Shown one piece after another: positions 1 through 64,000 of a stretch of 64,000 nucleotides of DNA (its first letter is position 1; each line of letters opens with the position of its first letter). This DNA is from Dacryopinax spathularia (Eukaryota; Basidiomycota; Dacrymycetes; Dacrymycetales; Dacrymycetaceae). Below the pieces are notes generated by a model, which was not told the DNA's origin, ran no database searches, and saw only the letters and a list, made by a program, of their open reading frames with translations. Position numbers and translations under genes: made by a program. The stretch is taken from contig JBBPFI010000007.1 in assembly GCA_037974965.1 (NCBI GenBank), forward strand, positions 186,001 through 250,000, given 5' to 3'.

Positions 1-126
1 TTTTAGGTATCGCGCGGTGCGGCCGTTGGCGGTGGGGATGGAGATCACCTTTCTGGGCAGCTGGAGGCCGGGGAAGAGGGGCGAGTTGGTGTTGTGGGCC
101 CAGGACTGGCAGGGGAAAGTGAGCAT
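1..126 (-). CDS. Partial unidentified reading frame running off the left edge
   Basis: On the minus strand an ATG at 126-124 opens a frame of about 42 codons that stays open to the window edge (MLTFPCQSWAHNTNSP at its start). Codon choice is GC-rich like the neighbouring genes, but no domain can be recognised in so short a piece, and the ATG may be internal to a larger exon. It could equally be a chance frame. No function is proposed. Confidence 0.25.
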   Translation of the reverse strand, partial: MLTFPCQSWAHNTNSPLFPGLQLPRKVISIPTANGRTARYLK

Positions 127-839
127 GTGGGGTGAGGCGAAGGTCTCTGGCCTGCACTAGGCCACTGCACTCGTCAACCTCTCTCCCTTGCTCTACCACT
201 CCCTGGTCGGTAGGCTTGTTTGCGGAGGAAAGGGGGATTTCCGAAAAAGGATATGAAGGGATGAAGCAGTCTGATGCTATGCCCGCTTTCCCCCGCTTAA
301 TCTGGTTCTCACATCGTTCGAGTTCGAGTTCGGAAACATAACGAACCTGACCCCCGAACACCCTTCAGTTGCAATATTGTTGTAATCGCTAGGAAATGCA
401 CGAAATGCACGATTTCTGCCAGAACCCCATTGTTTCGTTTCACCCTCCCCAAAACTCAACGTCTTGGAGTTTGGCCGACCGTTCGTCCGATCCTTCCTCC
501 GAGACCGGGACGCTCGAAGTGGTTGGGGTTGTGGACTGTGCGAACGGCTGCGGCTCGTGAATGGTTGTGGGGGGATCGATCATCGCCGAGGTAGTCGTAG
601 ATGTTTATACATTACTCAGCACCAAGCCATGTTTACAGATACTCGTTCTACAGGCTTCCCCCAAGCGCCCTCTATACCACCACTCTACGCCCAACATCCC
701 CAGTCTGACGACCTCAATGCCTCTCCCCCCTCACTCTTACTCAGCCTCTTGAGGTCCTCGGCACGCTCCCATCTGGACCGTACCGTGTTGTCTTGTGCTT
801 GCTTTCCTCGAGTGAGGCGGTAGAGGAGAGGGGGGGAGC
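127..839. other. Intergenic stretch, no gene seen
   Basis: No convincing exon chain is visible on either strand. It lies downstream of the minus-strand carrier gene that ends at 840 and upstream of the partial frame at the left edge. Short open frames here lack splice-compatible partners and look like shadows of GC-rich DNA. Confidence 0.5.
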
Positions 840-2225
840 CTACATCGGTCTTACGCCGGCCCACATCCTCAGCCTCTCGAATATCAGATACGTAATAACC
901 GTATGACTCCCCAGCTGCAGCATGATCAGCCTCTCCTCTCTGACCAACCAAAACCGGCAGAAAGAAAGAGAGGGGACGCACGCGAGCCCAACACATCATA
1001 AACCCCTTATAGAACGCCCCTGGTCCTTCGTTCCTCAAAATCGTGCGTACACAGTGGGCGATAGAGCTGTATTGCCGGGTTTTGTCGTTCATTATTCGGA
1101 CTTTTACGACGTCTACCGGGTTTGATGTTATTGAGCAGAAGAGGCTGCGGCCGAGGGTCAGCATGGTCACCGCACCTATGCGCAACCGAGGCCCAGAGGC
1201 GCAACGCAGGAAGAAATGGGAAGGAGGTAGCAAAGAGGTGGGACAGAGGGGGGAAGAAGGTGGGAAGGCATGTGGGAGAGAAGTGGAGATGGAGCAAGCG
1301 GACGCACCCAGCAAACAGACTAGCAGCCAAATGCAACCTCAGCCCCTCCCCCCACCCCATCCCATACTTCAACGTCTGCTTACACTGATCATACCCCACG
1401 ATCTGGCTCACAGAGATAACAATCCCTCTCGCCACTGTCGGCCCTGTCCCCCTCCACAGGGCACGGACACCGCCGAGGAGGGAGCCGCCGCCTTCGGCGT
1501 AGACGGTGCGGAAGGCGTGCAGGGTGGATTTGTAGGGCGGCGGGGTGCCGGGGGGGTAGGGGGCTTGTATGCGGATCTTGACTAGGTCTGTTGGGTTCGC
1601 CAGGGAGCTGCGCACGAGTGAGCGGTAGGTAGCAGCGGAGAGAGGAAGAGGGGACATACGCGCCCACGACAGCACTAGTCAAAGCACTCATAACCTTCAA
1701 CGTCAGCCCCTTCTCGTCCAACCTCCCCCCACTCAATCGCCTCCACGTCTCCTTCCAAAACTCATACGTCCCCAACCTGATAGTCCCATATATACTCTCC
1801 CGCATCACACCAGCTAACATCCCCCTCGTTAACGAGAGCGCGCCTTCCTCTCGGACCATACGTGCCCCGAGGGCCCAGAATGTCCCGGGTTGGGAGGTGC
1901 TGGTGCGCAGTTGTTGTCGGACTTTTATTACGTCTACTGGGTTCGTTATCGCGCTGCTGAACATATCTGCTCCGTTCGTCAGCCTCTTCGCTCGTTGCCT
2001 TGCTCTGCTCTGCTCGGCGGGGCGAGGAGAGAGTGGGGACGTACTGGATACACCGGCCAAAGGGATCCGCATCAACACCTGATACGCCTCGCTCTCCCTC
2101 CATCGCTGCGGCACGTGAGGAGGATACGGCGGAGAAGGCGGAGGAGCCGTCTGCCCCGTGAGAGGGATGAGGTCCTCATCTGCCCTGGGCGATGAGGTCG
2201 GGCGAGGAAGAGGGGGTTTCGACAT
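840..2225 (-). CDS. Mitochondrial carrier (SLC25 family), UCP/dicarboxylate-carrier-like
   Basis: Five exons (2225-2045, 1966-1660, 1607-1308, 1144-982, 914-840) add up to 1026 bases, 341 residues, the usual size of an SLC25 carrier plus an N-terminal extension. The three tandem carrier repeats are each marked by the PxD signature on the first helix: NPVDVIKVR, NPTDLVKIR and NPVDVVKVR. Family members sit in the inner mitochondrial membrane with six helices and exchange metabolites. The repeat spacing and the motif ending (SHTVITYLIFERLR) resemble the uncoupling-protein, oxaloacetate and dicarboxylate group, but the substrate cannot be read from the sequence. The N-terminal 55 residues are Pro-rich and not conserved in the family. 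The start is the first ATG in frame. Splice sites are GT-AG throughout. Confidence 0.9.
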
Positions 2226-2907
2226 CCCGAGCCAAGTAAGGAGAGACAAGCAGGTCTATAATAGGCTGGTTGTGGGGTGCATACTATGCCCTCGTCTTGG
2301 TATCGTCTTGTCCCTTAGAACCAAGAGCTTGGGGATGGGCAGACGACCGTGGAGGTTCTGGCGGTCCCAGGCAGTCGGTTCAGGACCGGACTTACGAGGA
2401 CGACGGTTCTGCCGGCCCTGATTACCGCTTTCGGCGCTATGTAGCCAGGGTCCATGTGGAGAAGAAGCCGGGGTCGGACTTACGGCCCGGCCCACTTCGG
2501 CGCTCAGCCAACCATTAGCGTCGTCGACCAGCTCGAGTTGGCTGGTGACTATCAACTGCTTGTTCACAACCAACTAGCTTGCTGAAAGGAACTAGCTTCA
2601 TAGATCACAGCCGCTGACCAGCTAGCTTCGCTATGATGAGGCAAACACATCAAGCCGGTCTGCGCCGGCCTTCGCGCCTTACCTCTGGGCTGGATGCGCC
2701 TCGTGTGACGTCACCGGCGTCACGAGCCCTCCCCTTCAGCCCCACTGACCACTCCTCTCCCAACGACTCAGACCTAGACCAAGCGATGAAGAAACCTATA
2801 AGAGCGCAAGACGGACGCCTAATTGCCTTCCTCCATCTCATATACACGCCCTCAGCGCATTTGAACCCAACATACGAACTTACGACTCGATTGATTGATT
2901 CAAGAAA
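2226..2907. promoter_or_regulatory. Divergent intergenic region
   Basis: This stretch separates the start of the minus-strand carrier from the plus-strand CsbD-like gene, so it must hold both promoters. No exon is seen. Several AGCTAG/CTAGCTT-like words cluster at about 2520-2635, possibly a short repeat, but I cannot assign a factor to them. Confidence 0.4.
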
Positions 2908-3613
2908 ATGTCTGCCGATAATTCTGCTGCGAGGGAGTCCGCCAACCTGGGCGATGCGGGCTATCAAGCACCCGCTAATACGAACTTGACGGATGAGATA
3001 AAGTCTGGTCTCAGCTCCGTGCGTCCTTTGCCATCCATCATCTCAAAAGCTATATGCTGATACTTGGGCCGGGTAGGTAACGAACGCCGCCTCGAGTTTC
3101 TTCCACCACACCACAGGCGGGTCGAACTACACCTCCAACCAGCCCTCCCACACCGACGCCAAAGCCGACTCCATCCTCGGGAACGTCAAGGAGACCTTTG
3201 GCAGCGCGACGGGCAACAGCGGGCTGCAAGGCTCCGGGCAGGGCCAGCGTGCGGCAGGTTCGGCGCAGGATGAAGCTGCCACCCTTACGGGCTACGTGAA
3301 AGATCAGGTCAACTCTGCTTCTTCCTACATTGGCAATGTGGCCAATACGCTTTCGGGCGGGTCGGGGAACTACGTTTCGGACGAGGCGAACCGGCTTGAT
3401 GCGGGGATCGACAAGACTGTCGGGGATGTCCGGAGCCGGGTTGGGGGACTGTTTGGCGCTACGGGGACACAGGGCGCTGGGGACGCTCAGCACGCGAGGG
3501 GCGAGGCGCAGGAGGTTGCTGCTGGTGTTAGGGAGAATCTGGCGAGTGTGGCGGATCAGATGCAGGGGAGGGATCCGGCGCTGCCGAAGCCGGATCCTTG
3601 GAGGGCGGAGTGA
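2908..3613 (+). CDS. CsbD-like / LEA-like stress protein
   Basis: Two exons (2908-3018, 3077-3613) give 215 residues. The acceptor at 3076 rather than the later CAG at 3114 is chosen because only it keeps the frame. The middle of the protein carries a CsbD-like stretch (GNVKETFGSATGN followed by GSGQGQRAAGSAQ), a motif of small general-stress proteins. The rest is rich in Gly, Ala, Ser, Asp and Asn with repeated amphipathic segments such as YVKDQVNSASSYIGNVAN, as in late-embryogenesis-abundant proteins. No signal peptide or membrane helix is seen, so a soluble cytosolic protein is likely. The biochemical role of CsbD proteins is not established, and the stress link is by family only. Confidence 0.75.
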
Positions 3614-3987
3614 GGCTGCTTGTGCATCTGCATGTGCGGCGAAGTGGCATAGAGTGATTGTTGAATGAAGAGAGAACGAAAGAAGCAATACTGTATAGTA
3701 GTAAAAGAGCCAAGCAATAAGGCGCCATTCTGAGCATACATCTCGAACTTCCACTCCCCCTTCTTGACCTGTAGTAGTGATTTAGAAAGGTGGTTGGTGA
3801 CTTGTGCGGATGACCCATTGCGGGAAGATAACCAGTCTAGGGAGAACATCTCTCCTCGGCACAACCAATGCCGAACCTTCCCAGTGTCCCCCGCACAAAA
3901 GCTCCCAATACCCCGTCCGGCCCTCTCTCTCGCCCTCCTACACTTCCTCCTCTCCTTTGGCTCTTGACCTGAGATTGTACTAAGAGG
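3614..3987. other. Short intergenic stretch between two plus-strand genes
   Basis: It contains the 3' end of the CsbD-like gene and the promoter of the aldo-keto reductase. No exon is seen; a pyrimidine-rich run lies just before the downstream start. Confidence 0.4.
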
Positions 3988-5779
<1,792 letters not shown>

Positions 5780-5950
5780 GTAGGCGGTCAACATGCCTTG
5801 CTCGGCGCACAAAATTCGGACAATCTGGTGGATTGGATCGGAAATACACCTATGTACATTTACTTGACTCCTGATTCGTTATGGACTTCCTAATCCCCAA
5901 AATGGAAAATTGGCATATGCACTCTCCTGAGCTTTCGGACGAGCAAAGGG

Positions 5951-7323
5951 TTACACAGGCCAGCTGTCAGAGCGAACAGTAGCGATCCAGCTCGCCGCCG
6001 CGTCCGGATACTCCCACGTCATGACGCCCGCATCCCATCCCTGGTTCTTAGCCTGCTCGACACACTGCGCCAGCGTCGAAGGCGCAATATATCCATTCGA
6101 CGCGTCGCCCGAGTTTGCAGGCTTGCCAATGACGAGCTTGTCCTCCGGCACGCCGGCGGCGGCGATCTGGAAGAGGGCGGTGTTGGGCCAGCTTGAAGAT
6201 GAAGCCGTAAGGAGTCCGGAGCAAGTGACGTATTCGTTTGTGCCTTGGTTATAGAACTGCCCTGGAGGTCAGCGGCTGATGAGGCACGGGGAAAGAGGAG
6301 AAACGGACCTGGACGTTGTACCAGTCGATATCGGAGCCGGCACGGGAGTTGACGGTCAGGTAGCTGCCTGAGGGGTACTTGCTGGCGCTGAACCAGGGCG
6401 CGACCGCTATAATAACTCAGCGTCATGACCCTAATGAGGAAATGGGAATTGGCTGACGAGCATGGGTGATGATGTATTGCCCAGCGGGGAGAGCAGCGCG
6501 CAGAGTCTGAGTGAAGGTCACCAGCCAGTTGACCGCGTTTGCGCTGTTCCCGTTGAAGGCGTTGAAGTCCTCGTAGTCAACATCTGCACGAGGATGAGCA
6601 AAATTACAGAGATAGGTCCCCGAGGGAATGTACCAATGCCGTCCAGGTCATATCTAGGTAATTTGGTCAGAGAACAGCTGCCGGCAAAATCGGACAACGT
6701 ACTGCTTCACCCAAGATGCCATTGAGTTGGCAAGAGTGGTAGGGTTCTGGCCTATGCCGCTGATTTCAGACTAATTCCAACAACGTAAAAGCACGTGGCA
6801 TACCGCTCGAAGTAGGCGCATCGGTTGATCCGAATGCGGAGACGAGCAGCTTGATACCCGCCGAGGCATAGCTCGACTTGATGGAGCTCCTTTGGGAGGC
6901 GGTCAGGGTGGTCCATTCGAGCGCCTGATCAGCGGGACCGGATGTCAAGAGGAACGACAGGATGCTGTGCCGCAGTAAGACTTGTTTATTCGAGCAGAGT
7001 GCTGAAGCTTACAAGACGTTGAAGCCCTAGTATGAGAAGTCATGTAAACTCTATCTGTGCACCAATGAAGTGATACATACATTGATCGCGGAAGTTGCAG
7101 GCGGACCGTTCTCCCCGGAAACCCACTGAAGAAAGAACCCCATCAGCATTAATCCGTCTTAGGGAGAGAAAAGCTGTACCTTGTCCGAATAGGCAACCCA
7201 ATGCGGGGGAGATTGAGCGCTTTGCCGAGCTTCCAGGGAAAAGCTCTCGTGCTCGACCGGCGCGGCAACAACCCGACCCAGAGTGATGGCAGCGAACAGA
7301 ATGGCTTGGAGAAGGGAGAACAT
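5951..7323 (-). CDS. Secreted GH18 chitinase-like glycoside hydrolase, copy 1
   Basis: Nine exons (7323-7180, 7125-7081, 7026-7013, 6964-6804, 6751-6703, 6653-6634, 6583-6458, 6406-6309, 6256-5951) sum to 963 bases, 320 residues. The first 21 residues (hydrophobic core ILFAAITLGRVVA) form a signal peptide. The GH18 active-site strand reads DLDGIDVDYE, with Glu149 as the expected proton donor and the preceding Asp residues in place. An upstream SxGG-like strand appears as KLLVSAFGSTD. The enzyme should act outside the cell or in the wall on chitin or a related N-acetylglucosamine polymer; the short length, with no chitin-binding module, fits the small fungal secreted group. Exon 3 is only 14 bases. 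Copy 2 lies on the same strand about 1.4 kb away. Confidence 0.9.
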
Positions 7324-8711
7324 TCCGAAAAGACGAGTGAAAGATCTGCTCTGGCTCAGAACGGGCGAAAGTCTGGCTGTCTTTATAGGATCAAGGCGCG
7401 GAATAGTTCCTGGTCGGGCACGTCTCGCCCGAGCAGCCTCCATGCGTCGAGCAAGCCTGCATGTGGTCGCAGAGTAATACAGATCCAGGCCTTCTTCGGC
7501 AGGTACTCCAGCTGATCAGCCTAGAAAAGGTCTCCGAGCAGAAAAGAATCGCTCTGAGCGATATAGCGCCAGGTCAGGTCGTTATTCTCCCATCCAGCGC
7601 TGTCTCCGGCAAGGATCACGCCCGCGAAGAAGCAGCGAAACGCATGTCGCGTAACCATTCGTGTCGAGGAACAGGAACTCAACGCATGAGGCACGCAGAT
7701 GAACCATGCAGAGAACGTCTATACGCAAGGCCGCCTGTGGACAAGTAATTCAAACGAAAACGAGGACAGGAGGACAGCAGCAAGAATGTCGCTGAACTCC
7801 ATGTGATACGGCCGTCTGAGATCCGTGGATCTTGAGAGCTGGTGCCAGCTTTGCCTGGTAGGTTCTGCGTCCTCCGAGATAGAAGTGTACTTCCTCCTAT
7901 GTTTCTTCCAGGCGACAGGGGCATGTCGGAAAGGTCATCCTAGACGTCCAAACAGTCATCTCAAGAGCGTTTATCCGTAGAGACAGCGAGCCCACGAAGA
8001 CGCTCCTTCCCGGAGGAGCAGGAGTAGAAAGAAAGGCATGGTAACAGCTATCAAAGACAGGCGGCTCGAAGCTCAAGTGAAGCACGCAAGCAAAGATCGC
8101 AGTGGAATGAGGGACGCGACGCGCCCTGACAACACGGGCGCTTGCGTGCTAGCGAGACTCCCACCACCCGCTTCCGAAGGCTCTCCTAGATCCGAGCCAG
8201 ATCTATACGCGTTGCAATGCCTTTGTATGGGCAAGAGATGCCTTCAGTCATCACAAGGATATAAGGAAGTCGAGACAAGCTTGGGCCAGAAGCATACAGC
8301 AGCGAAGAGGGTGGAAGCGATCCTCGACGCTCAGCCTTGTGGTTGATAACGTGGAAGCAGGACGACCCTCGCGTAACAATGCGTTCTTCCGCGGAAACAT
8401 TCTCGCCGCAACCTCGTGCAACTTTCGGCTACATGGAAACCGTGTGCCGAAGCGGGGAACACCTCAAAGTCCAAAGCTCACGCAATGCTGCGTGGTCTCG
8501 TTATGGTAAGTCGCAGAAGCGAAACTGGCTAGCCCACCGCACGGTGGCCAAATCAGCGGATCTGCAGCGAATCCGCAGAACCACCTCCCATGTCACATGG
8601 ATTCGCTTCTCCCTCATGCTCCTAGCCTCAGGACGAGGTAACGGGCCAGCTATCTGCCCTGACTTGGGCAATCCAACCAGCAGCAGCATCCGGGTACTGC
8701 GACAAGGGTTG
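7324..8711. other. Intergenic stretch between the two chitinase genes
   Basis: About 1.4 kb holding the promoter of copy 1 and the 3' end of copy 2, both on the minus strand. Open frames on the plus strand here have no splice-consistent continuation and no recognisable motif. I see no RNA gene. Confidence 0.4.
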
Positions 8712-10167
8712 TTAGCCGGTAGACATAGTCAGATTGGGGATCGGACCGACCTCCCAGGTCATCACGCCCGCCGACCAGCCCTGCTGCATTGCCTGTTCCA
8801 CACATATGGCCAAATCCGATGGTGCGATGTAGCCATTAGTCGCATCGCCAGGTGCAGCTGGTTTCTGAGATCCTTGCGTCAGAAGCCCACCTTCGCGGAT
8901 TTTATACGGATTGCTTACTCCGATCACAATTTTCTCCAGCGGGACGGCGGCGACGTAGTTGATCTGGAAGACGGAGGTGTATGGCCAGTCCGTCGAGGAG
9001 GTAAAGAGCAGCGTGGTGCAGTTCGTATATTCCGTGGCGCCCTGAATTTTGTCAGAAAGGGCAAGATATGATGCGTAAGGCTCACTTGGTTGTAGAACTA
9101 CAGGGCATGAATCAGCCTGCCCCCGCACCCCAAATGAAAGCATAGCATACCTGCATATTATACCTGGTTTTGTAAGTGAGCAGATATTAACACCAGCAGG
9201 AATCTATGCAGCTTACCAGTCGATAGCCCATCCAGCGTTCTCGTTCACGATGGTATAAGCACCGGTTGGGTAGCGATTTCCAGGAGTGAACCTATAAGCG
9301 TATGTCAAGTCGTGCTTATGGACGAACTGAATCCATACTGACCATGGTGCAACAGCTTATCACCCGAGTTAGCTGCAAGACAAGGTACAGTCAAGAATCA
9401 ACGTACGCGCATGAGTGATGATATACTGCCCTGCGGGCAGGATGGATCTCAGAGTCTCCGTATAGCTGATAAGCCAATACTCGGCCTGTCCATTCTGCTT
9501 GTTCATAGCGGCGAAGTCCTCCCAGTCCACGTCGATCCCATCCAAGCCCCAGTCGATAACCCATTGCGCCATAGTAGTCGCTAAGCTGACAGGGTCGTAT
9601 CCTGATGGACGAGGTCAGATCCGACATTGGTACCAATCGAGGGTGGCATACCATTCGTTGTAGGGGTATCGGTAGATCCGAAAGCGGAGACCATGAGCTT
9701 GATGCCGGCTGCCTCGTATTCGGCTTTGATCGATGCACGAGTGTCGTTACTCAAGTATGTCCACTCCAAGGCCTGATCAGCCGGTCCCGTGCTGAGCAGG
9801 AACGACAGGATGCTGCCGGAGGTTCAGCAGCGACTTTGGACCATCAGAACACAAGCCCGCACAAGACATTAAAGCCCTATAGAACTATCAGACACTGATC
9901 AGGCTCGTGGCGTACAGCAGTACTCACCGAGATGACCGAAGGAGACGGAGGGCCATTCTCGCCTGTCACCCACTGCGACTATGTGAGTCGCACACCGACA
10001 CAACGCAAAGATAGCCATACCTCGTCTGAGTACAGCACCCAATGTGGAGCGGCCTGTGCACTCTGCCTCGTCTGAAGTGTGTTGGAGCTGAGATCTACTG
10101 GCGCTGCAAGCACAGGGCAGAGCAGCAGAGTAACCCAAGCAAGCAGAGCAGCACGAAGCGACGCCAT
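8712..10167 (-). CDS. Secreted GH18 chitinase-like glycoside hydrolase, copy 2
   Basis: Ten exons sum to 1005 bases, 334 residues: 10167-10021, 9972-9928, 9876-9863, 9812-9652, 9601-9407, then a 13-base exon at the GTTGCACCATG words, 75-, 13- and 12-base exons between about 9360 and 9080, and 9041-8712. A signal peptide ends near residue 22 (WVTLLLCPVLAAP). The active-site strand is GLDGIDVDWE with Glu150 as acid. It is a clear paralogue of copy 1: both have RQSAQ..PHWV.YSD after the signal, the 14-base exon 3 and the 161-base exon 4. Three exons of copy 1 are fused into one here, while the 3' half is cut into tiny exons that copy 1 lacks. Residues 220-334 contain an insertion (KIREGGLLTQGSQKP) not found in copy 1. 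Function as for copy 1. Confidence 0.88.
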
Positions 10168-11120
10168 GGTAAGGTGCACAGTACAGCAGTCGGGCTTGGA
10201 CGGCAGATCCAGCGAGCAAGACTAGTACCTTATACCAGCCAGTACTGTCCTCCTATCTCGCTCACTCCCGGCATTGTGCTCACAAGAATGAGATAGGAGA
10301 ACGACGACCAGCATGCAGTCCTTGGGTGTATGGATCAGGCAGAGGGGCGATTCACCCCTCGTGCTTTTGCCAAGTACCAACGGATAGGGGACAGGTCCAA
10401 AACATCAGGAGACAAGCCGATGTTTAACATGCATTGTCGTCCGATGCGTTGAGATTGGCATGGTACGATACGACGGACGAGCAGAGGAGCTGGATAGAAG
10501 CGCCAGCGCAAAGCAGCGGCCAGTTCGTGCTGGCATGTATTTTGGGAGGTCGGCCCGAGAGATCTGCAAGACCGAGAAATACCATCGAGTAGCACAGCTT
10601 GATTAAATAGTACCCTGGCGATGATATCAGGAAATCAGCTTTGTCCAAGACGTGGTTCGTGGGAAAATGCGTCAACAGAAGATGATGAAGCTGGCCGTTT
10701 CTCTTTGAAATCAAACTGATGATTGCGTCAGGGTGATGAGGTCAGCTGAGTCATCTGGCATTTTCCACATCCTCGGGTCTCCGAATGCGGGCAGCCCGCC
10801 TTGGCGGTACATAAATCCGAACAGACTCGCGCACAGAAAGTCCCTTCTCAACCATTCTCCCACTCCCAGCCTGCTGTCAAGCTAGGTGGTCGGATGCGCC
10901 CACAAAAGATCCACTCTTTCCAAGTATTAGACTAAAAGCTGAATTCGGTCAGACTGCTGTCTGTTCTGGCCGCCTTCTGCTGCCGCAAAAATTCTAGCAC
11001 TATCTAACCGCTGAACTCGTAACCTTTACTTCCGAACTACTGCGAGCAACTCAACTCGGCTTAACACCTTTGCTCAACGATTTATTCGACAATCAACAGC
11101 TGTCTCGTTGATTCTCGACT
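10168..11120. promoter_or_regulatory. Divergent promoter region, chitinase copy 2 and MFS transporter
   Basis: The two genes start 0.95 kb apart and point away from each other. No exon is seen. The last 250 bases before the transporter ATG are pyrimidine- and CAAC-rich, typical of a fungal 5' leader. Confidence 0.45.
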
Positions 11121-12965
11121 ATGGCCATGAACGACGGGGAAAAGGCACTTCCCGCGGCTGAGGCCGCTCCCGAATCCCAGGCTGTCCAGGAGATCCGGGA
11201 GCGCCGGCTCGGCCTTGCAAGCTCATACGAGGCGAAAGTGGCGCTACTCAACTGGCACATCGAACACGAAGTCGGTTTTGGTCGATTCCAGTGGACGCTC
11301 ACTGCTCTTGCTGCTTTCGGCTGGTTCGTCGACAATGCCTGGTTCCAATGCGTCTACGTGGCTACTCCGCAAGTCCAGGTTGAATTCAATGTTAGCTACA
11401 TCGGTTGGGCCAGCTTGGCACTCTATGCCGGTCTCATTGTCGGGACGTTCTGTTGGGGCATCATCTCCGACATCGTTGGTCGCAGGATCTGCTTCAATAC
11501 GACCCTGCTGATCAGCTCCGTCTTTGGTCTTGCGGCTGGTGGAGCCAACAAGTACGATTCTGTACCTGAACTGCGCGGAACGTGACTGACCCGGGACTCG
11601 TAGCTATGTAACTTTCTGCGCTCTCCTTGCTTGCACTGGCCTAGGCGTCGGTGGCAACATCCCTGTCGATTCAGCCCTCTACCTGGAGTTCATCCCAGGG
11701 TAAGACTGCGGCGCCCTTCACAAGGCTACTTTCCTAACATTTCTGCAGGTCACACCAATGGATGCTGACATTGCTGTCAATGTTCTGGTCCCTTGGTACC
11801 CTGTTTGTCGCCATGATCGGCTGGGGCTTCATCGCAACGTACTCGTGCAACGGCGAGCCATGCACGAAGGCGAATAACATGGGATGGCGTTACGTGTAGG
11901 TTCGACGCTCGTTTCGCCGGCATTCCTTGCTGACGCGTGATTCGCAGCTTCTTCACTACTGGAGCCATCGTCTTTGCGATGTGGATCTTGCGGTTCTTCG
12001 TCTACCGTATTCCGGAATCGCCGAAGTACCTCATCGCCCGCGGTCGTGATGCGGAAGCCGTTGCGGTAGTACACTACATAGCCGAGCAGAACGGCCGCAC
12101 CTCGACGCTCACACTCGAGAAGCTCCGTTCCGCAGCAGGCGAAAGTGTCGAGGATCTCAACTACGTCAATCCGGACTCTGTTCAGCCGACCGGAAGGACG
12201 ACTGGCAAGACGATCATGGAGATGACTAAGCAGAGCCTTGGTCAGTTCAGGCTGGAGCATATTAGAGCTCTGTTCGCTACCTGGCGCATTGGGATCAACA
12301 CGACCTTGTTAATCCTAATCTGGGGTCTGATCGGCGCGGCTTCTCCGCTGTATAATGCTTTCATTATCGTATTGTAAGTCAGCGTACCGCAATCGCCGGA
12401 TTTGCTCTGACAGGAGACACAGTATATCCGAAAAAGGAGCTGAAGTTGGCCAGTCCAGCACGTATACCACATACCGCCAGTATGCGATAACCTCCACGGT
12501 TGGTATCCCTGCTGCGATAATTGCTGCCGCTCTGGTCGAGCTACCTCGCTCGGGCCGAAAGGGTGCCATGGCGTTGTCGACTGCATTGACCGGTGTCTTC
12601 CTTTTCTTGTTCACGACATCTCGTAATTCGGAAGGCATCCTTGGCTGGAACTGTGCCTTGAGCTTGACGCAAGATATCATGTATGGTGTACTCTATGCTT
12701 ACAGTAAGTGCACCTTGCCTGCTGCCTGAACCATGGCTAAATGCAATTTACAGCGCCCGAGTCATACCCTGCACCTCAGCGTGGTACCGGCTATGCGCTG
12801 TCCATGACCTTTAACCGCGTGATGGGCGTCGTCATTCTCCTCATAGGCCGCTTCATCGAGATCACCCCATCCAAGCCAGTCTACGTCTCAGCATCACTCT
12901 TCCTCGCCACGGCGCTTTTCATGCTTGCCCTGCCTATAGAAACCAAAGGCCGTATGGCTGTCTAG
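11121..12965 (+). CDS. MFS transporter, SVOP/SV2-like group
   Basis: Six exons (11121-11551, 11604-11699, 11749-11895, 11948-12373, 12423-12703, 12754-12965) give 1593 bases, 530 residues, a standard length for a 12-helix MFS carrier. The signature loop between helices 2 and 3 reads GIISDIVGRR, and the helix 5 region is GLGVGGNIPVDSALYLEF, a pattern of the SVOP-like sugar and organic-ion porters found in fungi. RIPESPKYL after helix 6 is the usual PESPR-type motif. It should be a plasma-membrane or vacuolar proton-coupled carrier; the substrate is not predictable. It shares its upstream region with the secreted chitinase, so co-regulation is possible but only inferred from position. Confidence 0.9.
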
Positions 12966-13040
12966 AATACAGTGTAATTGCTGTCTCGCTGTGTGTGTTG
13001 TGTCTAGAATACAAAAACTCCATAACGTTATCCTATTGTC

Positions 13041-15077
13041 CTATTGTCCACTCTCTGTTCGTGATTTGTCCGATGTCTGTGCAGCCATGGCCATCATTTT
13101 GTCCATCTCCTTCTGCGCCAAGTCCGCACGCTGGCGCAGCCAGCTGCCAAAGTTACTGCATTTGAGGAAGTGTTCGTAGAAGTCCCGCTGTCCGCCACCT
13201 TGTACGCGGAACTTCAATGGGGAACCGTGCGTCTTCAAAGACGCTAGAAATTGTGGGGTATTGAATGGCTTGAGGGTAAGTGGGGTATCTGGTGTTGATG
13301 TAGATCTGTTAAAGCTGTATCAGAAGCAGCATGGACTGAAAATTCATGATAGCTTACGCATTTGTAGGTATCAAACTACCAAAATAACGATTAAGCGGAA
13401 CAAGCAGCTTCTCCGTCTGCTGAGAAAAATGTATGCGTAACAACCTCGAGCAGTCATCGTACTTTCGTGTGCGTATGCCCTCTTCGAGCTTCTTGAGCAA
13501 AGCCCTGTCTTTGGATATGTAGCGTTTGTGTTTCGAGTGCCAGCCTGGCTGTGGACCCAGGAGTGTTCCGTGTGTTGGCATGTCTGTGTGTCCGTTCCCG
13601 TTTGTCTTCGTTGTGGTGGGCTGGGGTTTGCCGTTCCAGCCTTTTCGTCCGCGCGGGGCCGCACTACGTCGCGAGGTATCAGCATATGAACCCCCACGGA
13701 AGAGGCAAGCTGACTGACCTCTCGTCCCGTGTCAAGCTCAAGATGTGCGGCCAGTGCTTGCAAGCCGTCTCAAAGAACGGGTTCGTAACCCCCAATATCA
13801 ACCCAGCAGCAGGCTGCTTCTTCGTGACCAGCGTCCTAAAGTCCGTATCGTGTATCGTAAAGAACGGCCGGAAGTCGCCCGCGAGCGGGATGGGCCGGAT
13901 GAGATCGCGCAGCCACCAGACGGCGTCGCTGCATGTGCGGGCGTTGGAGGCGTACACTAGGATAGGCTCGCCTAGGATGACGCATTCCCATATTGACCAG
14001 AGGGAGCTGATGGCCGCGCTGAAGACTTCAACTGCTGGCGATGGAGGTACGGATGCCAGAATCTGGGCAATGATCAGCTCCCGGTAGAATTCTCTGGGTG
14101 ACGTTGAGCTCACATGGGTCCGAGGGTTGAACACATCTGTGAACGACGACGTTTCCACCGACTGCGGCTCCTCGGCAAACGACGGCAGCTCCGTCTGCAA
14201 CACCGACCCCAGAAATCCCAGCTCCAGCGACACACCAGGCTTCGGATCCGGCCACCCCGCAATATTCCTACAAGCCGTCTCGAGCATCGGACTTCCGTGT
14301 TTGAAGTACATCGGCCCTAGCTTGGCGGCTGTATCGAGGAAGAGGGATACGTGTGGGTGATGACTTAGGAAGACTATGGATTTCTGGGCATAGCCGCGGC
14401 GCATTTGAGGGTCGCGCTTTTGCATGAAGAGGGCGTAGCCGTATAGGTAGCCATCGATCGAGCTGGGGTGGGTAGGGGAGTCTGATGGTGGGTCACGAAT
14501 ACGGAAGGAGTGGGATTCCGAGCCTGTGCTGAAGGATGCCGAGTCCGGGAAGGCTGAGAAGGCACTAGATAAAGTATCAGCACTTCTGGTCAGTGCACTG
14601 AGGAGAAGATGCGCACATGTTCTCCCTCTGCTTTTCTGTGAACTCCACCGGCGGGTAAACATGATGCAGCACCGGCCCGACATCCAAGTCAAAGTTGACC
14701 ACCGCAATGCACAAGATCCACCTCTGTATACTCGCAACCTCCTCCGGCGAGAGAGGAGCGGGCTCGATGGTATAGTCCACGTTCTTGAAATAACTCCCAG
14801 GCAGCGTCCTCGACCGGGTATGGTTCGGACTCAGTAGCGGGCTGAGCGGTGGTCGGCGGGGCAGGTCGAACGTGCGCTGCAGGTCTGGCGAGGAGGGGGA
14901 TGGCACCAGCCCTAGCTTGAGCTCTGGATGAAGCTTGAGAGTTCGTCTGGGCTGCAGCGTCCGCTGGGCTCCTGCCATTGGCGTTGGCGAGAAGTCGAGC
15001 CCTAGCCCCAGCCCGAGGTCTTGTCCCTCATCCTCAAGTTCATGGTCTGATGTGTGCGCAGACGTGGATGTTGACAT
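13041..15077 (-). CDS. DENN-domain Rab exchange factor, DENND6 (FAM116) type
   Basis: Four exons (15077-14617, 14564-13719, 13663-13358, 13305-13041) give 1878 bases, 625 residues. After a disordered N-terminus of about 110 residues the uDENN begins with CIAVVNFDLDVGPVLHHVYP, followed by SFRIRD, YGYALFMQKRDPQMRRGY and QKSIVFLSHHP. The cDENN shows WSIWECVILGEPILVYA and DFRPFFTIHDTDF, then LILGVTNPFFETACKHWPH; the dDENN ends with the FYEHFLKCSNFGSWL pattern. These match, segment by segment, what I know of animal DENND6, a guanine-nucleotide exchange factor for Rab14 on recycling endosomes. In fungi the partner Rab is less certain. ATG 15077 is the first ATG of the open first exon. The linker at about residues 440-480 is Thr/Asn/Gly-rich and not conserved. 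Confidence 0.88.
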
Positions 15078-15579
15078 TATGGGCTTAGTGACGGTGGGAG
15101 AAGGAAGAGGATGTTTCGCGCTGTGCCAAGCAAAGGGCTGTTTAGTAGTTGTCAACAGCAGTCATTGTCGTGTGCTTTCCAGCGGTAGAAGGAAACCCGG
15201 GCGGACGCCAGAAGCCTTCTTTGGAGGAGGCGCGCATTGCACCCTGACTCCCATTCAGTTCGTGAGAAGCTTCGATCGTCATACGCCACATTGCACGATG
15301 GACCGAGACAGACCATTTGATTGGCAGTTGTTTCTGGTCTGGACAAGGGACTACTACTAGTGCACTTTCGGCACGGTAAGCTACATAAATACAGTGAGGA
15401 GAGGGAGACAGGATGAGGACTGAACAGCGACAATGACAGGACAGCTCAACGTCCTTGACAGCATGCACTCGTAGGGAGAAATGACGTAAGAAGAAAGAAT
15501 CAGAACTAGGAGGAAGACCGCTTCCATTTCTGGGAACATTGGTCGCGGTCGCTCAAAGCAAACAGCAAGAGGCATACAA
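15078..15579. promoter_or_regulatory. Promoter of the DENND6-like gene and 3' flank of MEX67
   Basis: Both neighbours are on the minus strand. No exon is visible here and no terminator or RNA can be pointed to. Confidence 0.4.
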
Positions 15580-18062
15580 TCATATCTTGGGTGCGCCGCC
15601 AATCCACCATTCGGCAGGAATTGCAGCCTGGCATTCATGTCAGTAAGAAGTATGCACATCCGATGCGCGAATGCTTACCTTGACTTCCAGCAGCTTTGCA
15701 TAGGCAGCATCTCCGTCCCAGTTGTTCTCACCAAGCACAGACAGTGTTGCGGGAAGAACAAGTCCCGTGACGTTAGAGAAGGCCATAGCTAATTCTCGCT
15801 GGGCAGGCGTCTAGACGAAAGTGAGATACGATTAGGGGTAGACGCTGCACTTAGCTTACCAAAGATTCCAATTCCGGAGGTATTTCCGCAGGACCACCGG
15901 GCGCTGGTGCTGGCGCAGCAGGTTGCTGCACCGGAGGCGCCGGCGTAGGCTGTGGCGGTTGCGGAGCCGCGAAATTTGCGGGAGGTTGAGAAGGCTGGAA
16001 AGTATTCGCCTGCGTGGGTTGGGGGAAGGGTGTAGGTGCCGGTGCACCAAAGCCAGTTGCAGCAGGGGCGGTAGGGAAAGTACTGGGGAGGGGCTGAGCG
16101 GGTACGGGTGCTGGTGCTGCAGGAGTGGGCGCTGGCGCTGGCGCTGTGTCACGAGGAGGTGGCCGGCCGGGTGCCTTCCAAGGCTTACGTAGCCATTCAT
16201 CTCCTTGCGAAATCATGGGCCCTGGCCTCCACACTTCGGATGAACACAGTCGTCGTATTGTAAGGATGTCAGACATGACCATGACGTTCATGCCGATCTT
16301 TTCCGCACTGGTGATGTGGTCAGCAGCGGATCGCAGCCAAGTCGGAGGTATACTCACGTGGATCCACCAGGGGCAGTAGCGAACACGAAAGACCGATTGA
16401 ATGAGAAAGATACGTTCATAAGAGCTGAGTAAACTGTTTTAGCACTAGTCGCCAGAAGCAGACAGGGTAAGACGCACGTTCGCTGAATTCCCCATGCACA
16501 GACACCTCCAGCATATCTCCCGACCCCATATCTGGCAGTAGTGTTGCGTCAAAGACGAACTTGCTGCCGTCCTGTAGCGGATGTCGACTAGGCGGGAGAT
16601 TCTCGAATAACTCCAAGATGCTGCTGTGACCAATATGTAGCGACACTTCGCGTGGTAGCGCAGAAGCCAATGCTTTCAAATTTCGCGACATGCCACTTTC
16701 AGGCGTGCCTTGGAGATTCTTGATCAGAGAGACGCTGGCGGGTGCGCCCTTTTCGGGCTTGTATTCAGTGACGTATTGACGGGACGGGGTATTGGGTAAA
16801 GCTGAAACGGAGAAAGTTGCTTGGGGATGGTATGCGTTGATGAGGTTCTTGCGATCGTTATCGTAGTATGCAAAGAATCTGGCGGAACGGGTATGAGCGA
16901 ACCGACAAAGGGACGAGAGAGGCTGTCATACTGGGCAAGGATACCGCCAACCATCTCGCGGAGATGCTCGTCGACCGAGCTCGGCGCCATGGGTACAGGA
17001 TAGCTGACTGGGTAGGTCTGACCGTCCGGCCACACGCCTCGGACAGCTGAAGGGTTTTCTTCGACATCTAGGCTAATGCTTGGTACTGGTTGACCATCAA
17101 GTACTTTCAGTGACCTGATATTGTTGGCCACATTACTGCGGATTCGCGTTATTTCTTGCGTGGAATTTTTAGCATATGCAGTACATACTAGAAGTATTGA
17201 TCCATGTCCTTCACTCTTTCGAATTTCTCTCGGAGCGGGTTCCCGATGAGCCAAATTTCTTGAAGATATCGGAGTCCGCCGGTACGGTTGCGAGTGAAGA
17301 AAGAAGAGATGTCACCGAGGGTAGAAAGGTCATTATCTCTCAGTGACAAGTTTCGTAGACGGGGAAGATATTGAGGTATTCGTTGTACTTGTATGCGAGT
17401 CATGTTGTTCCTTGCAGCGCTGATGGTGAGTACCTGAGACGATGTCAATACAAAGTCAATGCTCCTAGTTGTACACTCACCGGTGGATCGAGCTCTGAGG
17501 CTGCTTTCCATAACGCGTCGGCAAGTTTGTCTTGTGTACCCACTCCGGTCCACTTAGTCAGCCCACCTGCTCTCAACACTTGATCTCCGAAAATATCCTG
17601 TATGACTTCAGCAATCATTTCGGTCAAAGGGGCTTATACTCGCATCGAAGGCAAGGAATTGGGCCGCAGGATTGTACTTTCTCCGTACAAAATCCTGCAG
17701 TAATTCGACGTGCTGCTTGTTCTCCGGCTCCTTGACACGACCTCCGCCACCTGGGCGACCTCTCTGGTTCAGGATGTCGAATCTCCGGGAGTTTGAGCTT
17801 CCGTCCTGAAATATAGCAATCAGCATACACTCGCCCTTCACGCGCGCAAGTCACGGACCATATTTTCGTCTCCTCCATGTAGTGTCCTCGATCCTCCTCT
17901 TCGTGAGGACCCAACGCCGGTGGAAGCTCCACTGTCAGGTCCACCCTCGCCCCGCGTCGCTCTCTTCAATCTCTCCAAACGACTCCGGGTACTCCGCTCC
18001 TTGGGCTCGATGCCCGTGACGGGCTGAGGCTCGCGATAGCTACGCCACTTCGTGTCCGCCAT
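15580..18062 (-). CDS. MEX67: mRNA export receptor MEX67 / NXF1 (TAP)
   Basis: Ten exons (18062-17859, 17805-17640, 17605-17481, 17433-17189, 17135-16932, 16878-16478, 16433-16358, 16307-15860, 15810-15679, 15627-15580) sum to 2049 bases, 682 residues. The order of parts is that of Mex67: a charged N-terminal region, leucine-rich repeats (LPRLRNLSLRDNDLSTL and LQEIWLIGNPL), an NTF2-like domain from about residue 330 (QFFAYYDNDRKNLINAYHPQATFSVSA through GEFSE), and a C-terminal TAP-C/UBA module (TPAQRELAMAFSNVTGL, then AEWWIGG). The NTF2-like part pairs with Mtr2/NXT1 and the UBA part binds FG nucleoporins, carrying mRNA through the nuclear pore. Between them lies an unusually long Pro/Ala/Gln linker (about residues 545-620). 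Essential single-copy gene in other fungi. Confidence 0.93.
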
Positions 18063-18964
18063 CCTCGTCCGTGCAAGAGCGCCACAGGCCGGTGTCAAAT
18101 GACAGTGTGGCTATAAAGCTGACTGCAGACTTCAAAAGGATAGAGGTGTCGGGTTTAGATCAAGGGCGAGTTGTCAAGGTCGAGGACGACCATGCTGCTG
18201 AGCGCTGTATTAGGCCCTATTGCTTCCGCCGTGTTGCTTCCGTGCGAGCACTACAAAGTAGACGAGAGACCTGTGACTCCTTTTGTTATTCGACCATTCA
18301 TCCTGGCTTTTTATGAGTCAAAGACCACTGGAAAGTACTCCGTCAAGTCAAAAAAGGTGTTTGGCAGTGAGCACTATGAGAAAGTCGAAGAGGTGCACGA
18401 GAAAGAGAGGCCGACCTGTACAGAAATGTGCTGTGGCGCGCTCTTCGTGGGAAGGAAGCTCGTTGCAGGCCAATGACTACCTTTTGAGACTTCCCAGATA
18501 TCTTCCAATGACATTATTCTCCTACCATCATATTTGCGTGTAGGAGCGTCCATTCATTAGCGGTAAGAAGACCGTGCTCGCTTGAATCCGACGGGAAGTG
18601 TGGGTTTCTGTCCCACTTCCGAACCATTCGCGCCACGTCTGTCACGAACAGTTGTCAGTTCCCTGGATCGCCAAGTCATCCACCGTGCTATCGTCCTTAT
18701 GAATCGTCAACTTTCAGCCGTGGCTTAAGGACCACCCGATAGAAAGGTTCAGACCACGCAGGAAACTTGCCGATGCGAGATTATCGAGCGTGTGGCTGCT
18801 AAATATGGGAGCTGAGCCGAGGATGACCCGCGCGATGTGGAGGTTGCTCGTCCGGTCCTACGTCTAACCGTGGCGGTCGTCGCATAAAAAGGCGTCGTCG
18901 CGACGGTCCCCACGCCCCACGCCCCGCTATCGCTCTCTTTCCCACGCAACAGGTCACTACCAAA
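18063..18964. promoter_or_regulatory. Divergent region between MEX67 and the first aryl-type AKR
   Basis: Holds both promoters. A TATA-like run (ATAAAAA, about 18884-18890) lies roughly 75 bases before the AKR start. A 95-codon frame (18192-18476) inside it is listed separately with low confidence. Confidence 0.45.
18192..18476 (+). CDS. Possible small unidentified protein
   Basis: An ATG at 18192 opens a frame of about 94 codons with a hydrophobic start (MLLSAVLGPIASAVLLP) and a Lys/Glu-rich middle. It has no recognisable domain, no splice partner, and lies in the upstream region of MEX67. It may be a real small protein or a chance frame; length alone is not decisive in DNA of this composition. 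Confidence 0.25.
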   Translation: MLLSAVLGPIASAVLLPCEHYKVDERPVTPFVIRPFILAFYESKTTGKYSVKSKKVFGSEHYEKVEEVHEKERPTCTEMCCGALFVGRKLVAGQ

Positions 18965-20280
18965 ATGTCCGACTCCAAGCAGCCCCCGGTCCAGTATGTC
19001 CGCCTTGGCAAGTCCGGCCTTCGGGTCTCCGTGCCCATCGTTGGCTGCATGAGCTTCGGCTCTCATGAATGGAGTGATTGGGTGTTGGATGAGGACAAGG
19101 CTCTTCCGCTGCTCAAGGCGGCTTGGGACCGTGGTGTGACGACTCTGGATACCGCCAATGTGTGAGTCCTGTCTCATTGAGGTCACCGCGCCAAGTCGGG
19201 CCATACTGACAACGAGCAGGTACTCGAATGGCGAGTCTGAGCGCATCATCGCCAAGTTCATCAAGAAGTATAACATCCCCCGGTCCAAGCTTGTCATCCT
19301 GACCAAGGTGAGCATGATCCATCCTGCAGTCGCCGGCCTATGCTGACCATATTCTTAGTGCTTCTTCCGTGCGTATCACGTCTAACTTGCGATATGCGAT
19401 TTGAGCTCATAGATGCTGCAGTGTGCGCTGATGGCCAGCCCGGTCTGTTCACCGGCAAGCACCCCCATCTTCCGTACGTCCTCTGCCTACACCGTCTGAT
19501 ACCTGTGCTGACCGTCTCATCAGCAACACCCGCGACTTCGTCAACCAGTCCGGCCTGTCCCGCGAGGCCATCTTCAACCAAGTCGAGGGCTCCCTTCGCC
19601 GCCTAGAGACTGACTACATCGACCTCCTCCAGATCCACCGTTATGACCCCAACACCCCACCTGAGGAGACCATGTGTGCCCTGAATGACCTTGTTCGTTC
19701 CGGGAAGGTCCGGTATATTGGTGCCTCCTCGATGTATGGTACGTTAGCCTGAATTCTCACGTTGGGGCGGTGGGCTGATATGAGTACAGCATGGCAATTC
19801 TCGGAGTACAACCACGTCGCTGAGAAGAACGGCTGGACCAAGTTCATCAGCATGCAGAACCACTACCACCTTCTGTACCGTGAGGAGGAGCGCGAGATGA
19901 TCCCATACTGCAACTACCACGGTATCGGCCTCATCCCCTGGGCACCTCTCGCTGAAGGTCATTTGGCCCGTCCTCTCGCTCCCGAGCAGCACGATCAGGA
20001 GAAGACGTCGCGCGAGAAGACGGCCGTCTTCAAGCGCACTTTGACCGATGCCGACAAGGTCATCATCAAGCGTGTCGAGGAGCTCGCACAAAAGAAGGGC
20101 GTCAAGATGGCCCAGATCGCCATCGCCTGGATCAACACCAAGGTGTCCAGCCCTATCATCGGCATGAGCTCTCCCAGCCGTCTGGAGGATGCCATTCCGG
20201 TCGGCATTGAGCTTAGCCCAGAGGAGATCAAGTACCTGGAGGAGCCGTATGGGCCGAAGAGCATCGAGGGTCATGCGTAA
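18965..20280 (+). CDS. Aldo-keto reductase, aryl-alcohol dehydrogenase-like, copy 1
   Basis: Six exons (18965-19161, 19220-19307, 19359-19368, 19422-19473, 19524-19738, 19790-20280) give 1053 bases, 350 residues. The start [14 protein letters not shown] and the core GCMSFGS are typical of the AKR9/AKR7-like family of fungal aryl-alcohol and aflatoxin-aldehyde-type reductases. The tetrad is Asp62 and Tyr67 (LDTANVY), Lys95 (VILTK) and His154 (LLQIHRYD). The NADPH-binding end reads [10 protein letters not shown]-like ([13 protein letters not shown]). Exon 3 is only 10 bases (TGCTTCTTCC), yet its omission would break the frame. It should be a cytosolic NADPH-dependent reductase of aromatic or aliphatic aldehydes. 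Copy 2 follows in tandem 0.75 kb downstream. Confidence 0.92.
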
Positions 20281-21028
20281 ATGTAGCGTTGCGCTATGAA
20301 GATTAAGTGAATGGGATTGCGTTTACACTGTGTGCGTCTCGTCTACTTGTCCGGTCTAGTCCTGGGCTCAGCTGGAGGCTGCTTGAGCTTCTAAGATACC
20401 TACGATCGTGATTGGCTTGCTTGCGTGCTTCATGCTGGGTCTTCGAACAGGAACTGCTATCAATCAAATGGGTATGATCTTGATTGATGTTACAGTATTC
20501 GACAGTCGATGTTCGCCGCGATGTGAGCCCCTCGCGGCAGAAGAGCGGTCGGATGGTCGTTCTACGGCTACATGACGACTGTCCTTTGCCTGTGATGCCC
20601 ACCGACCGACCGACCTGCTAGAGGGAGAGACCTCCGAGTCCGGACGAATCCCACGGGAAGCCGGCTCTACGACGTTACTTGGTACATCCGAAGCAGGCGC
20701 GCCAAGGCAGAAGAGCTAGTCATCAACTCTTGAATCTCAATACGTGTGCCCGCTTCTGGTGAGTCATCTGCTATAATCGTGGGTTGCGGGTTTCCTTAAA
20801 AGGAAGGTCTAGACGGCGTAGGAACGTTTCCGAGGCTGCTCTCGTTTAACGTGGATTTTGGAAAATAAATGGGCTTCTAGTCCCCACCGTCCTGCGCTTG
20901 TTGCTCAAGTCCGCGAGCAATGGTCCAATGCTCCCATACTTGATGGTGGGGATATCGTATAAGAGGAAGCCGGTAGCCTTTTCATATCCCTACATCTCTG
21001 CGCTCGCGCACCACACCTCACCTCCAGA
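20281..21028. other. Intergenic stretch between the tandem AKR genes
   Basis: Holds the end of copy 1 and the promoter of copy 2. No exon is seen. The last 150 bases include a GTATAAGAGG word (about 20957) that may serve as a TATA element about 70 bases before the start of copy 2. Confidence 0.4.
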
Positions 21029-22345
21029 ATGTCCGACTCGAATCAGACCCCGGTTCAGTATGTCCGACTTGGAAAGTCAGGCCTAAGAGTGTCCGTACCC
21101 ATAGTCGGCTGCATGAGCTTCGGCTCTCACGAGTGGAGTGACTGGGTATTGGATGAGAACAAAGCTCTGCCTCTGCTCAAGGCGGCGTGGGACAGAGGTG
21201 TAACGACGCTTGATACGGCCAACGTGTGAGTCGACGAGCAGAGCCTGGCCCTGGGGGTGAAGAGCGCTGAGTCCTGGCAGGTACTCGAACGGAGAGTCCG
21301 AACGCATAGTCACGAAGTTCATAAAAAAATACGGCATTCCTCGGTCCAAACTTGTCATTATGACAAAGGTGAGCAGATCCTTCGCATGAAACCTGTGGCC
21401 GCGTATGCTGACTCTGTGGAACTAGTGCTACCACCGTGCGTATGGCGTTGTGACCGCATGAGGTCTGCTCACCAGTTCTATAGTGTGTGCCGATGGTCAG
21501 CCAGGCCTTTTCACTCTCAAGTATTACCCGGAGATCTTGTACGTAGTATCGCCCCTTGTTCTGTAGGAGAGGCTGACTATATGGTCAGCAATACCCGGGA
21601 ATTCGTGAACCAGTCCGGCCTTTCTCGCGCGGCCATCTTCAACCAAGTGGAGGACTCGCTTCGGCGCTTGGAGACCGACTACATCGACCTTTTGCAGATC
21701 CACCGTTATGATCCTAACACGCCTCCGGAAGAGACGATGTTGGCGCTGAATGACCTTGTGCGGTCGGGCAAGGTCCGTTACATCGGCGCGTCTTCCATGT
21801 ATGGTAAGTGCATCACAAGTGTCCAGCTGGATTATCCGCCTGACTCAGCCTCAGCTTGGTAATTCGCAGAGTATAACCATGTCGCGGAGAAGAACGGCTG
21901 GGCCAAGTTCATCAGCATGCAGAATCACTACCATCTCTTATACCGCGAAGAGGAACGCGAGATGATCCCGTACTGCAACTATCATGGTATTGGTCTCATC
22001 CCATGGGCACCTCTTGCAGAAGGTCACTTGGCTCGCCCTTTCGCTCCGGCGCAGCATGACATGGAGAAGACGTCTAGGGAGAAAACTGCTGTTTACAAGC
22101 GGGTATTGACACACGTTGACAGACTGATTATCACACGGGTCGAGGAGCTGGCAAAGAAGAAGGGCGTGAAGATGGCACAGATTGCGATTGCTTGGATCAC
22201 AACGAAGGTGTGCAGCCCCATCGTCGGCATGAGCTCGCCTAGCCGGCTGGAGGACGCTATTCCCGTCGGCATCGAGCTGACGCCCGAAGAGATCAAGTAC
22301 CTAGAGGAGCCGTATGTGCCGAAGACCATCGAGGGTCATGCATGA
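21029..22345 (+). CDS. Aldo-keto reductase, aryl-alcohol dehydrogenase-like, copy 2
   Basis: Six exons (21029-21225, 21281-21368, 21426-21435, 21484-21538, 21589-21803, 21870-22345) give 1041 bases, 346 residues. It matches copy 1 almost residue for residue and keeps the tetrad (Asp62, Tyr67, Lys95, His155). The 197-, 88-, 10- and 215-base exons are the same lengths as in copy 1. Two differences stand out. Exon 4 is three bases longer. At the last intron the acceptor lies 15 bases further into the old exon, because the ancestral coding words now contain TAA and a new CAG; the protein therefore loses five residues (AWQFS in copy 1). That segment is conserved in the family, so activity may be altered. 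Confidence 0.88.
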
Positions 22346-22501
22346 ATGGAATGTTTGCGGTGGGAGGTTTGAAAGGAATGTCATAGCGCTTACACTGCCT
22401 CTGGCTCGTCCTCGGTATACTGGATTGCACCAGCAAAAGGGGGTATATACGCCGGGCGGTGCTTGACGAAATATTCAGCGGTAGGTTGCAATCGCTCCAA
22501 C

Positions 22502-22928
22502 CTACCTCTCTTGCTGTAAGACCGGGTCACGCGAGCATGTATCTACGTACCCATTCTCGATAAGACCCACTCGGACGTTCCTGTACGTCAAACCGTTCCG
22601 CTCCCACAAAGTCCATAGCGTGCAGCCGCACGTCTTGCAGAAACACTTGATCTTTGGTCGCCCGCTGTATGTATTGGTGACGATGTAGTTGTCGACCTGT
22701 TTCCCCGGGTCGTTGATGGACATGACTTCCTCTGTCCACTCGGCGTTCTCGGTGTTCTACTCAGTACAGGACTACAGGAGCTGTCCAGCTGCTTACTACT
22801 GTGAATGGCCCACCGGCGTTTTTCTGACAATCCCGGCAGAAACACGTATTGATTGCGGATGGATTGGCGGTCATACTGAAGGAGACGCCTTCACACAGAC
22901 ATGATCCTTCGTACAAGTTGGCCGGCAT
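22502..22928 (-). CDS. GFA / CENP-V-like zinc-binding protein
   Basis: Two exons (22928-22797, 22756-22502) give 387 bases, 128 residues. It starts YEGSCLCEGVSF (Cys10, Cys12), continues CFCRDCQKNAGGPF (Cys29, Cys31, Cys34) and ends with CFCKTCGCTLW, the pattern of glutathione-dependent formaldehyde-activating-like domains that hold structural zinc. Fungal members are numerous and mostly uncharacterised; catalysis cannot be assumed. A second in-frame ATG at 22997 would add 23 residues, so the start is open. It is convergent with the second AKR, whose stop is only 156 bases away. Confidence 0.82.
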
Positions 22929-23120
22929 GGTTAAGAAATCGCGAAAGACCACAGAGCTGGATGGACGTCTACGAGACCTTCCTGGCATATGAGTCATGAT
23001 TGTTATCTGCCTTTCCAGGATATCGGCACGTCACATGTTGTCTCCCTCCCTGAAACGTTGCATTTCATCCCTCGACCTCGACCTCGACTTGCACGCGTCG
23101 CAGTCCTCCATATACCCACC

Positions 23121-23807
23121 ATGTCAAACCAACAACGTTACCCCTCGTCACTGTCCCGAACTCCCCTGAGCTCATCTCAATCCCCGCCTCCATCTCCAAG
23201 TGCAAGCTCCTTCCCCTCAACAAGACCCGCAACGCCATCCGTTCGCTCGCCAGAGCCGAACACGCCTGCCCGAGGCTCACCCGTCCCTCGTAAAGTCTCC
23301 ACAGGCGGCGGCGGTGCACGCGATCTTCTACGAAAACACTACGGCCTGGGCCTAGCATCGGCCAATGCCAGCGCGTCCAATGTCGGCCTACCAGGAAAAG
23401 AAAGGAGAGAGGAGAAGGAGCAGCCGAAGATGGATCCGATGGATATCGACAGCCCGGCGTTCGACCCACATTTGTATTACTCGACTTTGATCTCCACGAG
23501 CTCTTTGCCGGCTCTACTGGCGAAGGAGAATGAGCTGATGAGCGAGATTAAGACGCTGTATGGGGAGAGGCAGAGTCTGGTGTATAATCATCATCATGAG
23601 TTGATCGCTGCGAGCGATACGATCAAGGCGGTATGTACTGCTGATTCCTTATACTCTGGCCACAGCTGACACTGAGAACAGATGAAAAAGCGAGCTGAGG
23701 GCTTGGACTCGTCGCTGGATACGCTCAAAGCCGCGTTTTCTGAGATCTCGCGACTGGGTGCTGAGCTGTCTATATCAGACAGAGAGCGCAAAGAGAATGA
23801 CGCATAA
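23121..23807 (+). CDS. VPS51: VPS51-like subunit of the GARP tethering complex
   Basis: Two exons (23121-23630, 23682-23807) give 636 bases, 211 residues. After a Ser/Pro-rich start, the core reads ARDLLRKHYGL, then FDPHLYYSTLISTSSLPALLAKENELMSEIKTL in overlapping segments, then AASDTIKAMKKRAEGLDSSLDTLKAAFSEI. This is the Vps51/Vps67 coiled-coil pattern, in which the short subunit ties Vps52-54 to the Rab or SNARE at the trans-Golgi. The length is close to fungal Vps51. The Cys-poor, helical C-terminus is a predicted coiled coil. The first-ATG choice is supported by the CACC context just before 23121. Confidence 0.72.
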
Positions 23808-23842
23808 AGTGGATCTCTAGATGGGTATATGGTGCATAACGG

Positions 23843-25130
23843 TCATGACATCTCTACATCCTCCCCGGCGTCCTCATCCTCGTCCTCCCACTCATCATCA
23901 TCATCACCGTCCAGAACCACGCCCTCCTCATCAGGTGGTGCGGCATGGACACCAAGCGCCTCCAGCTCGCCGAGCAGCTCCCGAACATGCTGCAATAACT
24001 GCTCATCCGGATGATTCTGCGTCTCATGCAACATCAGGCACGTATCCAGGCAATCCCTCGCATCGCGCAACATCTCCTCCCTCGTCATCTCCTCCCGTGG
24101 TTTCTCGCCCTCCTCGCCTTGCGCCATGAGCCAGAAACACCAGCCTTCGAGGTACCACGCTTCAACCTCTTGGTCGTCCATCTCCAGGGTGCGGGATATG
24201 GAGGTGAGGGCAAGGTCGAAGTGGTGAAGTTCGAGGCAGAGTCGGGCGAAGGATAGCAATGTTGGTGGAGCGGGGTGGGTCGGCGAATCTGCGCAATGGG
24301 TCAGCCCCATGAGCAACCAACGGGTTGTCATGAGATGGCTCACCAGCTGCAATCTCCTCCCACATTGACCAGACTTTTCGAACGCATTGTTCAGCTTCGT
24401 CTGGTTTTTGTTGACTCATTCGTACGCTGGCCAATGATAGTAATGCTTCTGTATTATCCGGATCAATCTCGAGAGCTTGACGAAGGATCTCTTCGCATGA
24501 AGATTCTGCTTCTGGCTCGAAGCTGCGTATACATTAGATAGGAGAGGGCTGCAGCACGAGGACGACGCACCATAGATCTGTCATCCAGATATCCACCATG
24601 CTACAGCATGCACGAACGATCATCTTTTTTACTTCCTCCTCTTCCTCCTCGAGCAGCTCAGTCGACTTCTCCGATTTCTCCTTCCCCTTCGAGCTCAACC
24701 TTGCAAGCAGCGCATTGATAGCAGTCTGATAATGCTCCAGCGCCGCTCTTGGATCTTCATCCGAAAACAGCTGAGCCAGGTACAGATGTGCTGATGGCGG
24801 AACCGGGTCTGCCGCTGTCGGAGAAGGCGGCACAAGGCTCAAGAAAATCTCCTTTGCCTTATCCACATCTCCACTCTCCATCTCGACCACGCCCTTCAGC
24901 TCTCGTGCTTCTACATTCTCCGCTTCTTGCTCCAGCACCCGGTCCACAAACTGTCTTGCAAGGTCATAGTCGCATTGTACGACCAGCTCTTGGGCTTTGG
25001 CTAGGAGGGCTTCTACGGTCGGAGGCTTTGCCTTGCTCTTTTTTGGTGATGTGGAAGCATGAGGTGGAGCTTCCGGTGCTGTTGAGGGCATAAGCCGCGC
25101 TGAGCGATGCTTTGTCTTTGTTCGCCCCAT
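23843..25130 (-). CDS. ACL4: TPR protein resembling ACL4, chaperone of ribosomal protein L4
   Basis: Three exons (25130-24571, 24522-24344, 24288-23843) give 1185 bases, 394 residues. Tetratricopeptide helices appear from about residue 40 (VQCDYDLARQFVDRVLEQE, YLAQLF..EDPRAALEHYQ, CEEILRQALEIDPDNTEALLSLA). The C-terminal third has the phrase EVEAWYLEGWCFWLM and a very acidic tail ending in DDDDEWEDEDEDAGEDVEMS. That order is what is known of yeast Acl4, which holds newly made uL4 until it joins the pre-60S particle. The identification rests on architecture, so another nuclear TPR protein is possible. Its first ATG is only 222 bases from that of the phosphatase gene on the other strand. Confidence 0.72.
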
Positions 25131-25352
25131 GTTTCGCTAACGTTGAAGTGAAGAATCGAGGAGAAGCAGACGATGCCGAGCAAAGAATGAAGAAATTGGT
25201 TCCGAGCGCCCGAGTCGGCGCTTATTGGAAGGCACTGCGTACCGTCGCGTTTGAGAGCGCACCGCAACGACCACCGCGTCGATGTGAAAGCAAACAGTCT
25301 AACCTTGTGGACGTCCTGCAGTCCTCATTCCTACGACCATCCACGACCTGCA

Positions 25353-26810
25353 ATGCCAGGAAATGGTCCTACTTCATTCAGCATACTAACGACCCGCTCA
25401 TTCTTATTCATGATCCTCTTCTCCTGCTTCGTCTTCTACCTCCTCTTGCGAACACCGCGCACCAACGCACACAGGCAAGAGATCCTACATCACGACCCTG
25501 TCTCGCCAAGCTATGTAAGGAAGATTGTGGCTGTTGGAGATTTGCATGGGGATATGAAGAATGCGCAGAAGGTGCTGAGGATGAGTGGAGTGATTGACAG
25601 CTTTGGGGATTGGAGCGGGGAGGTGGACGTGCTTGTACAGACAGGGGATATCATTGACCGGTGTGTGCTGATATGCATCTTGCTTACATTTCAGGCTGAT
25701 GTGTCCACAGTGGAGATGACACGATAATGTTGTTCCGATATATGGATACCCTTCGAAGTCAAGCCGCTGCTGTTGGGGGAGAAGTGCTTTCGGTGATGGG
25801 CAACCACGAGTGGATGTGAGTAGTTCAATAAGTATGGTACGATGAGGCTCATTACGAGCACGCTCCAGGAACGTGATAGGTTCGTCGCACTCACTACTGG
25901 GCGAAAGCCACGGCTGACCGTGTAAACAGGAGACTGGAGGTGACTTGCCAGTGCGCATATACCCAGCCCTCCGCTGACGAATTGGTAGATATGTACTACC
26001 ATCCGAGATCAAGACCTTCGGCGGCGTCCATGCACGGCAAAGAGCGCTCTCATCTCAAGGGTGGCTAGGCAGCACCTTCTGGGCAAACTACAGCGTAACG
26101 ACCCGGCTACCACTACATCCAATGCTAGGACCAGCGAATACCGACTACAGTCCCTTATCCCCTATCCCTGCGCCTATCTCTCATTCTGCTCTGTCGTTCG
26201 TCCATGGAGGATTGTCGCCCTCCTTTTCGTCCTTGACGCCTTATCCAAGTCGACCGAATGCGGTGGCGCGAAGTTTACTGCATAAGCTGCTCACACGACA
26301 TCCAATGCCCTTACCGCATCCTCCGAATCCTTATCCAGGTTTGCCACCGGACGCGACTGAAGAAGAGCACGAGCTATATGGCGGCGATGGTCCGCTGTGG
26401 TATCGTGGCTGGGCCCTGGGGACGGAGAAAGAGGTCTGCGGGCACGTGGATGACGTGCTACAGGAGATCGGCGTGCGGCGGCTGATCATGGGTCACACTC
26501 CCACCTTCACGGTAGGTCCGGTTTCTCTAATAACGACCCCAGGAGCTGATGAAATGGATAGAACATCGTTTCCCGGTGTAACGGCAAGATCATCATAATC
26601 GACACTGGCATCTCCCATGCCTACGGCGGCGTGCTCTCCGCACTATCGATCCATTATTCGCTCACGCCGAATTCGACAACGTACGATTACGAGACAGGAA
26701 CGCAGGAATATGTCGAGCGAGAGGTTGTTAGTGCTGTGTACGAGTGGAAGAATGAGGTGTTGTTGGACGAGCGGAGATTGATGAGAGGATGGTGGGATGA
26801 CTGGGACTAG
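25353..26810 (+). CDS. Membrane-anchored calcineurin-like metallophosphatase
   Basis: Six exons (25353-25660, 25711-25815, 25869-25879, 25930-25939, 25989-26511, 26562-26810) give 1206 bases, 401 residues. A hydrophobic segment at about residues 18-32 (LFMILFSCFVFYLLL) suggests a signal anchor. The metallophosphoesterase motifs follow in order: GDLHGD (62-67), GDIIDRGDD, GNHEW, then FVHGG and MGHTP with their metal-binding His. This arrangement is that of PPP-like Shewanella-type phosphatases found in fungi and plants. Exons 3 and 4 are 11 and 10 bases long and encode the NVIGDW turn right after GNHEW. Substrate unknown; an endomembrane or vacuolar location is inferred from the anchor. Confidence 0.87.
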
Positions 26811-27775
26811 ATCTAAGTATGATTCTCTGGAAAATACACTGAACCCTCTTATTGCGTGGTTTGTTGAGGGGCCGTCACAGCCGTCTGGGAGAAGACAAAC
26901 AACTATTACTATGGGCGCGATCGTTATTAGAGCGATACGTAGTAAAGGCTCTAAGTATACGCGCCTATTCGGCTGGCTCATGCGGCTGTCTCTCCGAATT
27001 CCGCTGCGAAGGCATGGAGAGACAAGGTTCGCGTCCATTCTCCGACGGAATGCTTCGTTCCCCATCTCCGAGCATTATGACAGCACGTCCAGAATGTCGA
27101 GCTCAACGGTGTCAGGCGGAGCACCTGCACAGTCAACCAGAAGACGATCGTGACTCACTGGAACCCAAAACGGGCGTGATATCTGAAGCGTGCATCATGC
27201 GCCCGAACGATGTGCGATGATGGCCGATGGAAGCCGACACCATTGTCTCTGTCCTGGTCCTCGCTTGTCGACTCCAATGAGACCATCTCGTCTCTTTCTC
27301 CACCGAACTCGCAACCGATGAGAATCTTATCAGATGAGACGTGTGGCGGTGCTTCTAATTACGGTAGTTTATCCGTCCCGGCGGCCGCAACGCGTCGCGT
27401 CCCTGCTCATCTCCTCATCTTCCGCGCCAAGCCTTCATTCTCTGTTTGCGCCACATAGCAATGTGCGCAGACTGCGATCTTTATACGTTGCCGGATGCCG
27501 TCATGCTGCTGATGAGTATCTTCGCAGCGGCTAGCTCCTGCCGCCCCAGTCGACCGCTAGGCCCACCAGGAAGAGTCATTTTTCCCCGGGCTTATCAGTC
27601 TCATACCTCGGCGGTTTCGGTGATCGGCGCGGTTACGGCTTGCGGCGTCTAACAGTCCTCGGAATGGGCTCTCACGACATGCCTTCCAGTGATCCGTGGT
27701 ATTTAAGCCTTCACCGAATACTGCGCGACTTCAAGCAATTTCCGGGTTCTCAACCGCCTAGCCAAGTCCGCGACC
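26811..27775. promoter_or_regulatory. Intergenic stretch upstream of the MCT-type transporter
   Basis: About 1 kb with the phosphatase 3' end and the transporter promoter. Frames in it have no consistent splice partners. A GTATTTAAG word (about 27698) lies some 75 bases before the transporter ATG and may be its TATA element. Confidence 0.4.
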
Positions 27776-29557
27776 ATGGCCCATCTTTCTCGACGTATCT
27801 CGCCTGTCGCATTGGGCGAACTCGGTACAATCGACCCTTCTACCCTTGATGTTGCGGTGGAAGAGGCCGCCGCCGGAGCTAAGGAGGAATCCGTTAGTCC
27901 GGAAGTACTGGATATTCCAGATGGTGGTTTGCGCGCCTGGTGCACAGGTAAGCCTCGTATTTACATGAAAAACCTCGGACCTCAGACCCTCTTCTGTTCT
28001 AGTGATTGGAGCATGGTTCGTCTCATTTACCACCTTCGGCCACATGAACGCATATGGAGTCTACCAAGCGTACTACATTCAAACCCATTTGACCTCCTAT
28101 TCCACATCGACGATCAGCTGGATCGGAAGCGTGCAGATGCTCCTAATGCTCGGTATGGGCATCATTAGCGGAAAGCTGTTCGACAAGGGCTATTTCAGAC
28201 ATCTCGTGGTAATTGGGATGATCGTCTACGTGGGCTGCATTTTTGCCCAAAGCGCCGCAAAGCCAAACCAATTCTACCAGGTGAGTGGGACATTCGCACA
28301 CGGTAGGCACAAAGTGACAGGAATGTTTGTGCAGGTCTTCCTTAGTCAAGGCATAGGTCAAGGTCTGGCGACGGGCATGCTCTACTTGCCGACTGTATCT
28401 GTGATATCACACCACTTCAGGCGCAAGCGAGCCATGGCTCTGGGGCTGGTCATCTTAGGTTCATCAACCGGAGGCATTCTTCTTCCAAGTACGTACTTTC
28501 ATTCACTTTGCGCTCGGACGACTACTAACACATGTACCGCAAGTTATGATCAACAATCTCCTCAACCGTTCAGGTTATGCATGGACAGTTCGCGCCGTGG
28601 GGTTTCTCATCCTCGGATGCTTGATTATCGCCAATCTTCTAATGTCTACCCGTCTGCCACCTGGCCAAGAAAAGGATCAAGCGAATGTAGCGGGATATTT
28701 CAAGGAAATCCACTACGTCCTGATGTTAGCCGGCATCTTCTTCGTTTTCTGGGGAATCTCGTTTCCTAGTGAGCATATGTTGAGATCACGCAAACCCCCT
28801 TACTGAAGAGGGATCACAGTGTTCTATATTCAGGTTTTCACTTCTTTGAAGGTCTCCAACGAGACTTTTGCCTTTTACACGGCATGTCGAGTCATCACTA
28901 CGCCCAACGTCTCGCGGCTAATCGACTGTTGGCAGGTCTCCCTTCTGAACGCCGGGTCGATGTTTGGCCGGATTTTGCCGAACCTCCTTGCCGATCGCAC
29001 AGGCCCCATGGTTCTCTATGTTCCCTGTTGCTTCATGGCGGGCGCTCTCGTCTTCGTCATGTACGGATGCACCAGTGTGGGGGTGATTGCAGTATTTTGT
29101 ATCCTGTGAGTTGCTCATTACTCGTCAGCAATGCATGAGGAGCTGACCCAGGCCGTAGGTTCGGGTTCTTCTCGGGATCGTATATTGGCCTCATGGTCCC
29201 GGCGCTGGCCAACACGGCTCACAGCGTCAGTGAGATGGGGTGAGGAGTTCTCTCATCCGTTACTTCTGGATTACCTCTGAACATATGCATAAAGAGCTCG
29301 CATAGGCATAGGATTGACCTTCATGGGGCTGGCGGGATTATCCGCCACACCGCTCTCCGGAGCCATCATTGGTAGTGGACCTGAGTACAGCTGGAGCAAG
29401 GGCATTATCTTCAGCGGGGTATGTCCACTATTGATGCTATGAACCTTGCGAAAAGCTGATGACGAACTAGGTCAGCGGTTTGGCCGGAGCAGGGCTAATG
29501 GCGGCAGCTTGGTACACACACCCGAAGCATTCGCACCATTTAGCCTCAGCCCACTGA
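27776..29557 (+). CDS. MFS transporter, monocarboxylate-porter (MCT/MCH) type
   Basis: Nine exons (27776-27947, 28003-28280, 28335-28488, 28544-28768, 28820-28881, 28936-29105, 29159-29239, 29295-29418, 29471-29557) give 1353 bases, 450 residues. IPDGGLRAW just before helix 1 and FVSFTTFGHMNAYGVYQAYY in helix 1 are hallmarks of fungal MCT-like porters, and 11-12 helices follow. The plus-strand end is FSGVSGLAGAGLMAAAW. Intron 5 begins with GC (GCATGT) instead of GT; the same intron in the dead copy at 51.4 kb begins GTATGT, which confirms the boundary. Substrate unknown (monocarboxylates, riboflavin and others occur in the family). A decayed paralogue lies at 50.3-52.0 kb on the same strand. 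Confidence 0.88.
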
Positions 29558-29844
29558 CCAATGAGATCGCCGATCGGAGGTCTAGAGAAGGCGATTGCTT
29601 GCCGAAGAGGGCTTTACGACCATTATGTGATCGCATTCCGTTCTGTATTTGTTCTCAAATTATACGTTTCCTCACCGCGGCATGGACAGTAGATGTACCT
29701 TCGTCAACTGTCAGTCGAAGCCATGTCCTAGCAGACCTTGGATCCGATAACTACTTGCACCATCGGCGTGCCGATCCTCATATTCTTCACTCGTCGCATT
29801 TTTCCGCTTCTCGTATCCCTCCGTCTGATCTGCCTGTGCCGATG

Positions 29845-30256
29845 AAGTACTCCAACCCTTCCCTGTCGCTCGACGATGCTGGCCGCACTCGGCACCCTGG
29901 CGACTATCACTCAAATTCTACTGGTAGCTCTTAGAACCAGTCTAGAGGCGCACATACCACCTCGTTCCAAGAGTTCAATCATACTGATGACTTTGACAAC
30001 GCAACCGGGACGCGGGGTGGGCATGAGCAGCCCCCTGGACCTGCGAACCGCCAATACTCTGAGGACCGACTTTACATGAACAACTCGCATATACCCTATC
30101 CCAACCGCGGAGAATGTGCCCCTGCTCCCCAGAGCTCTACGAGCACCACTTGCCCTGAAACGGCCGTTATGGGTTCCGAGGCCGACAGCTGGGACGTGAA
30201 TTTGGAGGATTTTACCTCTGATCATTGTGGCACCTCAGGAGGCGGCCACTCTCCTA
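29845..30256 (+). pseudogene. Broken coding remnant, Ser/Asn/Pro-rich
   Basis: From ATG 29845 a frame runs on for about 135 codons with gene-like composition (MKYSNPSLSLDDAG, later YSEDRLYMNNSHIPYPNRGE), but it is interrupted by a TAG at about codon 31. At about 30256 the composition changes abruptly and coding character is lost. It resembles the disordered N-terminal part of a larger fungal protein. No domain remains, so the parent cannot be named. It may also be two exons of an unrecognised gene. Confidence 0.35.
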
Positions 30257-32676
30257 GCTCCATTCTTCAACAAGTTGCGGAGCTTCAACAAGTTGTGGAG
30301 CAGATCAGGAAGAAGGAGAAAGAGCATGGTATTCTTGTAGGGTTAGGCCAGGTGAGACCTGCCTTATTAGGAAGGATCTTTGTTATACTTCCATTAGGGT
30401 TGCTTCTGGTTATGGGTGAATGTGGCATCATGAGTTTGCCAAAAGTTGCATTGCAACAACCAGGGATTGTGTGGATCGGTTGACTATCCTCTAAATCAGC
30501 GGGAAGAGGGAACCAGCGCCATTTGGCACAAGAAGCTGACATTTGTGTGCACCCTCATTCCACACAAGTGGAAGCCAGGCAGGGCATCAAATGCTCTGGT
30601 GATGCCTCCTCCTCCAGCCAGCATCATAAGATTACACAAAGGTAAAATTGGGAAGGCTCAGCTTTTATAGCAAAACCCAGAGAAAAGTGCATGCATCAGT
30701 ACAGTCTATCTTGAAGAAAGACTAAATAGGGCCCCTCCACTGGTTTGGTAACATCCCAACTTGCCTCGGTACATGGCAAGGTCGGCAGAGGGGAACTGCC
30801 AGCAGTTGGCTCGATCATTGGCAGGTACAAGGTTAGCTGGGGTTGGGCCAAGCAGGGTGGAGCTTTCCACCTGTGAGGGCACACCACAATAACAAGCTAC
30901 TGTGGGTGACAGAGACACAAGATAACGATTGGAGTAGAGTAGAGGGTGTAGAGGGTAAGAGTAGAGTGGATAAAGTGAGATCAAGTGCCTAGGAGTTACA
31001 GTGGTGGAAATCCTCAGAGACCGGATCTGAGGAGCCTTAAGCCTTACAGGCCATCTATCTATACCCTACAGTAAGTGTGGCAGTGCCTGCCTAGAGAACC
31101 TGCCGGCATAACCCAGAGGTGCAGCTGCGCCCTATGGCGGAAGGTGCCGGCATATACTAGGACCAAGGCTGTGCTCGATGAGTAAGCGTCACTTACTACA
31201 AGGCTGTGCTCTGGTATTCCAGAAGGTACTGGCGGTCCATGGAATGCACCGGTGGTTGCCAGTTGCCAGTGACCCAGGACCTTGGCATTGGCGGTGATGG
31301 CAGGGTAACTCCATGCTACGACGGTGGTAAGGCAGGGAAGCCGGTGATTGGTGGTCACAATGGCACGAGTGGCCATAAGGGTATGGGTGGCATCAGGGGT
31401 TGAAACAGGATGTGCGACACGTCATTATGGACCATGCTTCTTGGTTCCTGAGCAGCACCGGGGATAGTGCTAACCCCAATAGATCAGTGGAGATATTCAG
31501 GGAATCCAATGACCAGGTGCTCGGGAAGGCAAGGAAGCAAGGAAGGGGCTAGGCTCCCAGAAGGGTTGACGCAAAGCAGCCAATTGGTTCCACCTCCCTC
31601 AATGCGCGGATAGCCATGTAAAGCTCCGAACCAATCCCAGAACCGTCATACATGGAGTACTGGTTCTGCAAGAGGTTCCAATCCCAGAGGCAATCGATAA
31701 TAGCATGATACCATGGCCCTTGCCAAGATTGTGAGTATACATGCCTTTACCAGCTTTAGGTGGGCTCACAAGTGTTGTGAACACCCCATCCATCTGGTGG
31801 GTAATGCTGCAAGGGTTGTGTGCCGAAGTCATAGCCAATATCATAATCCCCATAGTGGCGATCAAGTTCCCAGAGGGGTGGGCCAGCTATGGCAAGGATT
31901 AGCTATTGGAAACATGCGAGGACAGGGGCTTTCTGACCTGTGTCAGCCATGAGGGAAGGATGAAAGCAAGGGGTGCTTGTGATTGTGTGCAGCGTGGGAG
32001 TGTTGATCAGCTCATAAGGCACAGAATCTGATTGCGCATTCACTGGAACCAAGGACCAACCCAGAGATTGCTCCTAATCCGGAAGGTACATATGCATGTG
32101 TTGGGCAAACTTCCGAAAGCCCTGGTGGGGCGGGGGGAGGGCCGGTGCAGCGAGCAATTCTATGCATTGACAATTGCTGTGCTGGTTGTTGCTCAGGGAT
32201 TGCACGGAGCAATTGACTACCCTTATGTATGAATCAAGCAGGGTACCCACAAACGCACGTGGCAAATGGCCCGCGTCAAGAAAGCTGGACCCTAAGTGGC
32301 TGTGGGTTCTTAATAAGCGGCCAAAAAGGCTGAAATAAGCCTTGAACACCGGCTTGGCTTAAGTTATGGTTAATTCAATGAACATCTGAATTTAGAAGAA
32401 CATAACATGTAGAATAATAGAAATGGTGGTAGAAAAGGTAATAGCTAAGGACCTGATGGAAGCAATGTCAAAGAAATAATTATGGAAATATCAAGAAAAT
32501 TCCCCAGATTTGGGTAAATCTATGACTATGGTCTAAGATGGTGAGAAGACAGGTTTACATGGGCATTGCTTCTCTCTTACTTCCTATTCTTAACATTGCT
32601 GGGTTTTAGCATGGAAGAATCACTAAATAAGAGAATAGATGGAGGATGTAAGATACAAGACAGAAGATGAGTATTG

Positions 32677-32772
<96 letters not shown>

Positions 32773-33060
32773 TGGGAGACGTGAGACGGGAGATGGGAGA
32801 TGGGAGATGGGAGACAGGAGACGGGAGATAGGAGATAGGAGATGGGAGATAGGAGATGGGAGATGGGAGATGGGAGAAAACAAATGGAGAACAATATTTG
32901 GGAAATAGTAAATAGAACAAGTTTTTTGAGAAAAGTTGCAAATCAACAGAACAACCTATAACATCAATTCTGAGCTTATGGTTGAATATGTTGCACAGGT
33001 TTGCTCTCAGATTGAGCTACACAATAAGGTCTTAGTGATTGCCTGTCTGTCTAGCAGAGC
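30257..33060. repeat. Gene-poor, lower-GC debris with a minisatellite
   Basis: No splice-consistent gene is seen on either strand in about 2.8 kb. Base composition is visibly more AT-rich than in the flanking genes, with many GT/GA-rich runs (for example 30920-31000), as in old repeat-derived DNA. I could not recognise terminal repeats or conserved protein motifs that would allow a family name. The 7-base minisatellite at its right end is listed separately. Confidence 0.45.
32675..32877. repeat. 7-base minisatellite (GGAGACA / GGAGATG)n
   Basis: About 29 head-to-tail copies of a 7-base unit. The first part is nearly pure GGAGACA; the second part mixes GGAGATG, GGAGACG and GGAGATA. Because 7 is not a multiple of 3, all frames stay open on the minus strand and give Ser/Pro/Leu repeats, which are not genes. 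Confidence 0.95.
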
Positions 33061-33343
33061 CTATTTTTTCCTATCGACTTGCCCGACTAGTCTCCAAATC
33101 TGCGCGAAAGTCAACTCGTCGCCGACTACCGGTCCGGAGCGAGTCAGCCAGCATTCCTGGACAACGAAGTTGGGAAGGTCTTTACTGGATGGACGTTTTG
33201 ATGCCGCACTGCGACCTTCTAAATGGGGACAGCATCGCTTTACGTTGCCTTGATTACGTACACTAGGCGCTGGTAACATATGTCGCGTAGGGTACTCTCG
33301 GGCGCCAATGATAATATGATACACTTCGTCTCATAGCGTACGC

Positions 33344-34005
33344 CTATGCCTGCGTTTGTCCGATCCCGACTAGTCCTCTCATCTGTTCTAGCAAGCGATC
33401 CTGCTCTTCTTTCTCGGATCTAATTTGCTGAATGGTACGCTCCTGCTTGTCTTTTTCGTCTTTGAGTTGCTTGATGAACTGCGCATATACCAGGTTCGTC
33501 GTGGTCAACTCGTGCACGCTTTTCTCGAGCTCGGCTATACGATCCTTCAACTGGGCGACTTCCTCTACTTTCGCAGCGTTATTCTTACGCGGTTGTATCC
33601 CCTGGCGGGGAGGCTTACGACGGGGGTGCATAGGCGGCAGAGTAAGAGGCTCGGCGGATGAGTCGTCACCGTTTGTGGACGGTGAAGCGTGTACAGTAGG
33701 GCTGGTTGTATGCGCGTCGTGCTCGGTAAGTCCTTCGTTTTTGGTAGTTTGTCCAGGCTGAGACGTTGACGTATACGCTGCGTCGGTTGTCGTCTCCTGC
33801 GTCACAGCATTGGCACCGCCGTCGTTGTATTTGCGGCGCTTAGGGGAACGACCTCCGTCATCTGAAGCTTGCCGTTTGTTGCGCAGTTCTTGCGATACGC
33901 GGAGGATCATACGCTGGAAGAATATTAGAAGGGCAATGTAATCTGCCGGTGCGTTTGTCTTACGGCCACGTATGCGTCTTCATCAAATTCTGAGTCGTTG
34001 GGCAT
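33344..34005 (-). CDS. Coiled-coil nuclear-type protein of the Helitron-like element
   Basis: Two exons (34005-33964, 33913-33344) give 612 bases, 203 residues. The first exon encodes MPNDSEFDEDAYVA. The central part is disordered with a likely nuclear-localisation cluster (SPKRRKYN), and the last 80 residues form a strong coiled coil (VAQLKDRIAELEKSVHELTT, then KQLKDEKDKQERTIQQIRSE). No family is recognised. It is transcribed away from the Rep/Hel gene, the two starts being 256 bases apart, so they may share control. Coiled-coil partners are plausible for a DNA-processing complex, but that is inference. Confidence 0.75.
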
Positions 34006-34226
34006 AGCGTTTGTCTTAAAAAGCGGTGTGTGTAGAGGACGTGGTGGTATGAGGTTGGAAGGCAGTGACAGTTAAGTGTTGAATTGTGCGGCATTGTAAG
34101 ACCGCGGGCTGATACAAGTCATCCACAATCGGAAGAGTCACCCACAGCGTCGCGCGTTGTACCAAGGCGCTGCTAGTCTACGAGACCATGCTGTACACCT
34201 GTGCGGAAGTGTCTCACGCGCGCTGT

Positions 34227-34233
34227 TATATAA
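34227..34233 (+). promoter_or_regulatory. TATA box of the Rep/Hel gene
   Basis: TATATAA stands 28 bases before the ATG of the large helicase gene, implying a very short 5' leader. It is a perfect TATA word in an otherwise GC-rich promoter. Confidence 0.55.
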
Positions 34234-34261
34234 CATTGGCACTTCTGGCCGCTAGCGGACT

Positions 34262-37200
34262 ATGGCCTCTTACGTTTGCACTCTACAGGATCGCGCTCGT
34301 GTTCTGGGACGAGGTTCGAGCTTCCCAGTTTCTGATTTGAACGCCGGCTATACCTTTCAGCGCGCATACAAAAGCTGCGACGACGTGGATATGGCGAAGG
34401 TCTATGAAGACACCTTACTCCTGCGCGCTGCGATAGGTGAAGTGATCGTCGTTTATAATCACTTCTCGAAGTCGCATTTGCTCGACCTGTCGCGTCTAGT
34501 CGGTATCGTCTTCACACGCTTCGTGACGAAGGGTACAATGGTCGGCAGTCTTACGCAAGACCGCGTGAAAGACATCTCACTTGTCTGGCGGTTCAAACTT
34601 CGCCGGCGAGAAAGGGTTTATGAAGGACTTCGAGTGGACCCAGCCGTCCTCCATACGCCTCGTGTGCCGAAGAGACATCATGAAGATACCGCGGCAGATA
34701 CAAGGCCCGGCAAGAGGGCTGCTCGCTTCCCTCCAGAGCACGATGAAGACCTCGTGAACTTAATCATTGCCGAATATCAGCAGGCGACTAGCCCGACGGC
34801 TCTAGAACACGGCGTCTGTGGCAGCTGTGCGGAGCGCAAGAAGTTGCTAGACTTGCGTGCCGTGTCGGTTAATGACTTGGACCTTACGCCTTTACAAAAT
34901 CGACGTATTCCGGCGAACTTGTTACCTACGACATATTCGCTTCCAGCGTACGACTCCGCCATTCTAGATTGCCGGGGTTTAAGTAACCCTTGGGTACGTC
35001 AAGGCTATTTGTACCTGTGCGCCCACTGCAAGGCGTCGATTGGCAAGGGCGAGCTGCCGCTCTTGGCGCTAGCAAACGGGTTCTACTACGCCCACGAGCA
35101 CGTTCCTCCTGCAGTTTCTGCTGCCTTTTCCGCCGCGACTTTCGTCGATCGCAAGCTCGTCGCGCGTTGCTCGGCTAGCAAAATCTGCTTCAGGTACTTC
35201 GATAATCCGGAAAGCCGATTGTATCGCCGCGGAGTGGATGGAATGCAACGTTATTGCCGGGGCAATGTGCTCATCTTGCCCCAGGATAATATCACGCTGC
35301 ACGACATACTGCCTCCACCAATCGATGACGTGAAGGATAGCTTCGTCGCCGTGTTTGCAAGTCGAGAGCCTCCTACTCCGGAAGTACTGCGTCGCTTGGA
35401 GCCTCTTAAGGCGAATGCGCGTACCGTGCGAACGATTTTATCTTTCTTGATATCGCAAAATCCAGCATACACTTGCGCGACCGTGGACTTCCCCACGGGA
35501 ACTTCATTCTCTCAAGCTCACTTCGACGCCCTGTTTCCGGAAGGCGAAGGGGACGCGGCCTCCCCGCGTCTGTTCCCTTTCATGGAAATAGGGCATGTCG
35601 CTCTCAGTGAGGCGCAAGTTGCTGCCGAGTCGGATGTTGCCGACAGAAATGGGTTCGCCGACTCCGATGTTGGTGAGCGCGATTTTTTGATGGAGGCGTC
35701 CGGTTATTCCGCAGCGGATCGATCTGCGCAAAGCTATCGGGCCATGAAAGCGGACGCGTTGGCCCACTGCCTCGATAAACAAGGCGCATTCCTACTCTCG
35801 CGCCGAGGTAACCGGGCAGTACAAGACTTGCGGAACGAGTTTACTCTGACGTGGATGTTCCCACATCTCGACCCTTTTGGTCTAGGAGGATTCGACGATC
35901 CTCGGCGGCGCAGGGCTGTGCCTATGTCTAAGCAGCTTTCGCATTTGCTGAATTTGGCAGACGGCCGGTTTCAGTCGGATCCTACTTTCGCGTTCGTCTT
36001 TCATAGCATCTTGCAGAAGCGCCAAAGTCTGCGCGATGCTCTATTCCGCGTCCCGGAGGGCGCGCATGATCGGATCGTGGAAGGGATAAAGAATGTAGAT
36101 GTGGAGATTTTGGTGGATTTGGCGCGGCGATTAGAGGTCGATAAGTGGACGCAAGCTGTATCTGATGAAGAACGTCTTGCTTTCAGAGTACTCCGACGCA
36201 TACATATGTTGCGAAAGGACGCACCTGGAAGCGACGCATACAAGACCTGTCGTAGGAACGAGATCCGCGCTCTGATTTACCACTTGGGCTGTCCGGCACT
36301 CTTCGTTACCCTCACGCCGAATGACATAGATGGCCTGCTGTTTCAAATGGCTTTGAAGGGTTATGAAGGCATGGACGACCTTATTAAGGGTGCGACGAGA
36401 TCGAGTCGTTTTCAGCGTGCCATAATGGTTGCGGAAAATCCAGCCGCGGTTGCTCGAGTTTTTCACGAGACCATGGAGCGGTTTAAAACCATAGTCCTGC
36501 GTTTCGGTAAAGGTCCTGGACTATTCGGGGTTTGCACCGGCTTCTACGGCATGGTCGAAGCTCAGGGACGGGGTACTTTACATTGCCACATGTTGATATG
36601 GCTCGAAGGTAATCCGTCGCCGGCCGAACTCCGCGAAAAGATGGTTGACGAGGAGTACAAGCGCAAGGTACTGGAATGGCTGGAGCGTTTGATTAAAACC
36701 GAACCTCCTGGTACTACCGACGTCATGATAAAGGAAGATCCGCGCGTGCGAAGACCGACGCTCGCTAAAGATGATGTAGATCCGAGAAGCATACCTGGTC
36801 CGTCGATTACTACACTCGCTCCAGATGAATTCCGCGGCGCATTCGAGCGTCATGTGTATGATCTTGTGTGCCGCAACAACTGGCATGAGCACAGAGCGGG
36901 ATGTTGGATACACCTCAAACAGGGTGAAGAGAAATCCGATGAGAAGTGTCGGATGCGTATCGATGGAACCACACGAGCGGTTTCTACTATCGACCCCGAT
37001 ACGGGCGCTATTTTACTTCGGCGCCTTCACCCTTGGGTAAATGAATACAACGATGTCATGATGTTCCTTTTCAAGTCGAACATGGATATTCAATACATTG
37101 GTTCTGGAGAAGGTGCGAAAGCCGCGCTTTTCTACATCACCGACTATATAACAAAGTCGTCTTTGAAAGTGCACGCCGGTATGAGCGCGTTGATTTATGC

Positions 37201-40123
37201 CATCCAGAAAAATCACGATAAGTTCAAAGATAGTCCCGGTTCATCCTCGCAAGCGGAGAGTCGGAGTTTGGTGAACAAAATGGTCAACGCCATGATGTCG
37301 CGCCAGGAGTTGTCCCACCAACAAGTCATGAGTTACTACGTCGGAGGCGGCGATTGCTATACGTCTCACACATACGCTGTGCTGCAATGGGGTCGATTTT
37401 CCAGATTAGTCGCCAAGTTAGAGTGCGCCTTACAACCCACCGAGGCGTCTCTGCGCCCGGAGGAAGAAGACGCCGAGGATGTCTATCCCGACGAAGGGTA
37501 CGAAGATGACTTCGTTGGTCGGAAGGCGAACCTTACCCTCAGCATACTAAATGGCGACGTTTCGGCCGCGAACCAATGCCAGGACTATCTGTGGCGGCCC
37601 TTACTCAGCGCGTTTGAAAAGCTTTGCTTGTATGATTTCGTCGCCACGGTAGTAAAAGAAGTCGTTCCTAAGAACGGCGATCAGGATAGGCCGGCGCCCT
37701 TGCAGAACACATTTGAAGACATACGTACGAAGACATTGCGTGGGTCGCTCCAACAGGATCATCCGCAGTTTAAGACCCACTGCCTTAAGTACCGGCTCCG
37801 CCGTAGTGTCCCCGTATTGCTAGGCCCGTCGTTACCAAACAAGGACGCTTCCGACATCGAGAACGGAAACTGGTGTCGTGCTATGCTCATAATGTTCAAG
37901 CCTTGGCGAGTTCTAACAGATCTGAAGCGTGACAACGAGCTATGGACGGAAGCTTTTGACCGCTACGAGTTCCATAGCGAGCACAGGTCGGTTATGAGGA
38001 ACATGAATGTCCTTAGGGAGTGTAAAGATGCCCGCGATTCTGACTTGCGTGGCAAGCTACGGGGGCGTCAGTCTATGCAACGCCCTGAGGAGCCCGCCGA
38101 CCTCGGTATGGACGAGCTTGCCGACTGTGTTATGATGGACGACGACTTGGGTCATTCCGATCCATACGAAATCAGCGAGTCGCAAGGCGAGGGAGGAGTC
38201 GAAGCAGATATCTATCGCCAGAATCAAGCGGATTGCCTTAACTCCGCAGCGGGGCTGTCAGTACTTATGCGCGACGACCAATCGCTCGCGCCCTGCATAC
38301 CAGCGCGCACATCCTTAAGTACTCGGCGTTCTTTACTCTCCGATATAACTCAGCTAAAGCGATGTGCCGATGAGCTGAAGGAGTGGAAAAAAGACAAACG
38401 TCCTCAGCGAACCGACGCTAACGGGGCCGTGCAAACTGCCCTTGATACGCACCCGGACGCTTCTATCGCTCGCGTTGTGAGTACCTCCGCGCCGACTACA
38501 ACTTCTGAGCCTCGTTCGCTTCCACATGAAGACGTGCAGCTAGCATTCGAAGAAACTGCAAGAGAAAGAGGTCTGAATAGCAATGAAGAACAGTTACGGG
38601 CGCTAAGAATCGTCGCGAACCACCTCAGTGTGTCGCAATCAAAGCAGCTCTTCTTGTACGTTGGCGGAGGTGCGGGTACTGGGAAGAGTCATCTCATAAA
38701 GTGTATCGAGGATTTATTCAGCAAGCTACATATTCGAGACAGTCTCTTACTGAGCGCGCCTACTGGAGCGGCCGCCGTCTTGATAGGCGGGTATACAATC
38801 CACGCCCTTACTCTCTTGCCGTCTCAGCCTCGCAGCAAGCCCAACCTGTCGCTCCTCGATTCCATATGGCGAGCAGTAAACTGGCTTATTATTGACGAAG
38901 TCTCTATGGTCTCCGCTCTCTTTTTACACGAAGTATCGGAGCGCATTTGTATGGCGAAAGGAACGCCCCCGGACGTAGCCTTTGGCGGCATCAATATCAT
39001 TTACACCGGCGACTTCGGACAGCTCAAGCCGTTCGGTTCCTTGCCTCTGTATAGCAACCATCTGCTTCGCCAGGTAGGATCGAGATTATCCCAGCGTCCT
39101 ACTGGTCAAGCAGCCCTCAATGGCGCGTTACTATGGCGCTTGCTGGACTCCGTTGTTCTGCTGAAGCGGAACGTAAGACAAGCCGGAGATAGAAAGTGGG
39201 CGAACCTGCTAAGCCGGCTGAGAGTTGGACAAGCGTGGACGGGCAGGGAGTACCGGAATGACGAACAGGTAGGAGACGGGGATAACTACGAGGCGTCCGA
39301 CTATGACGTGCTCTGTAGTCGGCTTCTAGAAACGTTAGGGGGAGATGGCGGGGAGTGCCCATCCGCATTTCAAGACGCTCCGGTTATCGTCGCAACAAGA
39401 AAGCTACGCAACATGCTCAACATACTGCTCGCTAGAAAACATGCTGCTCGTCTAAAAGAGCCGTGTCACTTGTACTTTGCGCAAGATTACCTAAAAGGTT
39501 CTCGTATTGAAGGAGAACTCCAGCACCGGCTTTGGAGAGCCGACATCAAAGAAGCGGACTGTCAGCCGTATCTTCCGCTCTTCACTGGTATGCGCGTGAT
39601 GCTTACAGAGAATATGGCTATTTCGAAGAATCTGGTAAATGGTACCACCGGGGTTGTTGTCGGAATCCGATACCAAGAGAGCGCGGATCATATACGCTTC
39701 GCAGACGGCGTTTATGTAGAGATAGAGACGTCGCCAGTACAGCACGACGGCTTGCCGCCGACGATCGTATGCGTTCAGCCGGTCAAGTCTACTTTTCAGT
39801 ATACTACGACGGCATTCGACGGAACGACTGTCCAATATGCTATACGCAGATTACAACTACCCATCCTTCCGGCATACAGCTACACCGATTATAAAAGCCA
39901 AGGCCGATCCCTAGAAAAAGCCGTAGTGGATCTCGCAGGGTGCCGTAGCCCACAAAGCGCCTACGTTATGCTGTCTCGCGTCCGCACCTTGAAGGGTCTC
40001 GCTGTTCTCAGACATTTTACACCTCGGCACATTTATGGGCGTCAGCCTTCAGAGTTGCGGGAGGAGATGAATCGCTTGGCATACTTAGATGACATGACAA
40101 AGACAGACGAGGGAGGGTATTAA
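34262..40123 (+). CDS. Helitron Rep/helicase (RepHel), single exon, looks intact
   Basis: One open frame of 1953 residues. An N-terminal region has Cys pairs (GVCGSCAERKK near 200 and CAHCKASIGKGELPLL near 255) as in fungal Helitron proteins. The Rep nuclease follows: VTLTPNDIDG, then the HUH motif GRGTLHCHMLIWL (His774, His776) and the two-tyrosine motif FYITDYITKS (Tyr958, Tyr962, Lys965). These nick and join single strands in rolling-circle transposition. The PIF1-type helicase occupies about residues 1430-1950, with Walker A GGAGTGKS (Lys1475), Walker B LIIDEVSM (Asp1545) and the C-terminal YTDYKSQGRSLEKAVVDL. No intron and no stop interrupt it. The lack of decay suggests a young or recently active element. 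Confidence 0.95.
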   Translation: MASYVCTLQDRARVLGRGSSFPVSDLNAGYTFQRAYKSCDDVDMAKVYEDTLLLRAAIGEVIVVYNHFSKSHLLDLSRLVGIVFTRFVTKGTMVGSLTQDRVKDISLVWRFKLRRRERVYEGLRVDPAVLHTPRVPKRHHEDTAADTRPGKRAARFPPEHDEDLVNLIIAEYQQATSPTALEHGVCGSCAERKKLLDLRAVSVNDLDLTPLQNRRIPANLLPTTYSLPAYDSAILDCRGLSNPWVRQGYLYLCAHCKASIGKGELPLLALANGFYYAHEHVPPAVSAAFSAATFVDRKLVARCSASKICFRYFDNPESRLYRRGVDGMQRYCRGNVLILPQDNITLHDILPPPIDDVKDSFVAVFASREPPTPEVLRRLEPLKANARTVRTILSFLISQNPAYTCATVDFPTGTSFSQAHFDALFPEGEGDAASPRLFPFMEIGHVALSEAQVAAESDVADRNGFADSDVGERDFLMEASGYSAADRSAQSYRAMKADALAHCLDKQGAFLLSRRGNRAVQDLRNEFTLTWMFPHLDPFGLGGFDDPRRRRAVPMSKQLSHLLNLADGRFQSDPTFAFVFHSILQKRQSLRDALFRVPEGAHDRIVEGIKNVDVEILVDLARRLEVDKWTQAVSDEERLAFRVLRRIHMLRKDAPGSDAYKTCRRNEIRALIYHLGCPALFVTLTPNDIDGLLFQMALKGYEGMDDLIKGATRSSRFQRAIMVAENPAAVARVFHETMERFKTIVLRFGKGPGLFGVCTGFYGMVEAQGRGTLHCHMLIWLEGNPSPAELREKMVDEEYKRKVLEWLERLIKTEPPGTTDVMIKEDPRVRRPTLAKDDVDPRSIPGPSITTLAPDEFRGAFERHVYDLVCRNNWHEHRAGCWIHLKQGEEKSDEKCRMRIDGTTRAVSTIDPDTGAILLRRLHPWVNEYNDVMMFLFKSNMDIQYIGSGEGAKAALFYITDYITKSSLKVHAGMSALIYAIQKNHDKFKDSPGSSSQAESRSLVNKMVNAMMSRQELSHQQVMSYYVGGGDCYTSHTYAVLQWGRFSRLVAKLECALQPTEASLRPEEEDAEDVYPDEGYEDDFVGRKANLTLSILNGDVSAANQCQDYLWRPLLSAFEKLCLYDFVATVVKEVVPKNGDQDRPAPLQNTFEDIRTKTLRGSLQQDHPQFKTHCLKYRLRRSVPVLLGPSLPNKDASDIENGNWCRAMLIMFKPWRVLTDLKRDNELWTEAFDRYEFHSEHRSVMRNMNVLRECKDARDSDLRGKLRGRQSMQRPEEPADLGMDELADCVMMDDDLGHSDPYEISESQGEGGVEADIYRQNQADCLNSAAGLSVLMRDDQSLAPCIPARTSLSTRRSLLSDITQLKRCADELKEWKKDKRPQRTDANGAVQTALDTHPDASIARVVSTSAPTTTSEPRSLPHEDVQLAFEETARERGLNSNEEQLRALRIVANHLSVSQSKQLFLYVGGGAGTGKSHLIKCIEDLFSKLHIRDSLLLSAPTGAAAVLIGGYTIHALTLLPSQPRSKPNLSLLDSIWRAVNWLIIDEVSMVSALFLHEVSERICMAKGTPPDVAFGGINIIYTGDFGQLKPFGSLPLYSNHLLRQVGSRLSQRPTGQAALNGALLWRLLDSVVLLKRNVRQAGDRKWANLLSRLRVGQAWTGREYRNDEQVGDGDNYEASDYDVLCSRLLETLGGDGGECPSAFQDAPVIVATRKLRNMLNILLARKHAARLKEPCHLYFAQDYLKGSRIEGELQHRLWRADIKEADCQPYLPLFTGMRVMLTENMAISKNLVNGTTGVVVGIRYQESADHIRFADGVYVEIETSPVQHDGLPPTIVCVQPVKSTFQYTTTAFDGTTVQYAIRRLQLPILPAYSYTDYKSQGRSLEKAVVDLAGCRSPQSAYVMLSRVRTLKGLAVLRHFTPRHIYGRQPSELREEMNRLAYLDDMTKTDEGGY

Positions 40124-40532
40124 GCAGCTTCTCTGCTTCCGTAGGGTTCCTGTGCCTGAATGTAAAAACCGCCGAGTAAAGACGGATGTATGCGCACCAG
40201 CCTATGTCTTGCTCAGCTGGGGTATTGTCCACCGCCTTCTCTTGATTGAAACGCACAGCTTCCTGTATCAAAGGGGGCCCATACGGAATTGCTCGCAGGA
40301 TCTATCTCGCCGTGCTTCTTTTTCTGGACGACACACTTGGTACAGCCTTGCCAGACCATTAGCCAGTCGCAGATCTTACTCTCCACCGAGCACCCTCGCC
40401 TGTTACAGCTTCGCCATAGCTTTAGAAGCACCGCCTGTCTACGCAAATCACCGCCTTCACCACCGCTTTGTAACTGCCTTCTTAGCACTGCCATGGCTCC
40501 CAGGACATATAAAGGTTCGCCAGTTTTTTGCC
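40124..40532. promoter_or_regulatory. Spacer between RepHel and the 346-residue gene
   Basis: No exon is seen. A TATAAA word at 40508-40513 precedes the next gene. No Helitron-type 3' hairpin plus CTRR end is visible here, which argues that the element continues to the right. Confidence 0.4.
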
Positions 40533-41772
40533 ATGGCGTATAGCGTCCAAATGGCTAAAACGAGTAACAAGAGAAAGAGCATCTCTCCATCCAACGAGGA
40601 TGTGCTAGCGACGCGCCAGCGGTAGGTCTCTGAACGATTCGCTCCGCACTATACACATCCTTACATGCCACAGGCGCAATCCTGATACTTCTGACGAAGT
40701 GGTACCCACTCTTCAACGTGAAGATACGAACAATACGCCTGTAAAGGGTCGCCTGTTCAAACCTCAGCTGGATAGGGTCAATGCGTCTCCCTCTTCTCAC
40801 AGTGAAGATACCATACAATCCCTCTCGCCGCATGAACTCGAGCACGCAGACAGGAACGTGAGCTCCCTCCAAGGCGACCAGTCTGATGAAGCAGAGGCCG
40901 ATATACTCCTAGGCTCTCCCAAGACTTCCGGCTTAACTGGCAAAGGCGTTCAGTTAGACATGGGCAAGTATGACGAGGAGCTACAAAGGCAAGTCGCGTC
41001 ATGCAAAGGCACGGCGCAATTTCTTATCTTTCCATAGGCGCATCGTTGCCATGCGTCAGTACAGCGATAAAGCGCGCGCCGTCTACTACGTCACGCAGTT
41101 CCCGTTGGATCTGCGCTTCGGATACAAGCAGGCCGTGAACATGTCGAACTACTTAGTACGCAGCGACAATTCCGCCGCATTAGTGTGGATTGTTGGCCAC
41201 GTCGCAGCCGCTCAGTTACAAGACGAAACTAATGGGACCTGGCCAGACTCAGTTTACATCAGCGTGAAGCCCTTGACTCGGGAAGATACTAAAGCCGCTA
41301 CGCGACTGTGTAATGAATACGCCAAACCGCAGCTTGGTACGGATACGCTGGTTGTGAACTGCTCAGCCTCGACTGAAACGCTCATTAGATCTTGATTTAA
41401 ACCCGTTCGGCACTATTCTTGCAAGCCGTTTCCAAAAGGGCTACAAGTCGCCTAAACCCGTACGAATAGCAGAGGCTACTGGACTAAACTGACGATGTTA
41501 AGCAGGCCGCCGAATTCAGAGACGTCTATGATGCTCGAGAAGGCATGAAGAAAAAGCGGGAGATGAAGCGCTACCCTTGCACTAAGATTAAAAAGAACGA
41601 TCTCATCCTCATGGAATGTCGCGTCAAGAAAAGGTTCGACGCTCGTGATAGCGAAGACGACGCTAGGAAGGACGATGCCCCTTTTAGGATAAGCTTCTAT
41701 CTAAACGCGCTTTACCTACTGGCGGAGGGCACAGAAGAGGATGACGAAGACGGCGTGGAGTACAACTTCTGA
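40533..41772 (+). CDS. 346-residue element protein with a possible OB-like C-terminal domain
   Basis: Five exons (40533-40621, 40674-40988, 41038-41336, 41389-41459, 41506-41772) give 1041 bases, 346 residues; an in-frame ATG at 40551 may be the true start because TATAAA lies only 20 bases before the first. Intron 2 begins with GC (GCAAGT). The N-terminal 140 residues are disordered and acidic. A folded middle follows (AVYYVTQFPLDLRFGYKQAV, SAALVWIVGHVAA). The end reads KKNDLILMECRVKKRF, then FRISFYLNALYLLAEG and an acidic tail. The alternating strands around LILMECRV and FRISFYLNAL look like an OB fold; this is inference. A role in binding single-stranded transposition intermediates would fit the neighbouring RPA70-like gene. 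Confidence 0.72.
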
Positions 41773-41820
41773 CAGACTCTTAAGAGTAGCATGCATTGCG
41801 ACTACGTTGAGATACAAGGC

Positions 41821-42514
41821 TCATTCGTCCAATATAAAGGTAACGTCCCTGTGGAACAGCGGGTAGAGATCCGAGGTGGGAACTAGCTCTTGTGTAACAT
41901 AGTTACCCGCAATCAATTGCTCTCTTATCCCTTCCACTTCGCTGAGTCCTATGTCACCGAACTCCATGCAGGATGCCTGTACACTGCTGCTGCGCCGTAG
42001 AACCAGTTGAGGATACCGCGCGCCCAGACTAGGTTGCGAAGGATTCGAGGTCGTTCGATACTCTTCCACAACTAAGTAGCTTGCTTGCTGCCGACCTCTA
42101 CCGACGCAAATCGTACCCGTCGCAAATGGCCCAGTTATCCAAGAACGCACGTCAATGGCGTGCACGTCGCAACTATAATCGGTCGAGATCGAATAGTAGA
42201 TGGACACGGGTACTAAGCAGCCCGCGGGTTGCGTCGCCGTTACACAGAGGGCTTGTGTGGGTACCTCGGAGAATGGGACAGGTGCCTGTCAGTGGTAAGC
42301 TGTCTAACGTGTAGATTGAGCGTCGCACTTACCTCTCGCCGCTGCGGTGGGCCCCATGCAATCTTAAGAGTTGGCACGACCTCGTACCAGATGTCATGGC
42401 CGCCTTCGTTCTACCAGCCTGATAAGCGCCGATTATGATATCTCGCACTTTAGTCACCTCCACTGTTCCCTTTCGCTCGTCCCTCAGCGCCGTTGTTATG
42501 AGAGCTGCTACCAT
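41821..42514 (-). CDS. Family-X protein 1 of the element (unknown function)
   Basis: Three exons (42514-42449, 42410-42333, 42285-41821) give 609 bases, 202 residues. No known domain is recognised. It pairs with the plus-strand gene at 43577-44356: both have two phase-0 introns and a 78-base second exon, and they share short patterns such as YLVVEEYRTT against YHVIVEHRTT, SCMEFGDI against SCIDYGNV, and TQELVPTSDLYPLFHR against TKEILPQSSMYNILHR. The conserved region is rich in alternating hydrophobic residues, as in beta-strand proteins. It converges on the 346-residue gene, the two stops being only 49 bases apart. Function cannot be read from the sequence. Confidence 0.72.
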
Positions 42515-42781
42515 ACTGTACGTGCGCAGAAAAGTTAGAGATCAACCCTTAGTAGTGACCGTTCGTGGACAAAGACGCTCAAGTGAGTAATAGGGGCTCA
42601 CACTCGCATTGCACCCTGTAATACTTCCGCACTTCGCCCCCGTGTCTTTAGCCGTATCTGCGCAATGAGATTAAGACGTGCATGTCGTAAGCCTGCCCCA
42701 TGTGATATCAAGGCGACTCTCCACACCCTTCTACACTAGCGACCATTCCGTTAACAAATCTGCTGCGAAGTTAAGTTCCCC

Positions 42782-43281
42782 TCAGCGTTGTTGTTCTCCA
42801 GCGTACCCTGTAACCAGCATATCTACGACGGTCCTGTCAATATTGTCCATATGGACCCAAACTAGGCTCCCTCCTCTAGCGACCCATTTAGTCACCACTA
42901 TCGGTCCCTTCCATACCTTGTCCGTCAGCTCTAACAGTGCAATATTGATATGGCCCCTGTTCTGTTCTGCATACTCGACCTTAAAGAACCATTTCAGCTT
43001 CACGTCCGTGCCTGGAATGTACTGCAGCCGTATTTGGTAAGCTGAGCTCCACTTCGGAATCACATCGGTGACTTTCGGCACCAGAATTACTTCCAACGCC
43101 GCACTCAGGGTATGAATGCCTCGAATCTTCTCTATCTCTCCGCGACTGTGATCAGGACGATACACTACGGCACGCACTCGATCCTCATCCTGCTTGGTCA
43201 ATCACGGCAAACTATCTACTGCGACACATTACTCACCGCGCATGGAAAGCTAAGGCACTCGCACTCGTAGCGGTTCGGCAT
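42782..43281 (-). CDS. 150-residue element protein of unknown function
   Basis: Two exons (43281-43237, 43189-42782) give 453 bases, 150 residues. It starts MPNRYECECLSFPCA and continues with beta-rich segments (EVILVPKVTDVIPKWSSAYQ, VKLKWFFKVEYAEQN, HINIALLELTDKVWKGPIVV). No family is recognised. It is on the same strand as family-X protein 1, 267 bases upstream of it, and is divergent from family-X protein 2, with the two starts about 300 bases apart. The splice sites are good and the frame is clean, so it is probably a real gene. Confidence 0.62.
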
Positions 43282-43576
43282 CCTGTATTATCTTGCCGCT
43301 TCTGTTACTGGCCGGTCTTTTATACAGCGCCCAACTACACACTCGCCCTTGTCTAAAGCTGTGCGGACGGTCTTGTCTCTGTTCCATATCATGTCGCACC
43401 CGACATGATGGACGCATTCTCTGTCCACACCCTGTCATACGTTACGGCTACAATTGATTCACGAGACAATGCGGTGAGTACGTCCTCCTCCTCTCGGCGG
43501 CTTCCAAGCGCCGCTGTTATCCATCTTTCCCCATAAATACTGTTTGAGCCGCGACAGGATCTCTGCAGCTAATACT

Positions 43577-44356
43577 ATGGCGGCTCCTGACTCACCGCCT
43601 TTATACAGCAGAGGGCTACCTATGCTGGACGTGGCTGTCCCAATCCAAAATGAGCATGACGCTGTGCGCACTCTCCGTCTCCCACTAGGAACGAAAGCTA
43701 AATCCTGCGCCAGGCTCAAACCACTGGTCTCATTCGCTGCCGTGTGGTGGAAACCATCGTAATTTTACCCTCAAATGCACCGACCCCTTTGGTAAAGTCG
43801 ACTTTACCCCATATTCCCGTAGAGTTCTCACGCGGTTTCTCAGCCAACCTTTCGCCACACGCTTATGCGCCTGATAGGCCTCCTCGTCCCTCTGGACGCC
43901 GCTCCTCTCCTCGTACAGGTGCCCTTCAAGTTTACCTTGACCTCCCGGAACTCCATGCGTCTTTACGGCCTTGCTATTCAAGACCTCATCCAAGGCCCAT
44001 ACGCGGAATACCGAGGAGTACACAAGTCGCAGGATGAATATACCGGCGCCAGCCGCAAACAGGCCTATCACGTGATCGTGGAACATCGCACTACTAAACC
44101 AGTACCACGAATTAAAAACTCCGCTGCATTAAAAACGCCAGCACCAACACTCATGTCGGAGTGGTGTGGCGCGGTTCTCGTATTTCGATACATGCGCTGG
44201 GAGAAAGTTGACGACTCTTGCATAGACTACGGCAATGTGGTAACGGGGGACGTCGTCGACATCCTAAACATGCTCGGTAAAGGGCTGCCGACGAAGGAGA
44301 TTCTTCCGCAGAGTTCTATGTATAATATCTTGCACCGCAGCTTCTACACAGCTTAG
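43577..44356 (+). CDS. Family-X protein 2 of the element (unknown function)
   Basis: Three exons (43577-43663, 43714-43791, 43823-44356) give 699 bases, 232 residues; the last intron is only 31 bases, short for this genome, so its boundaries deserve checking. The protein is a paralogue of the 202-residue gene at 41821-42514 (patterns given there). Additional matches include VPFKFTLTSRNSMRLYGLAI against VSIYYSISTDYSCDVHAIDV. The two copies are diverged to roughly one identity in three or four, so the duplication is old relative to this copy of the element. No known domain. Confidence 0.68.
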
Positions 44357-44669
44357 TTTACTACGCATCGCAATACTGTACGGCCTCAGGTACAGCGTGA
44401 AATGAGACTTCTGAGTACAGCGTGAGTAATGAGACTGTTCTACCAAGCATCACCACTTCCTCCACAGCCCTACAGCTCCTCCTTATTATACCTGCGTGTC
44501 TACCCAAAACAAACCGTCCTCCGCGAGTCTCAGACGAACTGCCACAATCCTACTCTCCCTCTTGTACACACCGCCTTCCTCTCACAGGCGAATACAACCG
44601 CCAGACTATAGGTCTGCAGCAGATATAAAAGCGTACCACTTACGAAGTTAGAGAGTCATCAAACTCCTC
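44357..44669. promoter_or_regulatory. Promoter of the 226-residue gene
   Basis: No exon is seen. TATAAAA at 44624-44630 lies 46 bases before the downstream ATG and is the only clear TATA word in the stretch. Confidence 0.45.
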
Positions 44670-45399
44670 ATGCCTTCTGCTACCTTCCATACCACAACGC
44701 CTACTTCTCCTACCTCCCGGTTGACCGTCACGTTGACTCCTATCATGTTCGTCCTTCCTCTACTTTCTCGTCATTTCCATTGTAGCTCACTAATCTACAG
44801 CACGACGCCTATCTGTAATTTAACGCCATGCACAGACTGCGCCCCTTGGCTCGCTCATCTGGGCAAATCACTGGACTTATTGACACTTCCCTTTCCTAAT
44901 AGCGCCGCGTGAGACTACCTAATTCTCCCTATCCCACTTTACCTAACACCAACGCAGGCGGCCTGCCTCAGCCTCGGCTGTCCTATCTCCGCTCAAACTC
45001 ACCGAGGGTATAAACGTCGACAAGAAATGCTACACGCCGCCCCTTATACCAAGTGACTATCCGTCGCCCACTGGCTCGCCCTTCAGCCTGGATATCAACA
45101 GCGGCGACCATCCGGCGCCAATTCCATCCTGGAACATCCCGAGCTTCTCCGATGCTGATACCTTGCCACGCCAGTCCGACGGCGACATGCGCTTGACTCC
45201 CTCAACCTCGCTTGCCACTACAGCCACAGGGACGGAAGCTGCTCTCATGGACGTCGCGCTCTCCCTCACTAACACAGTCGAGGTGCTTCGTAGCATTGAG
45301 AGGCGCCAAGAGCTTCTGATGAAGCGGACCCGTAAAGCTTTACGCTACAACAGGAAAGTGTCACGTAAATTGCTGCGGTTGTACAAAAGGGGCCTCTAA
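44670..45399 (+). CDS. 226-residue element protein with a basic C-terminus
   Basis: Two exons (44670-44908, 44958-45399) give 681 bases, 226 residues. The N-terminal half has a Cys pair (CNLTPCTDCAPW). The middle is Pro/Ser-rich. The C-terminal 60 residues form a helix (ALMDVALSLTNTVEVLRSIE) followed by a strongly basic tail (KRTRKALRYNRKVSRKLLRL) that could contact nucleic acid. No family is recognised. The next gene, RPA70-like, starts only about 200 bases downstream on the same strand. Confidence 0.62.
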
Positions 45400-45595
45400 T
45401 TAGAGTGCACACACTTTAGAACATGCATGACTAGCTTGTACTCATATAGACCAAATGACATGCACCCTTCCACGGAAGCAAATCACGGGCGCTATTGTGT
45501 GACTTGATACAAGCGGAGTCTGAATATCGCCACCTAAAGTCAACCGCCCTAGCTCGCGCATCTTTCCTTCCTACCACCACGCCCCCCCTAACACA

Positions 45596-48059
45596 ATGTC
45601 GTATCTCAAGCTTACCGCTGGCGCCTGCCGCAACATGCTCATCGGCCAGGTTGCCGAATATTCGTGCATCGTACAAGTGCAGAAAGTTGTCCCGTACCAC
45701 TTCAAAATGGGCGACGATGTCAAGATCAATCAATACTTGTATGCGCGCCGTCATTTATTTTGTTGCTCTACTTACTTACCTTCCAGCAGCTTGGAGCTCA
45801 GCGATGGTACCAACTATATCGTCTGCACTCTACATCCCGACCTCTACTCCCTCGTCGAAAGAACAGAAGACGAAGTGGCAAAAGTCAAGCAGTTCAGTAT
45901 GGTTCGCGTTGAGGGTTTCGTCAGGACCGTAACCTTAGGAGGTCGCATGTGCGTATCATATATGCACTGTTCTGCAGACAACCTGATCCTCTTCCAGCAC
46001 CGTCATCGTCACCGAGCTGAAGGTACTCAAGGATATGACGGCATTGAAAGGAAACCCGACCTTGTTGACGCTGACCGAACAAAACCCTACCCATACCACG
46101 TCTACGTCTCGTCAGCGTACTGCTTCGTCGGGTAAACAGCTTACGCACATCCCTTTTAACGCGGCTTTGCTTCCCGACGATGGTGCCGACAAACCCGCAA
46201 CTTATTGTATCATTAAGAAGGCCGCGAGCAATCCTATTCCCAAGGGATCTCGTGTCCACAAACGTTACCGCATTGCCGACATCAAGAGCACCACCACGAG
46301 GTAAGCTCTTCGGACATCAACACACATACCTGGCCAGTAACCATATCACGCCGCAGATTCTGGGTCGTAGCTCGTTTGACTCGCAAATCTACCAAATCAG
46401 AATATAGCAGCGATAAGGGCTCAGGCGCTCGCCAGCTGCTTACTCTGCACGACGAATCAGTCAGTCTCTTTTTTCTTACTCGCGCTTCACTTACTCACGC
46501 GGCTTTGACAGGGCGAAATAGGTGCTGTCGTATGGAACTCCGCTGTGGAAGCCAGCGACAAAATGGTCGTGGGCAAAGTACATGATAGCTCAGGTCTGTC
46601 GCCTCCCTGCTAACAACCCTCTAGGTATATGCACTCCATAATGGATCCACCTTGCCTCGCAATGCAGCAACAAACCCGATCCCTCATTCCGCCCAGCTCA
46701 ATTTCAATCCGGGCGCGAGATTCGAAGAGGTATGAGGCAAAGCTTTCCTTAACCTTGCAACTCTGACGACAACCAAGGTTGCGGACGATGGTTCCATCCC
46801 ACGCCATTGGTTCAACGCCATCGATCTTGATCGCGTAGCGCATCTGCGCGAGGGCGATTATTTCGGTGCGCATGATATATGCACAGCGAATGACACATTG
46901 TTTGACCTGAGCTTAGATATTCGCGCCATCATACACTCCGTTGGAAAAGGCGTCAAGTTCAAGCCAAAGTCGGGCAAGGTACTCATCACGTTATTCTCAC
47001 GCGTCTTCCCCTCACGCCTTCGTCTAGAAAGATACGCCTACCAGTTTCCTTGACGTCTGCGTTGTAGACAAATCGCTTGCCATGCTGAGGATTTGCGTCT
47101 GGCAAGACTTCCGCGCAGACTTCGAAGGACAGGAAGGGCGCGCTGTCTCTATTAAAGGACTGAAGTGGGATTATCATATGGGTGCCAGTGGCATGACTAA
47201 GACGGGCAGAACTATCATCTGGTACGACGACGAGTCCCCAGCGCACAAAGAGCTTTGCGATTGGTAAGCAGCTTCTGCCCGCGCTCGTTTTCGCCTCCAA
47301 CAAATAATAGGTACGCGAGGCAGAAGACAACCACCTTCCACCTTCTTTCCGCCCTCTTTACCGCATCCGGTAACAAGCCGGCCGACGCCACCGACCCCGG
47401 CGAATGCGTTACTATCCAGGACGTCGAAGAACGTGGTTTAGGCAAGCGCGAAGAGCCCGACACTTTCGACCTCATTGCAGATATCGAGGTCATCTCAACG
47501 GCGGAGGTCGGATATTACGCCTGCCGTGATTCGGAATGCCAGCGTCACGCCAAATACCTTGAGGACCAGAAGATATGGTCCTGTGACTCATGTGGCACTA
47601 CCTTCCGCAACCCACGCTTCCTGTACGTGTCGTCGGTTACAACAACTGGCAAGCCTAATATATGCGCAGGTTCCACCTCTCCATCCGCTTGGATGATGGT
47701 AGTCCCAATACTGTTGTCGCTACATCTTTCGATGATGTCGGCAGAAGCCTATTCGGCGATCTTGCTATCACCCTCCACCGACTCCAAAACAGCGACAAGG
47801 TAATTGTAGTCTCGCGACCCTAGTCCGTATCTAACTCGCGTACTAGGACGAGGACGTAGAAACCTTCGAAGCCTACCTCGATAAAGTGAAGGGCCGCTAT
47901 CGCGTCACTGTCGATGCGCAGACGACCGTCAACGAAGTCCCGAATGGCCATGTAAGTCATGCCGTCTATACAACTCCGCCGCTAATCCTCCCACAGACGT
48001 ACGTCAACGAAAGCTGGATCATTTCCAAGATGGTCCGCGATGGTCCTGACACCGACTGA
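45596..48059 (+). CDS. RPA70-like single-strand DNA-binding protein of the element
   Basis: Twelve exons (45596-45738, 45787-45948, 45998-46300, 46357-46459, 46512-46577, 46625-46729, 46778-46978, 47028-47263, 47311-47622, 47670-47799, 47847-47951, 47997-48059) sum to 1929 bases, 642 residues, the full length of replication protein A subunit 1. The N-terminal OB fold reads LTAGACRNML and LELSDGTNYIVCTLHPDL. DBD-A reads RFWVVARLTRKS, LLTLHDESGEIGAVVWN and GKVYALHNGSTL. DBD-B has DIRAIIHSVG. DBD-C has the zinc ribbon Cys511-x4-Cys516-x14-Cys531-x2-Cys534 (WSCDSCGTTFRNPRFL). The last strand is RFHLSIRLDDGS. It should coat single-stranded DNA in the nucleus. It could be the host's own RFA1, but its company of element genes makes Helitron cargo more likely. 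Confidence 0.85.
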
Positions 48060-48396
48060 GCCTCAACCGCGTCCTTTACGAACTGCTTCCACTCTTCTCA
48101 TGCACTGTACAACACGCACGGTTACCAATGACGACCCGAATACCACTCCCCGGCTTGAAGAATTCTTTGTACCGAATGCCCCTCATGTAATCCCACGGAC
48201 TACTCATGATAATGGATGCCGTTTACTGTATACTGGTGTGAGTCCCAGGCGTCGAACTAACCCTTTCTGCAAGCAGACATACCCCTACCTGGCTTAAGGT
48301 GCGTATCATCATGATCGCCACCGAATATAGTACTAACTACATCTTCGCAGATACACTCAACATTCCTCCTACTATCCTTCCACGATATCGTTTCAC

Positions 48397-48844
48397 ATGC
48401 TCACCTTCACGTTCGGCAATCCAAGTTTGACTCTACCGCCTCGCCCACCGCATCCTTCCGCCCAGCCTAAATATGTGTGTACGCCCTAATACTAGCAACC
48501 ACATTATTTACTAATGCTTCATAAAGGCACGCCCTTCATTCCTACTATTCGACTTTCTAACCGAAGTCGCTTTCCCTTATCCCGTGCGCATTTTATTCTT
48601 GCGTAATTATACTGGCGACGCTGACGTAATTGCATCCGCTTCCGCGTCCAGGATAATCACGTGCACATTCATGACTCTCCTCCGCGTCGAGGAAGGACCC
48701 TACTCGACATTGCTAATTGCCTCCGCCCTCTCTGGGCGCTCGTTCTACTCACCAACGCCGTCTTTACTCGCACGACCTCTCTCGACTCTTCAACAACGAC
48801 ATCTATACCTCTCGGGACAAGTTACAACTTCTAGCAATTCGTAA
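48397..48844 (+). CDS. 131-residue element protein, model uncertain
   Basis: Two exons (48397-48474, 48527-48844) give 396 bases, 131 residues starting MLTFTFGNPSLTLPP. The second exon contains strand-like segments (LTEVAFPYPVRILFLRN, ASRIITCTFMTLLRVEEG, HLYLSGQVTT). The size and the position directly after an RPA70-like gene invite comparison with a small RPA subunit, but I cannot see diagnostic residues. An upstream exon chain from about 48129 or 48211 is also possible. The 337 bases between the RPA70 stop and this start contain intron-like words and may belong to it. Confidence 0.45.
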
Positions 48845-48896
48845 GTACTAACGTTCTCCGTTTAATTAAACAAAAACTGACCTGCTCGTACAGCAT

Positions 48897-49584
48897 ATGC
48901 CTGCTGTTACGCGTTCTGGAGGACGCGGTGGCGGACGTGGCGGCAAGGTACGCATATACGTCCTTCTCGTACAACTTCGACTAATCTTATAACAGAAAGG
49001 CGGACGTAATCGCCCGGCTAGCACCTACAAGGCGTCTATAAAGAACGGAGGGTCGACTAAAGCAGCTCCTAAAGGCGACAAGGGCGAAACGGAAGAGGAA
49101 GATGCAATGGTACGTCTCGCAGCACTTTCACCCCTTTCCACATTCTCTAACCAACCGTTTCTTACACAGGACATCGATCCACCGGCCGAAGATACTACAG
49201 CCGCCAGTACTGAGGTGCGCCCATACTTTGTCGCCAGTTACTTAGCTAACGGAGCGTTTCTAGACGCATACAGCTAACCCCGGCGATCATACTACTACGA
49301 CGTCCACGAACATGGCGACGGACGACCCCATCGTCCTTACCAGCGGCGCCTCGACGACTAGCACCAACGTCAACTTCGACAATCTCGTCGGTGCTAGTAC
49401 TGCCCTTCTTCGCGACAACCAGTCGCAGCTCGGTATCCTCGTCTTGCAGAACCTCGATCATATCCGCCAACTCGAAGCCGACCTGGACGCTGCGAACGAC
49501 GAAGTCGTCCTCGTTAGAGCTCGCCACGATCGTCTGCAGGCCGCCTACGATAAACTCCGCGAGGAACTTCAGCGCAGGCACTAA
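48897..49584 (+). CDS. RGG-motif and coiled-coil protein of the element
   Basis: Four exons (48897-48947, 48996-49109, 49170-49214, 49264-49584) give 531 bases, 176 residues. It begins with a Gly/Arg box (RSGGRGGGRGGKKGGRNRP), a typical nucleic-acid-binding sequence. An acidic and Thr-rich linker follows, then a coiled coil over the last 70 residues (LGILVLQNLDHIRQLEADLD, LVRARHDRLQAAYDKLREEL). No family is recognised. With the left-end coiled-coil protein it brackets the element, and the two might interact, but that is inference. Confidence 0.68.
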
Positions 49585-50294
49585 TGTCGCCCAGTGCCTA
49601 CCGTTATACAACACTCAGTCGCCTGTACCAGTTCGCTACTTCAAGCTCTCGCCGTAGATTACATTACGAGTCCTTTTGTACCTAGGATTAGTTACAAACT
49701 ACCGCGTGTAATGCCATACAGTACCCTGTCCGCTTACTTAAGCATCTCTTATTAAGCATCTCTTACACTTAAGCATCTCTTATTAAGCATATCTTACTTA
49801 AGCAGCGTTGTCCAGGCCTGCGCGGAGCGGTTGACTATTAGTCATTATCCGTTAGCTTCTTTGTCGCTTCCGCAGCTCCGAGCGATCCTACGCTTCCTGT
49901 AAGGTCTTCTTGTCCCTATGGCTGTTTGCGTAGGATTCTTGGTGTCCTCAGCTTTTGAAACTCGGGCCTAGCATTCTCATGGCTGCTTTCCGCTTGTTTT
50001 GATACTTGTCAATGATACCGGCTCAAGCAAGTACGCATGAAGCTTCAGTGCTCTCGAACGACGATACCTGGCTCGGCTTGGCTGGCTGTGGCTTGCGGCT
50101 GGCCATGCCCGGATCATTGCTTGTTCGGAGCATTTACCACCTTTGGGTTCACGAAATCGTCGGGCCAAAAATGAGGTCTACAGTCTGTCACGTTGTGACC
50201 ATAAGTATTGGACATTCAAGGAGATGCTGCCATCAAATACACGCCTCTTCCTGCGAACCCGTCTCTGAGGCAATAATCGCGCGGCCTATCCTCC
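49585..50294. other. Right flank of the element and upstream region of the dead MCT copy
   Basis: Apart from the tandem repeat, no exon is visible. The switch from element to host DNA should fall between about 49805 and 49975; a CCTAG word at 49967-49971 is one candidate end but lacks an obvious hairpin. Confidence 0.4.
49734..49804. repeat. Short tandem repeat near the right end of the element
   Basis: Four to five copies of a TTAAGCATCTCTTA-like unit of 14-17 bases, each starting with the palindrome CTTAAG or TTAA. It lies between the last element gene and host DNA, where Helitron-related elements often carry subterminal repeats. Confidence 0.7.
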
Positions 50295-52024
50295 ATGTCT
50301 AATCAGCCCGTTCTTCCCGCAGTTCCTCCTGTGAAGGAAGAGATGTCCGTGCTAGGCCCGAGAAAGTCGACGAAGAAAAGCAAAGCGAGCGGTTCCCGGC
50401 AACACCCAGCGCGATCGAGATCCCGGATGGTGGCGTTCGAGCCTGGAGCACGGGTATGTGGCTTTCTGATCGTAGAGCTTCCCGCTGATGATCTGGTGCA
50501 GTTGCCGGGGCGTGGCTCGTCTCACTAACGACCTTCGGTTACATGAACGCATATGGCGTGTACCAAGCCTACTATATCCAGCACTTCCTGCCTTCCTACT
50601 CAGCGTCCGATATCAGCTGGATCGGAAGCGTGCAGATGTTGCTCATGTTGGGTATGGGGGTAATAACGGGAAAGCTGTTTGATCAAGGCTACTACCCGCA
50701 TCTCATGGTAGGTGGCACGCTGCTTTATGTTGGCTCCATATTCGCCCAGAGTGCGGCGAAGATGGACAAGTTCTACCAGGTACGCTTCGGGCTGCTTGTT
50801 CTCGCTAGCTTTCGCTCAGACAACACATCCAGTTGCTCCTTAGCCAAGGGATAGGTCAAGGGTTGGCTACGGGTCTGATATACCTTCCCGTGCTTTCCGT
50901 CATTGCGCATCATTTCAGGCGTAGGCGTGCTCTCGCCATGGGACTGCTCACAACCGGATCATCCATTGGAGCCTGGGAGCGTCTTTCCCAGTACGTTACC
51001 ACTTCGGTGTCCTTCCCACCGAACTTGACTAGAGTCGTCTAGTCATCGTCAGCAGTCTCCTTCGGTATTCGGGCTATACTTGGACCGTTCGAGCCGTTGG
51101 ATTCCTCATTCTGGGTTGTCTTGTCGTATTGATGTCTACGCCGCCCCCCCCTGGGCAAGCGAAGGACCAGCCAAACGTGTTGCATTTCTTCTGGGAGCCG
51201 CATTATGCACTCCTGCTCATCGGGGAGTTCCTCCTCTTTTGGTGAGTGTCCTTTCCGCGTAAGCATGCTTGCTGCGTCCCGAGGTGGGAACATTAACCAC
51301 GCGGACAAGTGTTTTATCTCCAGCTATTCGCATCCAACACGCTTACCAATCAGACATTTGCCATCTATACGGTATGTGCGCTCTCCTGTTGCCAGCACCG
51401 CTTAGCCTAATATTCAGCTGTCCATTCTTAATGCTGGTTCAATGATGGGCCGCATAGTGCCCAACTTCCTTGCCGACCGTTTGGGCGTGATGGCTCTGTT
51501 TCTACCTTGTTGCCTTGGCACAGCGATGATGATATTCGCACTGTTCGGCTGCAGCAGTGTCGGCGCCGTCGCTGTCTTTTGCACTCTGTAAGTGCCAAGG
51601 ACCTGAAATTGACGAAAAGATCTGGCTGAACATGCTTGTAATAGGGTTGGCTTCTGCTCGGGTGCCTACATCAGCCTGATGGCACCCGCAATGGCGAATA
51701 CAGCCCGTAGCGTGAACGAGATCGGGTGAGCGATCCTATGTTCCCTATTGACCCACTCTTTGAAATGTCTATGCCAGAGCGCGTATCGGCATTGCTACCA
51801 TGTGAATGGGCTTTTCGGGCCTTTCAGCAACGCCAATCGGAGGAGTACTCATCGGAAGCGGCTCAAACTACCACTGGTGGCAAGGAATCGTATTCGGCGG
51901 GGTACCTACTATCCGTTACTATCAACCTAGGAAGCAGTTGACTAACTGCCTGACCTCGATTGTACAGGTCAATGCAGGCGCTGGGCCCGTATGTCTCGCT
52001 GTAGCCTGGCGGTCGGAGCGTTGA
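50295..52024 (+). pseudogene. Decayed copy of the MCT-type MFS transporter
   Basis: All nine exons of the gene at 27776-29557 can be found in order, with introns at the same places (for example FGYMNAYGVYQAYYIQ, ISWIGSVQMLLMLGMG, QGIGQGLATGLIYLP, MANTARSVNEIG). The frame is lost in at least four places. The frame set by ATG 50295 is out of step with the conserved IEIPDGGVRAW words in the same exon. Exon 3 carries extra bases after GSSIG and ends in the wrong phase. A TGA at 51243-51245 replaces a Gly codon after LLFW, and a TGA at 51803-51805 follows IGIATM. The stop after AWRSER matches the intact gene's end. Probably no working transporter is made; a truncated product cannot be excluded. 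Confidence 0.82.
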
Positions 52025-52730
52025 CGACGGGGACAAGTGGCTGCCGGCCTTTGGGTGATGCTCCGGCCTTCCAGATGAAGCTACTCTCCCCTCTCAGCCG
52101 AATAGTTCGTGCTCCTACGCTCAATCTTTCAAAAGTCACCTTTTTCGCGCTCCCGGTGCTTCGCTTGGTCAAACGGTGCTGATCGGACATCATCGGCGAT
52201 TTACCAAACCCACCTCCTCAGTACTCTGTTCCGGGAGCAGGGGCCGGTCGGTCTTCTTCCATTCAGCCATTAGTCGTCTCTCGTTTGGTGCTGAGATACT
52301 CCTTGACGCCACAGTGTAAGGGATCAGGGGTATACCTACCCTTACACCAGCTGACGAGTGGTGCTTCCTGCATCGATCAACATCAACACGGCAAGACAGC
52401 GTCATGGTGGCTGTGCTTTTACGTCGATGACGTTGTCTCTCCCCACTCAGGGTCGTCAGGGTCCCTATCTCTTCTCCTCGTCCCTCTTCTTCCGCCGACG
52501 CATCGAGCAGCCAAGTTGACGGGATAGGCATGTGTAAAGGTGGGGCCGGCGTAATGCGCTCTTCTAATCCTGGCCTGGGGGAAGGGGGTGGTGTTGACGG
52601 ACATGGTATAAAGGTCGCGATGGGACGGGCTGGTCGTGCGCCAGAAAACCCATCCTGATATTCCAGTCTCCTCGGCAACCGCAAAGTTACCAGCTCAACA
52701 ACACCTTCAACATCAACTAGTCGAACTAAA
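52025..52730. promoter_or_regulatory. Intergenic stretch before the small coiled-coil gene
   Basis: No exon chain is convincing on either strand. The last 60 bases are rich in CAAC and CATCAAC words, a usual fungal 5' leader. Confidence 0.4.
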
Positions 52731-53330
52731 ATGCCGCTCTTCGGACACAAGCGCTCGACTTCTCCCTCCGCTGCCGCGCCAGCACCGACGGCGGCCGCTG
52801 CCGACCCGGCATACAACACCAACAATGCCAACACCGGTCGTAGCGGTAGCCTGTTCTCGCGCAACCGCAAGTCGGACAACATGGACAACATGAACAACGG
52901 CTACAATAATGGCTACAACGGAGCCAACGGTGTGCACCCTGCCAACCAGGTTGGCACTAACGGCTACGACGAGGGGCGCAGGAGCTCCGGCAGCTTCTTC
53001 TCCCGCAGCAGCAGGGGCGGGTCGATGGAGTAAGTGGTTTCGTGCATAACACGAATAGAAATACAGATGCTAATATCTTATCTCAGCTCTCAGAACATGC
53101 CCAACTCGCTGAACGACGCTCATGCTAAGCTCGACGCCGCTGTCGCCTCTGAACGCGCGGCCGACGCAGCCCTGCGTGACGCCCGTCTCGCTGTCAGGGA
53201 CGCTCGCGACATGGTTGACCGCCTTGAGCGGGAAGCTCGTAGGGAGGCTGATATGGCCGCTGCTAAGCTGAAGGAGGCGAAGACCATGCGCAAGACCGCC
53301 GGCGGCCTCGGCAAATTCGGCACAGCATAA
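52731..53330 (+). CDS. Small Asn/Gly-rich protein with an alanine-rich coiled coil
   Basis: Two exons (52731-53029, 53087-53330) give 543 bases, 180 residues. The first half is low-complexity (MPLFGHKRSTSPSAAAPAP, then NMNNGYNNGYNGANG and SSGSFFSRSSRGG). The second half is a single long helix rich in Ala, Arg, Asp and Glu (AKLDAAVASERAADAALRDA, ARDMVDRLEREARREADMAA). Such proteins are common and unnamed in basidiomycetes. Strong codon bias toward C-ending codons suggests high expression. No membrane or signal segment is seen. Function unknown. Confidence 0.75.
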
Positions 53331-55034
53331 ATACCCTGTACAACACCGCTGCTGCCTAACCTTCCCCATCTCCACTTGCCTGTATCGATAATCGCCACCG
53401 AGCCCCTGGATACCCGGACAAACTTTCGCAGCCGGAAAGGCTTGATACTTCTCGCAATTTGATACTCTTCAGTCATCGGATACACGCTGCTTTTCCTATA
53501 TTTTTTTGCCGTAAGGAATATTTGGCAAGCAAGACGCGACGAGCCCTTTTCCTTGCCTCCCTGCGATCCGTAAACCTTAATGTAGGCTATGCCACGTATA
53601 TGCCGCTATGAAGCAGTAGTGAAATGATGACAAGGAAAGTTACGAATGAAGTCCTGCTCAGCACCTGTCACGTGATGCAAGCCATGGATGGCGCGCACGC
53701 AACGCGTGTTTCGACCCCCACCTACTTACATCGAGACCTTCAGTGGACAGCTGCTCTCGCCATCATCCACGTCTTACATTTTCGAAGTCCTGTCCATGAT
53801 TCCGGGTCTCACCATTCTGCGTGCCCTTCTCGACCCGAGATCTGACACTTCGGGATTGAGAACGGGTGCACAGCCCATTTTGCTGCGCCCTGGAAGAGCT
53901 CACCTGCATCGCATTCACATACCTGCATGTATGCGCATGACCCATTCTCTCCAAGTAGTCTGGCAGCGAACTTCCAAGCATAACAATATTTTCCCGGAAC
54001 TTATCGAGTGTGCAGCGTTGCTGCAGCTATTCTGGCGAAATGCTGCCCAAGGCTCTGGCGATACAATCCCGACCAACTGGAAGGTGCTGGCAATAGACGC
54101 ATGTGCTAGGGGCTGTTCATGCCCTTGACCCGCATTCGCCTACCAATATCTAGTACCGTCGAAGAAGGACGGAAATGGACGCTTGAACTGGCTGCATAGC
54201 TCCAGCATCCTGGCTGCAGTGTTTAAAGGTCATTCTCATTGACGCTGCTCGGACGGGAGCGCATATAACGATCTTGCAGGGCACTTCATCGGATCCTGCT
54301 TACACCGCACCACTATCTCTGGACGAAACAGAGATGGCGTCTATGGAATCTACTGGACTTAAGTATGACCTCTTGTCACAAATCCGCCAAGTCCTCTTAT
54401 CCGTCACGACATCACACTCCCGTTGATGAGGATCACCCGTTATCATTCCATTATTGGAAGATGTCGTCGTCAGTAAACTTCCCCAGCGATACCGATACGC
54501 TGCTGCTGACTATTTCACAGAAGATTGCTCTCGGGAAAAGATAGAGAAAGCCTTCTGCCTGGAGGACAGGGGTAAGAAGGCATCCGACATGTTGGCCTCG
54601 TGGCAAAACTTCGCTGTATTGTCATGCTGAGTCAAAGGATCTATTGATATCATCCTTGAAGAAGTACGGTCTGCGTGCGCAATGCTTCGCTGATCGCTCG
54701 CTCGGGATTGTGAGTTTTCCGCTATCTGACAGAAGACCGCTGATCAGGTTGCCGAACAAGTACGGTTCAGCCCTCGAGGATTCTGCATGCCTGCATTCCT
54801 GCTCCCTCCACCTGGCCAGATGAGCTTATAACCCTGGCTGTCCTGGGATGGATTAGTCCTTGAGACAGCTCATTTCGTGTCTCCCCCAACACTGGAGAGC
54901 AAGCGCTGCCACCAACCGGTTTTGCGCAGTCCATCGTTGGGGCTCTCGCGTTGCCTCGGTGTACTAGGTGTGTGCTCCCTACGGTAACCGTTACAGGCGA
55001 TTAGCTAACAGACTGAAAAAAGACAGCAATTCCC
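53331..55034. other. Long stretch without a supportable gene
   Basis: About 1.7 kb. A 146-codon plus-strand frame at 53688-54128 (with LLQLFWRNAAQGSGDTIP) and scattered shorter pieces up to 54800 have gene-like words but no joinable exons. This may be a worn-out gene. No RNA gene is seen. Confidence 0.4.
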
Positions 55035-56160
55035 ATGGCGTCGGCCACGGGAAGTACCACGGATCATGCTTCAGGCTGTCCCGCACGCAGTTCTCGGCGC
55101 TACGATAGCCTCAGCCACTTTACGCAGAGCTGGGGGGTGGATATGGATCGCCCAGTCGCTGAGGGAGGCCAGGCCATGGTGTACCTCGATTCAGAAGGCA
55201 ATCGCGTTGTCAAGGTCATCATGAGAAAGAGGGGTCATCTGGATGTGAGCTATCTGCACGAAGCAAAGCTGGTGTCGCTGCCCCTCATTCCTGTGAACTG
55301 ACAACACCGTTCGCACAGCATCCCGCCTTATATTGGCCGTCTCTGAAGCCACATCCAAATATCCTCACCTGTCTCGCGGTCTGCATCTTTGACATCTATT
55401 TCGTCACTGTTTCACCTCGCCTCCGCTGTAATGCTCGGGCCTTGGTTCAGCGCTGCCCCCACGTGGATCGCACGTCTTTGGTATGTTGTCACCCCTGGCT
55501 TCCGAGCTTGCCATAACAGATCCCTCAGCTGTTAGGCACAGCTCGCGGACTGGCGTACCTTCACGACAACGGCCTTGAGCATGGCGATATAAAGGGGGTA
55601 AGATAGCAAGCCCTCACTTTGCATCCGTACTTACTACATATCCTAGTTCAACATCCTGATAGGCTACGACGGCAATGCGGTCATTGGAGACCTGGAGGGA
55701 CTCCAGAAAGGCACCGAGGCGCACACCGAATCTTCCACTCCCCATTGGATAGCACCGGAGATGTTCAGTGATGCGCCGCGTCCTCTTGGAAGCAGAGATA
55801 TCTGGAGCCTGGCGTGTACCGTTATTGAGGTGCGTGCGCACAACTTTCTGTGCTTTCACCAGTCTGATCACCAAATAGCTGTATACCGACGAAACCCCTT
55901 TTCCAGGCATCCCATTATTGTTCGGTGCTCATGACTACCTGCGAGACAACAACCCATACGCGACCTGCCCCGATATTGCCCGTCGCAGAGGGCTCTCTCC
56001 TGCTCTCTGGCTCCTCGTTCGCGAGATGTTGTCGTTCGACCCCTTCCAGCGTCCCACAGCAAACCAAGTTGTTGACGCCCTCGAAACTCTCGTGACCACC
56101 GAATGCGACCACTTCTCGACCCTCGAGGAGTTCGCCAACAGTGATCCCGCCGTCTCCTGA
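55035..56160 (+). CDS. Protein kinase-like protein with altered catalytic motifs
   Basis: Five exons (55035-55292, 55349-55480, 55529-55597, 55647-55829, 55879-56160) give 924 bases, 307 residues. An alternative first donor at 55245 would drop the alphaC helix, so I prefer the longer exon. The nucleotide loop is AEGGQAMVY, the beta-3 lysine Lys60 (RVVKVI), the alphaC glutamate Glu76 (YLHEAKLV). The catalytic loop reads HGDIKGFN (Asp150, Asn155) instead of HRDxKxxN. The DFG site is GDLEG (Asp168). HWIAPEM and RDIWSLACTVIEL follow. Key catalytic residues are kept, so it may be active despite the changed motifs. It resembles the tyrosine-kinase-like families expanded in mushrooms. Substrate unknown. 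Confidence 0.78.
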
Positions 56161-56203
56161 TTCGCATCGATCGGTACCCTCTGGCTGGGTTGACAAACCC
56201 CTG

Positions 56204-56345
56204 GCCATTCGGGCTATGTCCGACATCGAGCGCTTATCAGATAAAAGCTCTTCGCGGACATGGAGGAGCCCTCAACCTGCTCCCCCATGTCCGCGAAGGC
56301 TTTATGCGATAAGCGCTCGATGTCTGACACAGCCTGAATGGCTCG
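56204..56345. repeat. Long hairpin (inverted repeat with about 65-base arms)
   Basis: The left arm (about 56204-56269) and right arm (about 56279-56345) are inverted copies with few mismatches: CGACATCGAGCGCTTATC against GATAAGCGCTCGATGTCT, and CTTCGCGGACATGG against CCATGTCCGCGAAG. The loop is about 10 bases (CCTCAACCTG). It starts 44 bases after the kinase stop codon, so it may lie in that gene's 3' UTR. It could be a foldback element, a hairpin RNA precursor or a strong transcription end. Confidence 0.85.
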
Positions 56346-57524
56346 CTGCTGGATCCTATATAACGTTGCGGCTTAGGTGATGGTGTGGATGAGTTCAGAA
56401 CCAGGTCGGTTACGAACCCACCTGGTCATGAACCATGCATCGGCTTGGATTGACCGGTTGTCCTCTGTGCGGCCGACTGTGCGTTCACTTGCCATTCGGC
56501 GTCTTTCTTGACTTCTTGTATCCTTGCTTGCTCACAGACATATATTTCCCTTCCGCTCTCTCTATTCGTAGCTACGTGACCCCGTTCCCGTCATTCTCTT
56601 CTTTCTCTACTTCATCGTCCTCTCTCTGTCTCAGTTCCTAAACCTATAGATGCGATATAGATTGACCCGCTCTCTCCTCATTTGATACGTAGTTGGCTTC
56701 TTCATACAGATATCGGTCACAAATCCACAGCTCAGCCATCAGATATCCATTCCTTGAATCGGCAATATTGCAGACGGCTCGATATTAGATCGGTCTACCT
56801 TCATCCCTCACATTCGACACAACTCCTGCAGCTTCCGCGATAAGCGACCTCTGCCGAAAGCAGTCCGACGACAACATGACCATCGACAATTTGACGTCTT
56901 CTCCCATAATCTCGCCCGATCACTCGACATAGCATCATCAGCCAAGAACCGCCGCCGGCCCGGAACCAAACAGATCAATCACCTCCACGTCCTGTCCGAT
57001 GTGTGGCTGAGCAGGACCAGGGGGTAAAAGCTCCCGCGTTTGCATTATGATTCTTCCCCTTTACTCGCCTCGCCACGACACCCGTCCCCGTCCGTCGCCC
57101 ACGCAAAAAGGTGCAGGTGCCGCTTCGTTCCTCGCAACAGAGCCCGGGAATCCCCCCTTCCCAAGCTCGTGCCGACTCTGTGACCCCTTGGCCCCGTGCG
57201 ATTTCGGTCTGGTCTGGCCCGATTGGAACTGATACGATTACATACGCCTCCTCCCCCTTAGGCACCCTCCCCTCTTCAGCACGTCTCCCAGCACGCCGCG
57301 TGCCAGCTGAGTGCCGTCATCGCCTCCCGCCCTGGTCAATCAATCAACGCACGGCAACCTCCCAAACAGGGCGAGTTGATTCGGGATTCGCGTGCCTCGA
57401 CCCCTTCATCCAAACCCCGCCCTCGGCTCCCCGCACTCCGTCTCCGCCCTTCCCTATCGCACTCGGCGCTTCCTCCCTCCTCTGGCGTGGCAACCAGAAC
57501 CCGCTCTTTCGCCCCGTGCACCCG
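56346..57524. promoter_or_regulatory. Intergenic stretch before the Ser/Pro-rich gene
   Basis: No gene is supported. An open plus-strand frame continues upstream of ATG 57525 to about 57111, but without another in-frame ATG; it could be part of the leader or of an unseen exon. Confidence 0.35.
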
Positions 57525-58497
57525 ATGCCTCCGTCCGCCGCGGTTGATCTCGCTCTCCCACCGCCTGCGACCGTGACATCTGCACCATCCGGTTCCCGCC
57601 CAGGTTCTCGATCAGGATCAGGATCAGCAACGCGCGCCCGGTCTTCCCCCTCAGCTTCCCATCATCCCTCAGCCGCACCCGTTGCCGGGCCGAGCCGCCC
57701 ATCACGCTCCTCCCCCTCTCGCTCTCCCTCCTCCCCCTCCCGCTCTCGGCCATACGACAGGCCATACGTGCCACGCGACACCCCCTACCGCATGGTCGTC
57801 CTCCGCCCGAACCCGCCACCCGTATCTTCACCCGCGCTTGCCCAGGTTATTAGAGAACTCGCGGAGAGGGAGGGGATTATGCTTCCTGGTCCGGTGCCGG
57901 TTGCGGCGCCTTCGACGCCGACGAGGGAGAGGAGTTGGGCGGCTATTGCGGCTGCTGCTGAGTCTGCTTCAGAGTGGTGCGTTCCTGTCCCTTCTTCTTC
58001 CCATCCTTATGCGACGGCTCCTCTTCTCCTGTTCCTACTTCCTTGCTTCCCCTCCTGTCCCCGAGGCAGTAGCTGACGCGTCACGCAGGAATTCCCTCCT
58101 CATCCAAGCCCGAGCCGAACGAGGTCCGCAATGGGACATCCTCGGCCAACGTTACCTAGTCGACGAATCCTCCGACCTGTACTACGACCCCCGACCCCTA
58201 AACCCTCCTCCCGCCGAGCCCCCATCAGCACTCGACGGCACATCCGACACATCCCCAACCCTGCCCGAAGACGCCTCCACCGGCCAAGAGAGAGAGAGAC
58301 CAATGGTCAATGGGATACTGCATGATCCCGGCACCGCGGGGGCGAGCGCGAGCCCAGGACTAGGAACGATCGGCATTGGCGGACTAGGGACGGGAGGACA
58401 AGGGACGTTCAGTCCCAGCTTGGACGGGCGAGAAGGAAGCAGGTACGAGACGCCCACGAGGCGGAGTCTGAGGAGCTCGGCGCCGAATGGCGTATGA
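57525..58497 (+). CDS. Ser/Pro-rich protein of unknown function
   Basis: Two exons (57525-57976, 58089-58497) give 861 bases, 286 residues. The first 90 residues are Ser/Pro/Arg-rich. A more ordered core follows (PYRMVVLRPNPPPVSSPALA, VIRELAEREGIMLPGPV, RSWAAIAAAAESASEWNSLL, GPQWDILGQRYLVDESSDLY). The tail is Gly-rich. No domain is recognised. Codon use is GC-rich, like other host genes. The start is the first ATG in frame after a long pyrimidine-rich leader; the exon may extend further upstream. Confidence 0.6.
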
Positions 58498-59867
58498 ACC
58501 TTTGGTCTGCGCTGCTCTGTACGTTTGGGGGCGTCGGGGGGACGCTTCTGTATATGATGCCATCCGTTCGGACCGGACGTTGTGCCTATGTATCTATTGT
58601 ATTCGAGAGCAGGGCGTCATTAATTGTAGACTGTTTATTAGCATTCCGAGCCCGGCTCCCTTAGAGGACGGTATCCTGCAGGGAGCTTTCAAGGCGAGCT
58701 TCTGCCGTTTATCGGTTGTTTGGGGATAGTGAATGATCGCTACAGTGTCGCGCATATATGTTGCCAACGAGACAGATCGTGGATACGGGTGAAGGCGTAT
58801 TGGAAGGACAATGATTGGCTGTTTGTCGACTTGCGTATTTTCTTGGTCGTTCCTACCTGAATGTACATTTCATTGGTCAGGTCGTCTAGCTCATCAGCAG
58901 ACCCGGTAGATTTCTGTAGTAACACTGCACATCTGAGTATCTATATGCGAGCTTCGAACCGTTCGAACAGTTATGGGTAGACATATGTACGTCACGTGCA
59001 ATCGTTACTGATCTTCAGATAACTTATTGAGCGTCAATTGGAAGACGGACCCAAGCAACAATCTCTGATGTAAGTCAGGCCGAATTTTGTAAAGTCTCTG
59101 GTGAGACCTGCATGATCGATGGACCAGCTTACAACAACAATCAACTCCGATAAAATGGAAGTGTATGAGAGAGAACATAAATAGGGCTTGGCTTATAACC
59201 TGCATTTGCAGTAAGCCTGTCTAGCTGAATGCCATGATTCCTAGGCCTGCCCATTCCACTCCTACACGCATTTGAGGATCGTACAAAGCTGGGTAGGATG
59301 ACAAGAAAAAGTGTGAAGTTCCGGCTTGACCTGCCGGCAAAAGGCGCTCACCAAGCATGGCTGACGCACCCTAGGCAGCCGAAACCCCCTACCGAACAGG
59401 CCGGATCTGCAATAGGGTCCCGAATAGCCTAGTAGGGGGTTCCCCCGTTGTCATCTAAACACGTCCCCAACACGATCCATTTAGATCGTCTAAATTGGGG
59501 ATCCCCATTGATCCGGGGCTCCTATGCACCGTCTAATCACCGACTCGACCGGTTTGGCGTGTGCTCAGCAGAAGAAAGGTCCAGTGTGTAGATAAAGATT
59601 AGATAGATACAGTAGATCAGGGAATGTGAACAAGTTCGCCGATCTGTGGGTTTAGACAGTGGATTGCTGTTGATCGAGCCATCCGAACGTACGCATGCAA
59701 GATAGCTGAACGGAATCCATTCTGTGTATAAAGTCTCGGACAACGAGCAGGCAGAACAGGTACGGACGATCTACGATGGTACAGAGTAAGTTGAACGAGA
59801 GACGATGTCAAGATCGAGATAAGAAAGTGAAGGTACACTGCTGGTCCAGAAAGAGCCGGGGTCGATC
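58498..59867. other. Gene-free stretch with a short inverted repeat
   Basis: No exon is seen. AACCCCCTAC (about 59384) and GTAGGGGGTT (about 59432) form an inverted pair with a 38-base loop. The following 100 bases have doubled ATTTAGATCGTCTAAATT-like palindromic words. Such features suit the end of a transposon, perhaps of the KDZ element to the right. Confidence 0.35.
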
Positions 59868-60746
59868 CTAACGATACGTATCACGGGGATACCTCCATCT
59901 GCGTTCCGCGTAAGGATGATCGGCGTTGTCCACCATGACCCGAGGGATGCCCTCCTCGTCTTCCTCGGTCATGCCGCAGGCCTGTTGATCGTAGAAATCA
60001 TAGACCGGAACGTTGTGGAGACGTCCATCGAGGTAGCCGGTCGCATGGAAGTGGGGGATCCGCGGGTGAGCCGGCAGCGAACGGCGGAACTGGTCATCGA
60101 TGAGGGGAGGATGAGGCGGGGGAGCTCGACCGTAGAACCAAGGATTGGTTCCCGGCACGATAGCATCGTGAGCCATTGTCTCCCTGTACCCGAGCGCGGG
60201 TGGCAGGTACGGAGCAGGCGTGATCCCACCCGCACTCCAATCCTTGTCATGCGGACTGGCGGTGGATCCGGACTGAAAAGAGCTCTCTGATGCAGGCGGA
60301 CGCGCGTCGTACTCGTAGCGAGTGTAGTACGGCTGCGATCCACCAGTGAAACGCGCCTCGCCATCGCCATGGAACTGCGTGACCCTGCTGCGGCTCGAAG
60401 GTGCTCCAGCAGGATCTTGGGTCGCTGTGGAACCAGTGCGAGTTGAGAGGATCTGTCGACCGTACTGATCCATTTCCCGGATCTCGCGGATGGCGGTAGC
60501 AGGCGTGTGCCTCGCCCAATAGATCGAAGGGGTCGGCGGAGGAACCAGGCTGGATGGGGGACTCTGAGTTGACATCGGGAGAGGTTCGAACCTCTGAAAG
60601 TAGGAGGGTCCGGCGGCGGCATTACCAGCACTGGGAACGGCGAACGGGTTCGGAGAGGTTTCACGATCTTCCTCCTGCTGGCGCCTAGCACGTTCCATCT
60701 GTCGGCGGACAGAGGGCTTGATCTTGTTTGAGTTGAGAGGGAGCAT
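59868..60746 (-). CDS. Unidentified 292-residue protein, possible transposon companion
   Basis: A single exon frame of 292 residues starts at ATG 60746 (MLPLNSNKIKPSVRRQMERA) and ends at 59868. The start is basic and helical (RRQMERARRQQEEDRE); the rest is Pro/Tyr/Ser-rich and looks disordered (FQRFEPLPMSTQSPPSS, GRAPPPHPPLIDDQF). No domain is recognised. It may have a further 5' exon between 60780 and 61180. It lies on the opposite strand to the KDZ transposase and next to another orphan gene, so it may be part of that element. Confidence 0.5.
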   Translation of the reverse strand: MLPLNSNKIKPSVRRQMERARRQQEEDRETSPNPFAVPSAGNAAAGPSYFQRFEPLPMSTQSPPSSLVPPPTPSIYWARHTPATAIREIREMDQYGRQILSTRTGSTATQDPAGAPSSRSRVTQFHGDGEARFTGGSQPYYTRYEYDARPPASESSFQSGSTASPHDKDWSAGGITPAPYLPPALGYRETMAHDAIVPGTNPWFYGRAPPPHPPLIDDQFRRSLPAHPRIPHFHATGYLDGRLHNVPVYDFYDQQACGMTEEDEEGIPRVMVDNADHPYAERRWRYPRDTYR

Positions 60747-61376
60747 TGTCTGATCGAGAGGTAGATCTGAGGGGACGTAAGCGGCTTGTCTGTGAAGGAG
60801 GGGAACGACGGGGCGCACCGAACGGGCTCTCCGCTCTCCTCTTATGCAATCGTTGACCCGAGGGAGAAGCTGATGGTCGTGGAAAGGGGGATCTGAAGAG
60901 GGTGAGCTGGCAGAACGACACAGTCATGGTCCTTGGACTTACAAGCTTGTTGATCGGCGTTCTTGAGACTGATAAGGAAAGGTTCGAGAATGAACCTGTA
61001 AGACTTGAGGTGCGTTCAGACATATCACGATCGTGGAAGGAGAGAAGAGGGCACACAGCTTGAACCGAAGGTGGAATGTGTATCTGATGGCGGTCCGGGA
61101 TGTAGAACGGGCAGGGAACGGGCAGGGAACGGGCAGGGAACGGGCAGGGAACGGGCAAGCCGAGAGCAGGCACAGAAGCCGATCCGTGTTCGGCCCGAGT
61201 GGAGCAAGGGTCGCCCGGTCATGGATCAGCTTCTGCGGGGATAGGACCATATGAGGAGCCGGCTTCTGCTTCCAGAAGCAAAGATCATACATTCCTTCTA
61301 TAGTCCTTGAACAACATACTTCCTCGACCTACAAGATCGCTAAATATGAAGTGCCCCTGGATCAAGCACACGGCTT
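60747..61376. other. Spacer with an 11-base minisatellite
   Basis: No supportable gene. It holds the tandem repeat at 61105-61159. Frames on the minus strand read Pro/Phe/Cys repeats only because of that repeat. Confidence 0.4.
61105..61159. repeat. 11-base tandem repeat (AACGGGCAGGG)x5
   Basis: Five nearly perfect head-to-tail copies of AACGGGCAGGG, the last ending in AAGC-type divergence. Confidence 0.9.
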
Positions 61377-62363
61377 CTAGTCCCATTCGCCATCGTCCTC
61401 TACCTCGTCCGGATCCTGCTCGACCAAAGCAGTGATTGGTCCGCCTCTCAGCGTCACAAGAGTAACGGCGGACCAAGTACAGAACTCTTCCATCGACATC
61501 GGCTCATCCTGACGACCCTCGAGCAGACGCATGAGCTCGAACTGGGCTACGAGTGGGGATACGAACCCAGCAGGAGCGACGAGATCGGGTGACCAGGTAT
61601 AAGGCACGATGGTGGCTCGCTCGATACCCAGCCGGGGCGTTTGAACAGCGATCCATTGCTCAAATTCGACCTGGATATGAGGAGCTGGATCATGGAGAAG
61701 AATGGCGATATCTGGAAAGTATTCGTAGATGCCTGAGATCGCGGTGTGCCATTCGTTTCTGGATCAACCGTGTGAGTCAACCTCACGCATCGATCTGATG
61801 GGCTGAACAAACCTGTAGTAGCGTCCGGCGGTTTCAACGGTCCTCACGGATCGCATCAATCCCGGGAACGAGATCAGCTCTCTTCCCGTGGAGCGATCCT
61901 CTTCACTCTCAGACAAGATGAGGCTCCGGCGGCGACCAGCGGTCCAGTGGTAGAACGCCTGATCCCACAACAGGTCTCCCATCCGGGGGAGAAGGTATGG
62001 GCGACCGACCAGATGGATATCTGTGTCGTGGTGCTCGCTGTTCTCACCATGCCCCTGCTCGGCAAGATCCGGGACGATAAGTCTCCCTCGCACGATATCG
62101 ATCTCGCAGTGTGGGCCGTACGCCGTTCCGTCCACCAGGAAGGGTCTTTGGCTGAGTCGAGGATCGGACCAGGGAAGGATGTTGGTTCGTCCTGTTTCTC
62201 TATCTTGCTTGACGACAAACCACTGATCCAGAATGATCAGCGGTACCGTCTGCTGGCGGTCAGTTCCAAGCGGGACGCGTTGGACCGACTCAGAGTACAA
62301 GCGACCGCCGGGTTCTGTCCATGCAGGATCGAAGATAGCTGATCCCTCGAACGGAGCTGCCAT
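61377..62363 (-). CDS. Unidentified 310-residue protein, divergent from the KDZ transposase
   Basis: Two exons (62363-61813, 61758-61377) give 933 bases, 310 residues. It starts MAAPFEGSAIFDPAWTEPGG. The middle has ordered segments (LIILDQWFVVKQDRETGRTN, LLWDQAFYHWTAGRRRSLIL, NEWHTAISGIYEYFPDIAIL) and the end is acidic. No family is recognised. Its ATG lies about 260 bases from that of the transposase on the other strand, so they may share a promoter. Association with the KDZ element is inferred from position only. Confidence 0.6.
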
Positions 62364-64000
62364 TGGATCAAGAGGAGAGCGGGGGATCTGAGAGTAACTT
62401 TGTAGTTGGTGAAGATTTCCCTTGCCCCTTATATCTTGTGTCGATCCCACAATTGAACCCGAGTCCCTTCAGATCCGGTCGACACTGTTTAGGTGTTTCG
62501 ACACTGTTTAGACAGTGTTGGCTTTGGATCCCTTCCAGACCCTGCTCAGGACCATGCTCGCACGCGCAGACATCACCCATGGCTCCTCTTCATGTTCCCC
62601 CGCTCCCGTCTTGAACAGGATGGATAGCTCAAGGCCGAGGATCCGATTTGATCCACCAAGGCGCAGGCATATTGGCACACAACAATCGACGGACCGCTGG
62701 GAGATCGGAGGAACTGTCAGTACTCCTCGTTCACCTCCGTCTGGTTCGGCCTACAAGCAACCGCAAACCCGAAGGCGCAGAAAGAGAGCGAGCTCGCTTG
62801 ATCGGCCCCTTCCCTCTCTTCAAGCTGGTTCCCAATGGAGAGGAGCGTCAGCCCTCGCTCCCACCCCGATCGCCACGCCAGTCGACGTGGGAGAACAGGA
62901 GTGGCACGATATATCCGATCCTGCAGGCGCACGGTCCGATCCCCTGTTAAAGAACAGAAACTGCAAGGCGAAAGAACAGACACACGCTCGCTGGACGGAA
63001 TTACTGCCGGTCTTGATCTCTGCTCTCAAGAATTGGTCGGTCTCCGGAAAGCGGCATTCGTCATCAAGGCCGATGTTCCAAGATCCGCCGTGTTCGAGCG
63101 AGTGTCAAGATCATCACATTCATCGAGTGGTCTGTATTGATCTCACAGGTCAGTTCCTCCTTCATATGCCCGTTCCCAGTACTAACGGTCTGACAGGCTA
63201 CGAGCTTCATGCATTCGGAAGCTGTCCCAATCACCCGATCGCCGCCTCGTTGATCCGTAACGGATACTGGCCGAGTGCACCAAAACGACCACCCCGGGCC
63301 TTTTCGATCGATGTTCTCGAACACTATCTCAGCCTCTATGACTCCTGCGCGACCCCGAACGACGCCTTCTGCGAAGCACTGATTCGCTCGCATGCTGGGC
63401 GAGGGTTCTATTATCTCTCGGCGGACAAGGTGAGTTATTGAAAGCGGCAGCTATATGAGCCTGGATCTCATCATCTTTCTAGAACGGAGGTAGTCCCTTC
63501 GAAGATCCATGGAGACGGAGCTTTAGTAGCGCCGCCTTCTGGTACGATATCTGCAGGCAGAACTGGGAATTAGAACTGCGGGCTCTGACAGCGTTCTGTT
63601 CGATCGGAAGAGAACAGCCTAGATCCCAAGGGGACACGACCTCAGCTCAAGACGATCGACGGCCCCTAGAGGTCCGAGCGAGCATGAACCTTCGCGCTCG
63701 ATGCCCGGCGTGCTTTGGACTTGATGAATGGGGCCGACCGGCCGAGTCGTAAGTGACGTCTTGGTAGCTCCTGATCCCTCATTGACCCGGAGCATGTAGA
63801 GGATCTGATGTTCTTGTGGCCCTCGATGGAAATCGTCAGCTCAAACGACTCCGTCGAATGGGATCCACAGCGCCTTCGCACACACCACAGATCTTCCTTT
63901 CTCGATCAAAGATCCATGAAATGCGGGAGAGGATGGACCAGGCGAGGGAAGCGGCTGGAAGGCAACCGTTCCATCGATCGTCTAGGCTCGACTCCGACGT
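62364..64000. mobile_element. KDZ DNA transposon, partial (left limit unknown)
   Basis: Defined by the transposase. Whether the two minus-strand genes at 59868-62363 and the palindromic words near 59.4-59.5 kb belong to the same element cannot be settled without its right end. Confidence 0.55.
62620..64000 (+). CDS. KDZ transposase with CxC1-type N-terminus, cut by the window edge
   Basis: Exons 62620-63148, 63197-63429, 63483-63748 and 63800-64000 (open at the edge) join in frame to about 410 residues. The start may instead be ATG 62554. After a basic, disordered N-terminus the CxC1-like region appears: CSSECQDHHIHRVVCIDLTG, YELHAFGSCPNHPIAASLIR, NGYWPSAPKRPPRAFSIDVL, then RARCPACFGLD and SGSDVLVALDGNRQLKRL. 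These words are typical of the Kyakuja-Dileera-Zisupton transposases of basidiomycetes. The catalytic core would lie beyond the window. No stop or frameshift is seen in the visible part, so this copy may be whole. Confidence 0.82.

Follow-up and report, generated by a model that had tools for sequence, protein, structure and literature searches.

A large Helitron of Dacryopinax spathularia with a conserved accessory gene set and a putative single-stranded-DNA-binding protein of its own

In the usual view, a Helitron has one or two genes, relies on the replication proteins of its host and acquires fragments of genes. A locus of Dacryopinax spathularia in which a RepHel transposase lies among many other genes raises the question of whether these genes belong to the transposon and what they would do for it. 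The window, i.e., the whole stretch of 64,000 nt that was analysed (GCA_037974965.1, contig JBBPFI010000007.1, 186,001-250,000, forward strand), includes a single intact Helitron, 16,685 bp long, whose ends the copy comparison places at 33154 and 49838, the limits of identity among three copies, rather than at the 33060 and 49960 of the original prediction. The two further near-identical copies (99.91% and 99.06% identity) lie elsewhere in the same genome, and all three occupy unrelated loci with identical ends and differing flanks. A host-gene cluster beside a lone RepHel is ruled out, as the three copies stop at the same bases. Strong support for the proposal of a single giant element that carries accessory genes of its own comes from the recurrence of the same set around RepHel at unrelated loci: in the three copies, in the far diverged full-length families B and C, where the accessory genes are colinear with those of the window element (family A), and in family D, read in part, where the order is the same from G2 to G7. 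The length of these elements ranges from 16.7 to 17.7 kb. The features of the window element, in window coordinates, are as follows.

33154..33172, plus strand: 5′ terminus TTCCTGGACAACGAAGTTG, including the 5′ arm of the asymmetric inverted repeat
33344..34005, minus strand: G0, 203 aa, basic stretch and coiled coil, 2 predicted exons, open in all three copies
34262..40123, plus strand: RepHel transposase, 1,953 aa, with DUF6570, Helitron_like_N (HUH, YxxxY) and PIF1 helicase
40533..41772, plus strand: G2, 340 aa, unknown fold, 5 predicted exons
41821..42514, minus strand: G3, 199 aa, 3 predicted exons, open in all three copies
42782..43281, minus strand: G4, 150 aa, 2 predicted exons
43577..44356, plus strand: G5, conserved part in exon 43823-44356, first two exons uncertain
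44745..45399, plus strand: G6, 201 aa, fast-evolving, 2 predicted exons, conserved CxLTPCxxCAPWLA motif
45596..48059, plus strand: G7, RPA70-like single-strand-DNA-binding protein, spliced model, last exons uncertain
48897..49584, plus strand: G9, 176 aa, RGG-like basic start and C-terminal coiled coil, 4 predicted exons
49736..49803, plus strand: subterminal short tandem repeats, TTAAGCATCTC-like
49806..49816, plus strand: 3′ arm of the asymmetric inverted repeat, CGTTGTCCAGG
49821..49838, plus strand: short GC inverted repeat CGCGGAGCG and 3′ terminus ...GACTAT

The boundaries are sharp, and identity among the three aligned copies begins at 33154 within two bases. When up to two mismatches are allowed, the genome contains at least 29 matches to the 5′ terminus pattern (reversed control, 2) and, with up to one mismatch, at least 16 to the 3′ pattern GCGCGGAGCGGNTNACTAT (reversed control, 1). 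The termini carry the asymmetric inverted repeats that serve as a hallmark of Helitron2, with CCTGGACAACG at the 5′ end and CGTTGTCCAGG 22 bp inside the 3′ end, a plan common to families B and C (two mismatches) and to the smaller family E. The end consensus T[T/C]CCTGG...ACTA(T) differs from the canonical Helitron1 ends, 5′-TC...CTRR-3′ with an A^T target, and the insertions do not follow the TT or T-run target of Helitron2 and Helentrons, the left host base being A (four) or G (two) in all six. The right flanks past a single unassignable T read T, T, A, C, C and T. The first T of the 5′ terminus and the last T of the 3′ terminus may themselves belong to target DNA, CGCGGAGCG could form a hairpin with a 3-base stem, and copy C9 lacks 31 bp within the subterminal tandem repeats. 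Comparison of family B with two diverged paralogous empty sites reveals no gain or loss except one T that can be assigned to neither side, and insertion occurs, as in Helitrons, without target-site duplication beyond it. The precise empty sites anticipated by the original prediction were found at these two paralogous sites only, and neither for the window copy nor in sister strains. Paired ends delimit elements of 11.5-17.7 kb as well as three mini elements of 287, 316 and 524 bp that share the ends and probably moved in trans. Judged from its termini, the element is a Helitron with Helitron2-like ends.

The Rep/helicase is intact, as had been proposed, and forms a 1,953-aa frame in which Pfam recognises Helitron_like_N, DUF6570 and PIF1. 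The HUH and two-tyrosine (YxxxY) motifs that mark a Helitron are present as LHCHMLIW and FYITDYITK and are kept, like the Walker A motif, in 12 of 12 aligned sequences (three being the window element and its copies), and an SF1 Pif1-type helicase is part of the same protein as Rep (PIF1, E 1.4e-17). Relatives of RepHel occur in Calocera cornea (60% over residues 540-1010) and C. viscosa (52% over the same residues).

Nine genes are supported, comprising RepHel, a full RPA70-like gene and seven genes without a Pfam match above cut-off. An earlier count of ten included a weak model at 48.1-48.9 kb, which was dropped when families B and C gave no match. All nine models are open in each of the three copies (for G5, this refers to the main exon alone), and the combination of the 1,953-aa frame, three terminus-to-terminus copies and codon-position-biased substitutions is unlikely to arise by chance. 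The two anticipated coiled-coil genes correspond to G0 and G9, the RGG protein to the RGG-like start of G9, and several unknowns are present as well, with G2 to G6 unmatched in Pfam at E≤1 and G2-G5 lacking a credible counterpart in the PDB. G2, the most widely shared accessory gene, had been suggested as a possible second OB-fold protein and its C-terminal part gave the impression of an SSB-like protein, but neither Pfam nor PDB searches bear this out, and no second OB-fold protein was shown. Nothing turned up for G2 in a set of 5.8 billion proteins, where scoring covered the 8000 candidates with the most words in common and the length limits excluded exon-sized fragments, and a search of G5 against the same set gave no match at E≤0.1 among 6507 candidates. 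A profile match identifies G3 as a diverged paralogue of G5; G4 was rejected as a third member of this family (E 0.057, probability 1%). G0, G6 and G9 evolve fast. Families B and C encode a protein like G0 at the same place and strand that aligns poorly past the start and coiled coil, and for G9 alone, comparison of the copies reveals no bias toward silent change.

The predicted full RPA70-like protein is recovered as the spliced gene G7, which has the OB domains and C-terminal zinc-ribbon OB fold of RPA70 (Pfam: Rep_fac-A_C, E 3e-14; tRNA_anti-codon OB, 9e-9; REPA_OB_2, 4e-6), matches the RPA70 chain 8rk2_A in the PDB over residues 65-611 (E 8e-24) and keeps the four zinc-ribbon cysteines in families A, B and C. 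Its identity is 57-62% among element families and 23% to host RPA1. The C-terminal helix of RPA70 serves assembly with RPA32 and RPA14, and by eye the three element RPAs end about 15 residues short of the host RPA1 C-terminus, where the alignment is ambiguous.

Genome-wide match counts are lower bounds, and neighbouring exon matches were merged by hand, giving 25 loci from 56 G2 matches and 25 stretches from 30 RPA matches (16 of the latter below the family cut-off). G2 is found at 25 or more loci and lies downstream of a RepHel at 24 of 25. The RPA C-domain, a family also matched in 2 of 14 control genomes, lies within 20 kb of a RepHel in at least 19 of the 25 stretches, at 17 or more of 45 RepHel loci; two pairs of stretches share one RepHel each, and the stretch at C2:1459007 is upstream of its RepHel. 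No RPA match was found within 20 kb at 28 of the 45 RepHel loci, and RPA is therefore not required by all Helitrons here. Four other RepHel loci without an RPA match carry GRF-like zinc-ribbon genes, and this lineage has G2 in common with the RPA-carrying one. These loci were read in stretches of 20 kb, and the outer ends of the GRF-type elements lie farther out. The GRF Pfam scores there, 22.5 and 23.3 bits, do not reach the curated 25.9 cut-off, none of the eight matches listed in a genome scan with the Pfam family falls at these loci, and the link depends on searching with the protein of the element itself. The GRF zinc-ribbon fold binds ssDNA.

The data make it probable that the window element is an autonomous, recently active rolling-circle transposon with a long-standing accessory set that supplies its own ssDNA-handling proteins, a role that we infer from the recognisable RPA and from the GRF-like set of the other lineage. 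RepHel would nick one strand at the element ends and its helicase would peel off a strand of about 17 kb, which the RPA70-like protein would coat, so that transposition would depend less on host RPA. G2 may be the core partner of RepHel, a proposal made in the context of its downstream position at nearly every locus, and G3, G4, G5, G6, G0 and G9 may assist or regulate the transposition complex. RPA is the one accessory protein with recognised biochemistry. A different possibility is that the accessory genes aid survival against the host, acting on silencing, checkpoint or repair signalling (e.g., as an RPA-like decoy) and not directly in transposition chemistry. This is unlikely, as the sole identifiable protein is a predicted ssDNA binder with conserved OB domains and zinc-ribbon cysteines, and GRF-like zinc ribbons, which would likewise bind ssDNA, are present in the other lineage. 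The basic stretches and coiled coils in several proteins and the diverged duplicates G3 and G5 would nevertheless suit a role in counter-defence, as would the precedent of fungal transposons, including Helitrons, that carry TET/JBP genes thought to oppose methylation (PMC12730594).

That the accessory set is long-standing, as the ssDNA-handling explanation holds, is indicated by the diverged families. Synonymous sites between families are near saturation, and identity is 45-67% for the core accessory proteins and 61-63% for RepHel, with pN of 0.20-0.37 for G2, G3, G4, G5 and G7 as against 0.25-0.27 for RepHel. RepHel and G2 identities covary (Mantel rho 0.82, p 0.004). Between copies, accessory genes changed at 17 of 4224 sites in codon positions 1+2, less than at position 3 (23/2112; p = 0.002) or in non-coding sequence (51/4488; p = 8e-5). 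At the level of sequence, these comparisons show ancient linkage of the element genes and constraint on the accessory set; since sister elements carry the same set, the extra genes resemble long-established functional components more than accidental passengers. Gene capture, for which Helitrons are known (PMC6431247, PMC4289320), could have supplied them as passenger cargo if read-through beyond the 3′ end took up host genes, as has been proposed for the cap genes of Pleurotus HELPO1, and RPA does have a cellular parent family. The predicted genes are, however, full length with introns, their order is the same in B, C and partly D despite the near-saturated divergence, and change between copies is biased by codon position. 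Recognisable host parents are also lacking, since a genome-wide search, run for G2, G3, G4 and G5, gave no match for the last three outside the six elements (three copies, B, C and D) at E≤0.01, and the element RPA is as distant from host RPA1 as stated above. Recent capture from the host is rejected on these two grounds, cargo as a recent event is largely refuted, and cargo in general is very improbable. Three of the ten G5 matches are weak cross-hits to G3 (E about 0.008) in the same elements. Accessory genes in conserved host synteny without RepHel, or RepHel copies always ending right after the helicase, would have spoken against the original prediction, and neither was seen in the G3-G5 search or in the families read. 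An ordinary small Helitron hit by other mobile genes, the whole block then spreading, can be given hardly any credence: genes facing both ways (G0, G3 and G4 lie on the minus strand) and the RPA match opposite the RepHel strand in family E would fit, but within copies C12 and C9 the terminus motifs reappear only as loose matches with 1-3 mismatches, similar to what is seen outside the elements, and diverged families share one gene order, the set and RepHel having diverged together.

If the element does supply its own ssDNA-handling proteins, a bolder reading, held tentatively and somewhat against our expectation, is that such Helitrons are near self-sufficient ssDNA replicons in which RepHel, G2, RPA and the paired G3/G5 would form a multi-protein machine, with a second G2-bearing lineage relying on GRF zinc-ribbon proteins at loci that show no RPA. 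Such a swap, if true, would mean that large rolling-circle elements are constrained by strand coating and that at least two independent solutions to it have arisen. With a conserved set of about eight genes, intact copies and mini elements, what a Helitron needs besides RepHel would become directly testable; several protein families here are without relatives found, and the RPA and GRF-like lineages offer a natural comparison for the protection of long displaced strands.

As far as its sequence can tell, the window element goes beyond the fungal Helitrons found described. It resembles the Helitron2-type FoHeli1-5 of Fusarium oxysporum in its HUH/Pif1 RepHel and in terminal inverted repeats that are asymmetric, the 3′ arm lying some 20-50 bp inward of the end, and it resembles FoHeli1 and 2 in inserting beside T with no clear duplication of the target; the FoHelis are described as about 5-11 kb, with a predicted non-transposase gene in FoHeli3 only and no RPA-like gene found by the authors (PMC5148889), whereas the elements here measure 16.7-17.7 kb and have RPA among their roughly eight accessory genes. 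HELPO1 of Pleurotus ostreatus is likewise a basidiomycete Helitron with genes downstream of RepHel, of which capB recurs beside RepHel in several basidiomycetes, but its cap genes were proposed as captured host genes (one to four in elements of 1.5-13.7 kb), its ends are T[C/G]...CTRR, its RepHel has about 1,400 aa, and that account places no RPA domain in the RepHel frame or the cap genes described (PMC4289320). Helentrons are Helitron relatives with extra domains, given as AP endonuclease and OTU protease, neither of which Pfam matched in the window RepHel, and their TT insertion does not hold for three of six insertions here (PMC6431247). RPA-like genes, originally taken to be known mainly from plants, are also reported from zebrafish and sea anemone Helitrons and Drosophila Helentrons, the plant Helitron RPAs forming a plant-only clade according to the authors (PMC4683698). 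The sister family of rice Mothra comes close: about 15 kb long and putatively autonomous, it has RepHel and an RPA-like gene that, as here, is no recent derivative of the host gene; the genes named for it are these two, compared with nine in the window element (PMC4683698).

Comparison of the window (bases 186001-250000 of contig C7, in a genome of 29.2 Mb and 24 contigs) with genome stretches by blastn reveals near-identical copies of the giant Helitron on contigs C12 (99.91% identity over 16,689 bases) and C9 (99.06% over 16,686 bases), whose identity ends at the same places on both sides, within two bases. The flanks of the three copies are unrelated, and they therefore represent separate insertions rather than a segmental duplication. 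The element occupies 33154-49838 (16,685 bp), which bears out the original prediction of a single element at 33060..49960, although those limits overshoot by about 95 and 120 bases. In the host DNA immediately to its left, at 32690-32880, lies a short GGAGACA-type tandem repeat. The window element and its copies (family A) share a genome with diverged families B, C, D (read in part) and E. Coordinates of the RepHel of the window element and of families B, C and E are as follows.

34262-40123, RepHel (the Rep and helicase transposase) of the window element
C7:1026987-1044675, family B, 17,689 bp, same terminus plan
C1:1300934-1318520, family C, 17,587 bp, same terminus plan, 3′ arm with two mismatches
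C7:1684860-1696939, family E, 12,080 bp, same terminus plan

The terminus plan of the window element consists of the 5′ end TTCCTGGACAACG and the 3′ end CGTTGTCCAGG CCTG CGCGGAGCG GTTGACTAT, with a terminal inverted repeat whose 3′ arm is set in by 22 bases from the 3′ end and is followed by a short GC inverted repeat. The left host base is A in four and G in two of the six insertions read, one T per insertion is assignable to either element or host, and the right flank past this T differs (T, T, A, C, C, T). Family B is inserted within repeated sequence for which two diverged paralogous unfilled sites exist (84% and 88% over the matched flank), both with an uninterrupted target, doubt being limited to one T, and one of them read well past the junction. 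The same search, in which very common words are skipped by the tool, listed no unfilled paralogue for the other five insertions. In the single case of the C9 copy (C9:1151212), the joined target is a perfect palindrome, GCTGTATACAGC, cut at its centre.

RepHel carries DUF6570, Helitron_like_N and PIF1 domains, and its HUH, YxxxY and Walker A motifs are present in all 12 aligned sequences, a set in which the window element with its copies accounts for three. Introns of the genes were modelled by a small script that drew on the codon usage of RepHel and on conservation across the three families A, B and C, and exon borders are predictions. Among the accessory genes (G0, G2-G7 and G9), G7 encodes a full-length RPA70-like protein with all four zinc-ribbon cysteines. 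Pfam gives nothing up to E = 1 for G2, G3, G4, G5 and G6, and G0 and G9 have sub-threshold matches only, mostly coiled-coil. Comparison by hhalign identifies G3 and G5 as diverged paralogues (probability 96% and 95%, E 1e-9 and 3e-8), and G6 has a conserved CxLTPCxxCAPWLA motif. The 48.1-48.9 kb stretch holds no gene conserved in families B and C.

The accessory genes travel with RepHel. In families B and C, tblastx finds RepHel, G2, G3(-), G4(-), G5, G6, G7 and G9 colinear with orientation kept, and a G0 counterpart occupies the same place and strand, although its alignment is poor except at the start and coiled coil. Family D keeps G2 to G7 in the 9 kb compared, which lies outside its RepHel, and G9 is a weak 13-residue match. 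Genome-wide (E<=0.01; counts are lower bounds), all matches of G4 (6/6), G3 (10/10 exon matches) and G5 (10/10, three being weak cross-hits to G3) fall inside six elements, namely the three family A copies and families B, C and D. G2 occurs at 25 loci, 24 of them with a same-strand RepHel 4.2-11.5 kb upstream; the 25th (C5:1821232-1827867), where G2 follows a 5′ end at a distance of 6.6 kb and there is no RepHel match, is perhaps a decayed or non-autonomous element. The RPA C-domain search, which also gave matches in two of 14 control genomes, yielded 30 matches (14 above cut-off) that merge into 25 stretches. A RepHel lies no more than 20 kb away from 19 of these, where random points would give about 6%, and such a neighbouring stretch is seen at 17 of the 45 RepHel loci. 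Divergence of RepHel and G2 is correlated across eight loci (Mantel rho 0.82, p 0.004), in a test of limited power because identities among the deepest groups are 30-40% only and one locus has just 130 G2 residues.

The set also shows constraint. Comparison of families A, B and C gives synonymous differences close to saturation (pS 0.72-0.87; G9 0.58-0.72) and a pN of 0.25-0.27 for RepHel. For G2, G3, G4, G5 and G7, pN is 0.20-0.37, and for G6 and G9 it reaches 0.38-0.51. The window copy differs from C12 at 15 sites and from C9 at 126 sites plus one 31-bp gap within a repeat. Changes in C9 affect 51/4488 non-coding sites, 13/3908 RepHel sites at codon positions 1+2 and 22/1954 at position 3 (p 0.0004), and 17/4224 and 23/2112 accessory-gene sites, respectively (p 0.002). 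Since all nine frames are also open in the three copies (G5 judged by its main exon), the accessory genes, taken as a set, were constrained in the recent past too. The copy comparison gives no evidence of constraint on single small genes such as G9, which has four changes at positions 1+2 and two at position 3.

The terminus motifs reveal a wider set of elements. A genome-wide scan for the 3′ end pattern gives 16 hits (reversed control, 1), and 14 of these pair with a same-strand 5′ end within 30 kb, 11 enclosing RepHel and three forming mini elements. When up to two mismatches are allowed, there are 29 hits for the 5′ end pattern (reversed control, 2); a RepHel follows 20 of them at a distance of 2.0-5.7 kb, across 19 loci. 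Paired ends delimit elements of 11.5-17.7 kb; at C1:439412-465786, termini 26.4 kb apart enclose RepHel, G2 and an RPA match, which may be a larger element or one insertion nested in another. The mini elements are candidate non-autonomous derivatives.

C8:1018363-1018649, mini element, 287 bp, both terminus motifs
C11:969324-969639, mini element, 316 bp, both terminus motifs
C11:801699-802222, mini element, 524 bp, both terminus motifs

The RepHel loci at C11:773593-788100 and C2:2418636-2433127 show a different gene arrangement: each lacks a G2 match and has, about 13.6-14.5 kb downstream, two RPA-like matches on opposite strands. Over residues 540-1010, RepHel has its closest named relatives in the Dacrymycetes Calocera cornea (60%) and C. 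viscosa (52%), so the host is probably a basidiomycete close to these.

Four further loci constitute a second giant Helitron lineage, in which GRF-zinc-ribbon-like genes flank RepHel on both sides.

C5:1058933-1081917, GRF-like RepHel locus
C7:1603321-1628626, GRF-like RepHel locus
C8:1241045-1263760, GRF-like RepHel locus
C14:808977-831997, GRF-like RepHel locus

All 23 matches of the GRF-like protein fall at these loci, spanning 22.6-25.2 kb, with five to seven exon matches at each and Pfam scores below cut-off. G2 is present at all four (family A-C G2 versus that of the C5 locus, hhalign 99.8%), no RPA match lies within 20 kb of their RepHel, and the three loci read (C5, C7, C8) have a 3′ palindrome CCTGG...CCAGGG.

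The element RPA and the predicted host RPA1 (C2:1633766-1635826) share 23% identity over 582 aligned positions, against 57-62% among element RPAs of different families, and the element gene is therefore not a recent copy of the host one. By analogy with Helraiser (PMC5876387) and general background on these transposons, RepHel would nick one strand at the element ends, the helicase would displace it, and circles would form. A displaced strand of 17 kb would need protection, for which the element RPA-like protein is the obvious candidate, with GRF-like proteins as a parallel candidate in the other lineage. A core cofactor role is proposed for G2 from its position after RepHel at almost all the loci that have it. 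The main rival to these putative protection and cofactor roles is that the accessory genes act in evasion of host defence.

Searches of openly licensed PubMed Central papers turned up neither an RPA-carrying fungal Helitron nor one with a conserved multi-gene set of this size. For Helitrons with captured genes, sizes of up to 14 kb in fungi and 39 kb in maize are quoted in a review (PMC6431247), and some fungal Helitrons carry TET/JBP genes (PMC12730594). HELPO1 has one to four 'captured' genes and, per its authors, a RepHel frame without an RPA domain; its capB, recurrent beside RepHel in several basidiomycetes (PMC4289320), may be a relative of G2. FoHelis share asymmetric inverted repeats with this element but are smaller (about 5-11 kb) and without RPA (PMC5148889). 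Rice Helitrons of about 15 kb carry both RepHel and RPA, and ssDNA-binding proteins were acquired by Helitrons at least three times independently, according to the authors of the same source (PMC4683698).
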